Made by a program: the position numbers and the translations under genes
Part shown: positions 1-64,000 of the stretch, piece after piece
Layout: every line of letters starts with the position of its first letter
Numbering within the stretch: position 1 is the stretch's first letter
The notes under the pieces: model-generated
Told to the model about the DNA's origin: nothing
What the model saw: only the letters and a program-made list of their open reading frames with translations
The model's database searches: none
Source of the DNA: Lysobacterales bacterium
GTDB lineage: Bacteria > Pseudomonadota > Gammaproteobacteria > Xanthomonadales > Rhodanobacteraceae
Length of the DNA: 64,000 nucleotides
Direction: 5' to 3'
Assembly (NCBI GenBank): GCA_002632325.1
Contig: NSJK01000008.1
Location: 62,001 to 126,000 of the forward strand

Positions 1-45
1 TCCTGCGTGTCGCCGACATTTCCCTGCTGCCAGTGTCATGAGTTG

Positions 46-70
46 GGTGCGGCCCGGCAGGGGCCGCACC
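46..70. terminator. Hairpin upstream of the first lipoprotein gene
   Basis: Perfect 10-bp inverted repeat (GGTGCGGCCC at 46-55, GGGCCGCACC at 61-70) with a 5-nt loop. There is no T-run on either side, so it is a strong hairpin but not a textbook intrinsic terminator. It may end a gene that lies left of the window. Confidence 0.4.
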
Positions 71-189
71 GCTGCGTCTGGCCGTCCAAGCGGCGGCGGC
101 GTACAGTTGCATTTCCCCGTCGCCCTGCGGTACGGAGCGACGGGACACAAAATCACGATGGCTTTCGTTTCATTTCAGGAGTGATGATC

Positions 190-1008
190 ATGCGGATTCA
201 ATGGCTCGCGGCGCTTGCCGCGCTCGCGATCCTCGGCGGCTGCAACGGCACCGACCAGCAGGCGGCAGGCAAGGCGGGTGCGACCAACGGCGTGGCCGCC
301 GGCAACACGATCACCGCGCAGGTGCTGTTGCACGATCCGATGACCATTGGCGCCGGCGCCAAGCTGAGCACGCGCCTGATCGACTCGGCCTTGCCCGATG
401 CGCCACTGGCCGAGAAAACCTTCGACGTCAGCGGCAATCCGCCGTTCAATTTCAGCCTCGACTTCGACCGCGCGCGTGTCGAACCTTCGCGCACCTACGA
501 GGTCCGTGCGGTGCTGATCGACGGCGAACGCCGTTTCCAGGCGGGTCTTGCCACGCCGGTGCTCACCCACGGCGCGGGAACCAATGTGCAGATCATGCTC
601 ACCGCCGAAGCCACGCCGGCCGAAGCGCTCAAGGCCGAGTTCAACAAACTGCAAGGCCGCATCGGTGGCATGAAGACCGTCAACGGTGCCTACACCACCG
701 ATACCGCATCGATTGCCTGGGATGCCTTCGTCGAGAGCAACGTGGTGCGCTTCGTGCGCGTCAACACCGAACTCGATGCCGGTGGCCGCAGCGCGGTCCA
801 CTACGGCTTCAGCAAGGATGGCAAGCCGGTGTACGTGCAGCAGAAGGGTGGCGCCGCGGTGGGCTGGGATGCCGACGGCAAGCTGCTGGTCAACGAAAAG
901 CGCGGTGGCGGCGAAGTGGCTCAGGCCGAGGTCGAGGCCATGCACGATGCCGCGGTCAAGGCCCAGCGCATGGCGCAGGAACGCTACGACGCGACGCGCA
1001 AGAAATAA
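190..1008 (+). CDS. YbaY/YscW-type domain lipoprotein
   Basis: Predicted lipoprotein of 272 aa. The start at 190 is chosen because AGGAG (177-181) lies 8 nt upstream; an ATG at 184 is too close to it. The N-terminus is a signal peptide ending in a lipobox (LAILGGC), so the mature protein should be anchored by a Cys near residue 18. Residues from about 40 to 140 resemble the YbaY/YscW pilotin-like domain: a Val/Leu-rich beta-sandwich with the pattern of 'SALPDAPLAEKTF' followed by 'RTYEVRAVLIDG'. The C-terminal ~130 residues are not recognised and end in a Lys/Arg-rich tail. The YbaY assignment is from memory of the motif; the function is unknown. It stands alone, in the same direction as the next gene. 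Confidence 0.8.
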   Translation: MRIQWLAALAALAILGGCNGTDQQAAGKAGATNGVAAGNTITAQVLLHDPMTIGAGAKLSTRLIDSALPDAPLAEKTFDVSGNPPFNFSLDFDRARVEPSRTYEVRAVLIDGERRFQAGLATPVLTHGAGTNVQIMLTAEATPAEALKAEFNKLQGRIGGMKTVNGAYTTDTASIAWDAFVESNVVRFVRVNTELDAGGRSAVHYGFSKDGKPVYVQQKGGAAVGWDADGKLLVNEKRGGGEVAQAEVEAMHDAAVKAQRMAQERYDATRKK

Positions 1009-1101
1009 TTGCGCAAGCCATCACGCCTTGTGCGGCGCCTGCTTGCGGGTGCCGCACGGCGCTCGCAGACTGCGCCCGCACAGCATGGGCGGAGCAGCGC
1101 G

Positions 1102-2283
1102 ATGAAGCATTCCGGGTCAAGTCTGTTGTTGGGTGCGCTCGCAGCGAGCGCGGCGACATTGCTCGATGCGGCAACCCTGCAGGTCGGTCCCGGCCAGCCC
1201 TACGCCAAACCCTGCGCGGCGATCGCCGCGGCCAGTAACGGGGACACCATCCTCATCGATGCCGCCGGCAACTACGCAGGCGATGTCTGTGCGTGGTCGA
1301 AGAACGGCTTGAGCCTGATCGGTGTCAATGGCCGGCCGCACATCGACGCCGCCGGCCAGAGCGCGCAGGGCAAGGCGATCTGGGTGATCGCGGGCAATGA
1401 CACCTTGATCGACAACATCGAGCTCTCCGGCTGTCAGGTGCCCGATCAGAATGGTGCCGGCATCCGTCAGGAAGGCGCCAATCTGACCGTGCGCCGCGCG
1501 TATTTTCACGACAACGAGAACGGCATTCTCGCCGGCAACAACGCTGCCAGCACGATCACGATCGAATACAGCGAGTTTGCCCACAATGGATACGGCGACG
1601 GCTATTCGCACAACCTTTACATCAACCACGTCGCCGCCCTGGTGTTCCGCTGGAACTGGTCGCACGATGCGGTGGTCGGACACCTGCTCAAGACGCGCGC
1701 ATTGCGCAACGAGATCCTCTACAACCGCCTCACCGGTGAAGCCGGCGCCACTGCCAGTTATGAACTGAGCATGCCCAGTGGTGGCTTGTCTTTCGTGATC
1801 GGCAACTTCATCGAGCAGCCATCGACTTCGCAGAACGGCGCCGTGCTCGACTACCTGAGCGAGCCGGCCACGGCCAATCCCGACACGCGCCTGTTCGTGG
1901 TCAACAACACCTTCGTCAACGATCGCGGCAACGGTACCTTCCTGCAGATCGGCAGTGCCGTCACCACACCGGCGCTCGCGCGCAACAACATCTTCCATGG
2001 TCCCGGGACATTGAGCAGTCGTGCCGACACCGTGCTCGATCACAACCTGAGTGGCGTCGATCCGCTGTTCGTCGATGCGGCGCACTACGACTATCGCCTG
2101 GTCGCAGGCTCGCCCGCGATCGATGTCGGCGTGGCACCGGGCAACGGTGCAGGCGAATCCCTCACGCCGCTGTTCGTCTACCTGCACCCGACCGCAAGCG
2201 GGGTGCGAATCCAGTCTGGCGCGATCGACATCGGTGCCTGGGAATGGACGTCGGATCTGATCTTCGCCAACGGTTTCGAGTAA
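1102..2283 (+). CDS. Secreted right-handed parallel beta-helix protein with GFE tail
   Basis: Predicted exported protein of 393 aa with an N-terminal hydrophobic signal (SLLLGALAASAATLLDA). The start at 1102 follows GGAG at 1091-1094. The middle (about 80-330) has the short Asn/Gly-rich beta-strand repeats of pectate-lyase-like beta-helices, for example 'IRQEGANLTVRRAYFHDNEN' and 'GILAGNNAAS'. Such proteins bind or cleave polysaccharides, but no catalytic residues could be assigned. The last residues are WTSDLIFANGFE. Short tails ending in 'IF..GFE' recur on secreted proteins of Lysobacterales, so this may be a sorting or anchoring tail. A hairpin at 2325-2349 follows the gene. Confidence 0.75.
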   Translation: MKHSGSSLLLGALAASAATLLDAATLQVGPGQPYAKPCAAIAAASNGDTILIDAAGNYAGDVCAWSKNGLSLIGVNGRPHIDAAGQSAQGKAIWVIAGNDTLIDNIELSGCQVPDQNGAGIRQEGANLTVRRAYFHDNENGILAGNNAASTITIEYSEFAHNGYGDGYSHNLYINHVAALVFRWNWSHDAVVGHLLKTRALRNEILYNRLTGEAGATASYELSMPSGGLSFVIGNFIEQPSTSQNGAVLDYLSEPATANPDTRLFVVNNTFVNDRGNGTFLQIGSAVTTPALARNNIFHGPGTLSSRADTVLDHNLSGVDPLFVDAAHYDYRLVAGSPAIDVGVAPGNGAGESLTPLFVYLHPTASGVRIQSGAIDIGAWEWTSDLIFANGFE

Positions 2284-2324
2284 GTCGAGGGGCGTGGGCA
2301 TTGCCGACACGCGGCGATGAAGAA

Positions 2325-2349
2325 GCCCGGCGTCATGACGACGCCGGGC
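2325..2349. terminator. Hairpin between convergent genes
   Basis: Perfect 9-bp stem (GCCCGGCGT 2325-2333, ACGCCGGGC 2341-2349) with a 7-nt loop, lying between the stop of the beta-helix gene and the stop of the convergent M4 protease gene. Read on the minus strand it is followed by TTCTTC, a weak U-tract, so it probably ends the protease transcript. Confidence 0.55.
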
Positions 2350-2373
2350 CCGGAATTGCGACCATGCGATGAC

Positions 2374-6068
<3,695 letters not shown>

Positions 6069-6085
<17 letters not shown>

Positions 6086-6737
6086 CGAGGCGGTAACCGA
6101 TGCCACGCACGGTGCGGATCGGCACGCTGTTGCCGAGCTTGCTGCGTACCCGCGACACATAGACTTCGATCGCATTCGCGCCAATTTCGGCATCCCAGTT
6201 GGCGATCGCCTGCAGCAGTCTGTCCTTGGCGACGACGCGACCGGCATTGAGCGCGAGACACTCGAGTACGGCCCATTCGCGGCGCGTGAGTTCCACCTCG
6301 CTGTCGCCTACGATGACGCGATGGGCGCCCAGATCGAGCACGAGCGGACCGATCGCGAGCTGCGCGCTGGCGGCTGAGCGGCTGCGGCGGATCAGGGCGC
6401 GGCAACGTGCCACCAGTTCCGGCAGCGCAAACGGTTTGACGAGGTAGTCATCGGCACCCAGATCGAGTGCGTTGACGCGATCGGCGAGGCCGTCGCGCGC
6501 GGTGAGGATCAGAACCGGCAGGGCCAGACCATCGCGGCGCAAGCGCTGCAACAGACTCAGGCCATCGATGCCGGGCAGGCCGATGTCGACGATTGCCAGA
6601 TCAAAGGCCTCGGCCGCCAGTGCGCCCGTGGCATGTTCGGCCGACTCGACGCGATCGACTGCATAGCCGGCTGTTTCGAGGCCGCGACGGATCGCGTCGG
6701 CAACCAGGGCATCGTCCTCGACGACCAGTATGCGCAT
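6069..6737 (-). CDS. OmpR-family response regulator
   Basis: DNA-binding response regulator of 222 aa. The receiver domain has the acidic pair E7-D8-D9, phospho-acceptor D51 (AIVDIGLPG), Thr in LTARD and Lys in LVKPF. The C-terminal half is an OmpR-type winged helix ending 'VRGIGYRLDE'. It is the partner of the downstream kinase (17-nt overlap). The gene begins 25 nt beyond the mnmG stop codon in the same direction, so it may also receive read-through from mnmG. Its closest class is QseB/TctD/PmrA; the regulon cannot be told from sequence. Confidence 0.94.
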
Positions 6738-6762
6738 GGACAGTCCCTGGTCTCGGCCCGAC

Positions 6763-8637
6763 TCAGGCGACGTGGCGATCGCCGCGGCGCAGGTGCACCA
6801 GCAGCAGCGAGATCGCAGCCGGCGTCACGCCCGCGATCCGGCGTGCCTGACCGATCGTTTGCGGTTGCGCCTGCTTGAGTTTGGCCAGCACCTCGGCTGA
6901 CAGGCCGCGCACGCGATCGAAATCGAAATTCGCGGGAATGACGCTGTCATCGTGACGGCGATTGCGCGCGATCTCCTCGTTCTGGCGTTCCAGATACCCG
7001 GCATACTTGATGCCGACTTCGACTTGTTCGGCAATGTCCGACTCGTCGATGCCCGGGCCGAAGCCATCGACCGCGACCAGTTCGCGATAGCCGATGCCGG
7101 GGCGGCGCAGCAGGTCCTGCGCGCTGGCTTCGCGCGTGAGCTCTACACCGAGACTCGCAGTCAGTGCGCGACCGAGCGCATTGGCGGGCGATGCCCACAA
7201 CGCGGCCAGTCGTGCCTGTTCGCGTTCCACCGCCTCGCGTTTGTGGCGCAGCGCATCGACCCGCTCCTGCGGCACGCAGCCGAGTTCGAAGCCGCGCTCG
7301 GTCAGACGCAGGTCGGCATTGTCCTCGCGCAATTGCAGACGGTACTCGGCACGCGAAGTGAACATGCGATACGGCTCGCTGGTGCCGTTGGTGATGAGAT
7401 CGTCGATCAGGACGCCGATGTAGGCTTCGTCGCGGCGGGGTGTCCACGATGCTTGCTCACGTGTCGCGCGCGCGGCGTTGAGTCCGGCGATCAGACCTTG
7501 CGCGGCGGCTTCCTCGTAGCCGGTGGTGCCGTTGATCTGACCGGCGAAGTACAGACCTTCGATGGCCTTGGTCTCCAGCGAATCCTTGAGCGCGCGCGGA
7601 TCGAAGTAGTCGTATTCGATCGCGTAACCGGGCCGCGTGATGTGGGCGTTTTCAAGCCCGCGGATCGAACGCACGAGTTCGACCTGCACGTCGAATGGCA
7701 GCGAGGTCGAGATGCCGTTGGGATAGATCTCGTGGGTATCGAGGCCTTCGGGTTCGAGAAAGATCTGGTGCGAGGCCTTGTCGGCAAAGCGCACCACCTT
7801 GTCTTCGATCGACGGGCAGTAGCGTGGCCCGACCCCTTCGATCACGCCGCCATACAGCGGCGAGCGGTCAAGTGCGCCACGGATGAGGTCGTGAGTGCGC
7901 GCGCTGGTGTGGGTGATCCAGCAGCTCACCTGGCGCGGATGATCGGCGCGCGAGCCGAGGAAGGAAAAAACCGGCGCCGGCGCATCGCCGGGCTGTTCCT
8001 CGAGCAGGCTGAAGTCGATGCTGCGGCCATCGATGCGCGGCGGCGTGCCGGTCTTGAGGCGGCCCACCGGCAGTTCGAGGCTGCGCAGCATCTGCGCGAG
8101 ATTCAGCGCCGGCGCATCGCCCGCACGTCCGCCCGGCTGCTGGGTCATGCCGACATGGATCTTGCCGGCGAGAAAGGTGCCGACCGTGAGCACCACGGCT
8201 GCGGCGCGGAATTCAAGGCCTGATTGGGTGACCACGCCGGTCACCCGGCCGGCCTCGATCCGCAGCGCGTCGACGCCCTGCTGGAATAGTGACAAACCGG
8301 GCTGTGTCTCGACCCGACGGCGAATGGCCGCTTTGTACAAAACCCGGTCGGCCTGACACCGCGTGGCGCGAACGGCCGGTCCCTTGGAGGCATTGAGCGT
8401 GCGCCATTGGATCCCGGCATGGTCGGCGGCCCAGGCCATCGCGCCGCCGAGCGCGTCGATTTCGCGCACCAGATGGCCCTTGCCGATACCGCCGATCGCC
8501 GGATTGCAGCTCATCTGGCCGATCGTTTCGATGTTGTGGGTGAGCAGCAGGGTGCGCGCGCCGCTGCGCGCGCTGGCCAGCGCGGCTTCGGTGCCGGCAT
8601 GGCCACCACCGACGACGATCACGTCAAAACGATTCAT
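6763..8637 (-). CDS. mnmG: tRNA uridine-5-carboxymethylaminomethyl(34) synthesis enzyme MnmG
   Basis: FAD-dependent tRNA-modifying enzyme of 624 aa, the usual length. With MnmE it installs the (carboxymethyl)aminomethyl group on wobble uridine 34 of certain tRNAs. The N-terminus has the dinucleotide-binding motif [14 protein letters not shown]. The family signatures [22 protein letters not shown] and [13 protein letters not shown] are both present, and the C-terminal helical domain is complete. The start at 8637 places the Rossmann motif at residue 6 as in other MnmG proteins. In many bacteria mnmG is followed by rsmG and parAB; here it is followed by a two-component pair. Confidence 0.97.
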
Positions 8638-8734
8638 CTGCTCTGGTCCAATCCGCCGCAGATTCGCAAGGGCGCGCATTCTAGGGCAAGGCGGCCCATG
8701 CCGTTGGCATGCTTTCTGCACCTGTCCCTGCACA

Positions 8735-8805
8735 CTCCCACCGACGCACGGCGTTTGCGAGCACGTCGATGCCGGAATTCAGGGGCCGGCTTGCGTCGGT
8801 GGGAG
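8735..8805. repeat. 14-bp perfect inverted repeat (REP-like)
   Basis: CTCCCACCGACGCA (8735-8748) and its exact complement TGCGTCGGTGGGAG (8792-8805) flank a 43-nt loop. The GTGGGAG core resembles extragenic palindromic (REP-type) repeats of gammaproteobacteria. Only one copy was noticed in this window. Confidence 0.6.
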
Positions 8806-8901
8806 CACTTCCTTGGCGCGCCTTCGCGCGCACTCCCGAATCTCGAATTCCGCAGGCATGCCGAGCGTGCGCAGGTGCGCATTGCAAGTCGAAAAAGAAG
8901 G

Positions 8902-8961
8902 CTGGCGCCCGGCGGTCGTAGGAACAGGGGGAATCCAAGAGGACCGTGTGCCGGGCGCCAG
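8902..8961. repeat. 12-bp perfect inverted repeat with secondary stem
   Basis: CTGGCGCCCGGC (8902-8913) and GCCGGGCGCCAG (8950-8961) are exact complements around a 36-nt loop. GGTC and GACC inside the loop can extend the stem. On the minus strand the structure is followed by CTTCTTTTT, so it could end a minus-strand transcript that starts near the small gene's promoter. Confidence 0.55.
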
Positions 8962-9150
8962 TGAAAGAGCGTCGGCGCCGTTGCACGCCGACTTGAAACG
9001 AATGTCCCGGGGCGACCATAACCCAGCGGCGCCACGGCGACTGTGATTCTAGTCGCTATCGGTGAAGTTGTCTGCGCGAGTCTGTCCACCGGCGTCAGAT
9101 TGCGACGAAACTGTCGCGGGAGCGAAGTCACGGCAGGGGTGTGATGCAGT

Positions 9151-9166
9151 TGGCACGATGGTTGCT
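9151..9166 (+). promoter_or_regulatory. Consensus sigma-54 (-24/-12) promoter
   Basis: TGGCACG-atgg-TTGCT matches the sigma-54 consensus TGGCACG-N4-TTGCW at every fixed position, with the GG and GC dinucleotides 12 nt apart as required. Transcription should start near 9177, leaving a leader of about 28 nt before the ATG at 9206. The inverted repeat GCGAC-N6-GTCGC at 9102-9117 lies about 65 nt upstream of that start and could bind an activator, although enhancer sites are usually further away. Confidence 0.75.
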
Positions 9167-9205
9167 TCATCCCTCCTGTCAAACCCGTGAACCGAGGACA
9201 CCGTC

Positions 9206-9397
9206 ATGCGACCCGACACCAACGTGATTCCGACCCCGCTTTTCCAGCGCTATGAGCTGATGGTCGAACTGGGTCGACTCGAGATGGTTCTCGAAAACGT
9301 GCGCAGCACCACCAAGCCCGCCGCCAACGACACCGTGGTGGCGATCGAGTCGCGCTGCGCCCGCATCCAGGAAGCCTTGAGCCGACTGCCGGCTTGA
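9206..9397 (+). CDS. 63-aa protein of unknown function under a sigma-54 promoter
   Basis: A short protein whose middle and end are predicted to be helical (LFQRYELMVELGRLEMVLEN, then IESRCARIQEALSRLPA), with no signal peptide and no membrane segment. It is treated as real because of four features in line: a consensus sigma-54 promoter (9151-9166), a Shine-Dalgarno GAGG at 9194-9197 with 8-nt spacing, a codon pattern like its neighbours (G/C at third positions), and an intrinsic terminator 40 nt after the stop. It is therefore a one-gene transcription unit. No family was recognised. It could be a small adaptor or regulatory protein, but that is speculation. Confidence 0.7.
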   Translation: MRPDTNVIPTPLFQRYELMVELGRLEMVLENVRSTTKPAANDTVVAIESRCARIQEALSRLPA

Positions 9398-9433
9398 CCA
9401 TGCAACACTGAATACGCCGTGGAACAGGGGAAA

Positions 9434-9463
9434 GGGGCCGCACTCAGTGCGGCCTCTTTTTTT
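9434..9463 (+). terminator. Intrinsic terminator of the 63-aa gene
   Basis: Stem GGCCGCACT (9436-9444) with AGTGCGGCC (9446-9454), followed by TCTTTTTTT. It lies between this gene and the convergent pepN stop at 9490. Confidence 0.9.
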
Positions 9464-9489
9464 GTGTCTGCGGCGGGCCCCGTATGCCC

Positions 9490-12135
9490 TCAGGCCAGCA
9501 GGCGCGTGAGGATGTCGGCAAGATCCGGGGACAGGTCGCTGCGCGTGCGCAGCCCTTCGAGCTCGGCCTGCATGCGCGCGGCGCGTTGCGGCTCGAAGCG
9601 CCGCCACGGGCCGAAGGCCGTGGCCAGTCGCGCAGCAACCTGCGGGGTGAGCGCATCGACGCGGGCGATCGCATCGGTGAGGAAGCGGTAACCGCCGCCA
9701 TCGGCACGATGGAACACGCGCTGGTTGCGCATCGCCAGCGCACCGACCAGGGCGTAGACCTTGTTCGGATTGTTCCATTGGAACGCGGCGTGTCCACTCA
9801 GCGCGATGCAGCGCTCGAGCGTTTCCGGTCGCGCTTGTGCTGCCTGCAACGCAAACCATTTGTCGAGCACGAGGGCATCGCCTTCGTGGCGCCGGGCGAA
9901 GTCGTCCAACGTGGTCTGGGCATCGGCGGCGCCAGCGCTGGCAAGTGCAGCCAATGCTGCAAGCCGGTCGCTGAGATTGCCGGCCTGCGCGTAGTGCGCA
10001 CTGGCCAGCGCGTGCCGGCTTGCGTCCACGCGCACGAGCGTGGCCAGACAGGCGTTGCGCAGGCGCCGGCGCGCGGCGTTCGCAGTCGATTGCGCAGCGG
10101 TGGCCAGTTCGTGCGTCAAGGCTTGATAGCGCGTGTGCAGGGCATCAACCAAACAACGCGCGAGTCCGTTCTCGACGTTGCAACGTGCGCCATGCACGGC
10201 CTCGGGATCGATCGCCTGCATGCCGTCGCTGAGCGAATGGGCATCGGCGAGCGTGAGCATCTCGGCGACCAGCGCGGGATCGAGGCTGTCGTCGGCGAGT
10301 GCGGCGGCGAGCGCGGCGGCGTACTCATCGAGTGCGCCGGCATCGACGGATCCGTGCGCGAGGGCGTGGGCAAACAGACGACGCGCGACGCTGTCGGCAG
10401 CGAACCAGCGATTGAAGCCGTCCGTATCGTGACGCACCTGCATCAGCAAATGGGATGTGTCGGTGTCGATCTGCAAACGCACCGGCGCCGAGTAGCCGCG
10501 CAAGAGCGAAGGCGTGGGCGCCTCATCGAGCTCGACGAAACGAAGTTCGCCCACCTCCTCGGCAAACAGCACGACGCGCTGCGTGCCGACGGCGGCCTTC
10601 TCGCCGGCCATCTGCAGCGGTAGTGCCTGGCCGTCGCTGCCGAGCAAGGCAAGCGCGATCGAAATCGGCAAGGCCCGCTTCTCGGGCTGGTTCGGCGTGG
10701 CAGGCGTGGCCTGTCGCAATTGCAACACGTACTCGCGGCGCTGCGCGTCATATTCGCCGTGTGCATGCAATTCGGGTGTGCCGGCCTGTGCGTACCAGGC
10801 CAGCCAAGGCATGAGATCGACGCCGTTGGCATCGCCGAGTGCGGCAAGAAAATCCTCGACCGTCACCGCGCAGCCATCGTGGCGTTCGAAGTACAGATCG
10901 AGCCCGCGCCGGAAACCCGCTTCGCCGAGTCGGGTGGCGAGCATGCGCACGATCTCGGCGCCTTTCTCGTAGACCGTCGCGGTGTAGAAATTGTTGATCT
11001 CGCTGTAGCGATCGGGACGCACCGGATGCGCCAGCGGGCCGGCGTCCTCGGCAAACTGCGCGCGCCACAGTGTGCGCACATCATCGATCCGGCGCAGCGT
11101 GCGCGAGGCGACGTCGGACTCGAATTCCTGCTCGCGGTAGACCGTCAGGCCTTCCTTGAGACTGAGCTGGAACCAGTCGCGGCAAGTGACGCGATTGCCG
11201 CTCCAGTTGTGGAAATACTCGTGGCCGACCACAGCGAGCACGTGACGGAAATCGTCATCGGTGGCGCTGTCGGCATCGGCCAGCAGGTATTTGGCGTTGA
11301 AGATGTTGAGACCCTTGTTCTCCATCGCGCCCATCGCGAAATCGTGGGTGACGACGATGTGGAACACGTCGAGATCGTAACAACGACCAAAACGCTGCTC
11401 GTCCCAGGCCATCGCCTGCTTGAGGCACTGCATGGCCCAGGCGCAGCGCGTGATCACGGCCGCATCGGCATGGATGAACAGGCGCACGCGGCGACCTTCA
11501 CGCGTGACGAATTCGTCTTCGATCTGCGCGAGCTCGCCGGCCACCAGCGCGAACAGATAGCTCGGCTTGGGATGCGGATCGACGAAGCGAGCGAAATGCC
11601 GACCATCGGCGAGCACGCCGGCTTCGACCTGATTGCCGTTGGCAAGCAGGAGCGGGAAGCGCTCGCGATCGGCGCGCAACGTCACCGTGTAGCGGGCCAG
11701 CACGTCAGGGCGATCGAGAAACGGCGTGATGTGGCGAAAGCCTTCGGCTTCGCATTGCGTGAGCAGGAAACGACGCTCGCCCGCGCCGCTGGTGTAGAGC
11801 CCCTGCAGCGTGGTATTGCGCTCGGGTGCGATGCGCACCCGTGTTTCCACGATGACCTTGCCGTGCACGTTCGGCAGCGTCAGTCCACGCGCATCGAGTT
11901 GCCATTGCGCAGGTTCGAGCAGCGCGCCATCGACGCGGACGTCGAGCACTTCGAGCGCTTCGGCATCCAGGCGCAGCACTACGCCCGCCTCGCGCTGCTG
12001 AAGGTGCAGGCGGCCGCGCACGAGCGTTGCCAGCGGATCGAGATCGAATTCGAGTTCGACCGCATCGATCTGCCAGGCGGGTGCGCGGTAGTCACGCAGG
12101 TGTATCGTCGGTTTGGCGCCTTGGGGTGCGGGCAT
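9490..12135 (-). CDS. pepN: Aminopeptidase N (M1 family)
   Basis: Cytosolic zinc aminopeptidase of 881 aa, the usual length for the gammaproteobacterial PepN group, which removes N-terminal residues from peptides. Sequence signs: substrate-binding motif MGAMENKGLNIF (about 266-277), zinc site HEYFH (305-309, followed by NWSGNRVTCRDWFQ) and the downstream Glu in the EGLTVYREQEF segment. The C-terminal helical domain (DUF3458-type) is complete. There is no signal peptide. The gene faces the sigma-54 unit and is divergent from the PLP enzyme gene at 12260, with 124 nt between them. Confidence 0.97.
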   Translation of the reverse strand: MPAPQGAKPTIHLRDYRAPAWQIDAVELEFDLDPLATLVRGRLHLQQREAGVVLRLDAEALEVLDVRVDGALLEPAQWQLDARGLTLPNVHGKVIVETRVRIAPERNTTLQGLYTSGAGERRFLLTQCEAEGFRHITPFLDRPDVLARYTVTLRADRERFPLLLANGNQVEAGVLADGRHFARFVDPHPKPSYLFALVAGELAQIEDEFVTREGRRVRLFIHADAAVITRCAWAMQCLKQAMAWDEQRFGRCYDLDVFHIVVTHDFAMGAMENKGLNIFNAKYLLADADSATDDDFRHVLAVVGHEYFHNWSGNRVTCRDWFQLSLKEGLTVYREQEFESDVASRTLRRIDDVRTLWRAQFAEDAGPLAHPVRPDRYSEINNFYTATVYEKGAEIVRMLATRLGEAGFRRGLDLYFERHDGCAVTVEDFLAALGDANGVDLMPWLAWYAQAGTPELHAHGEYDAQRREYVLQLRQATPATPNQPEKRALPISIALALLGSDGQALPLQMAGEKAAVGTQRVVLFAEEVGELRFVELDEAPTPSLLRGYSAPVRLQIDTDTSHLLMQVRHDTDGFNRWFAADSVARRLFAHALAHGSVDAGALDEYAAALAAALADDSLDPALVAEMLTLADAHSLSDGMQAIDPEAVHGARCNVENGLARCLVDALHTRYQALTHELATAAQSTANAARRRLRNACLATLVRVDASRHALASAHYAQAGNLSDRLAALAALASAGAADAQTTLDDFARRHEGDALVLDKWFALQAAQARPETLERCIALSGHAAFQWNNPNKVYALVGALAMRNQRVFHRADGGGYRFLTDAIARVDALTPQVAARLATAFGPWRRFEPQRAARMQAELEGLRTRSDLSPDLADILTRLLA

Positions 12136-12224
12136 CGGGGCGAACGCGAGCGGAAAGGGTCTGACAAGCTAGCCGCTTCGGACAGTTCCTGCCAATGCCG
12201 CGGCGGCATGAGTGCTGCGCCTGC

Positions 12225-12230
12225 TATCTT
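12225..12230 (+). promoter_or_regulatory. Possible -10 box of the PLP dehydratase gene
   Basis: TATCTT in the context 'CTGCTATCTTGATCGCC', 29 nt before the ATG at 12260. It belongs to a set of similar boxes in this window (see findings). No convincing -35 element was seen. Confidence 0.3.
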
Positions 12231-12259
12231 GATCGCCTTCGAATCGGCCCGCCACCTGC

Positions 12260-13258
12260 ATGTTGTCCGCCACCACGCCATCTCCTGATCTGGCTGCGAT
12301 TGAAGCCGCTGCAACGCGCATCGCGCCGCATGCGCAGCACACGCCGGTGCTGCGTTCGCGCAGCCTCGATGCGCTGGCCGGTGCGAGCTTGCTGTTCAAG
12401 TGCGAGAACTTCCAGCGCGCCGGTGCCTTCAAGTTTCGCGGCGCCTGCAATGCGGTGTGGTCACTCGACGAGGCGACGGCCGCGCGCGGCGTGGTCACGC
12501 ATTCCTCGGGCAATCATGGCGCGGCGCTGGCTCTGGCGGCGCGCACGCGCGGCGTTGCCGCGCATGTGGTCGTGCCAGAAGGCGCGGTCGCGGCCAAACT
12601 CGCCGCGATCACCGCCGCAGGTGCCGTGCTGCACCGCTGCGCACCGACCATGGCCGCGCGCGAGGCGATGGCCGAAGCGGTGCGCGTGCAGACCGGCGCC
12701 AGTCTGATTCATCCCTACACCGATCCGCGCGTGATCGCGGGGCAAGGCACGCTCGCGCTCGAATTGCTGCAGGAAGTCGGTCCGCTCGATGTGCTGGTCG
12801 CGCCGATCGGCGGCGGCGGCCTGATCGGCGGCTGCGCGATTGCCGCGCATGGCATCGATCCGCGCATCGAGATCCATGGCGCCGAACCTCTCGGCGCCGA
12901 TGATGCGGCGCGCTCGCTGCGCAGCGGCACGCGCGTCACCGAACTCGCGCCACAGACCTTCTGCGACGGCCTGCGTGGCCTCATCGGCGCGATCAACTTC
13001 GAGCTGCTGCGCGCGCATTCGGTACAGGTGACGACGCTCCACGATGCGGCGACGTTCGCCGCGCTGCGACTGATCTGGGAGCGCCTCAAGATCCTCGTCG
13101 AGCCGTCTTCGGCAATCGCGCTCGCGGCGGTGCTCGCACAGCGCGAGCGTTTCGCAGGCAAGCGCGTGGGCATCGTGCTCAGCGGCGGCAACGTCGATCT
13201 CGATGCCTGTCTTGCCGGTCTTGCGCCGCTATCGATCAAGTCGCGCGACGGCGGTTGA
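12260..13258 (+). CDS. PLP-dependent threonine/serine dehydratase (serine racemase-like)
   Basis: Fold-type II pyridoxal-phosphate enzyme of 332 aa. The catalytic Lys is in RAGAFKFRGA (about residue 59), the substrate loop is SSGNHGAAL, the phosphate-binding loop is GGGGLIGG and the C-terminal cofactor motif is SGGNVD. The length and the lack of a C-terminal ACT domain fit the catabolic threonine dehydratase/serine racemase group rather than biosynthetic IlvA. It probably deaminates Thr or Ser to 2-oxo acids in the cytosol. The last 23 nt overlap the 3' end of the convergent transporter gene. The choice between dehydratase and racemase cannot be made from motifs alone. Confidence 0.88.
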   Translation: MLSATTPSPDLAAIEAAATRIAPHAQHTPVLRSRSLDALAGASLLFKCENFQRAGAFKFRGACNAVWSLDEATAARGVVTHSSGNHGAALALAARTRGVAAHVVVPEGAVAAKLAAITAAGAVLHRCAPTMAAREAMAEAVRVQTGASLIHPYTDPRVIAGQGTLALELLQEVGPLDVLVAPIGGGGLIGGCAIAAHGIDPRIEIHGAEPLGADDAARSLRSGTRVTELAPQTFCDGLRGLIGAINFELLRAHSVQVTTLHDAATFAALRLIWERLKILVEPSSAIALAAVLAQRERFAGKRVGIVLSGGNVDLDACLAGLAPLSIKSRDGG

Positions 13259-14117
13259 CCAAGGCGAGCGCGAACACGATCAGCAGCACGCCGATGCTTT
13301 CGCTCGCGCCCGGCCGTTCGCCGAGCACGAGCCACGCAAAACCGATGCCGAGCACCGGGATCACCAAGGACGACAGGCCGGCAACATTGGCTGGAAGTTC
13401 TGCGACGATGAACGACCACAGTGCCCAGGCGAGGCCCGAGGCGAGCAGCACGTTGTAGGCAAGTGCGCCGATGAACTGGGGCGTCCATGCCACCGCATGT
13501 TCGGGCACGAGCAGGGCGACGAGGATGATGACGGCAGTGCCGAACAGCATCTGCCATGCTGTCAGCGAAAGCGCGCCCACGCCGCCACGTTCGAACAGGC
13601 GCTTGCTCAGCACCACGCCGATCGCCCAGGTCACGCCACCACCGAGCGCCATCGCCGTACTCGCCACCGAGTCGCCCATGCCATGCCAGGGTTCGAGCAC
13701 GAGCAGCAGGCCGGCGCAGGCGATCGCAAGGCCGAGCCACAGGCGCCGCGTCGGCCACTGCGCAAACGCGATCCAGTTGATCAGCACCACCCAGAACGGC
13801 ATGGTGTAGGCGAGCAAGGCGGTGCGACCGGCAGCGCCGACGAGCAAGGCCGCCTGCACCAGCAACTGGAAGCCCGTGGTCTGCGCCAGTCCGATCGCCA
13901 GGGTCGGCCACAGTGGCGGTGGACGCAGTGCTTCCCGACGCAACAGCAGCACCGCGAACAGCACCAGCGTGCCCAAACCATAGCGCCAGGCCGAGAACGT
14001 GATCGGCCCGGCGTAGGCGAGTGCCTGCTTCATCACGATCCAGTTGTAGCTCCACACCAGACTGACGATGGCGAGCGCGAGCAGGGCCGGGTGGCGTGGA
14101 GACAAACGGGGTGTCAT
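13236..14117 (-). CDS. EamA/RhaT family drug-metabolite transporter
   Basis: Inner-membrane transporter of 293 aa with about ten hydrophobic helices in two EamA repeats, the usual size of the family. The start at 14117 is chosen since it leads straight into the first helix (LLALAIVSLVWSYNWIVMKQ); an upstream in-frame extension of 28 residues is rich in Gly, Pro and Ser and not membrane-like. The substrate is unknown; relatives export amino acids or metabolites. It converges on the dehydratase gene (23-nt overlap of the 3' ends) and diverges from tag, with 70 nt between. Confidence 0.88.
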   Translation of the reverse strand: MTPRLSPRHPALLALAIVSLVWSYNWIVMKQALAYAGPITFSAWRYGLGTLVLFAVLLLRREALRPPPLWPTLAIGLAQTTGFQLLVQAALLVGAAGRTALLAYTMPFWVVLINWIAFAQWPTRRLWLGLAIACAGLLLVLEPWHGMGDSVASTAMALGGGVTWAIGVVLSKRLFERGGVGALSLTAWQMLFGTAVIILVALLVPEHAVAWTPQFIGALAYNVLLASGLAWALWSFIVAELPANVAGLSSLVIPVLGIGFAWLVLGERPGASESIGVLLIVFALALVNRRRAT

Positions 14118-14146
14118 GCGCGATCCGGTGGGCGATGAAGGCCGCG

Positions 14147-14152
14147 TATCAT
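14147..14152 (+). promoter_or_regulatory. Possible -10 box of the tag operon
   Basis: TATCAT 35 nt before the tag start codon, in the 70-nt divergent gap. Weak evidence without an obvious -35 element. Confidence 0.3.
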
Positions 14153-14187
14153 ACGGCCCCAGATCACCGCCGAGCAGGCTCGCTCCA

Positions 14188-14769
14188 ATGCCCGAACCCA
14201 CCCGCTGCGACTGGGCTGCCGGTAGCGACAGCCTGCGTGACTATCACGATCACGAATGGGGCGTGCCCCTGCATGGCGATCGCGCGCTGTTCGAATTGCT
14301 GTGTCTGGAAGGCGCGCAGGCGGGACTGTCATGGCGCACCGTGCTCGACAAACGGGCACGCTATCGTCACGTGTTCAAGGACTTCGACATCGAGCATTGC
14401 GCGCGTCTGTCCGACGCGCAGCTCGCGCGCCTGCTCGACGATCCCGGCCTGATTCGCAACAAGCTCAAGCTCGGCGCAGTGCGCAGCAATGCGCGCGCGG
14501 CGCAGGCGGTGATCGCAGAACTCGGCTCGCTCGATGCGTATCTGTGGTCCTTCGTCGATGGCAAGCCGCGCCGCAATCGCTGGACGCAGGCGCGTGAGGT
14601 GCCGGCCAGCGACGAGACTTCCGAGCGCATGAGCAAGGCGCTGCGCAAGCGCGGATTCCGCTTCGTCGGCCCGACGATCTGCTATGCCTTCATGCAGGCC
14701 GCGGGCATGGTCAATGACCATCTCGTCGCTTGCCTGCGTCATTCCGCCGCATCCCGGGGTCACCGATGA
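14188..14769 (+). CDS. tag: DNA-3-methyladenine glycosylase I
   Basis: Base-excision repair glycosylase of 193 aa, normal for Tag, which removes 3-methyladenine from DNA. It opens with the family's N-terminal pattern (RCDWAAGSDSLRDYHDHEWG), in which the Cys is a zinc ligand. The characteristic core motifs LCLEGAQAGLSW and FRFVGPTICYAFMQAAGMVNDH follow, with the later His and Cys (VACLRH) completing the zinc site. The stop codon overlaps the start of the next gene (ATGA at 14766-14769), so the two are translationally coupled. Confidence 0.96.
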   Translation: MPEPTRCDWAAGSDSLRDYHDHEWGVPLHGDRALFELLCLEGAQAGLSWRTVLDKRARYRHVFKDFDIEHCARLSDAQLARLLDDPGLIRNKLKLGAVRSNARAAQAVIAELGSLDAYLWSFVDGKPRRNRWTQAREVPASDETSERMSKALRKRGFRFVGPTICYAFMQAAGMVNDHLVACLRHSAASRGHR

Positions 14770-15680
14770 TCGTCACCAGCGCCGCCCAGTTTCGTGCCGC
14801 ATACAGCGCTCAAACGTATCCGCCTTGCCATGCCGCCACGGCGCGCGGCGCCTTCCTCGTTGCGCCTGCGAGTGCGGCACTCGCTGCCGAATCGGCGCAG
14901 GACAATGCCTACATGCTCGACGCGGGCGTCATCGATCTGGCGCGTGCGCGTGCACAGCACGATGCGCTCGCGCTTGCGCTCGGCGCCGATGTGCCGGTGA
15001 CCTTGTTCGCGGGCGATCCCGACTGCGCCGATGGCATGTTTCCGAACAATGTGTTCGCGACCACGCGTGGGCGCCTCATCGTCGGACGCATGCGCCATGC
15101 GGTGCGTCAACGCGAGGCACGTCGCGCGGATATCCGTGGCTTTTTTCGCGACGTGCTCGGTTATGTCGAAACCGATCTCTCGCAAGCCGATTACGTTGCC
15201 GAACTCACCGGCGCGCTGGTGATCGATCGCGCGCGCGGCATCGGCTATTGCGGGCTGTCCGAGCGCTGCGACCTCGACGGCGCCCGCGCGATGCACGAAG
15301 CCTTCGGTCTGCGCCTGAGTTTCGCTTTCTCGCTCGCTGCGGGTGAGTACCACACCAATGTCGTGCTCGCGGTGCTCGCCGGACGCGCCGCGCTGATCGC
15401 CGCCGACGGCTTTGCGCGCAGCGAGGATGCACAGGCAATCGCTGACGTTTATGGCGATGGCGCGATCTGGCTCGACGCCGCGCAGAAGGCCGCCTATGCC
15501 GGCAATGCGATCGCGCTCAACTCGCAGCGGGTTTGGCTGAGCGCGCGCGCCGAGGCTGCACTCACGCCCGCGCAGCGCGCGACGCTGACGCGTCAGGGCT
15601 TTGCGATTGGCGCGGTCGATCTCGCCGAGATCGAGAAGGCCGGCGGCAGCCTGCGTTGCTGCGTCGCCGAAATCTACTGA
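14766..15680 (+). CDS. Amidinotransferase-family hydrolase (arginine deiminase/DDAH-like)
   Basis: Protein of 304 aa of the guanidino-group-modifying superfamily. Visible marks: DGMFPNNVFAT near residue 90 (substrate-binding Asp/Asn), the catalytic His in GEYHTNVVLAV, and a catalytic Cys in GGSLRCCVAEIY at the C-terminus. This arrangement matches bacterial 'arginine deiminase-related' and citrulline-utilisation (CtlX-like) hydrolases. The enzyme should cleave arginine, dimethylarginine or citrulline; which one cannot be read from the sequence. The start codon is taken from the 4-nt ATGA overlap with tag. The link between a DNA glycosylase and a guanidine hydrolase is unexplained and may just be cotranscription. 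Confidence 0.85.
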   Translation: MIVTSAAQFRAAYSAQTYPPCHAATARGAFLVAPASAALAAESAQDNAYMLDAGVIDLARARAQHDALALALGADVPVTLFAGDPDCADGMFPNNVFATTRGRLIVGRMRHAVRQREARRADIRGFFRDVLGYVETDLSQADYVAELTGALVIDRARGIGYCGLSERCDLDGARAMHEAFGLRLSFAFSLAAGEYHTNVVLAVLAGRAALIAADGFARSEDAQAIADVYGDGAIWLDAAQKAAYAGNAIALNSQRVWLSARAEAALTPAQRATLTRQGFAIGAVDLAEIEKAGGSLRCCVAEIY

Positions 15681-15762
15681 ACGCAGCGAGTTCGATTCAC
15701 TGTCAAGCTGTCGGCATGGCACGCGGTGCGGCACAATCTCGCTCTCCTTCCGGTGCGAGCCG

Positions 15763-17739
15763 ATGAGCCTCAACCCGCAACAACGCGCCGCGGTCGAATA
15801 CAGCGATGGCCCCATGCTGGTGCTCGCCGGCGCGGGTTCGGGCAAGACGCGCGTGATCACCGAGAAAATCGCCCATCTGATCCGGCGCAAGCAGATGTCG
15901 GCGGGCAAGATCGCCGCGATCACCTTCACCAACAAGGCGGCGCGCGAGATGCGCGAGCGCGTCGTGCGGCTGTTGCGCAACGAGGATGCGCAGGGGCTTT
16001 TGGTCTGCACCTTCCACGCGCTGGGGCTCAAATTCCTGCAGATCGAACATGCGCACGCGGGTCTGCGCCGCGGTTTTTCGGTGCTCGATGCCGATGATGC
16101 GCAGGGATTGATCAAGGAACTCGCGCCCAAGGGCATCAAGCCCGATGCGCTGTTCGCACTGCAGTCGCTGATCTCGCGCGCCAAGAACGAAGGTCTCACG
16201 CCCGAGCAGGCGCAAGCGCAGGCGGCCAGTGCGCGCGAGCGCGAGGCGGCCACGCTGTACGCCGGCTACCAGCGGCGTCTGGCCGCGTTCAATGCAGTGG
16301 ATTTCGATGACCTGATCCGCCTGCCGCTGGCGCTGCTCGATGGCAATGAAGAGATCCGCGCTGCGTGGCGCGAACGGCTGCGCTATCTGCTCGTCGACGA
16401 ATATCAGGACACCAATGCCGCGCAATATCGGCTGATCAAGATGCTCGCGGGCGAGCGCGGCGCCTTCACCGTGGTCGGCGACGACGATCAGAGCATCTAC
16501 GCCTGGCGCGGCGCCAATCCGGAGAACCTGCACGAGCTCGCGCGTGACTATCCGAGCTTGCGCGTGGTCAAGCTCGAGCAGAACTACCGCTGCGCGCGGC
16601 GCATCCTGCGCGCAGCCAATGCACTGATTTCGCACAATGCTCATCTGTTCGACAAGCGCCTGTGGAGCGAGCAGGGCGAGGGCGATCCGATCCGCGTGCT
16701 CGAATGCCGCGACGACGAGCACGAAGCCGAATGCGTGGCAGCAGCCATCACGCATCTGGCGCAGCGACACAAGCAGCCGTGGAGCCAGTTTGCGGTGCTC
16801 TATCGCGGCAACCATCAGTCGCGCGCGCTGGAGAAAGCGCTGCGGCTCGCGCGCGTGCCCTACCACGTCAGTGGCGGTACCGCGTTTCTCGATCGCGCCG
16901 AGGTCAAGGATCTCATCGCCTATCTGCGCCTCATCGCCAATCCCGACGATGACGCCGCGTTTCTGCGCATCGTCAATCTGCCGCGCCGTGACATCGGAGC
17001 AACCACGCTCGAGCGCCTCGGCGAACTGGCCGGCGCGCGGCATTCGTCCCTGCTCGATGCCGCTCACAGCGACGCCGTGCTCAACCAGCTCGGTGCGCGC
17101 GCGGCTTCTTCACTGCATGGGTTTGCCAAGCTCATCACCGAATTCTCCGCGCGCGCCGAACGCGCCGCCGCGGCCGATCTGGTCGAAGCGCTGATCGCGC
17201 GCATCGGTTATGCCGAACATCTGGGCGCACAAATCAAGGAGCCGGCGCTGCGCGAGCGGCGCCTGGAAAACCTGCGCGAGCTGGTCGAATGGCTGCGCGC
17301 GATGGACAGTCGCGGCGCCGGCGATCTGGCCGCGCAGCTCGCCCTGCTCACGCACGGTGATCGCGATGATCCCGGCAATGCGGTGCGCCTGATGACCCTG
17401 CATGCGGCCAAGGGTCTCGAATTCGACAGCGTGTTTCTGGTCGGAGTCGACGATGCGACCCTGCCGCACGAGGGCAGCGTCGAGGAAGGACGTCTCGAAG
17501 AGGAACGCCGCCTGCTCTACGTCGGCATCACCCGTGCGAAACAACATCTCGCGCTGTCGTATGCGAAACGGCGCAAGCGCTTCGGCGAGATCCTCGCCAA
17601 CCTGCCCAGCCGCTTCCTCAAGGAACTGCCCGCCGATGACCTGCACTGGTCAGGGCGCGACGAGGAAAAAGACGCCGCGCACAAGCAGGAAATGGCTGCC
17701 TCGCATCTGGCACGCCTGGCCGCCTTGCTCGGCGATTGA
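15763..17739 (+). CDS. rep: Rep-type ATP-dependent DNA helicase (UvrD/Rep superfamily)
   Basis: SF1A 3'-5' helicase of 658 aa, close to E. coli Rep, which clears proteins from DNA ahead of forks. The protein opens with NPQQRAAVEYSDGPMLVLAG. Motif I (Walker A) is AGAGSGKT, motif Ia ITFTNKAA, motif II DEYQDTN, motif III DDDQSIYAWRGA, motif IV QNYRC, motif V MTLHAAKGLEFDSVFLVG and motif VI RRLLYVGITRAKQ. It is shorter than UvrD and lacks its C-terminal extension, which favours Rep. It starts 82 nt after the previous gene and ends 7 nt from the convergent AI-2E transporter gene. Confidence 0.93.
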   Translation: MSLNPQQRAAVEYSDGPMLVLAGAGSGKTRVITEKIAHLIRRKQMSAGKIAAITFTNKAAREMRERVVRLLRNEDAQGLLVCTFHALGLKFLQIEHAHAGLRRGFSVLDADDAQGLIKELAPKGIKPDALFALQSLISRAKNEGLTPEQAQAQAASAREREAATLYAGYQRRLAAFNAVDFDDLIRLPLALLDGNEEIRAAWRERLRYLLVDEYQDTNAAQYRLIKMLAGERGAFTVVGDDDQSIYAWRGANPENLHELARDYPSLRVVKLEQNYRCARRILRAANALISHNAHLFDKRLWSEQGEGDPIRVLECRDDEHEAECVAAAITHLAQRHKQPWSQFAVLYRGNHQSRALEKALRLARVPYHVSGGTAFLDRAEVKDLIAYLRLIANPDDDAAFLRIVNLPRRDIGATTLERLGELAGARHSSLLDAAHSDAVLNQLGARAASSLHGFAKLITEFSARAERAAAADLVEALIARIGYAEHLGAQIKEPALRERRLENLRELVEWLRAMDSRGAGDLAAQLALLTHGDRDDPGNAVRLMTLHAAKGLEFDSVFLVGVDDATLPHEGSVEEGRLEEERRLLYVGITRAKQHLALSYAKRRKRFGEILANLPSRFLKELPADDLHWSGRDEEKDAAHKQEMAASHLARLAALLGD

Positions 17740-17746
17740 AGCGACT

Positions 17747-18760
17747 TCAAATCAACTTCGCCTCGGCCAGCTCGCGCTTGAGGAAAGCGTAGTAGATCGG
17801 TGCGGCGACAAGGCCGCCGATGCCGAAGGCCGATTCCATCACCAGCATCGCCACCAGCAGTTCCCAGGCGCGGGCATGGATCTGGGTGCCGACGATGCGC
17901 GCGTTGAGGAAGTACTCGAGCTTGTGGATGAGCACGAGGAAGGTCAGCGCGGCGACCGCGTCGGCGAAGGACACCGACAATGCGGCGATGAAGATCAGCG
18001 TGTTGGAAATCAGATTGCCGATCACCGGCAGCAGGCCGACGATGAAGGTGATGACGACGAGGGTCTTGGCGAACGGTACCGGCGTGCTGAACAGCGGCAG
18101 CACGGCGAGCAGGAAGATGCCGGTGAGCAGGGTGTTGATCGCCGAGATCTTGACCTGGGCGAAGACGATGTCGCGGAACGCACCGAGCAGGTTGCGGCTG
18201 CGCGCGTGCAGTGCGGCGACGAAGGGTGTGCGGCTCTGACCTCGACTGCCGTTGGCGGCGAGCGCAATCATCGCGCCGAGCACCATGCCGATCAGCAGAT
18301 GGGCAAGACCGCGCGCAGCGGCCTTGCCGGCCAGTTGCAGCGTGCCAGCGTGCTGGCGCAGCCAGTCGAGCGCGGCCACGCGCATTTCGGTGATGTTGTC
18401 GGGCAGGTGATCGACGATCCAGTCCGGCAACTGGCCGCGTGCGCGGTCGAGCAGCGGATTGAGATTGTCGAAGAACACTTTGGGGTCGCCGATTTCCTGC
18501 CGTACCAGCGCGATCGTCGCGAACACGAGCAGGGTAGTCAGGCCGACCACGATCACGCTCAGCGCCAGGACCGCGATGCGATGCGCGTTCGAGCGCGGCA
18601 GGTAACGCTGCACGCGCGGCGCGAGCACGTCGATCAGTGCAAACACGAACAAACCCGCTATCAGCGCGGTGAGCAGATGCAGTTGCAGCACCACCAGCAG
18701 CGCGAGTGCGGCGAGGATGCAGGCGGTGATCGTGAAACGCGAACTCAGGGACGGGGTCAT
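17747..18760 (-). CDS. AI-2E family transporter (PerM/TqsA-like)
   Basis: Membrane protein of 337 aa with a helix pair at the N-terminus (about 11-50), another at 60-85, a soluble stretch of roughly 70 residues, and at least four helices in the C-terminal half (FAKTLVVITFIVGLLPVIGN is the conserved family segment). This is the standard AI-2E transporter layout. Members are credited with export of autoinducer-2 or with Na+/H+ exchange, so the substrate is left open. The gene converges on rep and its upstream gap holds the 286-bp inverted-repeat element. Confidence 0.88.
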   Translation of the reverse strand: MTPSLSSRFTITACILAALALLVVLQLHLLTALIAGLFVFALIDVLAPRVQRYLPRSNAHRIAVLALSVIVVGLTTLLVFATIALVRQEIGDPKVFFDNLNPLLDRARGQLPDWIVDHLPDNITEMRVAALDWLRQHAGTLQLAGKAAARGLAHLLIGMVLGAMIALAANGSRGQSRTPFVAALHARSRNLLGAFRDIVFAQVKISAINTLLTGIFLLAVLPLFSTPVPFAKTLVVITFIVGLLPVIGNLISNTLIFIAALSVSFADAVAALTFLVLIHKLEYFLNARIVGTQIHARAWELLVAMLVMESAFGIGGLVAAPIYYAFLKRELAEAKLI

Positions 18761-18828
18761 CGGCTCTCCGAAGGACGCAGTGGCTACGGCATTTCATTGC
18801 GCTGGCTTACACTGCGCCACTGATCCTA

Positions 18829-19114
18829 GGGCAACGTTGAACAAGTAGCACCATTGTCATGGCGCCCGGAAAGTCCGCCAGACGTGTTGTGCGGCGAAGG
18901 CAAGGCGGGTTGCCTTGGCGAGCCGTGCGGCGCGGCTGGGGTGTTTTCCCGGCGCCACCCGTCTCAAACAAGGTCAAGCTGTTGGGCGACGCCTGTCTGA
19001 GCACAGCTCTCTGGCGCGCTGCCTTGAAAGACGGCCAGTCTGTCTGCGGCGGCGCACCGCGATCTGCACGCAGACAGGGGTCGTGACGATTGCGCTACTT
19101 GTTCAGCGTTGCCC
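18829..19114. mobile_element. 286-bp MITE-like element with 35-bp imperfect terminal inverted repeats
   Basis: The left end begins GGGCAACGTTGAACAAGTAGC at 18829. The right end, read as its complement from 19114, differs in this stretch by a single base. Over the first 35 bp the two ends match at 29 positions. Inside are two more hairpins: CAAGGC/GCCTTG near 18900-18916, and CTGTCTGCG/CGCAGACAG near 19039-19077. There is no credible open reading frame. No target-site duplication was seen (left flank TGATCCTA, right flank GATGCTGA). The element fills most of the 390-nt gap between the AI-2E transporter and the acid phosphatase gene. Confidence 0.6.
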
Positions 19115-19150
19115 GATGCTGACCCGGCCCAAGCCAATCCCGGAGTTTCG

Positions 19151-20065
19151 ATGAACCTCGTTCGCCATCCAGTTGTCGCCCTGTTGCTGTCCGCCTTGCT
19201 CGGTGCCTGCGTCGCGCCCGCGCCCAAACCGGAGGCAGCGCCGCCAGCGCCCGTCGTTCCATCCGTGGCGCCACCCGCGCCGAGCGAGCCGACCGCGCAC
19301 GACAATCTCAATGCGGTGGCCTGGTCGCAGACCGCGATCGAGCATGACCTCATCTATCTCGAGGTCTACCGCGACGCCACCGACACGCTCGCACGTGCAC
19401 TCAAGGACCGCAGTTGGGACGCGCTGCCGCACGAGGAGCGCAGCAATCCGGTGCGCAAGCTCAAGCCGGCGATCATCCTCGACATCGACGAGACCGTGCT
19501 CGACAACTCGCCCTATGCGGCGCGCCTGGTGCGTGCGAACAAGAGTTACGAGGAAGCGACCTGGGCGCAGTGGTGCAACGAGAAGGCCGCCAAGGCGCTG
19601 CCGGGTGCGCGCGAGTTCACCACCTACGCGGCGAGCAAGGGCGTGACCGTGTTCTATCTGTCCAACCGCGCCAAGGATCTCAATGAGGTCACTCTGGCCA
19701 ACCTGCGCAGCGAGGGCTTTCCGATCGCCAAGGGCGAGAACGTGTTTCTCGGCCTGGGCGTCGAAGTGCCCGGCTGCACGCCGGTCGGCAAGAGCGACAA
19801 GGGCTGCCGGCGGCGCCTGATCGCCGAGCACTACCGCGTGCTCATGCAGTTCGGCGACCAGCTCGGCGATTTCCTCGATGCCAATCCCAACACCCTGAGC
19901 GAGCGCCGCGCCGCCGTCGAGCCCTATCTGGACTGGATCGGCGAGCGCTGGTTCGTCTTGCCCAACCCGACCTATGGCTCGTGGGAAGCGGCAGCGTTCA
20001 ACAATGATTTCAAGGCGCCCAAGGCGCAGCGGCATCAGGAAAAGCTCGACAATCTTCGTTATTGA
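19151..20065 (+). CDS. 5'-nucleotidase, lipoprotein e(P4) family (HAD acid phosphatase)
   Basis: Lipoprotein phosphatase of 304 aa. The signal peptide ends in a lipobox (LLGAC, Cys about residue 18) and is followed by a Pro/Ala-rich tether. The HAD class B/C phosphatase core carries motif I DIDETVLDN (nucleophile and general acid Asp), motif II in FYLSNR and later conserved Asp/Lys residues near 'FGDQLGDFLD'. It should be anchored at the outer membrane and strip phosphate from nucleotides such as NMN or 5'-AMP so that the nucleoside can be taken up. A CGGAG ribosome-binding site precedes the start. It stands alone; a nucleoside transporter and ribokinase lie at 28.7-31.0 kb. Confidence 0.92.
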   Translation: MNLVRHPVVALLLSALLGACVAPAPKPEAAPPAPVVPSVAPPAPSEPTAHDNLNAVAWSQTAIEHDLIYLEVYRDATDTLARALKDRSWDALPHEERSNPVRKLKPAIILDIDETVLDNSPYAARLVRANKSYEEATWAQWCNEKAAKALPGAREFTTYAASKGVTVFYLSNRAKDLNEVTLANLRSEGFPIAKGENVFLGLGVEVPGCTPVGKSDKGCRRRLIAEHYRVLMQFGDQLGDFLDANPNTLSERRAAVEPYLDWIGERWFVLPNPTYGSWEAAAFNNDFKAPKAQRHQEKLDNLRY

Positions 20066-20095
20066 TCAATGACTTGATTCGCACTACTTGAAGTA

Positions 20096-20124
20096 TTGCG
20101 TTAATAGTCGCCGCCAACTATAGT
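20096..20124 (+). promoter_or_regulatory. Sigma-70-type promoter of a small RNA
   Basis: TTGCGT (20096-20101) and TATAGT (20119-20124) are separated by exactly 17 nt. Five of six -10 bases match the consensus. It points to a start near 20131, with no start codon before the terminator at 20208-20242. Confidence 0.6.
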
Positions 20125-20130
20125 CTGTGC

Positions 20131-20242
20131 GTCGTTTTTCCGATTCGTGGTGGTATCCCGAAATCGCAAGGACGCCAGACATCCTCCTCCGGCTTGACCG
20201 GAACTTGGCCCGGACGATTCCCATCGACCGGGCTTTCTTTTT
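20131..20242 (+). ncRNA. Probable small RNA (or attenuated leader), about 112 nt
   Basis: Bounded by a sigma-70-like promoter and a very good intrinsic terminator, with no ORF inside. It contains a hairpin TCCGG-cttga-CCGGA (20188-20202), a C/U-rich stretch ATCCTCCTCC (20181-20190) complementary to Shine-Dalgarno sequences, and the terminator hairpin with TCCC in its loop. C-rich single-stranded stretches are known in trans-acting sRNAs such as Xanthomonas sX13, which has a similar length; homology to it is not claimed. The alternative is a leader that attenuates the lipoprotein gene at 20325. Confidence 0.5.
20208..20242 (+). terminator. Intrinsic terminator of the small RNA
   Basis: Stem GCCCGG (20208-20213) with CCGGGC (20228-20233), extended inside by CGAT/ATCG across one A-A mismatch, with loop TCCC, then TTTCTTTTT (20234-20242). 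It sits 83 nt before the next start codon. Confidence 0.85.
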
Positions 20243-20324
20243 GTGTCGTGCGGCAGCGGGCCGCTTGGGGCCGATCTGCTAGAGTGCCGCTCCCCTTGTC
20301 CCTCCTGGAATCCTGGATCCAATC

Positions 20325-21272
20325 ATGAACAAGTCTCTGCTTCGCGTTGCGCTGCTCAGCGCGCTCGCCCTCGTTGCCGTCGGTTGCCAGAAGGCGCCGG
20401 AGTCGGCCACCACGCCGGCTGCCCAGAGCGCTGCGGCGACCTCGCCCGATGGCGCCCTGATGGCTTCGATCGCGGCGCTCAAGGCCGGCGATTTCGACAG
20501 CCTCATGAAGAACTCGCTGCCGCCCGCCGAGTTCGCCAAGATCAAGGCCGACTGGAACAAGGATCAGGATCCGATCACCGACGAGGAACGGCAGAAGTTC
20601 GCCGACACGATCGGCAAGCTCACTGCGCCTGATGCCGAGCAGAAGATCTTTGCCGAGATCGAGCCGCAACTGACCGCATTCGACGCGCAGTACCAGCAGC
20701 AGATTCCGATGTACGTTGCGATGGGCTCGGGCTGGCTGCAGGGCATGGTGCAGCAGAACAAGGACATGTCCGAGGAATCCAAGCAACAGGCGCTGGCCGC
20801 GATCAACGCGCTCGGTGCCTGGGTCACCAAGACCCGCTTCACCGATCCGGCCAAGGTCAAGCAGGTGATCGCGATCGTGGTCAAGGCCGCGCGTGACCTC
20901 AACCTCAAGTCGCTCGACGAAGCGCGTGCGCTGAGCTACGAGCAGGGCATGCAGAAAGGCAAGGCCGCATTCGCCGCGTTCAAGGACGCCCTCAACGTCT
21001 ACGGTTTCTCCTTCGATCAGACGCTCGATTCGATCAAGCCCGAAGTCGTGAGCAACGACGGCAAGACCGCCAAGATCAAGATGAGCTACACCCTGCTCGG
21101 CACGCCGCTGACTGGCGAGGCGGACATGGTCAACGTCGATGGTCGCTGGTACGGCAAGGACACCATCGAGAAGATCAAGGAAAAGGCCGCCGCGCAGGCG
21201 GGTGGTGAAGGCGCCGCACCGGCTGTTGCGCCGGCTGCCGAAGCACCCGCCACGCCCGAAACGCAAGGCTGA
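20325..21272 (+). CDS. Predicted lipoprotein of unknown function
   Basis: A 315-aa lipoprotein with signal and lipobox LVAVGC (Cys about residue 21). A Thr/Ala/Ser-rich spacer leads to a mostly helical body: 'IAALKAGDFDSLMKNSLPPAEF' resembles a DUF4878/NTF2-like opening, and beta-strands near 'KIKMSYTLLGTPLTGEADMVNVDGRWY' resemble the end of such a domain. The C-terminus is a low-complexity Ala/Pro/Glu tail. It should sit in the outer or inner membrane, facing the periplasm. The gene forms a single unit: a possible -10 box TAGAGT at 20280-20285, and a terminator 80 nt after the stop. Function unknown. Confidence 0.75.
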   Translation: MNKSLLRVALLSALALVAVGCQKAPESATTPAAQSAAATSPDGALMASIAALKAGDFDSLMKNSLPPAEFAKIKADWNKDQDPITDEERQKFADTIGKLTAPDAEQKIFAEIEPQLTAFDAQYQQQIPMYVAMGSGWLQGMVQQNKDMSEESKQQALAAINALGAWVTKTRFTDPAKVKQVIAIVVKAARDLNLKSLDEARALSYEQGMQKGKAAFAAFKDALNVYGFSFDQTLDSIKPEVVSNDGKTAKIKMSYTLLGTPLTGEADMVNVDGRWYGKDTIEKIKEKAAAQAGGEGAAPAVAPAAEAPATPETQG

Positions 21273-21350
21273 GCCTGTCTGCATCGAGCGTGCAGGCCTG
21301 AATTTCGCGGGCTGCACGCGATGTGCGCCATGGCATCAGCTGCAGCAAGA

Positions 21351-21377
21351 AAAGTCCCGCCTTGTGCGGGACTTTTT
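21351..21377 (+). terminator. Intrinsic terminator after the lipoprotein gene
   Basis: Perfect 10-bp stem AAAGTCCCGC (21351-21360) with GCGGGACTTT (21366-21375), loop CTTGT, and a run of five T at 21373-21377. It ends only 27 nt before the plsB start codon, so plsB must have its own promoter inside that gap or upstream. Confidence 0.85.
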
Positions 21378-21404
21378 GTATCCGCGTTGCCCTAGACTTC
21401 GCGC

Positions 21405-23936
21405 ATGAATGATTCATCCCCACCACCGACACCCCAACCGATCGCACAAGCTCCGGGTTGGTTGCGCATCCTCGGCAGTCTGCTGCGACCGTGGCTGCGC
21501 ATCCAGCGCACGCCCGAGGACGTGCATGCCCTGCTGCCCGAGGATCCACGTCCGACGGTGTATCTGATCGAGCGCTACGGACTGTCCGACAACCTGATCC
21601 TCGAACAAGCTTGTCAGGAAGCCGGCTTGCCTTCGCCCTATGCCGCGGCCGAGCGTCTGCCGATCAGTCGTCGCCGCGCGGTGATTACGCTGTCACGCCG
21701 GCCGCCGATGTTCGGACGCGCGCCGCATCCGACTCGCTCTGAAACCTTGAGTCTGCTCGCCGAAGCGGTGCGCAGCGCACCCGAACTCGATGTGCGGCTG
21801 GTGCCGGTATCGATCTTCGTCGGTCGCGCGCCGCAGCGCGAATCGGGCTGGTTCCGCGTGCTGTTCTCGGAAAACTGGGTGGTCGTCGGCCGCTTCCGCC
21901 GCCTGCTCGCGCTGGCGCTCAATGGCCGCGACACCCTGGTCGAGTTTGCCGCGCCGGTGAGCCTGCGCGACGTGGTCGCCGGCGAAAGCAGTACCGAGCG
22001 CGGCGTGCGCAAGTTGCAGCGCATCGTGCGCGTGCATTTCCGCCGCGTGCGCGCCGCGGTCATCGGTCCCGACCTTTCGCATCGACGCACCCTGATCGAC
22101 GGCGTCGTCAATGCCGCGCCGGTGCAACAGGCGATCGATGTCCATGCCAATCGCGAAGGCATCTCGCGCGAGGCTGCGGCGGCCAAGGCGCGCGCGTTTG
22201 CCTGGGAAATCGCCGCCGATCAATCGCATCTGGTGGTGCGCTCGGCGTCGTTCCTGCTCACCGCGCTGTGGGAGAAGATCTACCGCGGCGTGCACATGCA
22301 TCACTTCGACAAGCTGCGCGAGGTCGCTCCGGGCCACGAAGTGATCTTCGTGCCCTGCCATCGCAGCACCACCGACGATGCGCTCTTGCCCTACCTGCTC
22401 TATCGCAACGGCCTCGCGGTGCCGCACATCGCCGCCGGCGTCAATCTCAACCTGCCGGTGATCGGTGGCCTGTTGCGTCGTGGTGGTGCGTTCTTCCTGC
22501 GCCGCAGTTTCAGCGATCCGTTCTATTCGACGGTGTTCCGCGAATACATGAGCCAGCTCATCGCGCGCGGGATTTCGCTGATGTACTTCATCGAGGGCGG
22601 GCGCTCGCGCACCGGGCGCATGCTCGCGCCGCGCGGCGGCCTGCTGTCGATGACCCTGCGCAGCTTCCTGCGCCAGCCCGATCGACCGGTGGTGTTCCAG
22701 CCGGTCTACATCGGCTACGAGAAAGTCATGGAAGGCGAGTCCTACATCGGCGAACTCTCGGGCAAGGCCAAGGAAAAGGAATCCTGGGGTGGTTTGTTGC
22801 GCAGCCTCGGCGTACTGCGCCGCAATTACGGCGCGGTCACGGTGAATTTCGGCGAGGCGTTGTTTCTCACTCCGCTGCTCGACGAGATCGAACCCGACTG
22901 GCGCGCCGCCACTGCCGATCCCGAGGCCAAACCCAACTGGCTCAAGAGCGCGGTCGATACGCTCGGCGAGCGCATCCTCGTCAACATCAATCGCGCCGCC
23001 GACGTCAATCCGGTCAACCTGCTCGGTATCACCCTGCTCGCCACGCCCAAGCATGCGATGTCCGAATCCGATCTGCTCGCCCAGCTCGAATTGTCCAGGA
23101 CCTTGCTGCAGGCGCTGCCGTATTCCGAGCGCGTTACCGTATCGGCGCTGTCGGCCGAGCAGATCATCGCCCATGGCGAGACCATGCAATGGATCCGCCG
23201 CGTCAGTCATCCGCTTGGCGATGTGCTGCTTGCCGACGACAAGGCCGGCGTGCTGCTGAGCTACTTCCGCAACAACGTCAGTCATCTGTTCGCGTGCTCG
23301 GCGTGGGTCGCCTGCTGCCTGCTCAACAATCGGCGCATCGCGCGCTCCTCGATCCTGCGTCTGGGCCGCATCGTCTATCCGTTCGTGCAGGCCGAGCTGT
23401 TCCTGCCCTGGGACGAGGAGGAATTCGCCACGCGCGTGCAGCAGACCATCGATTTCCTCATCGCCCGTGATCTGCTGCACGCCAGTGCCGACGGTCGCAT
23501 CATCAGTCGTGGGCCAGGCCAGACCGATGCGGCGTTCCAGTTGCGCGCGCTCGCCGACAATCTGCTGCCGGCGATCGAGCGCTACTACATCGCACTCGCG
23601 CTGCTGGTGAAGAACGGTTCGGGCACGCTCACTTCAAGCGAGCTCGAAAACCTGTGCACGCTCAGCGCGCAGCGGCTGTCGCTGCTGCAGGAGCTCAACG
23701 CGCCCGAGTTCTTCGACAAGAGCCTGTTCCGCGGCTTCATCCAGAAACTGCGCGAGCGCCGCGTGGTGTGGAACGACGATGCCGGCAAACTTGCCTTCGA
23801 TGCCTCGCTGGCCGTGGTCGCCAACGACGCACGCGTGGTTCTCAGTCGCGAGATCCGCCACGGCATCCTCAAGCTGACCCCGGAAAAACACGCCCAACTC
23901 GCGCGTGACAGCGCGGCTGAAAGCGACTCGGATTGA
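21405..23936 (+). CDS. plsB: Glycerol-3-phosphate 1-O-acyltransferase PlsB
   Basis: Membrane-bound acyltransferase of 843 aa, the normal length, which adds the first acyl chain to glycerol-3-phosphate at the inner membrane. The acyltransferase blocks are clear: block I H319-RSTTD324 (HX4D catalytic pair), block II around GGAFFLRRSF, block III YFIEGGRSRTGRM and block IV in PVVFQPVYIGYEK. The N-terminal ~300 residues and C-terminal helical region match PlsB rather than the short PlsC type. No Shine-Dalgarno sequence precedes the ATG, and a -10-like TAGACT ends just 6 nt before it, so the mRNA may be leaderless. Confidence 0.97.
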   Translation: MNDSSPPPTPQPIAQAPGWLRILGSLLRPWLRIQRTPEDVHALLPEDPRPTVYLIERYGLSDNLILEQACQEAGLPSPYAAAERLPISRRRAVITLSRRPPMFGRAPHPTRSETLSLLAEAVRSAPELDVRLVPVSIFVGRAPQRESGWFRVLFSENWVVVGRFRRLLALALNGRDTLVEFAAPVSLRDVVAGESSTERGVRKLQRIVRVHFRRVRAAVIGPDLSHRRTLIDGVVNAAPVQQAIDVHANREGISREAAAAKARAFAWEIAADQSHLVVRSASFLLTALWEKIYRGVHMHHFDKLREVAPGHEVIFVPCHRSTTDDALLPYLLYRNGLAVPHIAAGVNLNLPVIGGLLRRGGAFFLRRSFSDPFYSTVFREYMSQLIARGISLMYFIEGGRSRTGRMLAPRGGLLSMTLRSFLRQPDRPVVFQPVYIGYEKVMEGESYIGELSGKAKEKESWGGLLRSLGVLRRNYGAVTVNFGEALFLTPLLDEIEPDWRAATADPEAKPNWLKSAVDTLGERILVNINRAADVNPVNLLGITLLATPKHAMSESDLLAQLELSRTLLQALPYSERVTVSALSAEQIIAHGETMQWIRRVSHPLGDVLLADDKAGVLLSYFRNNVSHLFACSAWVACCLLNNRRIARSSILRLGRIVYPFVQAELFLPWDEEEFATRVQQTIDFLIARDLLHASADGRIISRGPGQTDAAFQLRALADNLLPAIERYYIALALLVKNGSGTLTSSELENLCTLSAQRLSLLQELNAPEFFDKSLFRGFIQKLRERRVVWNDDAGKLAFDASLAVVANDARVVLSREIRHGILKLTPEKHAQLARDSAAESDSD

Positions 23937-24006
23937 ACCAGCCCGAGGCAAGGCTGATCGAGTGGCGCGATCGTCACGGCGCCGCAGACATGCCAATGGA
24001 GAGCAC

Positions 24007-24642
24007 ATGACGCTCGACGACTATCTGCACATGCACTTCGTTTCCCGGCAGCGCTTCGCCGAGATGGCCGGCATCTCCGAGCAACGTCTGGCGACCTTGA
24101 TCGAACTCGGGGCGGTTCCGCGCGCGACCTATGTCTGCGATGGCGACGCGATCGAGTCGGCGGTTTTCGGCCGCATCGAAGCTCAGCAGGCCGCAGCGGG
24201 CGAGTATTTCCGCCCCGAATGCCTGCGCTGGGTGGCGATCGCCGAGCGCGCGGCGGCCGGTGGCGAGCGCGACGCGGTGCTGGCTGTCTTGAGCGCGGAA
24301 CTGCACGCGGCGCTCGCAGGCACAGGCGAGGATCCTGCAGCAATCGACGCAAGGATCTGGCAGGACTACATTCCCGCTTTTCTCGACGGCACCTTCGGCT
24401 TGTGCGTTGCCGACCCCACGAGCGGCGCAGGCATTGCGCGCAAGGAATGCCTGCAGGAACGACTCACGGAAGTGACCGCCAACGGCAGCGAGGCGCAGCC
24501 AGCGGGCATCGCACGCGAGGAATTGCTGCGCCTGATCGACGACTATGCCGCAGCGGCGATGCCCTTCTCGCCGGCCGAATTTGCGCGCAGCAGTCGCAAG
24601 CGTCTGGTCGACGATCTGCGCCCGCGCGTGGCTGCACGCTAA
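24007..24642 (+). CDS. DUF6058-like protein of unknown function
   Basis: Soluble protein of 211 aa with no signal or membrane segment. The N-terminus (MTLDDYLHMHFVSRQRFAEM, then AGISEQRLATLIELGAVPRA) looks like a small helical DNA-binding-like or recognition fold. The middle has 'YFRPECLRWVAIAER' and 'WQDYIPAFLDGTFGLCVADPTS', a pattern recalled from the DUF6058 family, which is common in Xanthomonadaceae. A GAG-rich ribosome-binding site (GGAGAGCAC) precedes the ATG. It lies 70 nt after plsB and is probably cotranscribed. The 161-bp hairpin element starts directly after its TAA stop codon. Function unknown; the family assignment is tentative. Confidence 0.7.
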   Translation: MTLDDYLHMHFVSRQRFAEMAGISEQRLATLIELGAVPRATYVCDGDAIESAVFGRIEAQQAAAGEYFRPECLRWVAIAERAAAGGERDAVLAVLSAELHAALAGTGEDPAAIDARIWQDYIPAFLDGTFGLCVADPTSGAGIARKECLQERLTEVTANGSEAQPAGIAREELLRLIDDYAAAAMPFSPAEFARSSRKRLVDDLRPRVAAR

Positions 24643-24803
24643 CAGGGTGCTGAAAAAGTCCATCCTGGACTTCTTCAGCTCGACGAGTCCGGTACATGCC
24701 CGGACTCGTCTCCGACGAATCAATCACTTGCGTGATCGATTCGCATGCAGTGCATCCCTGCACTGCGCTATCAAGCTGCTGAAAAGGATTTTTCAGCAGC
24801 CTG
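24643..24803. mobile_element. 161-bp MITE-like element made of five consecutive hairpins
   Basis: Terminal inverted repeats: left CAGGGTGCTGAAAAAGTCC, right (as complement) CAGGCTGCTGAAAAATCC. Between and including the ends are five hairpins in a row: 24649-24679 (12 of 13 pairs), 24682-24710 (11 perfect pairs, loop 7 nt), 24716-24743 (11 of 12), 24747-24766 (8 perfect) and 24775-24800 (11 perfect). There is no ORF. The TGCTGAAAAA ends resemble those of IS families widespread in Proteobacteria. No target-site duplication was seen. The element separates two convergent genes and could also end both transcripts. Confidence 0.7.
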
Positions 24804-24829
24804 CCAAGGCATCGGCAAGCGCGGCGCGA

Positions 24830-27800
24830 TCAAGCCGCGTCGCGCCGAGCTTGCGGATTGCGCCATTGCGCAAGCAAGGCCGCTTGCCGTTCGCGTGCCT
24901 TGTCCAGATGACGCTCCTTGACGTGGCCGTAGCCGCGGATCTGCTCGGGAATCGAGGCGATTTCAGCAGCGAGTGCGTGGTTGCCCGCGTCGAGCTTGGC
25001 CAGCAGTTCATCGACGATCGCGAAGTACTCGGCAATCAGCCTGCGTTCCTCGCGTCGCTCGGCGGTGTAGCCGAACACATCGAACACGCTGCCGCGCAGG
25101 AAGCGCAGTTTCGCCAGCAGCTTGAACGCGATCATCATGCGTGGACCGAATTCGGCCTTGATCAAGCGGCCCTCGGCGTCGCGCTTGGCGAACAGCGGCG
25201 GCGCGAGATTGAAATGCACGCGGTAATCGCCATCGAAGACCTGCTTGAGACGCTGCTCGAACTCGCCCGAGGTGTACAGGCGCGCGACTTCGTATTCGTC
25301 CTTGAAGGACATCAGCTTGAACGCGTAACGCGCGACCGCTTCGCCGAGCGCACTGCTGCCCGGCAGGGCGCTTGCCTCGGCGGCGCGCACCTTGTCGATC
25401 AGGGCGCGGTATTTCGCGGCGTAGGCGGCATTCTGGTAATCGCCGAGGAAGGCCACGCGGCGCGCGATGCGCTCATCGAGCGAGCTGCTGAGCGTGGCAT
25501 CGTCGAGCGGCGCAGCCGGTGTGCCTTGAGCACTCGCTGCGGGCTTGCGCAGCGGCAGGGCGAGCGCAATCGCGCCCGAGGGCAGATGCGGATGCGGCAG
25601 GCCCGTCGCCTTGCGCACCGCCACCGGATCATGCGCGGCCAGACGGCCCCAATTGAAAGCGGCCTTGTTCATCTCGACCGCAGCGGCATTGAGTTCGATC
25701 GCGCGCAGCAGGGCTTCGCCTGACAGCGGCACCCAACCCTTCTGCCAGGCGTAGCCGAGCATGAACAGGTTCGCGGCGATGGTGTCGCCGAGCAGGGCGG
25801 TGGCGAGCTCGGTCGCATCGATCAGATCCGGCGACTCGCCATCGAGTGCGGTCCTGACCGCATCGATGATGCCCTGCGCGGGGAACTGCAGGTCGGGCTT
25901 CATCGTGAACGAACCGGGCATCGCCTCGTAGCTGTTGAGCACCACGCGCGAGCGTCCCGCGCGGATCTTGGACAGTGCCCAGTAGTCGTTGACCACCACC
26001 ATGTCGCAACCGAGCACGAGGTCGGCTTCACCCGCGGCGATGCGCACGGCGTGGATGTCTGCGGGCGTGCGCGCCACGCGCAGGTGACAGGTCACCGCGC
26101 CGCCCTTCTGCGCCAGACCAGTCTGGTCGAGCACGGTGCTGCCCTTGCCCTCGAGGTGCGCGGCCATGCCGATCAAGGCGCCGATCGTGACCACGCCGGT
26201 GCCGCCGATGCCGGTGACAAGGATGTTCCACGGCTGGGCGAGATCGCTGGCGAATTGCGGCTGCGGCAGCGCGGAGAAATCGACGCTCGCCTTGCCCTGT
26301 TGCTTCTTGAGGCGGCCACCGACCACGGTGACGAAGCTCGGACAAAAGCCCTTCACGCAACTGAAGTCCTTGTTGCAGCCGGATTGATCGATTTCGCGCT
26401 TGCGCCCGTACTCGGTGTCCTTGGGCAGCACCGAGACGCAGAAGCTCTGCTCGCCGCAGTCGCCGCAACCTTCGCAGACAAGCGAGTTGATGAACACGCG
26501 CTTGTTCGGATCTTCCAGCTTGCCGCGCTTGCGGCGCCGGCGCTTCTCGGTGGCGCAGGTCTGGTCATAGATCAGGACGCTCACGCCGGTCACTTCGCGC
26601 AGCCGCTTCTGCGCCGCGTCGAGTTGATCGCGGTGTTCGAATGTCACCTCCGGAGGAAAATCGATGTCGCGATATTTGCTCAGGTCATCGGACATCACGA
26701 CGATGGTTCTGACGCCCTCGGACCACACTTGCCCGGCGATGTCGGACACGCTGAGCGTGCCGTCCACCGGCTGGCCGCCGGTCATCGCCACCGCGTCGTT
26801 GTAGAGGATCTTGTAGGTGATGTTGACCTTGGCCGCGATCGCCTGCCGGATCGCCAGCGAGCCCGAGTGGAAATAGGTGCCGTCGCCGAGGTTCTGGAAC
26901 ACGTGGCGGGTTTCGGTGAATGGCGCCTGCCCGCACCAGGTCACGCCTTCACCGCCCATCTGCGTGAAGGTGTCGGTGCGCCGATCCATCCAGGTCACCA
27001 TGTAGTGGCAACCGATGCCGGCCAGCGCGCGCGAGCCTTCGGGCACCTGGGTCGAGGTGTTGTGCGGACAGCCCGAGCAGTAGTGCGGCACGCGCGGAAA
27101 ATTCGTGCGCGGCAAGGTGAGCTCGTGTTCCTTGGCTTCGATCCATGCCACTCGCGCCTTGATCGCATCGCTGCTGAAGAAGCGACCGAGGCGGCGCGCG
27201 ATCACCAGCGCGATCATCGCCGGCGTCAACTCGTTGGTCGAAGGCAGCACCCAGTTGCCTTCTTCGTCGTACTTGCCGATCACCGACGGCCGCGCGTGGT
27301 GATCCCAGTTGTACATGTATTCCTTCATCTGCGATTCGATGAAGGAGCGCTTTTCCTCGACCACCACGATGTCTTCGAGGCCACGCGCGAATTCGCGGAT
27401 GCCCTGCGGTTCGAGCGGCCACGTCATGCCGACCTTGTAGACGCGGATGCCGATCTCGCGCGCGTCTTCGGCGCTGATGCCGAGGTATTCGAGCGCCTGC
27501 AACACGTCGAGGAAACTCTTGCCGGTGGTGACGATGCCCAGCCGCGCACGCGACGAATCGATCACCACGCGATCGATGCGATTGGCGCGCGCGAACGCGC
27601 AGGCGGCTTGCACTGCGTACTGGTGCAGACGCATTTCCTGCTGCAGTGGCGGATCGGGCCAGCGGATGCCGAGGCCCCCCTCGGGGCCGGTGAAATCCTG
27701 CGGCAGGATGATGTCGAGTTGATGCGGATCGACCAGCACCGAGGCCGAGGATTCGACCGTTTCAGCGATCGTCTTGAAGCCGACCCAGCGGCCGGTGAAA

Positions 27801-28399
27801 CGACTCATCGCCCAACCGAGCAGGCCCATGTCGAGGATGTCCTGCACGCCGGCCGGATTGAGCACCGGCATCATCGCGCTGACGAATTCTAGTTCCGATC
27901 CATGTGGCAAGGTCGACGACCGACAGGCGTGATCGTCGGCAGCGAGCGCGAGCACGCCGCCGAACTTCGAAGTACCTGCGGCATTGCCGTGCTTGAACAC
28001 ATCGCCGCAACGATCCACGCCCGGGCCCTTGCCGTACCACATCGAGAACACGCCGTCGTACCTGGCGCCGGGAAACAAGTTGGCCTGCTGCGTGCCCCAC
28101 ACCATCGTCGCGCCGAGGTCTTCGTTGAGACCGGGCGTGAACTGGATGTTGGCCGCCTTGAGATGCTTGCCGGCCTTCCACAATTCCAGATCGAGCCCGC
28201 CGAGCGGCGAGCCGCGATAGCCCGAGACGAAGCCCGCGGTATTGAGCCCTGCCGCGCGGTCGCGCATCTGCTGCATCAAGGGCAAGCGCACCAGAGCCTG
28301 CACGCCCGACAGATAGATGCGGCCCTGACTGCGCGTGTACTTGTGTTCGAGCGTGTAGTCGCGGTCGATCGCCGGATGCGCAGACACGGTCACGGACAT
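24830..28399 (-). CDS. Indolepyruvate ferredoxin oxidoreductase, fused single-chain form
   Basis: Cytosolic enzyme of 1189 aa that decarboxylates aryl- and branched-chain 2-oxo acids to acyl-CoA, with thiamine diphosphate and iron-sulfur clusters. In order: PFOR-like pyrimidine-binding domain with GFVSGYRGSPLGGLD and a TPP-binding segment around GIGCHYMVTWMDRRTDTFTQ; a ferredoxin-like Cys-rich segment (CEGCGDCGEQSFC, then CNKDFSCVKGFCPSF) for [4Fe-4S]; a gamma-type domain starting NILVTGIGGTGVVTIG; and a C-terminal domain of about 220 residues found only in the long proteobacterial form. The start at 28399 gives MSVTVSAHPAIDRDYTLEHK, the usual N-terminus. Divergent from the transporter gene at 28678. 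Confidence 0.93.
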   Translation of the reverse strand: MSVTVSAHPAIDRDYTLEHKYTRSQGRIYLSGVQALVRLPLMQQMRDRAAGLNTAGFVSGYRGSPLGGLDLELWKAGKHLKAANIQFTPGLNEDLGATMVWGTQQANLFPGARYDGVFSMWYGKGPGVDRCGDVFKHGNAAGTSKFGGVLALAADDHACRSSTLPHGSELEFVSAMMPVLNPAGVQDILDMGLLGWAMSRFTGRWVGFKTIAETVESSASVLVDPHQLDIILPQDFTGPEGGLGIRWPDPPLQQEMRLHQYAVQAACAFARANRIDRVVIDSSRARLGIVTTGKSFLDVLQALEYLGISAEDAREIGIRVYKVGMTWPLEPQGIREFARGLEDIVVVEEKRSFIESQMKEYMYNWDHHARPSVIGKYDEEGNWVLPSTNELTPAMIALVIARRLGRFFSSDAIKARVAWIEAKEHELTLPRTNFPRVPHYCSGCPHNTSTQVPEGSRALAGIGCHYMVTWMDRRTDTFTQMGGEGVTWCGQAPFTETRHVFQNLGDGTYFHSGSLAIRQAIAAKVNITYKILYNDAVAMTGGQPVDGTLSVSDIAGQVWSEGVRTIVVMSDDLSKYRDIDFPPEVTFEHRDQLDAAQKRLREVTGVSVLIYDQTCATEKRRRRKRGKLEDPNKRVFINSLVCEGCGDCGEQSFCVSVLPKDTEYGRKREIDQSGCNKDFSCVKGFCPSFVTVVGGRLKKQQGKASVDFSALPQPQFASDLAQPWNILVTGIGGTGVVTIGALIGMAAHLEGKGSTVLDQTGLAQKGGAVTCHLRVARTPADIHAVRIAAGEADLVLGCDMVVVNDYWALSKIRAGRSRVVLNSYEAMPGSFTMKPDLQFPAQGIIDAVRTALDGESPDLIDATELATALLGDTIAANLFMLGYAWQKGWVPLSGEALLRAIELNAAAVEMNKAAFNWGRLAAHDPVAVRKATGLPHPHLPSGAIALALPLRKPAASAQGTPAAPLDDATLSSSLDERIARRVAFLGDYQNAAYAAKYRALIDKVRAAEASALPGSSALGEAVARYAFKLMSFKDEYEVARLYTSGEFEQRLKQVFDGDYRVHFNLAPPLFAKRDAEGRLIKAEFGPRMMIAFKLLAKLRFLRGSVFDVFGYTAERREERRLIAEYFAIVDELLAKLDAGNHALAAEIASIPEQIRGYGHVKERHLDKARERQAALLAQWRNPQARRDAA

Positions 28400-28630
28400 G
28401 GTCACTACCTGGCGATGGCTGGGCGGGGGGCGGATTCTATCGGATCGCCTCGCTGCAGCGGCGCGACCCTTCGTCCATCCGGGGATCGCAGCGGAACTGC
28501 GCTGGTTGCCGCAGCCGCATCGCTGCGGCGAACCGGGCATCGTGACGGCGCTCACATTCGCGCTCGCCAGCCAGGTGCAGGACCGTCGCGGACGCGGCAC
28601 TGCGCCTTGCGTGCGCTCGCTTGCCTGCCC

Positions 28631-28636
28631 TAGTCT
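28631..28636 (+). promoter_or_regulatory. Possible -10 box of the nucleoside transporter operon
   Basis: TAGTCT in 'CCCTAGTCTCGCC', 41 nt before the start at 28678. The same hexamer lies exactly 41 nt before the priA start codon. It lies in the 278-nt divergent gap, which holds no gene. Confidence 0.35.
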
Positions 28637-28677
28637 CGCCGTTCCGGTCGGCGCCCGCCGCATCGTGGGGACATTCA

Positions 28678-29994
28678 ATGCTGGAAGTTCTTGGGCAGGT
28701 CGCGTTCGGCGCGTTCGGTCTCGCGGTGCTGATCGGTATCGCCTGGCTGTTCTCCAACAACAAGCGTGCGGTCGACTGGAAGCTGGTCGCCACCGGCGTG
28801 ACGCTGCAGATCGTGTTCGCTGCGATCGTGCTCAAGCTGCCGCTCGGCCGCGACGTGTTCAACGCGATCGCAGTCGGCTTCGTCAAGCTGCTCGACTTCG
28901 TCAATGTCGGCTCGAAGTTCATCTTCGGCAGCTTCATGGACACCAGCAAGTTCGGTTTCGTGTTCGCGGTGCAGGTGCTGCCGACGATCATCTTCTTCGC
29001 CTCGCTCACCGGCGTGCTCTATCACCTGGGCGCGATGCAGAAAGTGGTCAAGGGCATGGCCTGGGTCATCACCAAGGTGATGCGCGTGTCGGGCGCCGAA
29101 ACCACCAGCGTCTGCGCCAGCGTGTTCATCGGCCAGACCGAGGCACCGCTGACGATCAAGCCCTACATCGAACGCATGACGCAGTCCGAACTCATGACCG
29201 TGATGATCGGCGGCATGGCCCACATCGCCGGTTCGGTGATGGCAGCCTATGTCGGCCTGCTCGGTGGCGATGATCCCGCGCAGAAGGAGTTCTTCGCCAA
29301 GCACCTGCTCACCGCCAGCATCATGGCGGCGCCGGCCACCCTCATGCTGGCCAAGATCCTCGTGCCCGAGACCGAACAACCCCTCACGCGCGGCACGGTC
29401 AAGCTCGAAGTGGAAAAGACCACCGCCAACGTGATCGACGCCGCGGCCACCGGTGCCAGCGATGGTCTGCGCCTCGCGCTCAATGTCGGCGCGATGCTGC
29501 TCGCCTTCATCGCCCTGATCGCGCTCGTCAACGGCCCGATCCAATGGCTGGGTGCGCATGCCTGGGGCGCCGCCGCCGATTCCACGATCAACGCCTGGCT
29601 CTCGACCAGCGCAGGTCACCCGGTCGAACTGTCGCTGCAGACGATCTTCGGCTGGATCCTCGCCCCGCTTGCCTGGTTGATCGGCGTGCCGTGGCAGGAC
29701 GCGACCCTCGTCGGCAGCTTCATCGGCCAGAAAGTGGTGATCAACGAATTCGTCGCCTATGTCGACATGTCGGCGCACATGGCGCAGATGAGCAAGCAAA
29801 GCCAGTTGATTGCGACCTACGCGCTGTGCGGCTTTGCCAATTTCTCCTCGATCGCGATCCAGATCGGCGGCATCGGCGGCCTTGCGCCGAACCGTCGCGC
29901 CGACCTTGCGCGCTTCGGCCTGCGCGCGGTGCTCGGCGGTTCGCTGGCGACCTTCATGACCGCAACCATCGCCGGCGTGCTCGAACAGATGTGA
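28678..29994 (+). CDS. Concentrative nucleoside transporter (NupC/CNT family)
   Basis: Inner-membrane transporter of 438 aa with a CNT layout: three N-terminal helices (Nucleos_tra2_N-like), a central gate domain and C-terminal core. Family signatures: GQTEAPLTIKPYI (nucleoside-binding helix pair), the MIGGMAHIAGSVMAAYVGLLG segment, GQKVVINEFVAY and CGFANFSSIAIQIGGIGGLAP. It should import nucleosides with Na+ or H+. The next gene, a ribokinase-family kinase, begins 4 nt after its stop, so import and phosphorylation of the sugar or nucleoside are probably coupled. Confidence 0.93.
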   Translation: MLEVLGQVAFGAFGLAVLIGIAWLFSNNKRAVDWKLVATGVTLQIVFAAIVLKLPLGRDVFNAIAVGFVKLLDFVNVGSKFIFGSFMDTSKFGFVFAVQVLPTIIFFASLTGVLYHLGAMQKVVKGMAWVITKVMRVSGAETTSVCASVFIGQTEAPLTIKPYIERMTQSELMTVMIGGMAHIAGSVMAAYVGLLGGDDPAQKEFFAKHLLTASIMAAPATLMLAKILVPETEQPLTRGTVKLEVEKTTANVIDAAATGASDGLRLALNVGAMLLAFIALIALVNGPIQWLGAHAWGAAADSTINAWLSTSAGHPVELSLQTIFGWILAPLAWLIGVPWQDATLVGSFIGQKVVINEFVAYVDMSAHMAQMSKQSQLIATYALCGFANFSSIAIQIGGIGGLAPNRRADLARFGLRAVLGGSLATFMTATIAGVLEQM

Positions 29995-29998
29995 GTGC

Positions 29999-30985
29999 AT
30001 GGGCACGCCGCAGGTCATCGTCGTCGGCAGCTACAACCAGGACTACGCCTGGCGCATCGACCGTGCGCCGCAGGCGGGAGAAACGCGGCGTGGCGAGGAT
30101 TTCCGCAGCGCCGCCGGCGGCAAGGGTTTCAATCAGGCGGTGGCCTGCGCGCGGCAGGGCGTGGCGACGGTCTTCATCGCCGCGCTCGGCGATGACGCCG
30201 CCGGTCGTACTGCACGCGAACTTGCCACTGCGGACGGCATCGATGCGCGCTGGCTGCTGCGCAGTGACGCGGCCACCGGCAGCGCCTGCATCGTGGTCGA
30301 GACGGGTGGTCAGAACCGCATCATCGTCGCGCTCGGTGCCAATGAATGTCTCGATGTGCGCTTCGTGCAGGCACAGGCGGACGCATTCGCCACCGCGCAC
30401 GTACTGCTCGCGCAGCTCGAGAACAACATCGAGGCGACCCGCGCGGCGCTCGCGCTCGCGCGCAGCCATCGCCTCGTGCGCGTGCTCAATCCCGCGCCCG
30501 TGCATGCGCAGCTCGATGCTGCGCTGCTCGCCGACGTCGACATTCTCACACCCAACGAAACCGAGTTCGCGCTGCTGCTCGCGCGCCTGTGCGCCGTCGA
30601 TGTCGATCCCGATCAACTCGCCGCACAGGACGATGCGCGCTTGCACGCACTCGCGCGTCGACTCGGTGTGGGTACGCTGGTCATCACACTCGGTGCGCAC
30701 GGCTGTTTCGTCTCGCATGCCGATGAGAATCGACGTGGCGATGCGCTCGCCTGCTATCGCCTTGCCGCGGCGCCGGCGAAGGTCATCGACACGACCGGCG
30801 CCGGTGATGCATTCTCGGGCGCACTCGCGGCAGGACTCGTGCGCTTCGCCGGTCAGCCGTTTCGCGTCGTGATCGAACACGCCAACCGCTGCGCGGCGCT
30901 CGCCACCGAAGGACGCGGCGCGGCATCGGCGATGGCCGACTACGCCAGCGTGATCGCGCGTTTTGGCGAAACGCGCGACCACTGA
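29999..30985 (+). CDS. rbsK: Ribokinase-family (PfkB) carbohydrate kinase
   Basis: Cytosolic kinase of 328 aa. N-terminal ribokinase signature VVGSYNQDYAWRID, GGKGFNQAVACARQG (PfkB signature 1, substrate-binding GGKG.N), NPAPVHAQL, LTPNETEFALL and the catalytic motif DTTGAGDAFSGALAAG with the base Asp. The best match is ribokinase, which makes ribose-5-phosphate from ribose released by nucleosides; a nucleoside kinase role is possible given its partner. It forms an operon with the CNT transporter (4-nt gap). Slightly longer than E. coli RbsK (309 aa), because of insertions around 190-230. Confidence 0.85.
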   Translation: MGTPQVIVVGSYNQDYAWRIDRAPQAGETRRGEDFRSAAGGKGFNQAVACARQGVATVFIAALGDDAAGRTARELATADGIDARWLLRSDAATGSACIVVETGGQNRIIVALGANECLDVRFVQAQADAFATAHVLLAQLENNIEATRAALALARSHRLVRVLNPAPVHAQLDAALLADVDILTPNETEFALLLARLCAVDVDPDQLAAQDDARLHALARRLGVGTLVITLGAHGCFVSHADENRRGDALACYRLAAAPAKVIDTTGAGDAFSGALAAGLVRFAGQPFRVVIEHANRCAALATEGRGAASAMADYASVIARFGETRDH

Positions 30986-31021
30986 GCAGCAGCCGGTCAC
31001 GGTCACCCAGCGCGGCTCTGC

Positions 31022-31027
31022 TAGTCT
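31022..31027 (+). promoter_or_regulatory. Possible -10 box of priA
   Basis: TAGTCT in 'CTGCTAGTCTGC', with 41 nt between it and the priA start codon, the same distance and hexamer as before the nucleoside transporter gene. Confidence 0.35.
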
Positions 31028-31068
31028 GCATGCCGATGCCCGACCTGCCGCCCGGCCCCTGACAAGCC

Positions 31069-33222
<2,154 letters not shown>

Positions 33223-33345
33223 TTGGATGGGCCCGGATCGAATTGGTCCAACATTGTTCCAAAAAGATGGGCTGGTCTCTAGCAGGGTGCGCGGACCCTG
33301 CGAGCGTTTTGGTCGCGCGCGTGATCAGAGAGCCGTGTGAAGCGC

Positions 33346-33368
33346 AAAGGCGGCCTTGGGCCGCCTTT
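33346..33368. terminator. Bidirectional terminator between priA and rpoH
   Basis: Perfect stem AAAGGCGGCC (33346-33355) and GGCCGCCTTT (33359-33368) with a 3-nt loop. Both sides carry only three T or A, so it works equally, and modestly, in both directions. Confidence 0.75.
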
Positions 33369-33391
33369 GTCGTCGGTCGATGGCGTGTTGC

Positions 33392-34252
<861 letters not shown>

Positions 34253-34483
34253 TGGATGGATACCCCGAGTCTTGCCGCACTTTAGCACTCGCGACCTTGG
34301 ACTGCTAAGCGCTGCGGAAGTTCGCTGTGCGGCACCTAATGCGCCGCCTTGATGCCGTTTAGTGTACTGCCAAGTATGGCAACTAGCCAGTACGGCGCAG
34401 CCCGCCACCCGCAGCCATGACGGCCGCAAGTCATTGATCTGCAACAGTTGAAATGGAATGTCCGATCCCGGATACCGGATCGT

Positions 34484-35194
34484 TCAGGGCAGCACCAGCT
34501 CGGCGCGGGGCGGCAGGCGCCAGTCGATCGGGGTCTGGCCGCGGTCACGCAGATAGGCGTTGGCGCGCGAGAAATGGCCGCAGCCGAGGAAGCCGCGGTG
34601 CGCCGACAGCGGTGAAGGGTGGGGCGCCTTGAGCACGAGATGGCGCTGGCGGTCGATCAACTTGCCCTTGGCCTGGGCGTAGCTGCCCCAGAGCAGGAAC
34701 ACCAGATGCTCGCGTTCGCGGTCGAGCGCTTCGATGCAGGCGTCGGTGAAGGTCTCCCAGCCCTTGCCCTGATGCGATCCGGCTTGACCGCGTTCGACCG
34801 TGAGCACCGCATTGAGCAGAAGCACGCCCTGGCGAGCCCAAGGCAGCAGGCAACCGTGATCGGGTCGAGCGATGCCGAGGTCGCGCTCGATTTCCTTGAA
34901 GATGTTCTCCAGCGATGGCGGCGTGGCGACGCCAGGCAGCACCGAGAAGCACAGGCCGTGGGCCTGGCCAGGGCCGTGATAGGGATCCTGACCGAGGATC
35001 ACCACCTTGACCGCATCAAAGGGCGTGCTGTCGAGTGCGGCGAAGATGCGCGCGCCGGGTGGATAGATCACTTTGCCTTGTGCCTTGGCTTCGCGCAGGA
35101 AGCTGCGCAGCGCCTGCATGTGCGCTTGCTCGAACTGGGTGCCGATGCGGGACAGCCAGGACGCGTCGAGCCTGACGCGCTCGCTGTCGCTCAT
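34484..35194 (-). CDS. ung: Uracil-DNA glycosylase
   Basis: Family 1 UDG of 236 aa, which removes uracil from DNA. Motifs: [18 protein letters not shown], with the water-activating Asp; [10 protein letters not shown] with the uracil-binding Asn; and [17 protein letters not shown] with the catalytic His and minor-groove Leu region. The start ATG overlaps the stop of the receiver gene (ATGA at 35191-35194), so it is translated in series with ftsE, ftsX and the receiver protein. A 231-nt gap separates it from rpoH. Confidence 0.97.
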
Positions 35195-36036
35195 GCTTGC
35201 GCGCCGACGCGGAATCTTTGCGCGACGCGCAGCTGGAATTGCAGCTTGGTGATGAGCAGACGTTCCTCGATCGGCTTGTGCACGAGATCGTTGGCGCCGG
35301 CGCTGAGCAGGGCGGATTGGTTCTCGGGATTGTCGTCGCCGGTCATCACCAGCACCGGCAGCGCGCTCTTGGCGTAGTCGAACTGCTTGCGGATGCGATC
35401 GAGCAGGTCGCCGCCACCGAGCTCGCCCTTGAGGCTGACGTCGGTGAGCACGAGGTCGTAGCCGGGCGCCCGGTTCTCGCTGCGCGCGGCTTCCAGCAGC
35501 TCCAATGCGGCCTCGACGCTGACCACATGCGCGACCGAGAAGCCGCATTTTTCCATCATGCGCCGCGTCGCCAACGCGACCACGCGGCTGTCCTCGACAT
35601 ACAGCACGCTGCCTTCGACCTGTTCGACCGGGCGTACATAGCCGCGGATGAAACTCGCCAAGGCGTCGATGCCCAGACCCTTGTCGAAATAGTCGGTGAC
35701 TGCGCTGTCGAGCGAACGCGCAACCAGACGCTCCTGCACGTCGCCGGAAACCACCACGATCGGGATGTAGGCCTGCGAATTGGAATCGCGGATCGAGCGC
35801 GCGAGCTGCATGCCGTCCATGTCGGACAGGCGCAGGGCGGTCGTGACCAGATCGAACACGTCGTTGCGCAGATACGACAGCGCCTGCTGACCGCTGTCAC
35901 AACCGACCACGATCGCGTGCGGCAATTCGTTCTTGAGCACGCGCTCGATCAGGCGCCGTGCGACGCGCGAGCTGTCGACCACGAGCACGCGCGGCTCGTC
36001 GCTGGAAATGTGGCGGGTGAGCGAGACTTCGGCCAT
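35191..36036 (-). CDS. Double-receiver response regulator, first receiver lacks its phosphorylation Asp
   Basis: Protein of 281 aa with two CheY-like receiver domains and no output domain. Receiver 1 (about 15-135) keeps the fold ([28 protein letters not shown]) but has Ala at residue 67 where the phospho-acceptor Asp should be ([14 protein letters not shown]), and only one acidic residue, D21, in the metal site. Receiver 2 (about 142-265) looks functional: E148-D149, D199 (LVLTDVSL), Thr in VMTGD and Lys in VHKPI. It should act by protein contact, perhaps on a kinase, a diguanylate cyclase or the division machinery. The start overlaps the ftsX stop by 1 nt (TGATG) and the stop overlaps the ung start by 4 nt. 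Confidence 0.9.
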
Positions 36037-37037
36037 CAGCGTGGCCTGCCGACGATGAGGTGGCGCATGGTCACCACGTAGGCGCCGAGCCAGCCGATCA
36101 GGGTGCCGGCAGCGACCACCGCGAGCGCGACCTGCAGGGTGATGCCGTGGATCGCAAACACGCGCGAGTAACTGTCCGCGAGCGCGCGGATCGGCGCCGC
36201 GAGCGCGAATTCGACTGCGCCCACCAGCAACAGCGCGACCACACCGCCCAGCAGGCCGTACCAGAAGCCCGCATACAGGAATGGTCGTCGGATGAAGCCA
36301 TTGCTGGCTCCAATCGTCTGCATCACCGCAATTTCCCCTGACCGCGCCTGGATGTCCATGCGCACCGTGTTGCCGATCACGAGCAGGGTCGCCAGCGCCA
36401 GCAGCGCGGCAATGACGGCGACGAACCTTTGCCCGAGGTGCAGCATACCCGACAGTTTGCGTCGCCACACGGCGTCGTACTGGATCAGATCGGTGTCCTG
36501 GTCGGCCTGCAGTGCAGCCAGCAGGGCGCCGGAATCGCCCTCACGGCCGGCCTTGGGCATCACCACCAGCACGCTCGGCAGCGGATTGTCCTGCAGCGCA
36601 TCGAGTGCTTCCCCGAAACCCGACAGGTGGCGGAACTCGGCCAGACCCTGCTCGGGACTGCGCAGCGTGACCTCGGCAACATCCGTGCGTGTGCGCCAGC
36701 GAGTGGCGACGGCCGTGGCCGCATCGGTACCGAGCTCGGGTTTGAGGAATACCGTGATTTCGCGCGCCTCACGCATTCCGCTCGACAGCTCGCGGGCATT
36801 GTCATAGACCAGCCAGAACAACATCGGCAGCGCCAGCGCGAATCCGAGCACGAGCACGGTGAGGCCGCTGGCCCAGGGGCGCGCGCTCATCCGCCCAAGG
36901 CTCGAGAACAGACTGTAGAAATGCTGATCGCGCCAAGCGGCGACACGCTCACCCAGCGGTGCCCGAACATGTGCAACGCGGATTGCCGGCAGCGGCTCGG
37001 GCGCTGCGCGTGGCGTGGCCTGCGCAGATGCGTTCAT
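36036..37037 (-). CDS. ftsX: Cell division protein FtsX
   Basis: Inner-membrane subunit of the FtsEX complex, 333 aa, which controls septal peptidoglycan hydrolases and divisome assembly. A cytoplasmic N-terminal ~60 residues, one helix (about 62-84), the large periplasmic domain (about 85-215, REITVFLKPELGTDA...) and three C-terminal helices with the permease segment RSGEIAVMQTIGASNGFIRRPF. It lacks its own ATPase motifs and works with FtsE, whose stop codon overlaps its start (ATGA). Confidence 0.95.
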   Translation of the reverse strand: MNASAQATPRAAPEPLPAIRVAHVRAPLGERVAAWRDQHFYSLFSSLGRMSARPWASGLTVLVLGFALALPMLFWLVYDNARELSSGMREAREITVFLKPELGTDAATAVATRWRTRTDVAEVTLRSPEQGLAEFRHLSGFGEALDALQDNPLPSVLVVMPKAGREGDSGALLAALQADQDTDLIQYDAVWRRKLSGMLHLGQRFVAVIAALLALATLLVIGNTVRMDIQARSGEIAVMQTIGASNGFIRRPFLYAGFWYGLLGGVVALLLVGAVEFALAAPIRALADSYSRVFAIHGITLQVALAVVAAGTLIGWLGAYVVTMRHLIVGRPR

Positions 37038-37711
37038 GCGGCCGCCTCGGGGCGGTAGTCATCGACCAGCCGACCATGGTCGAGCACCAGCACGCGCCGG
37101 CGCAGATGCTTGATCAGCATGAGGTCGTGGCTGGCGATCAACACCGTCGTGCCGACCGCGCCGAATTCGGCGAACAGGTTCATGATTTCCAGCGACAAGG
37201 CCGGATCGAGATTGCCGGTGGGTTCGTCGGCGAGGATCAGCGGCGGCTTGGCAACCAGTGCTCGGGCAATGCCAACACGCTGCTGTTCGCCAGTGGACAG
37301 CGCCACGGGTGCGGCCTTTTCGCGTGCCAGCAGGCCGACCTTGTCGAGCGCGGCGCGCACGCGCTTGCCGATCTCGGCGCGCGCGGTGCCGGCGATCAAG
37401 AGCGGGAGGGCGACGTTGTCGAACACGCTGCGATCGGTAAGCAGGCGATGATCCTGAAACACCATGCCGATGCCACGCCGATGCTGCGGGATCGTGCCAC
37501 TGCGCACCCGTGCGAGATCGCGACCATTGACGCTGATCTGGCCGCGCGTGGGCCGTTCGGCCAAGCTGACGAGTTTGAGCAGGGTGCTTTTGCCCGCCCC
37601 CGAATGACCCGTCACGAACGCGACCTCGCCCGCGCCGATCTCGAAGCTGAGCTCGGCCAGCGCATCGAGTCCGGTCTGGTAACGCTTGGTGACGTTGTCA
37701 AAACGGATCAT
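37034..37711 (-). CDS. ftsE: Cell division ATP-binding protein FtsE
   Basis: ABC ATPase of 225 aa. Walker A GHSGAGKSTLLKL, Q-loop MVFQDHRLL, signature LSTGEQQRVGIARAL (a common FtsE form), Walker B LILADEPTGNLD and the switch His in LIASHD. It binds FtsX to power the control of cell-wall hydrolases. It is the first gene of the ftsE-ftsX-receiver-ung chain, where every junction overlaps by 1-4 nt. ftsY, its usual upstream neighbour in E. coli, is not present; gspF lies upstream across a 210-nt gap. Confidence 0.96.
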   Translation of the reverse strand: MIRFDNVTKRYQTGLDALAELSFEIGAGEVAFVTGHSGAGKSTLLKLVSLAERPTRGQISVNGRDLARVRSGTIPQHRRGIGMVFQDHRLLTDRSVFDNVALPLLIAGTARAEIGKRVRAALDKVGLLAREKAAPVALSTGEQQRVGIARALVAKPPLILADEPTGNLDPALSLEIMNLFAEFGAVGTTVLIASHDLMLIKHLRRRVLVLDHGRLVDDYRPEAAA

Positions 37712-37921
37712 TGTTGGCGGGAGTCGGGTTCGGAAGAGCAGGATATTCGGGGATTGTAGGCGCGGGTTTGTCCAAAGGCAGCGATCCATGTCGCGTACGC
37801 GCCAAGAATCGACGCTCGGATGTGCGCGCCGAGAGCAGCCAGTCGTTCCCGACACAAAGGTTTGCATTCCTCGTGCCAAGGGATTCGCCGCGTCGAACGA
37901 TCGGAAACAACGACCGCGGTC

Positions 37922-39130
37922 CTATTTGACCATCTGGTTGAGATCGAAGATCGGCAGCAGGATCGCCAGCACGATGAACAGCACCATCGCGCCGACCGCG
38001 AGGATCACCAGCGGCCCGAGCATCGCGGTCAGGGTGGTGAGGCTGCGGTCGAGTTCGCGCTGGGCCTGATTGGCGGCCTCGTCGAGCATGCGCGGCAACT
38101 GACCCGAGCGCTCGCCGCTGCCGATCAGGCGCAGCGCCACCGGTGGAAACTGCCCGCTGTCGGCGAGCGCGCGCGCAAACGCGCTGCCTTCGCGCACCTT
38201 GAGCGCGGCGCCGGACAGCGCCTGTCGCATCGAGCGGTTGGCGACCACCTGGGCAGCGATCGCGAGCGCATCGAGCAGGGGCACCGCGCTGCCGGCGAGC
38301 AGGGCGAGCGTGCGCGTGGCGCGCGCGGTATCGGCGGCGCGCGCGAGCCGGCCGACCAACGGCAGGCGCAGCACGAAGGCATGCCAGCGCGCCTGCATGG
38401 ACGGACTTCGCAACAGCAGGCGCGCCGTGACAATCGCGGCCGCGATCGCGACCAGCAGCAGCCAGCCCCAATGGCGCACGAAATCCGACAGCGCGATCAA
38501 CATGCGCGTCGGCCATGGCAAGACTTGATGCATGTTCTCGAACACGCCGACGATCTGCGGCACCACCCAGCCGAGCAGACCGGTGACGACTGCGATTGCG
38601 ACCAGCGTCAACAGCAACGGATAGGCGAGCGCGGCGAGCACCTTCTGGTGCAGATTGTCACTCGCTTCGGCGTGGTCGGCGAGCTTGTCGAGCACATGAT
38701 CGAGCTGCGCCGATTGTTCGCCGGCGGCGACGCTTGCGCTGTAGAGCTCGGGAAAGGTATCGGGAAATTCGCGCAGCGCCGCGGCCAAACTCGCGCCTTC
38801 ACTGATGCGCGCGCGCAGCGCCATCGCCACTTCGCGCTGGCGATCGCCATCACTCTGCTCGCAGATCGCGGCGAGTGCCTCGTCGATCGGCAGGCCCGCG
38901 CCGAGCAAGGTCGCGAGTTGGCGCGTGAGCAGGGCGAGTTGGGTCGCGCCCAGTCCGCGCCGTGCGAACGGCGAGCGCGAACGTGCACCTTCGCGCACCT
39001 CATCCACGCTCAGCGGATTGAGGCCGCGCTCGCGCAGCGTGCCGCGCACCGCGCGCGCGGTATCGCCTTGCAGCACGCCGCGCTGGGTCTTGCCGCTGGC
39101 GTCGAGGGCTTGGTAGGCGAACGCGGGCAT
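37922..39130 (-). CDS. gspF: Type II secretion system inner membrane protein F
   Basis: Platform protein of 402 aa with two GspF/PilC domains (about 70-190 and 270-395), each followed by hydrophobic helices; three helices in total, the last at the C-terminus (MLGPLVILAVGAMVLFIVLAILLPIF). It sits in the inner membrane and links the ATPase GspE to the pseudopilus. N-terminus MPAFAYQALDASGKTQRGV is typical. Last gene of the gsp block; gspG-N, which usually follow, are not in the window. Confidence 0.95.
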   Translation of the reverse strand: MPAFAYQALDASGKTQRGVLQGDTARAVRGTLRERGLNPLSVDEVREGARSRSPFARRGLGATQLALLTRQLATLLGAGLPIDEALAAICEQSDGDRQREVAMALRARISEGASLAAALREFPDTFPELYSASVAAGEQSAQLDHVLDKLADHAEASDNLHQKVLAALAYPLLLTLVAIAVVTGLLGWVVPQIVGVFENMHQVLPWPTRMLIALSDFVRHWGWLLLVAIAAAIVTARLLLRSPSMQARWHAFVLRLPLVGRLARAADTARATRTLALLAGSAVPLLDALAIAAQVVANRSMRQALSGAALKVREGSAFARALADSGQFPPVALRLIGSGERSGQLPRMLDEAANQAQRELDRSLTTLTAMLGPLVILAVGAMVLFIVLAILLPIFDLNQMVK

Positions 39131-39210
39131 GCTCTCTCCTGTGAGCCGACACCTATTGTTCCAGCGATGGCTGCGCTTGTCGCGTCACGCCGGGAACGGA
39201 TCGGACGTGC

Positions 39211-40695
39211 TCACTCTTCGCGTGTCACACGCAGCACTTCCTCGGTCGAGGTGATGCCGGCCACGCATTTGCGCCAGCCGTCGGCGAGGATCGAGGGCGA
39301 ACGGCTGCGCGCGTGACGTTCGAGCTCGGACTCGGCAGCGCCTTCGTGAATGAGCTTGCGCAGGCGATCGTCGAGGCTGACCAATTCGTAGATGCCGGTA
39401 CGGCCCTTGTAGCCGTTGCCACGACCCTGCGCGGCGAGATCGGCGCGAGGGCGATACAGCGTGACCTGCGCATCGGCGGCCTGTCCGAACGCGGCGAGTT
39501 CGGCGGGCGTGGCTGGGTAGGCTTCACGCGTGGCCGGATCAAGCACGCGCACCAGGCGTTGGGCGAGCACGCCGATCAGCGAGGACGACAGCAGGAACGG
39601 CTCCACGCCCATGTCGCGCAGGCGCGTGATCGCGCCCACCGCGGAATTGGTGTGCAGGGTCGACAGCACGAGGTGGCCGGTGAGCGAGGCCTGCACCGCG
39701 ACTTCGGCGGTTTCCAGATCGCGGATTTCACCGACCATCACCACGTCGGGATCCTGACGCAGGATCGCGCGCAGGCCGCGTGCGAAGGTCATGTCCACGC
39801 GCGTGTTGACCTGGGTCTGGCCGACGCCGTCGATGTAGTACTCGATCGGATCCTCGACCGTCATGAGGTTGCGCGAGGAATCGTTGAGCTTGAGCAGGGC
39901 GCCGTAGAGCGTGGTGGTCTTGCCCGAGCCGGTCGGGCCGGTGACCAGCAGGATGCCGTGCGGACGCGCGATCAGATCTTCGAGGTGTTGCTGGGCCGCC
40001 TCGCTCATGCCGAGTTGGGCGAGATCGAGCTTGCCGGCCTGCTTGTCGAGCAGACGCAGCACCACGCGCTCGCCGCGCCCCGCCGGAATCGTCGACACGC
40101 GCACATCGACCGGGCGACCCGCCACGCGCAGGCCGATGCGCCCATCCTGCGGCAGGCGCCGCTCGGCGATGTCGAGCCGCGCCATCACCTTGATGCGGCT
40201 GACCACCGCATTGGCGATCGCCTTGCGCGGGCTGAGCACTTCGCGCAGCACGCCGTCGATGCGAAAGCGCACCACCAGTCGGTTTTCATACGGTTCGATG
40301 TGAATGTCGGAGGCGCCTTCCTTGACCGCTTCGGTGAGCAGCGCGTTGATCAGGCGGATGATCGGCGCGTCGTCGTCGGACTCGAGCAGATCCTCGGGCT
40401 CGGGCAATTCGTCGGCGAGCGTGCGCAGATCGAGGCGCTCGTCGAGATCGGAGACCATCGCGCGCGCGTCATCGCCCTGTTCGTAGAGATCGCGCAGCAG
40501 GCGCTCGAAGGCACTTGCTTCGAGCGTGGACAGGCGCAGCGGCAGTGCGAGATGGCGCCGCAGTTCGGCCAGCACGGCCACGCTCACGCCGGGGCGACAG
40601 CTGACCAGCGCGTGGCCGTCCTTGCAGCCGGTCAGCGCGACGCCGTGGCGCTTGGCGTAGCCGAAACCCGGTCGCGCGGGCGCGACCGTCGTCAT
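39211..40695 (-). CDS. gspE: Type II secretion system ATPase E, without the tetracysteine zinc motif
   Basis: Secretion ATPase of 494 aa that drives pseudopilus growth. N-terminal GspE domain, then the [21 protein letters not shown] box, Walker [14 protein letters not shown], Asp box [16 protein letters not shown], Walker [21 protein letters not shown] and His box [15 protein letters not shown]. Most GspE proteins then carry a CxxC...CxxC zinc site between 'AQRLVR' and '[11 protein letters not shown]'. Here that stretch ([14 protein letters not shown]...) has no Cys at all. The rest of the ATPase looks intact, so it should still be active. It lies 37 nt after gspD and 80 nt before gspF. Confidence 0.93.
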
Positions 40696-40732
40696 GCAGA
40701 CGCTTCCGTCATGCCGGTTCTGTCGATCGAGT

Positions 40733-42847
40733 TCATGGCTTGTGCGGTTCCGCTGTGGTCTTGCGCGCGGCGGGCGCCGGCCCATCGAGCGCGGGGCTGG
40801 CGAGGAAATCGTGCACCTCGGGCAGCATCGGCCGCTGCTCGCGCGGCGTGATCGGCCAGTCGGATTGGCGCATCTGCAACTGCTCGGTGCGCATGTAGTT
40901 GTACTTCTCGCTCGACACCGCCGCCTCGGTCGCCGCGTCGCGCAGGATCTTCGGGTGCAGGAACACCATGAGATCAGTCTTGCTGCGGTCGTTGCTGCGG
41001 TAGCGGAACAGGTTGCCGAGCAGCGGAATGTCGCCCAGCGCGGGCACCTTCTGCACGTTGTCCTTTTGTTGCGTATCGATGAGACCGCCGAGCACCAGCA
41101 GGGCACCGTCCTGCACCAGCACGCTGGTGGTGAGCTCGCGCTTGTTGGTGACCAGATCGACCGCGCCTGCGACCGGCGGCAGCAGGCTCGAGACTTCCTG
41201 ATGGATGTCCAGTCGCACCGAGTCGCCGACATTGATCATCGGCTTGACCTTGAGCACGAGACCGACGTCCTTGCGCTCGATGGTCTGGAACGGATTGGTG
41301 ATGCCGGTCGTGGTGGTCGCGCCACCCGCGGTGGTGGTCGATGCGCCGAGCGCGCCGGTGGTGTACTGACCGGTCAGGAAGGGCACTTCCTTGGCGACCT
41401 TGATCTCGGCTTCCTGATTGTCGAGCGTGAGCACCGAGGGCGTGGACAGGATGTTGGACTTGCCGTCGCCGCGCAGCGCGGTCAGCAGCGCGCCGATCTG
41501 GAACAGCTCGTGACCACCGATCGAGACCGTGCCGTCGATGTAGCCGAGGTTGAAGCCATTGCCGACGCCGAGTGGATTCTGCGCCGCATTGAAGATGTTG
41601 TTGCCGCGCGAGGGGCCGCTGAAATTGGTGCCGCCGATCACGTGCTGACCTTGCTTGCCCAGTGGCATCTGCCACTGCACGCCGAGTTCGCTCGCGGTCT
41701 GGTCGGCGACTTCGGCGATCACCGCCTCGATCAACACCTGATTGCGGCGGATGTCGAGCTCGCGCACGACATTGGCGAGCGAACGGAACACCGCGGGCGG
41801 CGCGCTGATCACCAGTGAATTGGTTTCCTCGTGACCCTGGATCGTCGCGGTCGCGGCGCTGGCACCACCGCCTTCACCGCCCTTGCCGGTATTGGGAGGC
41901 GCCATGCCCGACAGCGTGCTGGCAACGCCCTGCAGGATCGGCACCAGATCCTTGGCGCGTGCATAGTGGAGATAAATCACCTGGGTATCGCCGCCACCGT
42001 TGACCGGCGTGTCCAGATGCGCGATCAGCGCGCGCATCTTGAGCCGTCCGTTCTTGGCGCCAGCCAGCAGGATCGAATTGGTGCGGGTATCGGCGAACAC
42101 GCGCACCGCTTCGCCATTGGCCTGCGCGGCCTTGTCATCGGACAGCGCGGTGAGCGTGCGCGCAAGTTCCGCGGCATTGGCATGGGTGAGCGGAATCATC
42201 TCCACTTGCGCATCGGAGACGGTGTCGATGCGGCTGACGATGGTCTTGAGCCGCTCGACATTGCCGGCACGGTCGGAAATCACCAGCGAATTGGAACTGG
42301 CGTGGGCGATGAGCTGACCGCTCTGTGCCATCAGCGGACGCAGGATCGGCACCAGTTCGGCGGCCGAGACATGCTTGACCGGCACGATCTCGGTGACCAG
42401 CTCATCGGCGGCGTGCTGCTGATGGCCGTTGACCGCGCTGGCGGCATCGGTCTGCGCGACCGCGTCGGGCACGATCTTGACCATGCTGCCCGAGGGTACC
42501 GCGGCATAGCCATGCACGCGCAGCACCGACAGGAACACGTCATAGATCTCGTCGGGCTTCATCGGTCGCGCCGACACCACGGTGACCTTGCCCTGCACAT
42601 TCGGACCGACGATGAAGTTCTTGCCGGTGATTTCGCTGACCGTGGCGATCAGCGCCTGGATGTCGGCTTCCTTGAGATTGAGCGTGTGCCGGCCATCGGC
42701 GGTGGCGGCATGTGCGGGCGCTTCGGGCGGATTGGTCTGTGCCTGCGGCGGTGATGCAAGCAGCGCAGCGCACAGCGCAAGCGGGAACAGGCGGATCAGC
42801 ATCGGATTCATGCGGGAGAACACCGTGATTTGAGTGGCTTGGTTCAT
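40733..42847 (-). CDS. gspD: Type II secretion system secretin GspD
   Basis: Outer-membrane channel protein of 704 aa. Signal peptide ([21 protein letters not shown]), then the N0 domain ([25 protein letters not shown]), N1-N3 ring domains (repeats such as [18 protein letters not shown] and [12 protein letters not shown]), and the secretin domain with [32 protein letters not shown] and [16 protein letters not shown]. The C-terminal ~70 residues form an extension. The start at 42847 is preferred to the ATG at 42811 because it overlaps the gspC stop codon (ATGA) for coupled translation, although it makes a longer-than-usual signal region. Confidence 0.95.
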
Positions 42848-43749
42848 TGCAGCGCGACCGTGAGGTCGATGGATTTGCCATTGCGCAGCACCGTCACGCG
42901 CGCGCTGCTGGCCGTGCCCAGACGCGTGACGATCTGCTGCCCGCGTTCGATCGAATCGATGCGCTGACCATCGACCGCGGTGACGACGTCACCCGCCTGC
43001 AGGCCGGCCTGAGTGAGCAAAGCGCCTTCGGCACCGCTGGCCGAAATGCGCACGCCGGCGAGCTTGCCGTTGTCGAGCACGGGCATGATCTGCACGTGCT
43101 GGGCAAGTTCGGCCGGATTGGCGCGCAATCGCGCGATCGTGCGCTGCGTCTCGCTGGAAACCGCAGCCGCAGGCACGGCCACGTTGCCGGTGGCGGCACG
43201 CGTTGGCGAGGTGATGGTGGCGCTGCCCTTGGCGACGCCCGGCGTCGGTCGCACCACGTTGCTCGGATCGAGGTTGGTGTCGCGCACCAATCGCAGGGTT
43301 TCCTGCACGCCGCCGCGCGAGAGCACGATGTGGTCGGCATGCACTTCTTCGAGGCGCACGCCGGGCAGGATTTCTTCCCCGGCACGAAAACTGCGCTCGC
43401 CATCACCGGCGCCATCGAGCACGGCAACGCCGACCTTGGGGTCGCGGTCGGCCAGCGTGCCGCGCAGGATCAGCCCAGTGGTCGAAGCCAATGCGCCCGG
43501 TGCGCTGCTGCCCGCGCGCGGTGGCGTGATCCCGAACAGATGAAACCGAGCGACCGAAACCGGCGCCGCCGGCACGGGCACGTTGGCGATCGGGGTCGCA
43601 GCGGACGAGGAGTCGGCGTGCTGCGGCCACAACGTCAGCGCCAACCGCGCAAGCAGCCACAACGTGATCAGCGCGAGCACGGCGCAGCACGCGAGCGCCG
43701 CAAGCGCGGACACGCGGGCGCGATCGGCAAGGAAACCAGGTTCAGGCAT
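42844..43749 (-). CDS. gspC: Type II secretion system protein C
   Basis: Inner-membrane protein of 301 aa that connects the platform to the secretin. One membrane helix (about 14-40), a Pro/Ala-rich linker, the homology-region domain that binds GspD (VARFHLFGITPP, then LILRGTLADRDPKVGVAVLD and RAGEEILPGVRLEEVHADHIVLSRGG) and a C-terminal PDZ domain (GVRISASGAEGALLTQAGLQ, AGDVVTAVDGQRI). The start at 43749 sets the helix near the N-terminus as expected. First gene of the gspC-D-E-F block. Confidence 0.9.
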   Translation of the reverse strand: MPEPGFLADRARVSALAALACCAVLALITLWLLARLALTLWPQHADSSSAATPIANVPVPAAPVSVARFHLFGITPPRAGSSAPGALASTTGLILRGTLADRDPKVGVAVLDGAGDGERSFRAGEEILPGVRLEEVHADHIVLSRGGVQETLRLVRDTNLDPSNVVRPTPGVAKGSATITSPTRAATGNVAVPAAAVSSETQRTIARLRANPAELAQHVQIMPVLDNGKLAGVRISASGAEGALLTQAGLQAGDVVTAVDGQRIDSIERGQQIVTRLGTASSARVTVLRNGKSIDLTVALQ

Positions 43750-43947
43750 GGGCACGGCGAGCAGGACGACCGTGCAAGCGTAACAAACGCCGCCGCGGGC
43801 TGCTGCAAACTGGGCCCGGCGCCGTTCGTGCTTGTCACTGGCCAGCGTGCAGTGGGGGCCTGCGCGCAAATTCGCTGCTTCGCCACTCCGATTCAGCCGT
43901 CGTCGCATGCTTGGCACGGCTGCCGGAAGTGGTGGCGTTCGGTTGGC

Positions 43948-44946
43948 TCAAGCCGCCGCGGCGAACTCGTGGGCGACGCCCGCCGCCAGTGCATCGAAAT
44001 AGTCGCGCGTGAGGCGCAGCTGCTCGGTCGCACTTTCGGCGCGATTGGCGACGCTGCGGAATGCCGCGTTCTCTGGACGGTCCTTCGCATACCAGCCCAG
44101 ATGCTTGCGCGCGATGCGCACGCCTTGGACCTCGCCGTGGAATGCATACAGCGCATCGAGGTGGCCGAGCAGGATGTCGCGCACTTCGCTCGGTGAAGTC
44201 GGCGGCAGCAAGGTCCCGGTGGCGAGGTAATGCGCGATCTCGCCGAAGATCCACGGCCGGCCCTGCGCGGCACGCCCGATCATGATCGCATCGGCGCCAG
44301 TGGCATCGAGCACCGCGCGTGCCTTGTGCGGCGAATCGATGTCACCGTTGGCGATCAGCGGAATCGTGATCGCCTGCCGAATCGCGGCGATGGTTTCGTA
44401 CTCGGCCTCACCGTTGTAGAGATCGGCGCGTGTGCGACCGTGCACCGCGAGCGCGGCGATGCCGCAGTCCTGAGCGATGCGCGCGATGCTCACGCCGTTG
44501 CGGTTGTCGCGATTCCAGCCGGTGCGGATCTTGAGCGTCACCGGCACCTCGACTGCGCGCACCACCGCATCGAGGATCCGTGCGACCTGCGCCTCGTCCT
44601 GCAACAGGGCCGAGCCGGCCCAGACATTGCAGACCTTCTTCGCCGGGCAACCCATGTTGATGTCGATGACCTGCGCGCCGTGCTCGACGTTGGCGCGCGC
44701 CGCCTGCGCGAGCAGGGCCGGGTCATGACCGGCGATCTGCACGCTGATCGGCGCCGGCTCGCCCAGATGATCCATGCGCTGGCGCGACTTGCGCGTGCCC
44801 CACAGGCGCGGATCGGCGCTGGTCATCTCCGACACGGCAAGGCCTGCGCCAAGCTGCTTGCACAGCTGGCGAAACGGTTTGTCGGTGACACCGGCCATCG
44901 GTGCGAGGATGACGGCCGGCGCGATGACGTGGGGGCCGATGCGCAT
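43948..44946 (-). CDS. dusB: tRNA-dihydrouridine synthase B
   Basis: FMN enzyme of 332 aa that reduces uridine to dihydrouridine in the tRNA D-loop. TIM-barrel start [22 protein letters not shown], catalytic loop [13 protein letters not shown] with the Cys general acid, the NADPH/FMN segment [21 protein letters not shown] and IANGDID, and '[20 protein letters not shown]', all in the DusB pattern. In enterobacteria dusB precedes fis; here no fis gene follows, and gspC lies downstream. It is divergent from acs, with 182 nt between them. Confidence 0.96.
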
Positions 44947-45128
44947 CGGTGCATTGTAGCGGCGTGGATCGGCTACCGCCTTCCGCGCGTTGCCGCACTG
45001 CGGTTTTGCCTGCGGTCATCGCCTCACATCGACGTCGCGTTGGGCATCGTGGCCGTCAAGCCGTCCATGAGTCGTATTGCGTGGCACACTTGGGAACTGG
45101 ATCCGCCTTGTCATTGCAGGAGTCAGCC

Positions 45129-47069
<1,941 letters not shown>

Positions 47070-47189
47070 CCGCTCACGGCTCCTTCCTGCCGATGGCTGA
47101 GAAGTCCGATCCTGGTGGCGCCGCGTGGAATTGACTGAGGGCAGCAAGGTCAAGGTGAACCTTGCGATGTGGCGCTGGTCGCACCGTGC

Positions 47190-48173
47190 ATGGCTGCCCC
47201 GATTCTGAATTCGCGCAAGGCGCTTGCGCTGGCCGACTGCTACGCCGATGCGGCGCGCGGCCGCTTTCGCCTGCACGCACGGCGCATCACCCTCGTGCTG
47301 TTGCCCGCGTGCCTTGTCGCCTTGCTGGATGCGTGGCCTGCCTGGCATGCACGCATGCATGCAATGTTGCCCTTCCTGCAGCGTCAGGGATTGTTCGTCA
47401 TGTCGTTCGCCGCACTCGGCGCCTGGCACTTCGCGAGACGTCGGCGCCAGTGTGGCGAACAGGTACATCGTGAGTCCTGGCTCGCGTCAGCGCCGATCGG
47501 TCACGAGGCGCTGAACGCACAGCTCTTGCGCGAGGCGATCATCGCGTTGCTCGTGCCGGCCAGTGCGGTCCTGCTGATTCTCGCGGTCTGGGCCGTGCGC
47601 GACCTCGGTGGCGTACTGGCGGGCAGCGCGTTCGCGCTCGCAGCCGGATTTGCCGTGGGTTGGCATCACGGTCGCGTGCCGGTCGTCGACGTCGCGGCGC
47701 CCTTGCCACGGCTGCGTCAGCACACGGCCGTGGACGCTGCGCGTGCCGACTGGTCGGCGCTGCGGCGATGGCCGGGCGCGCAATGGCTGGCCGACGCGCA
47801 GCCGCGCCAGCATGCACAGTGGGTGGGTGCTCTCTTGCTCACCTTGCCGGCAGGCACCACGCCGGCGATCGCCTTGCTTGAAATCGCCCTGCTGATCCTC
47901 GTGCTGGCTGCGTGGGGATTGTTGCGCGCGACACGCACGGCGCTGGCGTCGAGCATGATCTTCCTGCGCGCCGCACCGCTGCCACGGCGGCGATGGCTGA
48001 CACCTTTGCTCCTGCTTCCGGGCTGTGCTCAGCTGGCGTTGACCAGCGCAATCGGCCTCGTCGCGCTTGCTCTGGCTGCGCCGTTTTCGGTCGTGCTGGC
48101 GCTGGTTCCGTGCTGGCTCTTCGTGTGTCTGGGCGTGATCGCTTGGGCGCTGCGATCTCAAAGGAAGTGTTGA
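47190..48173 (+). CDS. Membrane protein, probable ABC exporter permease
   Basis: Hydrophobic protein of 327 aa with about eight predicted helices (for example ITLVLLPACLVALLDAW, LLREAIIALLVPASAVLLILAVW, TPAIALLEIALLILVLAAW, LTSAIGLVALALAAPFSVVLALV). No family was recognised. It is called a permease because its stop codon overlaps the start of an ABC ATPase gene (TGATG at 48171-48175). The ATG at 47190 is used; a GTG at 47169 would add seven residues. Neither has a clear Shine-Dalgarno sequence. An inverted repeat GCAAGGT-N8-ACCTTGC (47144-47165) sits just upstream and may be an operator. Confidence 0.65.
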   Translation: MAAPILNSRKALALADCYADAARGRFRLHARRITLVLLPACLVALLDAWPAWHARMHAMLPFLQRQGLFVMSFAALGAWHFARRRRQCGEQVHRESWLASAPIGHEALNAQLLREAIIALLVPASAVLLILAVWAVRDLGGVLAGSAFALAAGFAVGWHHGRVPVVDVAAPLPRLRQHTAVDAARADWSALRRWPGAQWLADAQPRQHAQWVGALLLTLPAGTTPAIALLEIALLILVLAAWGLLRATRTALASSMIFLRAAPLPRRRWLTPLLLLPGCAQLALTSAIGLVALALAAPFSVVLALVPCWLFVCLGVIAWALRSQRKC

Positions 48174-48904
48174 TGAGTCCTCCCGTCCTCGAAATCCGCG
48201 GACTCGCGGCGCAACGGCGTGGTCGCCGCATCCTGCACGATCTCGATCTGCAACTGGACCGTGGGCACTGGCTGGTGTTGCTGGGCGCGAATGGCAGTGG
48301 CAAGAGCACCTTGCTTGATTGCTGCGTGGATCGTCTACAGCCGCTCGCGGGGCAAGTCCAGATCGAGGGACACAGCCTGCTCACCACGCCCGTCGCGGCC
48401 AAGCAGCGGCTCGGCTATGCGATCGCGCCGGAACGTCTGCCCGAACTGCTCAGTGGGCGCGAATGTCTGGCCGTGCAGGCGGCGGCCAAGGGTTTGCAAA
48501 ACATCGATGCCGAGGTGCTCGAACTCACGCAGCAGCTCGGTCTGGCGCCGTGGCTCGATGACGCCGTCGCATTGATGTCCTACGGCACGCGGCAGAAGCT
48601 CGGGGCGTTGATTGCCTTGCTCGGAGAGCCGGCCCTGATCGTGCTCGATGAAACCTTCAATGGACTGGATCCGGCTAGCGCCCTGGTCTTGAAACGACAT
48701 CTGCGCGCGCGTGTGGACGCTGGTCGTTGCAGCGTGCTGCTCGCAACACATGCGCTCGATCTTGCCGAACATTGGGCCGACGACATCGCCTTGCTGCACG
48801 ACGGCCACATCCTCGCCGCGTGGACACGCGAGCAACTGCAAGAATCGCGAGCTCGTGGCATCGCCTTCGAAGATCTCCTGGCCACTCGCGTTTCGATGCG
48901 CTGA
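48173..48904 (+). CDS. ABC transporter ATP-binding protein
   Basis: ABC ATPase of 243 aa. Walker A LGANGSGKSTLLDCC, a degenerate Q-loop region (AKQRLGYAIAPERLPELLSG), signature MSYGTRQKLGALIALL in place of LSGGQ (this form is common in ABC-2 type exporters), Walker B ALIVLDETFNGLDP and switch His in LLATHALDLAE. It should power the membrane protein encoded immediately upstream. The substrate is unknown. Confidence 0.9.
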   Translation: MSPPVLEIRGLAAQRRGRRILHDLDLQLDRGHWLVLLGANGSGKSTLLDCCVDRLQPLAGQVQIEGHSLLTTPVAAKQRLGYAIAPERLPELLSGRECLAVQAAAKGLQNIDAEVLELTQQLGLAPWLDDAVALMSYGTRQKLGALIALLGEPALIVLDETFNGLDPASALVLKRHLRARVDAGRCSVLLATHALDLAEHWADDIALLHDGHILAAWTREQLQESRARGIAFEDLLATRVSMR

Positions 48905-49148
48905 CCTTCTGCGCCTCACGCTCCGCCTGATGCGCAGGGCTCCAGTCATCCGTGCTGCGGATGCGAGCGCATGGCCCGCCAAGCAGGTGGAATCAATCTC
49001 GGGGCATGACGGACCCGATCGTGGACCGGGCCCGTGCAAGCTCGCAACACGTGTCTTTGATCGGTGGTCAGAGGCTGCTGCAGGTCGTGTGCAACAGCGT
49101 GTTGCAGTCAATGAGGGTGGCCGGACGGCTCACGTTGGAGACTTCGGC

Positions 49149-49526
49149 TCAGCCTTGCGGTCCATCACCCGCACCCGGCGGCCCATGGATGGGTGCGTTG
49201 AGATATTGCCAGCGTTCGGTCACTTCACGATATTGGTAACCCCCTCCGGAATTGGGTCCCTCCAGCCACGTGCGTGTCTGCTGATCGCCGATGCCGGGTG
49301 GTCCGTTGCCATTGCCACCCCACTTGGCCTGCGGATCACCGGTCCTGGTTTCGGTGATGACTGGATCGTCTCGCGTACCGGCAGCAGCATGCTGATAGGT
49401 GACCGTGTAACCGGCGATGCCTTGCCGCCCTTGGCCTGAGGGGGTCTCGCCAGCACTCGCGGGTGCGCCGATCGAGACCATCAGAGCAAGCGCGCAAGCG
49501 CCGACAAGCGTGCTCTTCCTTTCCAT
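49149..49526 (-). CDS. Small secreted Gly/Pro/Gln-rich protein
   Basis: Predicted exported protein of 125 aa: signal peptide MERKSTLVGACALALMVS... cleaved about ASA-GE, then a mature part rich in Gly, Thr, Gln and Pro (GNGNGPPGIGDQQTRT, GPPGAGDGPQG), without Cys pairs or a known motif. It is isolated on the minus strand between two plus-strand genes, with 244 and 246 nt of non-coding sequence on each side. Those gaps show no further feature. Its codon use looks less strongly biased than that of its neighbours. Real but lowly conserved, or recently acquired; function unknown. Confidence 0.55.
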   Translation of the reverse strand: MERKSTLVGACALALMVSIGAPASAGETPSGQGRQGIAGYTVTYQHAAAGTRDDPVITETRTGDPQAKWGGNGNGPPGIGDQQTRTWLEGPNSGGGYQYREVTERWQYLNAPIHGPPGAGDGPQG

Positions 49527-49738
49527 GTTGCGGCTTCCAATACGCCGTAATTCGGCATCGGGATGCTACAGACATTTCGGAGGGGGCAAGCCGCTGCCGC
49601 CCAAGAGTGCATCCCATCGTGCGATCGATCCGGGGGTTGGCACACTACACAAGCCTGCTGGAAATTTGACCCTTTGCCACGGGCAGGCGGGCATCGAGGC
49701 GACACCGGCGCGGGGCGCGCAAACCCGTGCGGGCAACG

Positions 49739-49744
49739 TAGAAT
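49739..49744 (+). promoter_or_regulatory. Possible -10 box of the DedA gene
   Basis: TAGAAT in 'CGTAGAATCGGC', 28 nt before the start at 49773. Confidence 0.35.
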
Positions 49745-49772
49745 CGGCGGCCAAGCCATTGCCAAGTCACCG

Positions 49773-50492
49773 ATGTCCCTGCTTGACGCCCTGATCCGCC
49801 TGTTCATCGAAAACGGCTACGCCGCCTTGTTCGCGGTCCTGATCGTCTGCGGCATGGGCGTGCCGATTCCCGAGGATGTCTCGCTGGTTGCCGGCGGCAT
49901 CATCGCCGGTCTCGGTCATGCCGACCTGCGCCTGATGATCGTGGTTGGGTTGGCGGGTGTCATGGTCGGCGATTCGGTGATGTTCCTGCTCGGCCATCAC
50001 TTCGGCCCGCGGGTGCGCAAGTTGCCGTGGATCGCACGCGTGCTCACGCCGCGGCGCTATGCGCGGGTGCAGGAGAAGTTCGACCGCTACGGCAATCGCA
50101 TGCTGTTCTTCGCCCGTTTCCTGCCCGGACTGCGCGCAGCGGTGTTCCTCACCGCGGGCATGACCCATCGGGTTTCGTACTGGCGTTTCGTTGCGCTCGA
50201 TGGCCTGGCTGCGCTGGTCTCGGTGCCCTGCTGGATCTGGCTCGGCTATTTCGGTGCCGAGCGCCGCGAGTGGTTGCTCGGTGCCGTGCGTCAAGGCCAC
50301 GGGATCGTGATTGCGCTGGCCGTGCTCGCGGTCGCGCTCGTGGTCTGGCTGCTCTGGCGAGGCGCCCGACGGCGGATGCTGCGCTTGCGCGAGCATCGCC
50401 TGCGGCGTGCGCGCCGGGTCGATGGCCATTGCGCGAGACCGACGAAGGACGCAGCGCAAGGATCGTCGTCGGATCGACCGGAAGTCCGTTGA
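49773..50492 (+). CDS. DedA family (SNARE-associated) membrane protein
   Basis: Inner-membrane protein of 239 aa. The DedA signature runs through VCGMGVPIPEDVSLVAGGIIAGLG (re-entrant helix) to DSVMFLLGHHFG and FFARFLPGLRAAVFLTAGMTHRVSYWRF, with the conserved R residues in FxRFxPGxR. Members flip undecaprenyl phosphate or phosphatidylethanolamine and affect membrane potential. The C-terminal ~50 residues after the last helix are basic (RRGARRRMLRLREHRLRR-like) and not conserved. No Shine-Dalgarno is evident. Confidence 0.9.
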   Translation: MSLLDALIRLFIENGYAALFAVLIVCGMGVPIPEDVSLVAGGIIAGLGHADLRLMIVVGLAGVMVGDSVMFLLGHHFGPRVRKLPWIARVLTPRRYARVQEKFDRYGNRMLFFARFLPGLRAAVFLTAGMTHRVSYWRFVALDGLAALVSVPCWIWLGYFGAERREWLLGAVRQGHGIVIALAVLAVALVVWLLWRGARRRMLRLREHRLRRARRVDGHCARPTKDAAQGSSSDRPEVR

Positions 50493-50746
50493 TCGACGCG
50501 TTTGGAGCCGCCGCCGAAGCTGCGCTGGCCATGCAAGTCCAGCGATGCGGCGAGCGACGCATGTGGCCGATCAAGGTCTTGCGGAGCTCCGAGCGGCACG
50601 TTGCGGCAATTCCGACGGGATCGCTCGGATGGGGCGATTGCTGTGGCAACTCGGGTCCGGCCGCGAACTTGGCAGTTTGCGCAACCTTCCTCAATGAAGC
50701 GCTCAGGATTGAGGGCTAAGTGTGTGCCCTGATGGAGAAAATTCTC

Positions 50747-50781
50747 TTATCCACATGGGCTGTGGATAAGGTTGTGGATGA
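50747..50781. promoter_or_regulatory. Cluster of three DnaA boxes
   Basis: TTATCCACA at 50747-50755 (plus), TTATCCACA at 50761-50769 (minus) and TCATCCACA at 50773-50781 (minus). The first two match the consensus 9-mer exactly; the third differs in one base. They lie within 35 bp, with an A/T-rich stretch starting 30 bp to the right. This could be a DnaA-controlled promoter, a DnaA-titration site or part of an origin. dnaA and dnaN are not nearby. Confidence 0.65.
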
Positions 50782-50832
50782 GCATCGATCCGGAGCGCCG
50801 ATTCACCGCGAAAAATGATGCTTGCATCACCT

Positions 50833-50849
50833 TGGTCAAAAAATGACCA
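50833..50849. promoter_or_regulatory. Operator-like inverted repeat
   Basis: TGGTCA and TGACCA flank five A residues, a perfect 17-bp dyad of the size bound by dimeric regulators. It lies 213 nt before the sigma factor start and beside the DnaA boxes. The regulator is unknown. Confidence 0.4.
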
Positions 50850-51061
50850 CTTTCGCACGTGCTTTGTTTTCAATGACTTGCACCATCTGTTGCGGTCGTG
50901 TTCGGACTCGGTTCATGCTGCGGCGCATGTGCGGTCTTGGCCCTGCGCGATTGTGTACAACCCCTTGACGTGCCTGCCCGATGGTGGTTCCCGTGATGGC
51001 GTCAACCGATTCGCCGATCAAGCGTTTGGGTGGGCCGTGGGCACGGTGATGCAGGCCATTG

Positions 51062-51667
51062 ATGAGCGCGTTCGGCTATCCAATGAGCGGGTTTGATTCG
51101 AGGCAGTTGCTGGCGCCGGTGGCAGCCTCCGCTGCCACCACGCTGGAAACTTTCCTGCGCGGGGTGGAACGGCGTGCCTGGCGGGTGGCCGAACTGGCGA
51201 TCCGCCAGCGCGACGATGCGGTCGATCTGGTGCAGGAGGCGATGTTCGGCTTCGTGCGTCGCTACGGACAGCGCGCACCCGAGGAGTGGACGCCGCTGTT
51301 CTGGCGCGTGCTCGACAGCCGCATTCATGACTGGCACCGCCGCAACGCGGTGCGCAGCCGCTGGACGGGCTGGCTCGGACGTCTGGGCAGCGAAGGCGAT
51401 GAGGAATCCGACCCACTGCTCGCGGCCGCCGATGGACGCGAACCTGGTCCGCTCGCGCGGTTGGCCGATCGCGAGGCAGGCGCCGCCCTCGACGCCGCCC
51501 TGCGCGCGCTGCCGCTGCGTCAGCGGCAGGCCTTCCTGCTGCGCATCTGGGAAGGTCTCGACGTGGCCCAGACCGCGACTGCAATGCGCTGCAGTCAAGG
51601 CAGCGTCAAGACGCACCTGTCGCGCGCGCTGATGCGCTTGCGTGATCAACTGGAGCCTTATCAATGA
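51062..51667 (+). CDS. ECF-type RNA polymerase sigma factor
   Basis: Sigma factor of 201 aa. Region 2 (AELAIRQRDDAVDLVQEAMFGFVRRYG, with 'WTPLFWRVLDSRIHDWHRRN' for region 2.4) and region 4 (LPLRQRQAFLLRIWEGLDVAQTATAMRCSQGSVKTHLSRALMRLRD) are clear. Regions 1 and 3 are absent. The linker is longer than usual (about 45 residues, acidic). The ATG at 51062 is used, with GCAGG at 51051-51055 upstream. The next gene starts within its stop codon (ATGA), so a one-TM protein is coupled to it as a candidate anti-sigma factor. Confidence 0.9.
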   Translation: MSAFGYPMSGFDSRQLLAPVAASAATTLETFLRGVERRAWRVAELAIRQRDDAVDLVQEAMFGFVRRYGQRAPEEWTPLFWRVLDSRIHDWHRRNAVRSRWTGWLGRLGSEGDEESDPLLAAADGREPGPLARLADREAGAALDAALRALPLRQRQAFLLRIWEGLDVAQTATAMRCSQGSVKTHLSRALMRLRDQLEPYQ

Positions 51668-52038
51668 ACGATCCCCGTCACGAACCCTGGCTCGAACGAT
51701 CACGCGCCCTGCTCGACGAATCCTTGCACGAGATCGACGCGGCGACGCTGTCGCGGCTCAATCGCGCGCGTCAGGCCGCCTTGGGCAAGGCGCACGCGCA
51801 GCGGCCGTTGTGGCTCGGTCTGAGTGTTTTGGGCGCGACCGCCGTGTTGGTGCTGGCATTCGGCCTTGCCCGACAGACGCCAATCCCTGCGACGGCGCCC
51901 ACGCCGGTCGTCGCGCCAGGCACGCAGGTCGATGCGGATGCCGATCTCGCGGTGTCCGATGCGGACAGCGACGAACTCTACGAAAACCTCGACTTCTATG
52001 CCTGGCTTGCCGATGCCGGCAACGGCGGTCAGGGCTGA
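51664..52038 (+). CDS. One-TM protein coupled to the ECF sigma factor (possible anti-sigma)
   Basis: Small membrane protein of 124 aa: a cytoplasmic N-terminal ~45 residues (WLERSRALLDESLHEIDAATLSRLNRARQAAL), a single helix (about 49-67), and a short, acidic periplasmic tail (DADADLAVSDADSDELYENLDFYAWL). The layout is that of anti-sigma factors and of DUF3619-like partners of ECF sigma factors, but no zinc-binding HxxxCxxC motif is present. The start overlaps the sigma stop codon by 4 nt. An anti-sigma role is inferred from context only. Confidence 0.75.
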   Translation: MNDPRHEPWLERSRALLDESLHEIDAATLSRLNRARQAALGKAHAQRPLWLGLSVLGATAVLVLAFGLARQTPIPATAPTPVVAPGTQVDADADLAVSDADSDELYENLDFYAWLADAGNGGQG

Positions 52039-52048
52039 GGGGCCTGCG

Positions 52049-52738
52049 ATGAAGTCGAGCCGCTGCGGGGTACTGCGTGCCGGGCTTGTCCGCCTGAGCG
52101 TGTGCATCGTCTTGGCCTGCACGCTTTCGGCGCCGGTGCGGGCGCAGCAGGATGTCGCGGCGGAGCAGACCGCGCGCGTGTTGTGGAGCGCGCTCGATGC
52201 CGATCAGAAGGCAGCACTGGCGCCACTGCAGGGCCAATGGGACACGCTCGAAGCGCGGCAGCAACAACGCATGTTGCGTCTGGCCGCGCGTTGGCGCGAT
52301 GCCTCACCGGCGCAGCGCGACAAGCTGTCGCACTGGCTCGGACGTTGGGCGGTGATGAGTCCGGACCAGCGCACCGAGCTGGCCCAGCGCCGCGCCCGCT
52401 TTCACGCCTTGCCGGCGACGCGGCAGCAACACCTGCGCGAAGCCTTCATGCGCTTCAAGGCAATGCCGCCGCAGCGCCGCGCCGAACTGCGCGCGCAATT
52501 CGAGGCAATGCCGCCCGCGCAGCGCAGTGCCTTCATCGCCGGCGCACAGGCCGAGCACGAGCGCGCCGGCTTCGCCCAGCTGGCCGAACTGACGGTGCCG
52601 CAGCGGCAGGCCTTGCGCGCCCATCTGCGCGCCCTGCCGGCGGCGCAGCGTGCCGCCGAACGCGAGCGCCTGCGCGAACTGTCGGTGCAGGCCTTGCGTG
52701 ACTATGCCGACAGCCTGCCGCCGGCGCCGCAGCCCTGA
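52049..52738 (+). CDS. DUF3106 family exported protein
   Basis: Exported protein of 229 aa with a signal peptide (LVRLSVCIVLACTLSAPVRAQQ). The mature part consists of repeated helical units of the kind 'LxxxPPxxRxxLxxxF..M', for example FHALPATRQQHLREAFMRF, FKAMPPQRRAELRAQFEAM and PPAQRSAFIAGAQ, the hallmark of DUF3106. It starts 10 nt after the one-TM gene with a good GAGGGG site, so it belongs to the sigma operon. Probably a periplasmic protein that senses or binds something for the sigma system; its function is unknown. Confidence 0.85.
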   Translation: MKSSRCGVLRAGLVRLSVCIVLACTLSAPVRAQQDVAAEQTARVLWSALDADQKAALAPLQGQWDTLEARQQQRMLRLAARWRDASPAQRDKLSHWLGRWAVMSPDQRTELAQRRARFHALPATRQQHLREAFMRFKAMPPQRRAELRAQFEAMPPAQRSAFIAGAQAEHERAGFAQLAELTVPQRQALRAHLRALPAAQRAAERERLRELSVQALRDYADSLPPAPQP

Positions 52739-52759
52739 TCGAGCCGACGCGCACCTGGC

Positions 52760-53965
52760 TCAGGTCGCCGCGAGGCTCGCGATGATCGCGCCGGCGAGAC
52801 CGAAGCCGAGCAGGATCAGATAGCCCAGGCCCACCATGAGGTACTTGAGCGTGGTCATGAACCAGCCCTGGCGGTAAACCCGCTTGGCCATCAGCAACGG
52901 GTAGACGAAGATCCAGACCCAGATCGCCGCAGAGAGGAGCGAGCACAGCTTCCATAGCCACGTCGCATGCAGCAACGCCCAACCGTTGATCAAGTGCAGG
53001 AGCACGAGCAGCAGCAGCGACAGGAACACGAAAGCGTGCGCGTGCAGCGCCACCAGAAAGTGCTCCATGTACAGCCGCCGCTTGAACACATAGGCGATCT
53101 TGAGCAGCAGGGCGAGCAGCGGCATCAGCACGAACATCGTCTGCGGCAGCACCGAGAACACGCCTTCGATCAGATGCGAGGGATTGTTCCGCGCATTCCT
53201 GAGATTGGTCGCGGTGCGCTGCGCCATGCGCAGCAGTTGGGCGTTGGCAAAATCGGGCAGCCATGACACACGCGTGCTCTCGGCGGTCGGTTGCCAAGGC
53301 ACGCCATCGAACTCGATGCCGCGGCTGACCGCCGGATCAGGCGGTGTCGGCTTGCCCGCGGCAATCGCCGCCGCACGCTCGACGAGAAACGCATGGCGCT
53401 TGCGTGAGAGCTCGTTTGCCGCAGCGATCTTGCCCTCGATCGCCTTCACGGCCTGACTCGAAATCCGCGCCGCGGAGCGGGCGGTTTCCAGCGCCGTCAC
53501 GTATTTCGCCGTGGCCTCGTCGATCGCTTCGGGCGTCTGTGCCGACTCGATCGCCTCGAGCGTGGCGCCTTCGTCGCCATCGAGTCGCAGTGTTTGCACC
53601 GAACTGATGCTGGTGCCGACCTGGATCGCGAAGAACGCGATCAGGCACAGGAAGAAGAACAGTCGGAACGGCGTCACGTAACGGGTACGGCGGCCGGCGA
53701 AATACTCGTTGGTGAGAAAGCCCGGGCGCAGGAACAGCGCGGGCAGGGTGCGGAAGATCCGCGAATCGACATTGAACAGCGTGTCGGCCATGTCCGACAT
53801 CACGCTCGCCAGATGACGGATCATGCCCTTCTCGGGCTGACCGCAGGCATGGCAGAACGGGCCGAGCATCGGCGCGCCGCAATTGGGGCAGCCCTTGGTT
53901 GGTGCGAGCGACAAATCGGGAGCCGGCTCCGCTGCGGGAGTGGCTTGGCTGGGTGTGGTGTTCAT
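52760..53965 (-). CDS. DUF3667 zinc-ribbon membrane protein
   Basis: Membrane protein of 401 aa. After a Thr/Pro/Ala-rich N-terminus comes a zinc ribbon (CPNCGAPMLGPFCHACGQ), then the DUF3667 segment (RTLPALFLRPGFLTNEYFAGRRTRYVTPFRLFFFLCL) with the first helix, a long soluble loop of about 150 residues with helical coiled-coil character (ETARSAARISSQAVKAIEGK), and four C-terminal helices. The start at 53965 is chosen because it lies near the ribbon; the upstream in-frame sequence is basic and Cys-rich and unlikely. It converges on the DUF3106 gene and diverges from the RDD gene. Function unknown. Confidence 0.85.
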   Translation of the reverse strand: MNTTPSQATPAAEPAPDLSLAPTKGCPNCGAPMLGPFCHACGQPEKGMIRHLASVMSDMADTLFNVDSRIFRTLPALFLRPGFLTNEYFAGRRTRYVTPFRLFFFLCLIAFFAIQVGTSISSVQTLRLDGDEGATLEAIESAQTPEAIDEATAKYVTALETARSAARISSQAVKAIEGKIAAANELSRKRHAFLVERAAAIAAGKPTPPDPAVSRGIEFDGVPWQPTAESTRVSWLPDFANAQLLRMAQRTATNLRNARNNPSHLIEGVFSVLPQTMFVLMPLLALLLKIAYVFKRRLYMEHFLVALHAHAFVFLSLLLLVLLHLINGWALLHATWLWKLCSLLSAAIWVWIFVYPLLMAKRVYRQGWFMTTLKYLMVGLGYLILLGFGLAGAIIASLAAT

Positions 53966-54093
53966 GCTCGGCATCCATCGGCTGCGCCGCATGCGCAGCG
54001 TGGTGCAGAGCATATTGCGTCCGGCCGTCGGATGAGCGTTGCCGGTCGGCACGAACGTTGGTGCCAGGCGCGTGCCGGGGCAGCAAAAGACGC

Positions 54094-54099
54094 TATCCT
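54094..54099 (+). promoter_or_regulatory. Possible -10 box of the RDD gene
   Basis: TATCCT in 'CGCTATCCTGCACC', in the 271-nt divergent gap between the DUF3667 and RDD genes; it would give a leader of about 130 nt. The gap shows no other feature. Confidence 0.25.
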
Positions 54100-54236
54100 G
54101 CACCGGTCTGGACGCCGTGGTCGCGAGTCCGTCACGAGGGACTCACCGAGATCGATTCACGGGGCGCCGCGCCGGGTTTTTGTCCGCGCCACTGCGCAAG
54201 GATGCTGTGCAAGGGCATCGACAAGAGGGGGTTTGC

Positions 54237-55421
54237 ATGTCGGGTGGAAGCTACGCTCTCGTACTCACCGGGGACATCCTCCCGGCCTTCGATGCCGTGG
54301 CGGTGTGGCCACGTCTGGCGGCGTATCTGCGGCTGGATCCCGACAAGTTGCAGTCGCGGCTGGTCGTGCGTGCGCCGTTGACGATCAAACAGAGCGATGA
54401 TCTGGGCAAGCTGCAGACGCTCGCGGCGGGCATTGCCGCGATCGGTGCCGAAGCCGAGATCTGCGCGCCCGATGGTCGTGGCGACCTGTTCGTGGTGCTC
54501 GCGGGCAGTGCGCGTGGTCCGGTGCCGCGCGTCTTCGTCGATGATCGCGTCGAACGCGCACTGTGGCCGCGTTCGGTGCAGGTCGCCGATGTCGGCAGCA
54601 GCCAATGGCAGGCGTATTCGGCGCGCGCCGACAGCGCGCCGCCGCCGCCGCCGGCCGAGGAGCCGGTGGCTGCATTCGATGCCGAGGCGCAGTCTGGCCG
54701 CGACACGCTGCGCAGCTATCGCCCTGCGCCGTCGGCCGATGCCGGGCACAGTCTTGCGGCGACCGCGACGCCAACCACCGATGCGCTGGGTGCCTTGCCC
54801 TTGCCTGCGGGAGCGACGATCCATGCCGGGTTCTGGCGCCGCTGCGCGGCGCTCGGGATCGACGGTCTGATGATCGGGCTGATCTTCGGCGCGCTCCAGT
54901 TCCTGATGTTGTCGGGTTCCCTCGTGAGCGTGCTGCAGGGTCGCCGGGTGGAAGACGCCAGCGCCCTGGTCGGCACGATCCTGCTCATCTTCAGCCTCGC
55001 CTTCTTCGGCCAGTGGTTGTATTTCGCGCTGTTCGAATCCAGTTCCTGGCAGGCCACGCCCGGCAAGCGCGCGCTGGGTCTCAAGGTCGTTGATGACAAC
55101 GGCAACCGCATCGGCTTCGGCCGTGCAACGGGACGTTATTTCGCCAAGATCCTGTCCGGAATGATCTTCAACATCGGCTATCTCATGGCCGGACTCACCG
55201 CGCGCAAGCAGGCGCTGCATGACTACGTGGCCAGCACCCTGGTGGTGTTTCGCAGCGTCGAGCCGGGCAGTGCGGCGCCAGCGGAGCGGCCACCGATGCC
55301 ATGGTATGGCTGGCTCATCAACCTGCTGATGTTCGGCCTGCCACTGGCGGTCACCGCGGTGGCGCTGGTGATTCTGGGTGGCGCCTCGACCGGACTCCTG
55401 TCGCAGATATCCACCCACTGA
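54237..55421 (+). CDS. RDD family membrane protein with N-terminal soluble domain
   Basis: Protein of 394 aa. The first ~130 residues are a soluble domain that begins 'SYALVLTGDILPAFDAVAVW' and resembles the peptide-binding-like 'ribonuclease/DUF' heads seen on Xanthomonadaceae RDD proteins; then a Pro/Ala-rich linker; then the RDD domain (GFWRRCAALGIDGLMIGLIF, with the Arg and Asp-Asp characteristic pair reduced to R and D; then SSWQATPGKRALGLKVVDDNG; ATGRYFAKILSGMIFNIGYLMAG) and a further C-terminal helix. GAGGGGG precedes the start. RDD proteins are linked to ion exchange, but the role here is unknown. Followed by a terminator. Confidence 0.82.
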   Translation: MSGGSYALVLTGDILPAFDAVAVWPRLAAYLRLDPDKLQSRLVVRAPLTIKQSDDLGKLQTLAAGIAAIGAEAEICAPDGRGDLFVVLAGSARGPVPRVFVDDRVERALWPRSVQVADVGSSQWQAYSARADSAPPPPPAEEPVAAFDAEAQSGRDTLRSYRPAPSADAGHSLAATATPTTDALGALPLPAGATIHAGFWRRCAALGIDGLMIGLIFGALQFLMLSGSLVSVLQGRRVEDASALVGTILLIFSLAFFGQWLYFALFESSSWQATPGKRALGLKVVDDNGNRIGFGRATGRYFAKILSGMIFNIGYLMAGLTARKQALHDYVASTLVVFRSVEPGSAAPAERPPMPWYGWLINLLMFGLPLAVTAVALVILGGASTGLLSQISTH

Positions 55422-55441
55422 ACCGGCTGTGTCGGCCAATG

Positions 55442-55467
55442 AAAAGGGCCGCTTGCGCGGCCCTTTC
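55442..55467. terminator. Bidirectional terminator
   Basis: Perfect 10-bp stem AAAGGGCCGC (55443-55452) and GCGGCCCTTT (55457-55466) with loop TTGC, between the convergent RDD and DUF1232 genes. On the minus strand the stem is followed by TTC, and on the plus strand by TTTC, so both T-runs are short. Confidence 0.8.
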
Positions 55468-55487
55468 GGCAACCCGGTTGCTGCGGC

Positions 55488-56066
55488 TCAGCTGCCGAAG
55501 GAGAACAGGCGCGGACGCCAGCTGTCTTTCGACTGATAACTCTGGCCACGCCGCTTGCGCATGCGATCGATCACTTCGATACGGCGCGCCTCGGCCCAGT
55601 CGACGCGCTGGGTCTTGAGCGTGGCCGCATCGACGCCGCGCGCAGCCGCTTCGCGGTTGCGGAAATCGACGAAATCCTCGTAGGCGTCGAGCTCATGGCA
55701 CAGCTCGCGCACGCACAACTCGATCATGATCGCGTCGTCGAGGAAGCCCAGCACCGGCACGTTGTCGGGAATGATGTCCTGCGGGTTGGCGAAGTAGGTG
55801 AGGCAGGCCAGCACGCGCTGCTTGTCTTCTTCCGGCAGGCCGAAACCTTCGTCATTGACCATCGAGATCATCAGGTCAAGCTTGTGCAGGCGCTGCGCGA
55901 TGAAGTCGGGCACCTTGATCTTGTGGCCGTCGGCAAGCAGCTGGGCCGCGGCATCGGCGACCTGCTTGGGGCTCAAATGTCTGGAGTTTTCCTGCGCCTT
56001 CTTCATCGCATCGATGAAGTGCTGGAGGTCGGCATCGCCGAGTTCGATGGTGATCGCGAGCGACAT
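55488..56066 (-). CDS. DUF1232 (YkvA-like) protein
   Basis: Protein of 192 aa. The DUF1232 core is LACLTYFANPQDIIPDNVPVLGFLDDAIMIELCVREL (about 90-127), with the family's P-x-D-x-I-P-D and LDD signature. There are no membrane segments in the usual sense and no signal peptide. C-terminal ~60 residues are basic (RMRKRRGQSYQSK). It is the last gene of a minus-strand run and is separated from the phospholipase gene by 71 nt. Function unknown. Confidence 0.85.
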   Translation of the reverse strand: MSLAITIELGDADLQHFIDAMKKAQENSRHLSPKQVADAAAQLLADGHKIKVPDFIAQRLHKLDLMISMVNDEGFGLPEEDKQRVLACLTYFANPQDIIPDNVPVLGFLDDAIMIELCVRELCHELDAYEDFVDFRNREAAARGVDAATLKTQRVDWAEARRIEVIDRMRKRRGQSYQSKDSWRPRLFSFGS

Positions 56067-56137
56067 GCAGAAACCTCCGCGGCAAAGAGCGTCACAGCCT
56101 ATCGAGCCGGGGCCGGCCGCGTCAATCGCCGCGCGCC

Positions 56138-57961
56138 TCAGAGGATGCCGACCAGGCCGGCGCCGAAGGCAGTGATGATGCGCGTGTAGATGGTCTTGAG
56201 CGGCAAGTCGACCTCGGGGAAGTCGCCGACGTCGCGGTGGCAGGCGTAGAACCCGGGGTCGCCGGGTTGCGAGGGCACGCAACCGGGCTTGAGCTCGAAG
56301 CTCGAGCTGTAGCGGAACGGCCACAGATCGAACAGCGGCAGTCGCGCCGAAAGGTCGGCAATCGGTTCGTTGATCCGCGCCAGCAGGCCATTGCGCTGGC
56401 GTGGCGCGATCACCCAGGCGTTGCCCGGCGCGATGTCGTGCAGGACTGCCGCCTGCACGCGTGCTGCCACCGCGGCATCGGTGACGATGAAGCCCGACTC
56501 GGTGTTGTAATTGTCCGAGCGCGGGTCGAAATTGTGCGAGCCGATGATCGTGGTGCTGCGATCGATGACCATCGACTTGGCATGCAGACCCAGACGCGCG
56601 CCGCTGCGCTTGAGCGGGGCCTGCGCATAGCGTCGGTAACGTCCGGCGTTGTCGCTGCCCGCCAACGTGTCGTAGTCGGTGATGAACTCGGCGGCATCCT
56701 GCGGGAAGGGTTTGAATTCGTGGATGCGAAACCCGTAGCTGCGCAGATAGCGCTTCTTGTACTTGTAGGACAGCGCATAGACGTAGAACGCGTCGGTCGC
56801 AGCGAGCGAGTTGGTCGAGACGATCACTTGCGCCGGATCCTTGCGCTTGTGCAGATAGCGGAAGATCCGGCGCGCCTTGCGGCTGAATACGAGATAGGGC
56901 GTCTCCAGCACGACCTCGTGCTTGGCCTGCAACAACAGGTCGCTGATGCGCGTGGTCAATGCGAGCAGGGCCGGATCATCGGCGCGCTGGGCCTTGTCCG
57001 GCGAGTCGGAAAAGTAATCGACTGCGCCGACCCGCATCACGCGCGCCGCCAGTGCCTGCATTCCCTGCGAATCGAGCGCGCGTGCGCGCAGCGCCTCGAT
57101 GCGCGCAGGATCGACATCGGGCGGCGCCTGCAGCGGTGTGTGCTGCGGCCCGTCGCTGACGAGGCGGCGGTTGACGTCGTTGAGGCGGGTCAGCGGCACC
57201 GCGCGCGGGTGCTTCCAGAACTGCTCGAACGAGGCCTGCATCTGCGCCCCGCTGCGTGGGCCGATCACCAGCATGTCGCGATCGCGATAGTTGAAGCTCG
57301 GGTCCCAATCGAAATAGCGGTTCTCGTAGTTGCGCCCGCCGGCAATGCCGATCTCGCCATCGACGAGGAACAGCTTGTTGTGCATGCGCTGGTTGAAGCG
57401 CGAGAAACAGCACAGGATGCTGGCGGCGAAATCCACCGGCTGGGTGACCGCTTCGTCGAAGGTCGGGTTGTAGAGGCGAAACTCCAGATTCGCATGTGCG
57501 CGGGCAATGCGCGCCAGCCACTCCACGTCGTCGAGTGAAAACAGCTGATCGGCAAGGATGCGCACCTTGACGCCGCGTCGCGCCGCTGCGATCAGCTCGT
57601 CGAGTACCAGCCAGCCGGCGTCGTCTTCGGCCCAGATGAAGGTCTGGATGTCGATGCTGCGCCGCGCGGCGCGAATCAGGTGGATGCGGATCTGCAGCGA
57701 CTGCGCGCCCTGTTCGAGCACGTCGACCGCGTGTGCGGGCGCATCGCTGCGGTCGCTGCGGCGCATCTCGTCGGCAAGCGTCATGTACGGCGAGGCGATC
57801 GCGCAATGATCCGCGCGCGCGCATTCGATCGTGCTCGGACGCTCCTGCGCGACCAGTGCGGCCGCTTGGCGCGCGAGCGGTCGACTGAGGCCGCAGGCGC
57901 CGAGCGCGAGCGTGCTGGCAAGCAGCAGCCAGCGCGGCAGATCGCGCCATGGTCGTGTCAT
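56138..57961 (-). CDS. Phospholipase D-like lipoprotein (cardiolipin synthase-related)
   Basis: Protein of 607 aa with a lipobox (LALGAC, Cys about residue 21) and two HKD motifs: HNKLFLVDGEIGIAGGRN (about 194) and HAKSMVIDRSTTIIGSHNFDPRS (about 460). This layout is that of the large PLD lipoproteins related to ClsC/YmdC, which make or remodel cardiolipin from the periplasmic side. The start at 57961 leads directly into the signal. Its 5' end lies 10 nt from the YceI stop, so phospholipase, YceI and SixA genes probably form one transcript. Confidence 0.9.
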   Translation of the reverse strand: MTRPWRDLPRWLLLASTLALGACGLSRPLARQAAALVAQERPSTIECARADHCAIASPYMTLADEMRRSDRSDAPAHAVDVLEQGAQSLQIRIHLIRAARRSIDIQTFIWAEDDAGWLVLDELIAAARRGVKVRILADQLFSLDDVEWLARIARAHANLEFRLYNPTFDEAVTQPVDFAASILCCFSRFNQRMHNKLFLVDGEIGIAGGRNYENRYFDWDPSFNYRDRDMLVIGPRSGAQMQASFEQFWKHPRAVPLTRLNDVNRRLVSDGPQHTPLQAPPDVDPARIEALRARALDSQGMQALAARVMRVGAVDYFSDSPDKAQRADDPALLALTTRISDLLLQAKHEVVLETPYLVFSRKARRIFRYLHKRKDPAQVIVSTNSLAATDAFYVYALSYKYKKRYLRSYGFRIHEFKPFPQDAAEFITDYDTLAGSDNAGRYRRYAQAPLKRSGARLGLHAKSMVIDRSTTIIGSHNFDPRSDNYNTESGFIVTDAAVAARVQAAVLHDIAPGNAWVIAPRQRNGLLARINEPIADLSARLPLFDLWPFRYSSSFELKPGCVPSQPGDPGFYACHRDVGDFPEVDLPLKTIYTRIITAFGAGLVGIL

Positions 57962-57971
57962 GGCCGATGCC

Positions 57972-58568
57972 TCATCCCGGGGCAAGCGCATCGCGCGCGG
58001 CGGTGGCCTGCACGAAGATGCTGAAGTCGAGTTCGACCTTGTCGGCCAGCGTGCCGCGATGGCCGGTCATGCCGAACTGAGAACGCCGGATCGTGCCGTT
58101 CACGCGAATCGGACAGTCGAAGGCCGGATGTTCGCACTGCGCCGGCAAGAGTTCGAAGCGCACCGGTCGGGTGATGCCGCGTACGGTCAGCTGCCCGACC
58201 AAGGCGCCGCCATCGCGCAGACGCAGCCGGGCAAATTCGTCGGAGGCAAAACTCAGTTGCGGATGGCGCGCGACGTCGAAGAAATCTTCCGACTTGGCCC
58301 AGTTCTCGTAGCGCGCGTTCGACATGCGCAGCGTACGGGCGTCGATGCGCGCATCCACGCGCAGGCTGTTGCGGAAATCGTTGCGATGGATCTCGCCATC
58401 GATCTCACCGAACTCGCCATTGATGCCGAACAGCCAGACGAGCTTGACGCGAAAGCTGCCGCTGGAGCGTTGCGCATCCAGGCGCAGGAAGCCGCCCTCA
58501 TCGCTCGCCACCGCATCGCACGCGCCAAGCGCAGCGAGAAAGGCGAGCGCGAGCAGCGTGATGCGCAT
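57972..58568 (-). CDS. YceI family periplasmic lipid-binding protein
   Basis: Exported protein of 198 aa. A signal peptide with an LGAC lipobox-like end (ALGACDAVASDE) is followed by the YceI lipocalin-like domain: RLDAQRSSGSFRVKLVWLFGINGEFG, RNSLRVDARIDARTLRMSNARYENW, FFDVARHPQLSFASD, LTVRGITRPVRF and FGMTGHRGTLADKVELDFSIF. YceI proteins bind polyisoprenoid lipids such as ubiquinone precursors. The gene lies between the phospholipase gene (10-nt gap) and sixA (10-nt gap), a tight operon. Confidence 0.92.
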   Translation of the reverse strand: MRITLLALAFLAALGACDAVASDEGGFLRLDAQRSSGSFRVKLVWLFGINGEFGEIDGEIHRNDFRNSLRVDARIDARTLRMSNARYENWAKSEDFFDVARHPQLSFASDEFARLRLRDGGALVGQLTVRGITRPVRFELLPAQCEHPAFDCPIRVNGTIRRSQFGMTGHRGTLADKVELDFSIFVQATAARDALAPG

Positions 58569-58578
58569 CGCCCGGACC

Positions 58579-59058
58579 CTAGGGCCACCAGAAATGGCGA
58601 ACCCGCGCCGTGGCGGGTTCCAGCTCGCCTTGTGGCAAGGACAACCAGGCGACTGCACCCGGCGGCATGCCGCGTCCGGCATCCGAGGCGCCTTCGCTGA
58701 GCAGCGCAACCAGGGATTCCAGCCCCGGGTTGTGGCCGACCAGCAGCAGGCAGCGCGCTTCGGTGTGCTCGTCGATGAGGCGCAGCAAGGTCGCCGGCGT
58801 GGCCTCGTAGATACGCGCGTCTTCCGTTGCGCGCGGGCAGCCAAGCGCGGCGACCAGCCGCTCGCAGGTCGCCTGCGCGCGCTGCGCCGTCGAGCACAGC
58901 ACGCGATCGGGCGCGGCACCGTGCTGCTTGAGCCAGAGTCCGGCGGCGTCGGCTTCGGCGATCCCTGTGGCGCTCAAGGTGCGTTCGAGGTCGCCTTGGC
59001 CGGACGCTGCATTTTGCGCATGCGCGTGACGAACGAGGATGAGGTCACGCGTGCTCAT
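58579..59058 (-). CDS. sixA: Phosphohistidine phosphatase SixA
   Basis: Histidine phosphatase of 159 aa. The catalytic RHG-type motif is LILVRHAHAQ (His about residue 11), with the second active-site Arg in SSAQR-like STAQRAQAT, and the second His in LLVGHNPGLESLVALL. SixA removes phosphate from His phosphocarriers such as Hpt domains. Opens the sixA-yceI-phospholipase operon; 112 nt separate it from the EF-hand gene upstream. Confidence 0.9.
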   Translation of the reverse strand: MSTRDLILVRHAHAQNAASGQGDLERTLSATGIAEADAAGLWLKQHGAAPDRVLCSTAQRAQATCERLVAALGCPRATEDARIYEATPATLLRLIDEHTEARCLLLVGHNPGLESLVALLSEGASDAGRGMPPGAVAWLSLPQGELEPATARVRHFWWP

Positions 59059-59170
59059 GGGGCTTGCTCCGATGGAATGCGGCGATGATGCCGCATTCGG
59101 CACGGTGCTGGTCAAGTCGCGCCGCACGCGGCGCTGGCCGGAGCCCGCCACGGACTCCGGCGGCGCTCAC

Positions 59171-59662
59171 TCATTGGCCAGGTCCGATACTCGAATCATC
59201 GCCATGGCGCGGGCCGCGATGGTGGCGAGGTCGAAGTTGTTCGGCGCTCACCGTGTCGCTGCCGTCGGCGACCTTGTCGAAGCGCGTCATCAAGGCCGCC
59301 TCGAAGTCGCTGCGCGTCACCTCGCTGCTGCCTTCGGGTGCGAAGCGCTTGATGAGGTGCTCGGCACGGCGCTCGGCACGTGCGCGCGCAGCCGGTGAAT
59401 TGACGATTTCATCGGCGCTGACCTTGCCATCGCCATTGCTGTCGAGCGCGGCAAAACGCTGGTCGATCCAGGCTTGGTATTCGGCACGGCTGATCTGGCC
59501 ATCGCCGTTGGCGTCGATGCGCTGACGCGGACTGGTCGGCGCCGACATCGGCTGCGCGCCGGGCGCAGCAGCGGGCGGTGTGGCTGCGCCGGCGGCGGCC
59601 ATGCCGAGCATGCAGGCGGCGGCGAGGGCGCAGTGTTTGAGGGAGCGGGAAGGGGCAAGCAT
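59171..59662 (-). CDS. Exported EF-hand protein
   Basis: Exported protein of 163 aa: signal peptide (LKHCALAAACMLGMAAAGAA), an Ala/Pro-rich linker and two canonical calcium-binding EF-hand loops, DANGDGQISRAEY and DSNGDGKVSADEI. A third, degenerate loop may lie at 'KVADGSDTVSAEQL'. It ends in a His/Arg/Gly tail (RPRHHRGPRHGDD). It should bind Ca2+ in the periplasm or outside. A poorly supported 38-residue upstream extension was left out in favour of the ATG at 59662. Confidence 0.85.
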   Translation of the reverse strand: MLAPSRSLKHCALAAACMLGMAAAGAATPPAAAPGAQPMSAPTSPRQRIDANGDGQISRAEYQAWIDQRFAALDSNGDGKVSADEIVNSPAARARAERRAEHLIKRFAPEGSSEVTRSDFEAALMTRFDKVADGSDTVSAEQLRPRHHRGPRHGDDSSIGPGQ

Positions 59663-59825
59663 GGGAACATCTCCGGTTCGCAGCGGGGAGGGCTGCACCG
59701 GCTTGGAACGCATGCGGCGCGAATCGGCTGACCGCAAATGCGCAAAGACCACGCAAAGGCATGTCAGCACATGCAAACGGGCCGGCGAGTCGACCCGCCT
59801 GCTTCGCCCATTCCGTCGGCGCGGC

Positions 59826-60458
59826 TCAGGCGTGCTTCTTGAGCCAGCGGATCAGCTTGGTCCAGTCGTCCTGATGCGAGCGCACCTGCTCGGAGTGGTA
59901 GTCGAAGATGCTCTTGCCCAGCGCATTGGCGAGCACGTAGCCCTGGGTGTCACGCAGTTGCGCCACCAGCGGGAAGCCCAGCGTCTGCATTTCCTCGACC
60001 GCGGCCTGCGAGGCATTGGTCCATGGCTTGAGCCGGTTGGCGACGAGGCCGACGGCCACTTTGCCCTTCTTCACGCGCGGCAGGGCCGCGACTTCCTCGA
60101 GAAACGGCGTGGTGGCTTCCAGATCGATCGCCGATGGCAATACCGGCACGACGAGCGCGTCGGCGTATTCGAGCCATTCGGCGACTTCGTTGGCGCGGAT
60201 GCCGGCGGGCGTGTCGATCACCACGCACTGGGCGTCGGCGGGAACCTGCTTCGCCCAATCGCGGCGCAGACCCGGCACGCCGAGCACGGCATCACCATGC
60301 ACCGAGCGCCGCTCGCACCAGTGCAGGCTCGAACCCTGGCGGTCGGCATCGACCAGCACGGTGTTCTTGCCGTCGACCGCGAAACTCGCGGCCAAATTGG
60401 TCGCGATCGTGCTCTTGCCCGCGCCACCCTTGGAACTTGCCACCAGTACCTTGAGCAT
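59826..60458 (-). CDS. Orphan ParA-family ATPase
   Basis: ParA/MinD-like ATPase of 210 aa. Deviant Walker A KGGAGKST (about residues 10-17, with the signature Lys before GG), Walker A' in VDADRQGSSLHW, Walker B VVIDTPAG and LPSAIDLEATTPFL. The size and motifs fit the short ParA group found without parB (VirC1/McdA/ParC-like), which positions cargo such as chemoreceptors or plasmids. No parB-like gene or centromere-like repeat is seen here. The second of two adjacent ATGs is chosen (60458) because GGAGG (60463-60467) is closer to a usable distance. Confidence 0.88.
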   Translation of the reverse strand: MLKVLVASSKGGAGKSTIATNLAASFAVDGKNTVLVDADRQGSSLHWCERRSVHGDAVLGVPGLRRDWAKQVPADAQCVVIDTPAGIRANEVAEWLEYADALVVPVLPSAIDLEATTPFLEEVAALPRVKKGKVAVGLVANRLKPWTNASQAAVEEMQTLGFPLVAQLRDTQGYVLANALGKSIFDYHSEQVRSHQDDWTKLIRWLKKHA

Positions 60459-60538
60459 CATGCCTCCGCCGGTTTGCAATGCCGCGCAGCGTACACCGCG
60501 CGCGCCATGCGGCAAAACCGGCGCCTGCTGCCGCGTGC

Positions 60539-62236
<1,698 letters not shown>

Positions 62237-62311
62237 GGCTGGGCTCCCGGGTGACGTCGATCGCACACGATAGCATCGGTTGTCGCACCGACCCGCGGCA
62301 CATGGCCAGGC

Positions 62312-62400
62312 GCCCAGCAGGACATGCCACAGGGGCAGGGTCGCCATCAACGCGATGAGACCGAAACCGACCATCGTCGCGGCCAGTCGCAGGTCGGCGC
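62312..62400 (-). pseudogene. Remnant of an AEC transporter gene 3' end
   Basis: On the minus strand this encodes DLRLAATMVGFGLIALMATL, then PLWHVLLGAW, nearly the same as the last 25 residues of the complete gene just upstream (ELAAAMVGFGLILSMASLPLWHVLLGS). At DNA level it matches 62462-62550 at about three quarters of its bases, at an offset of exactly 150 nt. It has no start or stop of its own and is a decayed duplicate. Confidence 0.8.
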
Positions 62401-62455
62401 TACCGGGCCGACGGGTGCGTCCGCCAACGTCGCGGCAGTAGCCGCGACCTACATG

Positions 62456-63364
62456 CTAGGAGCCTAGCAGGACATGCCACAGCGGCAGGCTTGCCATGGA
62501 CAGGATCAGCCCGAATCCGACCATTGCCGCGGCAAGCTCAGGTTCGAGCCCGGCCAGCGAGAGCAGCGCGCCCGCGGTGATCATCGGCGGCATCGCGGTT
62601 TCGTAGACCGCCGCGTCGCGCATCTGGCCCTGCAAACCCAGCAGCGCAGCCAGCCCCAGCGCGAGCAGGGGCATGAGCAGCAGCTTGGCGGTCAGGCCAT
62701 AGGCCAGCGGCAGGCGGTGGTGATGCGGCAGGCGCAGTTGCAACTGCATGCCGCTGGCCAGCGCGACCAGAGGCAGCAGGCTGTCGGCCAGCAACTTGAG
62801 CGGACCTGCAATCACGGGCGGGTATTCGCGCGGCATCAGCGTGAGCGCGAGCACGAGCGCGATGAAGGGCACGAAGGTGAAGATGCGTACGAGGATCGCG
62901 CGCAGGCTGGTGCGCTGCCCGCCGTAGAAGCCGATCGTGATGAGGCCGAAGGTCGAGAGGATGATGAAGCTGCCGAACTGATCGTAGACGACCGCATAGC
63001 GCAGCGCGTCCTCGCCCGCGAGTGCGGGCATCAATGCAAAGCCGAGGAACGAGGTGTTGCCGAGCGGAATCTGCAGCAGGAGCACGGCGGTGAGTGCGCG
63101 CGAGAAACGCAGCCAGCGCGCGAGCAGCAGGGTGAGCACGCTCGCGGCGATGAGGATCAGGTAGGGCACCGCGATCAAGCCTGCAAGTTCGCGGTCGAAC
63201 GTGAGCCGCGGTGCGTACAGCAGCACCGCCGCGGGCAGGCAGACGTAGAGCACGACGAGGTTGAGCGTGTTCGCCGAGCCGTCGGGCACCACGCGTCGCC
63301 AGGCCAGCAGCTTGCCGACCGCGAGCATCGCGAGGATCAGGCCAAAGGCGGCAGTGGCCGACAT
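62456..63364 (-). CDS. AEC family (auxin efflux carrier-like) transporter
   Basis: Inner-membrane permease of 302 aa with about ten hydrophobic helices, the usual length of bacterial AEC/Mem_trans proteins. Helix patterns LNLVVLYVCLPAAVLLYAP (helix 2, with the family's conserved Asn-Pro pair modified) and LLQIPLGNTSFLGFALMPAL (Asn-Thr-Ser of the crossover) are visible. Members export organic or amino acids. It lies 48 nt downstream of the speE stop codon and is followed by the remnant described at 62312-62400. Confidence 0.88.
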   Translation of the reverse strand: MSATAAFGLILAMLAVGKLLAWRRVVPDGSANTLNLVVLYVCLPAAVLLYAPRLTFDRELAGLIAVPYLILIAASVLTLLLARWLRFSRALTAVLLLQIPLGNTSFLGFALMPALAGEDALRYAVVYDQFGSFIILSTFGLITIGFYGGQRTSLRAILVRIFTFVPFIALVLALTLMPREYPPVIAGPLKLLADSLLPLVALASGMQLQLRLPHHHRLPLAYGLTAKLLLMPLLALGLAALLGLQGQMRDAAVYETAMPPMITAGALLSLAGLEPELAAAMVGFGLILSMASLPLWHVLLGS

Positions 63365-63412
63365 CGGGCGGGATGTCAGTGCGAACCGAGCGCCATCAGG
63401 CGGGGCATCGCC

Positions 63413-64000
63413 TCACTCGCCGAGCGCTTCGCGCACGAACGGTGGTAGTGCGAGTGCGGCCCTGTGCGTTTCCACGCTGTAGTAGCGCGTGTCGAACTGG
63501 CGCTGGGCCGCGCCGCGTTCGCGAAAATCGCTGAGGTCGGCGTTCTTGCGCGCCATCGTGCAGCTCCACCAACCGGTCGGATACAAGGGCTGCGGGAACA
63601 GCAAGGTCTTGACGCTCTGGAAGTGCGCCATGCGCATCGAGGTGCGCATCGCCTTGATCAGATCCAGATGCACGAGCGGCGATTCGCTCTGCTGCACGAG
63701 AATGCCGCTGGGGCGCAGCGCACGCAGGCAGCTGGCGTAGAACGCGGTGTTGAACAGGCCCTCGGCGGGGCCGACCGGATCGGTCGAATCGACGATGATC
63801 ACGTCGATCGATTCGGGTTCCTGCTCGGCCATGTACTTGATGCCGTCGATGAACAGGAGCTGCGCGCGCGGATCGTCGTTGGAAGCGCACAGCTCGGGGA
63901 AATACTGCTCGGCCAGACGCGTCACGCGCTCGTCGATCTCCACCTGGATCGCCTGCTCGACTTCCTCGTGCTTGAGCACCTCGCGCAACGTGCCGCAATC
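63413..64000 (-). CDS. speE: Spermidine synthase, 3' part (5' end beyond the window)
   Basis: The last ~195 residues of polyamine aminopropyltransferase, which makes spermidine from putrescine and decarboxylated S-adenosylmethionine. Motifs: GTLREVLKHEEVEQAIQVEID (end of SAM-binding loop), VDSTDPVGPAEGLFNTAFY (catalytic Asp region), QSESPLVH and LYPTGWWSCTMARK. The reading frame runs to the window edge with no start codon in a reasonable place, so the gene continues to the right. C-terminus 'FVREALGE' is normal. Confidence 0.95.
   Translation of the reverse strand, partial: DCGTLREVLKHEEVEQAIQVEIDERVTRLAEQYFPELCASNDDPRAQLLFIDGIKYMAEQEPESIDVIIVDSTDPVGPAEGLFNTAFYASCLRALRPSGILVQQSESPLVHLDLIKAMRTSMRMAHFQSVKTLLFPQPLYPTGWWSCTMARKNADLSDFRERGAAQRQFDTRYYSVETHRAALALPPFVREALGE

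Follow-up and report, generated by a model that had tools for sequence, protein, structure and literature searches.

The window, as we call the whole stretch of 64,000 nucleotides that was analyzed, carries on its forward strand an acid phosphatase gene, a lipoprotein gene, and plsB. Between the first two lies a sequence that had been predicted, from the DNA alone, to encode a small RNA (sRNA) with an anti-Shine-Dalgarno stretch. The features of the region are as follows.

19151 to 20065, + strand: gene for a HAD class IIIB acid phosphatase (PF03767), the upstream syntenic marker (Pfam, synteny)
20064 to 20076, + strand: IHF-type site GATCAATGACTTG, matching WATCAANNNNTTR at 8 of 9 positions (upstream alignment, motif count)
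20096 to 20101, + strand: -35 box TTGCGT, within the conserved block GTATTGCNTTA at 20093 to 20103 (sequence, locus comparison, upstream alignment)
20119 to 20124, + strand: -10 box TATAGT (sequence, locus comparison)
20131 to 20242, + strand: sX14-like small RNA transcript of about 110 nt, start inferred
20133 to 20174, + strand: 5' hairpin, its sequence varying among lineages (predicted folds)
20177 to 20187, + strand: unpaired segment of the GACATCCTCCT type, with the C-rich presumed seed ATCCTCC at 20181 to 20187 (predicted unpaired probability)
20188 to 20202, + strand: middle hairpin TCCGG-CTTGA-CCGGA (pairing across aligned homologues)
20207 to 20242, + strand: intrinsic terminator with TCCC loop and T run (fold, alignment)
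20325 to 21272, + strand: uncharacterized lipoprotein gene without a Pfam match, a downstream syntenic marker on which the RNA does not depend (synteny)
21405 to 23936, + strand: plsB, glycerol-3-phosphate acyltransferase, a syntenic marker (synteny)

The two promoter boxes, read from the window sequence, are separated by a 17-nt spacer. The sigma-70 promoter of the original prediction is thus present, but "good" overstates its fit to the consensus, which it matches at 3 of 6 positions in the -35 box and 5 of 6 in the -10 box. A generic promoter scan of the window did not list TTGCGT-N17-TATAGT. The terminator that had been called excellent is real and reads GGCCCGG-A-CGAT-TCCC-ATCG-A-CCGGGCT followed by TTTCTTTTT, with the TCCC of the loop at 20219 to 20222. 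A generic terminator scan of the window missed it too; the A/A mismatch in the stem is the probable reason. We placed the transcription start near 20131 by comparison with locus L010, where the 5' end of Rfam sX14 lies 8 nt past the -10 box; from there to the T run, the RNA would measure about 110 nt, where about 112 nt had first been proposed. ATCCTCCTCC (20181 to 20190), originally noted next to a small hairpin, overlaps the 5' arm of this hairpin. Open reading frames called mechanically overlap the stretch, for example, one of 51 amino acids with a GTG start at 20127 to 20282. None is gene-like, and a small ORF was rejected since length differences among the homologues, including the nearest one, are not multiples of three and so break the frame. 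Folding the single sequence gave only a modest gain in stability over shuffled sequences (z of -1.8). With this value and empty generic scans, the window sequence alone would not settle the question of an sRNA gene; the decisive support comes from conservation rather than from folding of the single sequence.

We therefore turned to related loci. In near relatives found by DNA similarity, those with names being Dokdonella species, the conserved 3' part of the RNA is flanked by a HAD-type acid phosphatase gene on one side and, on the other, by the lipoprotein gene preceding plsB. In most regions upstream of lipoprotein homologues across the order, one layout recurs: a promoter TTGCNT-17/18-TANNNT is followed by a 5' hairpin, an unpaired C-rich segment, a hairpin with CCGG, and finally a terminator, about 90 to 125 nt altogether. 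The RNA is absent upstream of the lipoprotein homologue in some lineages (e.g., L028, L034, L038 to L040, L045, and L046). A covariance-model search had been proposed as a check. Rfam at gathering thresholds gave no match in the window, but a model built here from 24 sequences (R1) found the RNA in 177 of the 299 genomes of the order at E values of at most 0.01. The E values of R1 are somewhat optimistic, and its matches in about 26 genomes outside the order (E of 1e-4 to 1e-2) are at background level and were treated as arising from GC-rich terminators. Among named genera, R1 matches upstream of the lipoprotein gene occur in Dokdonella, Rhodanobacter, Dyella, Frateuria, Tahibacter, and Oleiagrimonas. 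In family f8, which contributed no members to R1, the matches lie between pyrF and plsB. At most loci with surroundings inspected, the RNA follows an acid phosphatase gene and/or pyrF and usually precedes the lipoprotein gene and plsB. Either the phosphatase gene or pyrF is seen upstream because the gene order in L010 is phosphatase, pyrF, sRNA. In L010 and L108, pyrF either separates the phosphatase gene from the sRNA or immediately precedes the sRNA; pyrF is missing from this place in Dokdonella, and the sRNA stays near plsB throughout. One R1 match (L103, with short surroundings) could not be linked to the phosphatase/pyrF-plsB neighborhood. Another, in L107, has no promoter, is probably false, and was counted as background, and a further match in the window itself (8337 to 8403, E of 0.18) is at chance level.

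In Xanthomonadaceae, the corresponding genomic place is occupied by sX14, also known as sRNA-Xoo3 (RF02233). The window sequence scores only 14.4 bits (E of 2) over the full length of the Rfam model, far from its gathering score of 80. Independently of the DNA similarity search, the Rfam model finds matches in family f2 of the same order, at loci that share the neighborhood seen in the window. Other Xanthomonadaceae loci at the corresponding place also remain below the gathering score (42 to 52 bits), which indicates that RF02233 is a narrow branch of an orthologous group. We built a second model (R2) from the family of the window alone, without any Xanthomonadaceae sequence. It recovers f8, further families, and the basal Xanthomonadaceae loci L111, L112, and L018 at the syntenic place (E of 1e-4 to 3e-4). 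L112 is matched over identical nucleotides by R2 (E of 3.4e-4) and RF02233 (E of 7.6e-5), and L018 is matched by R2 with E of 1.5e-4 and by RF02233 with E of 6.8e-4. For L010, L011, L014, and L016, which represent typical Xanthomonas and Stenotrophomonas-like forms, the R2 matches are weak (E of 0.2 to 0.5), yet at exactly the right place. Synteny (phosphatase gene or pyrF upstream; lipoprotein gene and plsB downstream where kept), sequence-structure homology through intermediates matched by both models, and a sigma-70-type promoter at a distance matching the mapped 5' end all agree. The RNA of the window is thus the Dokdonella orthologue of Xanthomonas sX14/sRNA-Xoo3, although it does not match RF02233 as curated.

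The two RNAs have in common the genomic place, promoter type, and start distance as well as three modules (5' hairpin, CCGG hairpin, and terminator), with a C-rich stretch ahead of the CCGG hairpin. They differ in the sequences of the 5' hairpin and terminator and in the C-rich segment, which is UGUCC in sX14 and AUCCUCC in the window, where it is longer and more open in predicted folds. The downstream gene at Xanthomonas-type loci is also different from that in the window. Gene anatomy, conservation, and orthology come from the comparisons made here. For the Xanthomonas orthologue only, the literature has demonstrated a transcript with a mapped 5' end, changes with growth phase, and an abundance that depends on Hfq. 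The 93-nt sRNA-Xoo3 was verified by Northern blotting and 5' RACE; its abundance changes with growth phase and drops strongly without Hfq (PMC3039613). Its deletion gave no visible phenotype, and 26 protein spots were altered, redox and stress proteins among them (PMC3039613). The same study described it as conserved in Xanthomonas and knew of no related RNA from any other species (PMC3039613). In Xanthomonas campestris pv. vesicatoria, sX14 drops strongly in an hfq mutant (PMC3771888). In our literature search, we found no report of direct targets of sX14/Xoo3 and, among studies of Stenotrophomonas and Lysobacter sRNAs, nothing on an sX14-like RNA.

We compared other known RNAs with C-rich segments. 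sX13 (RF02232), from the same bacterial order, likewise carries single-stranded C-rich elements whose presumed partners are G-rich motifs in mRNAs. It represses mRNAs with such motifs near the start, is Hfq-independent, and uses loops (PMC3771888), whereas sX14 is Hfq-dependent, and the sX13 locus follows polA. There is no RF02232 match in the window. In the source genome, an sX13 orthologue (52.8 bits; gathering score, 50) follows polA, at L098:1948-2055 (G000:C26, ~9447-9554, + strand). This orthologue also matches the sX14-like model weakly, and weak matches of this kind occur in several other genomes of the family. The second R1 match in the source genome (27.7 bits) is this same sX13 and was rejected as a paralogue. 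Anti-hemB (RF02837) and the Betaproteobacteria toxic sRNA (RF02278) resemble the window RNA in having a CUCCUCC-type segment, a hairpin, and a GC-rich terminator. Their scores of 15.6 bits (gathering score, 49.5) and 15.0 bits (gathering score, 50), and their origin in other lineages, leave this at a resemblance of chance level. A weak Rfam match to CyaR in the window is likewise at chance level.

Of 60 homologous loci, 58 have an upstream sigma-70-type promoter with a spacer of 16 to 18 nt, compared with 1.2 in shuffled sequences. The IHF-type site at 20064 to 20076 is located 32 nt upstream of the first -35 base and overlaps the phosphatase stop codon. Using the IHF consensus WATCAANNNNTTR, we found a match of at least 8 of 9 positions in 44 of 57 distinct loci, always 31 to 32 nt before the -35 box, where a control gave 3.8 expected anywhere in the 55-nt region. 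Perfect matches occurred in 20 of the 57 (0.19 in the control), and as the loci are related, these counts are not independent trials. Families that differ in their upstream genes nevertheless share the block. No such block was seen in L047 or in the TTGACA-based promoters of f8. An FNR site was also considered, but the full TTGAT-N4-ATCAA is found in few species only, and the right-hand part of the block fits IHF in most. The source genome encodes both IhfA and Hfq, and from the motif, we infer that IHF may bind the upstream block.

The hairpins are kept in relatives, as the original prediction required. Across 55 distinct sequences, 92% of the cells of the middle hairpin are paired, largely through a CCGG that stays the same and with a few two-sided changes, and the terminator helix has two-sided changes at 6 of 8 pairs; these counts lean toward the modeled structure since the alignment had been fitted to it. 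The segment ahead of the middle hairpin has a mean predicted unpaired probability of 0.82 in 27 homologous transcripts, compared with 0.43 for the whole RNA, and is least open in some Xanthomonadaceae forms; in the window, 20181 to 20187 is predicted to be 97% unpaired. The segment reads UUCCCYY in most lineages, AUCC(U/C)CC in the group of the window, AUCCUC in f8, and UGUCC in Xanthomonadaceae. The conserved feature is therefore a C-rich segment and not a strict anti-Shine-Dalgarno sequence, as the exact CCUCC occurs in some lineages only. Of the two C/U-rich elements pointed out originally, the TCCC of the terminator loop is confined to near relatives, while the C-rich segment is conserved, so the anti-Shine-Dalgarno part of the prediction is supported only in part. 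Pairing of the segment with ribosome-binding sites is likely. A search of the source genome for GGAGGAGGAT-N3-12-ATG as a full-complement target found none.

A free-standing sRNA gene is strongly supported by the promoter, structure, terminator, and genomic place kept across the order and by the experimentally verified Xanthomonas orthologue, and we consider it probable that this gene encodes a trans-acting sRNA, the orthologue of sX14/Xoo3. From the sigma-70 promoter, probably aided by IHF bound just upstream, transcription would run for about 110 nt and stop at the terminator of the gene itself. The RNA is probably bound at its U-rich 3' end by Hfq and thereby stabilized. The unpaired C-rich segment between the first two hairpins may then pair with target mRNAs at G-rich stretches in or close to their ribosome-binding sites, and such pairing would be expected to lower translation of these mRNAs. 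Several observations speak against this reading as a whole: the low score of the window with RF02233, the weak R2 matches of the Xanthomonas and Stenotrophomonas-like forms, whose C-rich segment is also shorter and less open in predicted folds, the search for a full-complement target that found none, and the Xoo3 deletion that gave no visible phenotype.

An sRNA acting otherwise is unlikely, for example, one that titrates a protein of the CsrA or Hfq type or contacts another sRNA through the invariant CCGG hairpin. The CCGG/CCGG hairpin is nearly invariant, beyond the needs of a mere spacer stem. However, the most accessible conserved part is C-rich and lacks the GGA motifs expected for CsrA titration, and sX13, a C-rich RNA of the same bacteria, works by pairing (PMC3771888).

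The original prediction had named an attenuator of the lipoprotein gene at 20325 as the alternative. In many genomes, the terminator indeed lies 80 to 300 nt before the lipoprotein start on the same strand, and in f8, it lies about 60 nt before plsB; a leader controlling the lipoprotein-plsB pair was considered as well. Yet the f8 loci showed no lipoprotein gene in the interval from the RNA to plsB, and L010, which matches Rfam sX14 in full, has a convergent tryptophan halogenase gene next to the RNA, with its lipoprotein gene some 10 kb distant. We reject the attenuator or leader because the RNA persists both with plsB as its immediate downstream neighbor and with a convergent gene in that position. 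The alignment, inspected by eye, holds no conserved antiterminator alternative to the fold, and the Xanthomonas orthologue is a discrete RNA with Hfq-dependent abundance, so we regard this explanation as improbable. Least credible of all is that the stretch merely ends the phosphatase mRNA, providing its 3' end and terminator, and that the promoter is there by chance: the distance from the end of the gene to the -35 box is about 30 nt, and 20207 to 20242 is the first terminator after it, but the promoter is kept in 58 of 60 loci whether phosphatase or pyrF lies upstream, the C-rich segment and middle hairpin are conserved though unnecessary for termination, and Xoo3 has its own RACE-mapped 5' end (PMC3039613).

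Hfq-dependent sRNAs with C-rich segments are well known, and as a free-standing trans-acting sRNA, the RNA of the window is ordinary in kind. It nevertheless solidly and usefully extends a supposedly Xanthomonas-specific sRNA across the order: Xoo3 is one branch of an RNA kept with its promoter and neighborhood through much of the order, and the narrow Rfam family RF02233 could be widened. The alignment names an accessible segment and a likely upstream regulator, IHF, so that targets and control become testable in harmless laboratory species. More speculatively, and less likely than not, the RNA may be an order-wide core sRNA that is switched by IHF through a site at fixed distance from its promoter and that broadly restrains mRNAs whose ribosome-binding sites are G-rich; the sX14 of plant pathogens would then be a derived form of this RNA.

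Many genomes of the order keep a member of the lipoprotein family beside plsB. Near relatives share a -10-like TAGAGTGCCGC block ahead of the lipoprotein gene (20280 to 20290 in the window), which suggests that this gene may be transcribed from a separate promoter. In the interval separating it from plsB, AAAAGTCCCGCCTTGTGCGGGACTTTTT at 21350 to 21378 looks symmetrical and is possibly a two-way terminator.
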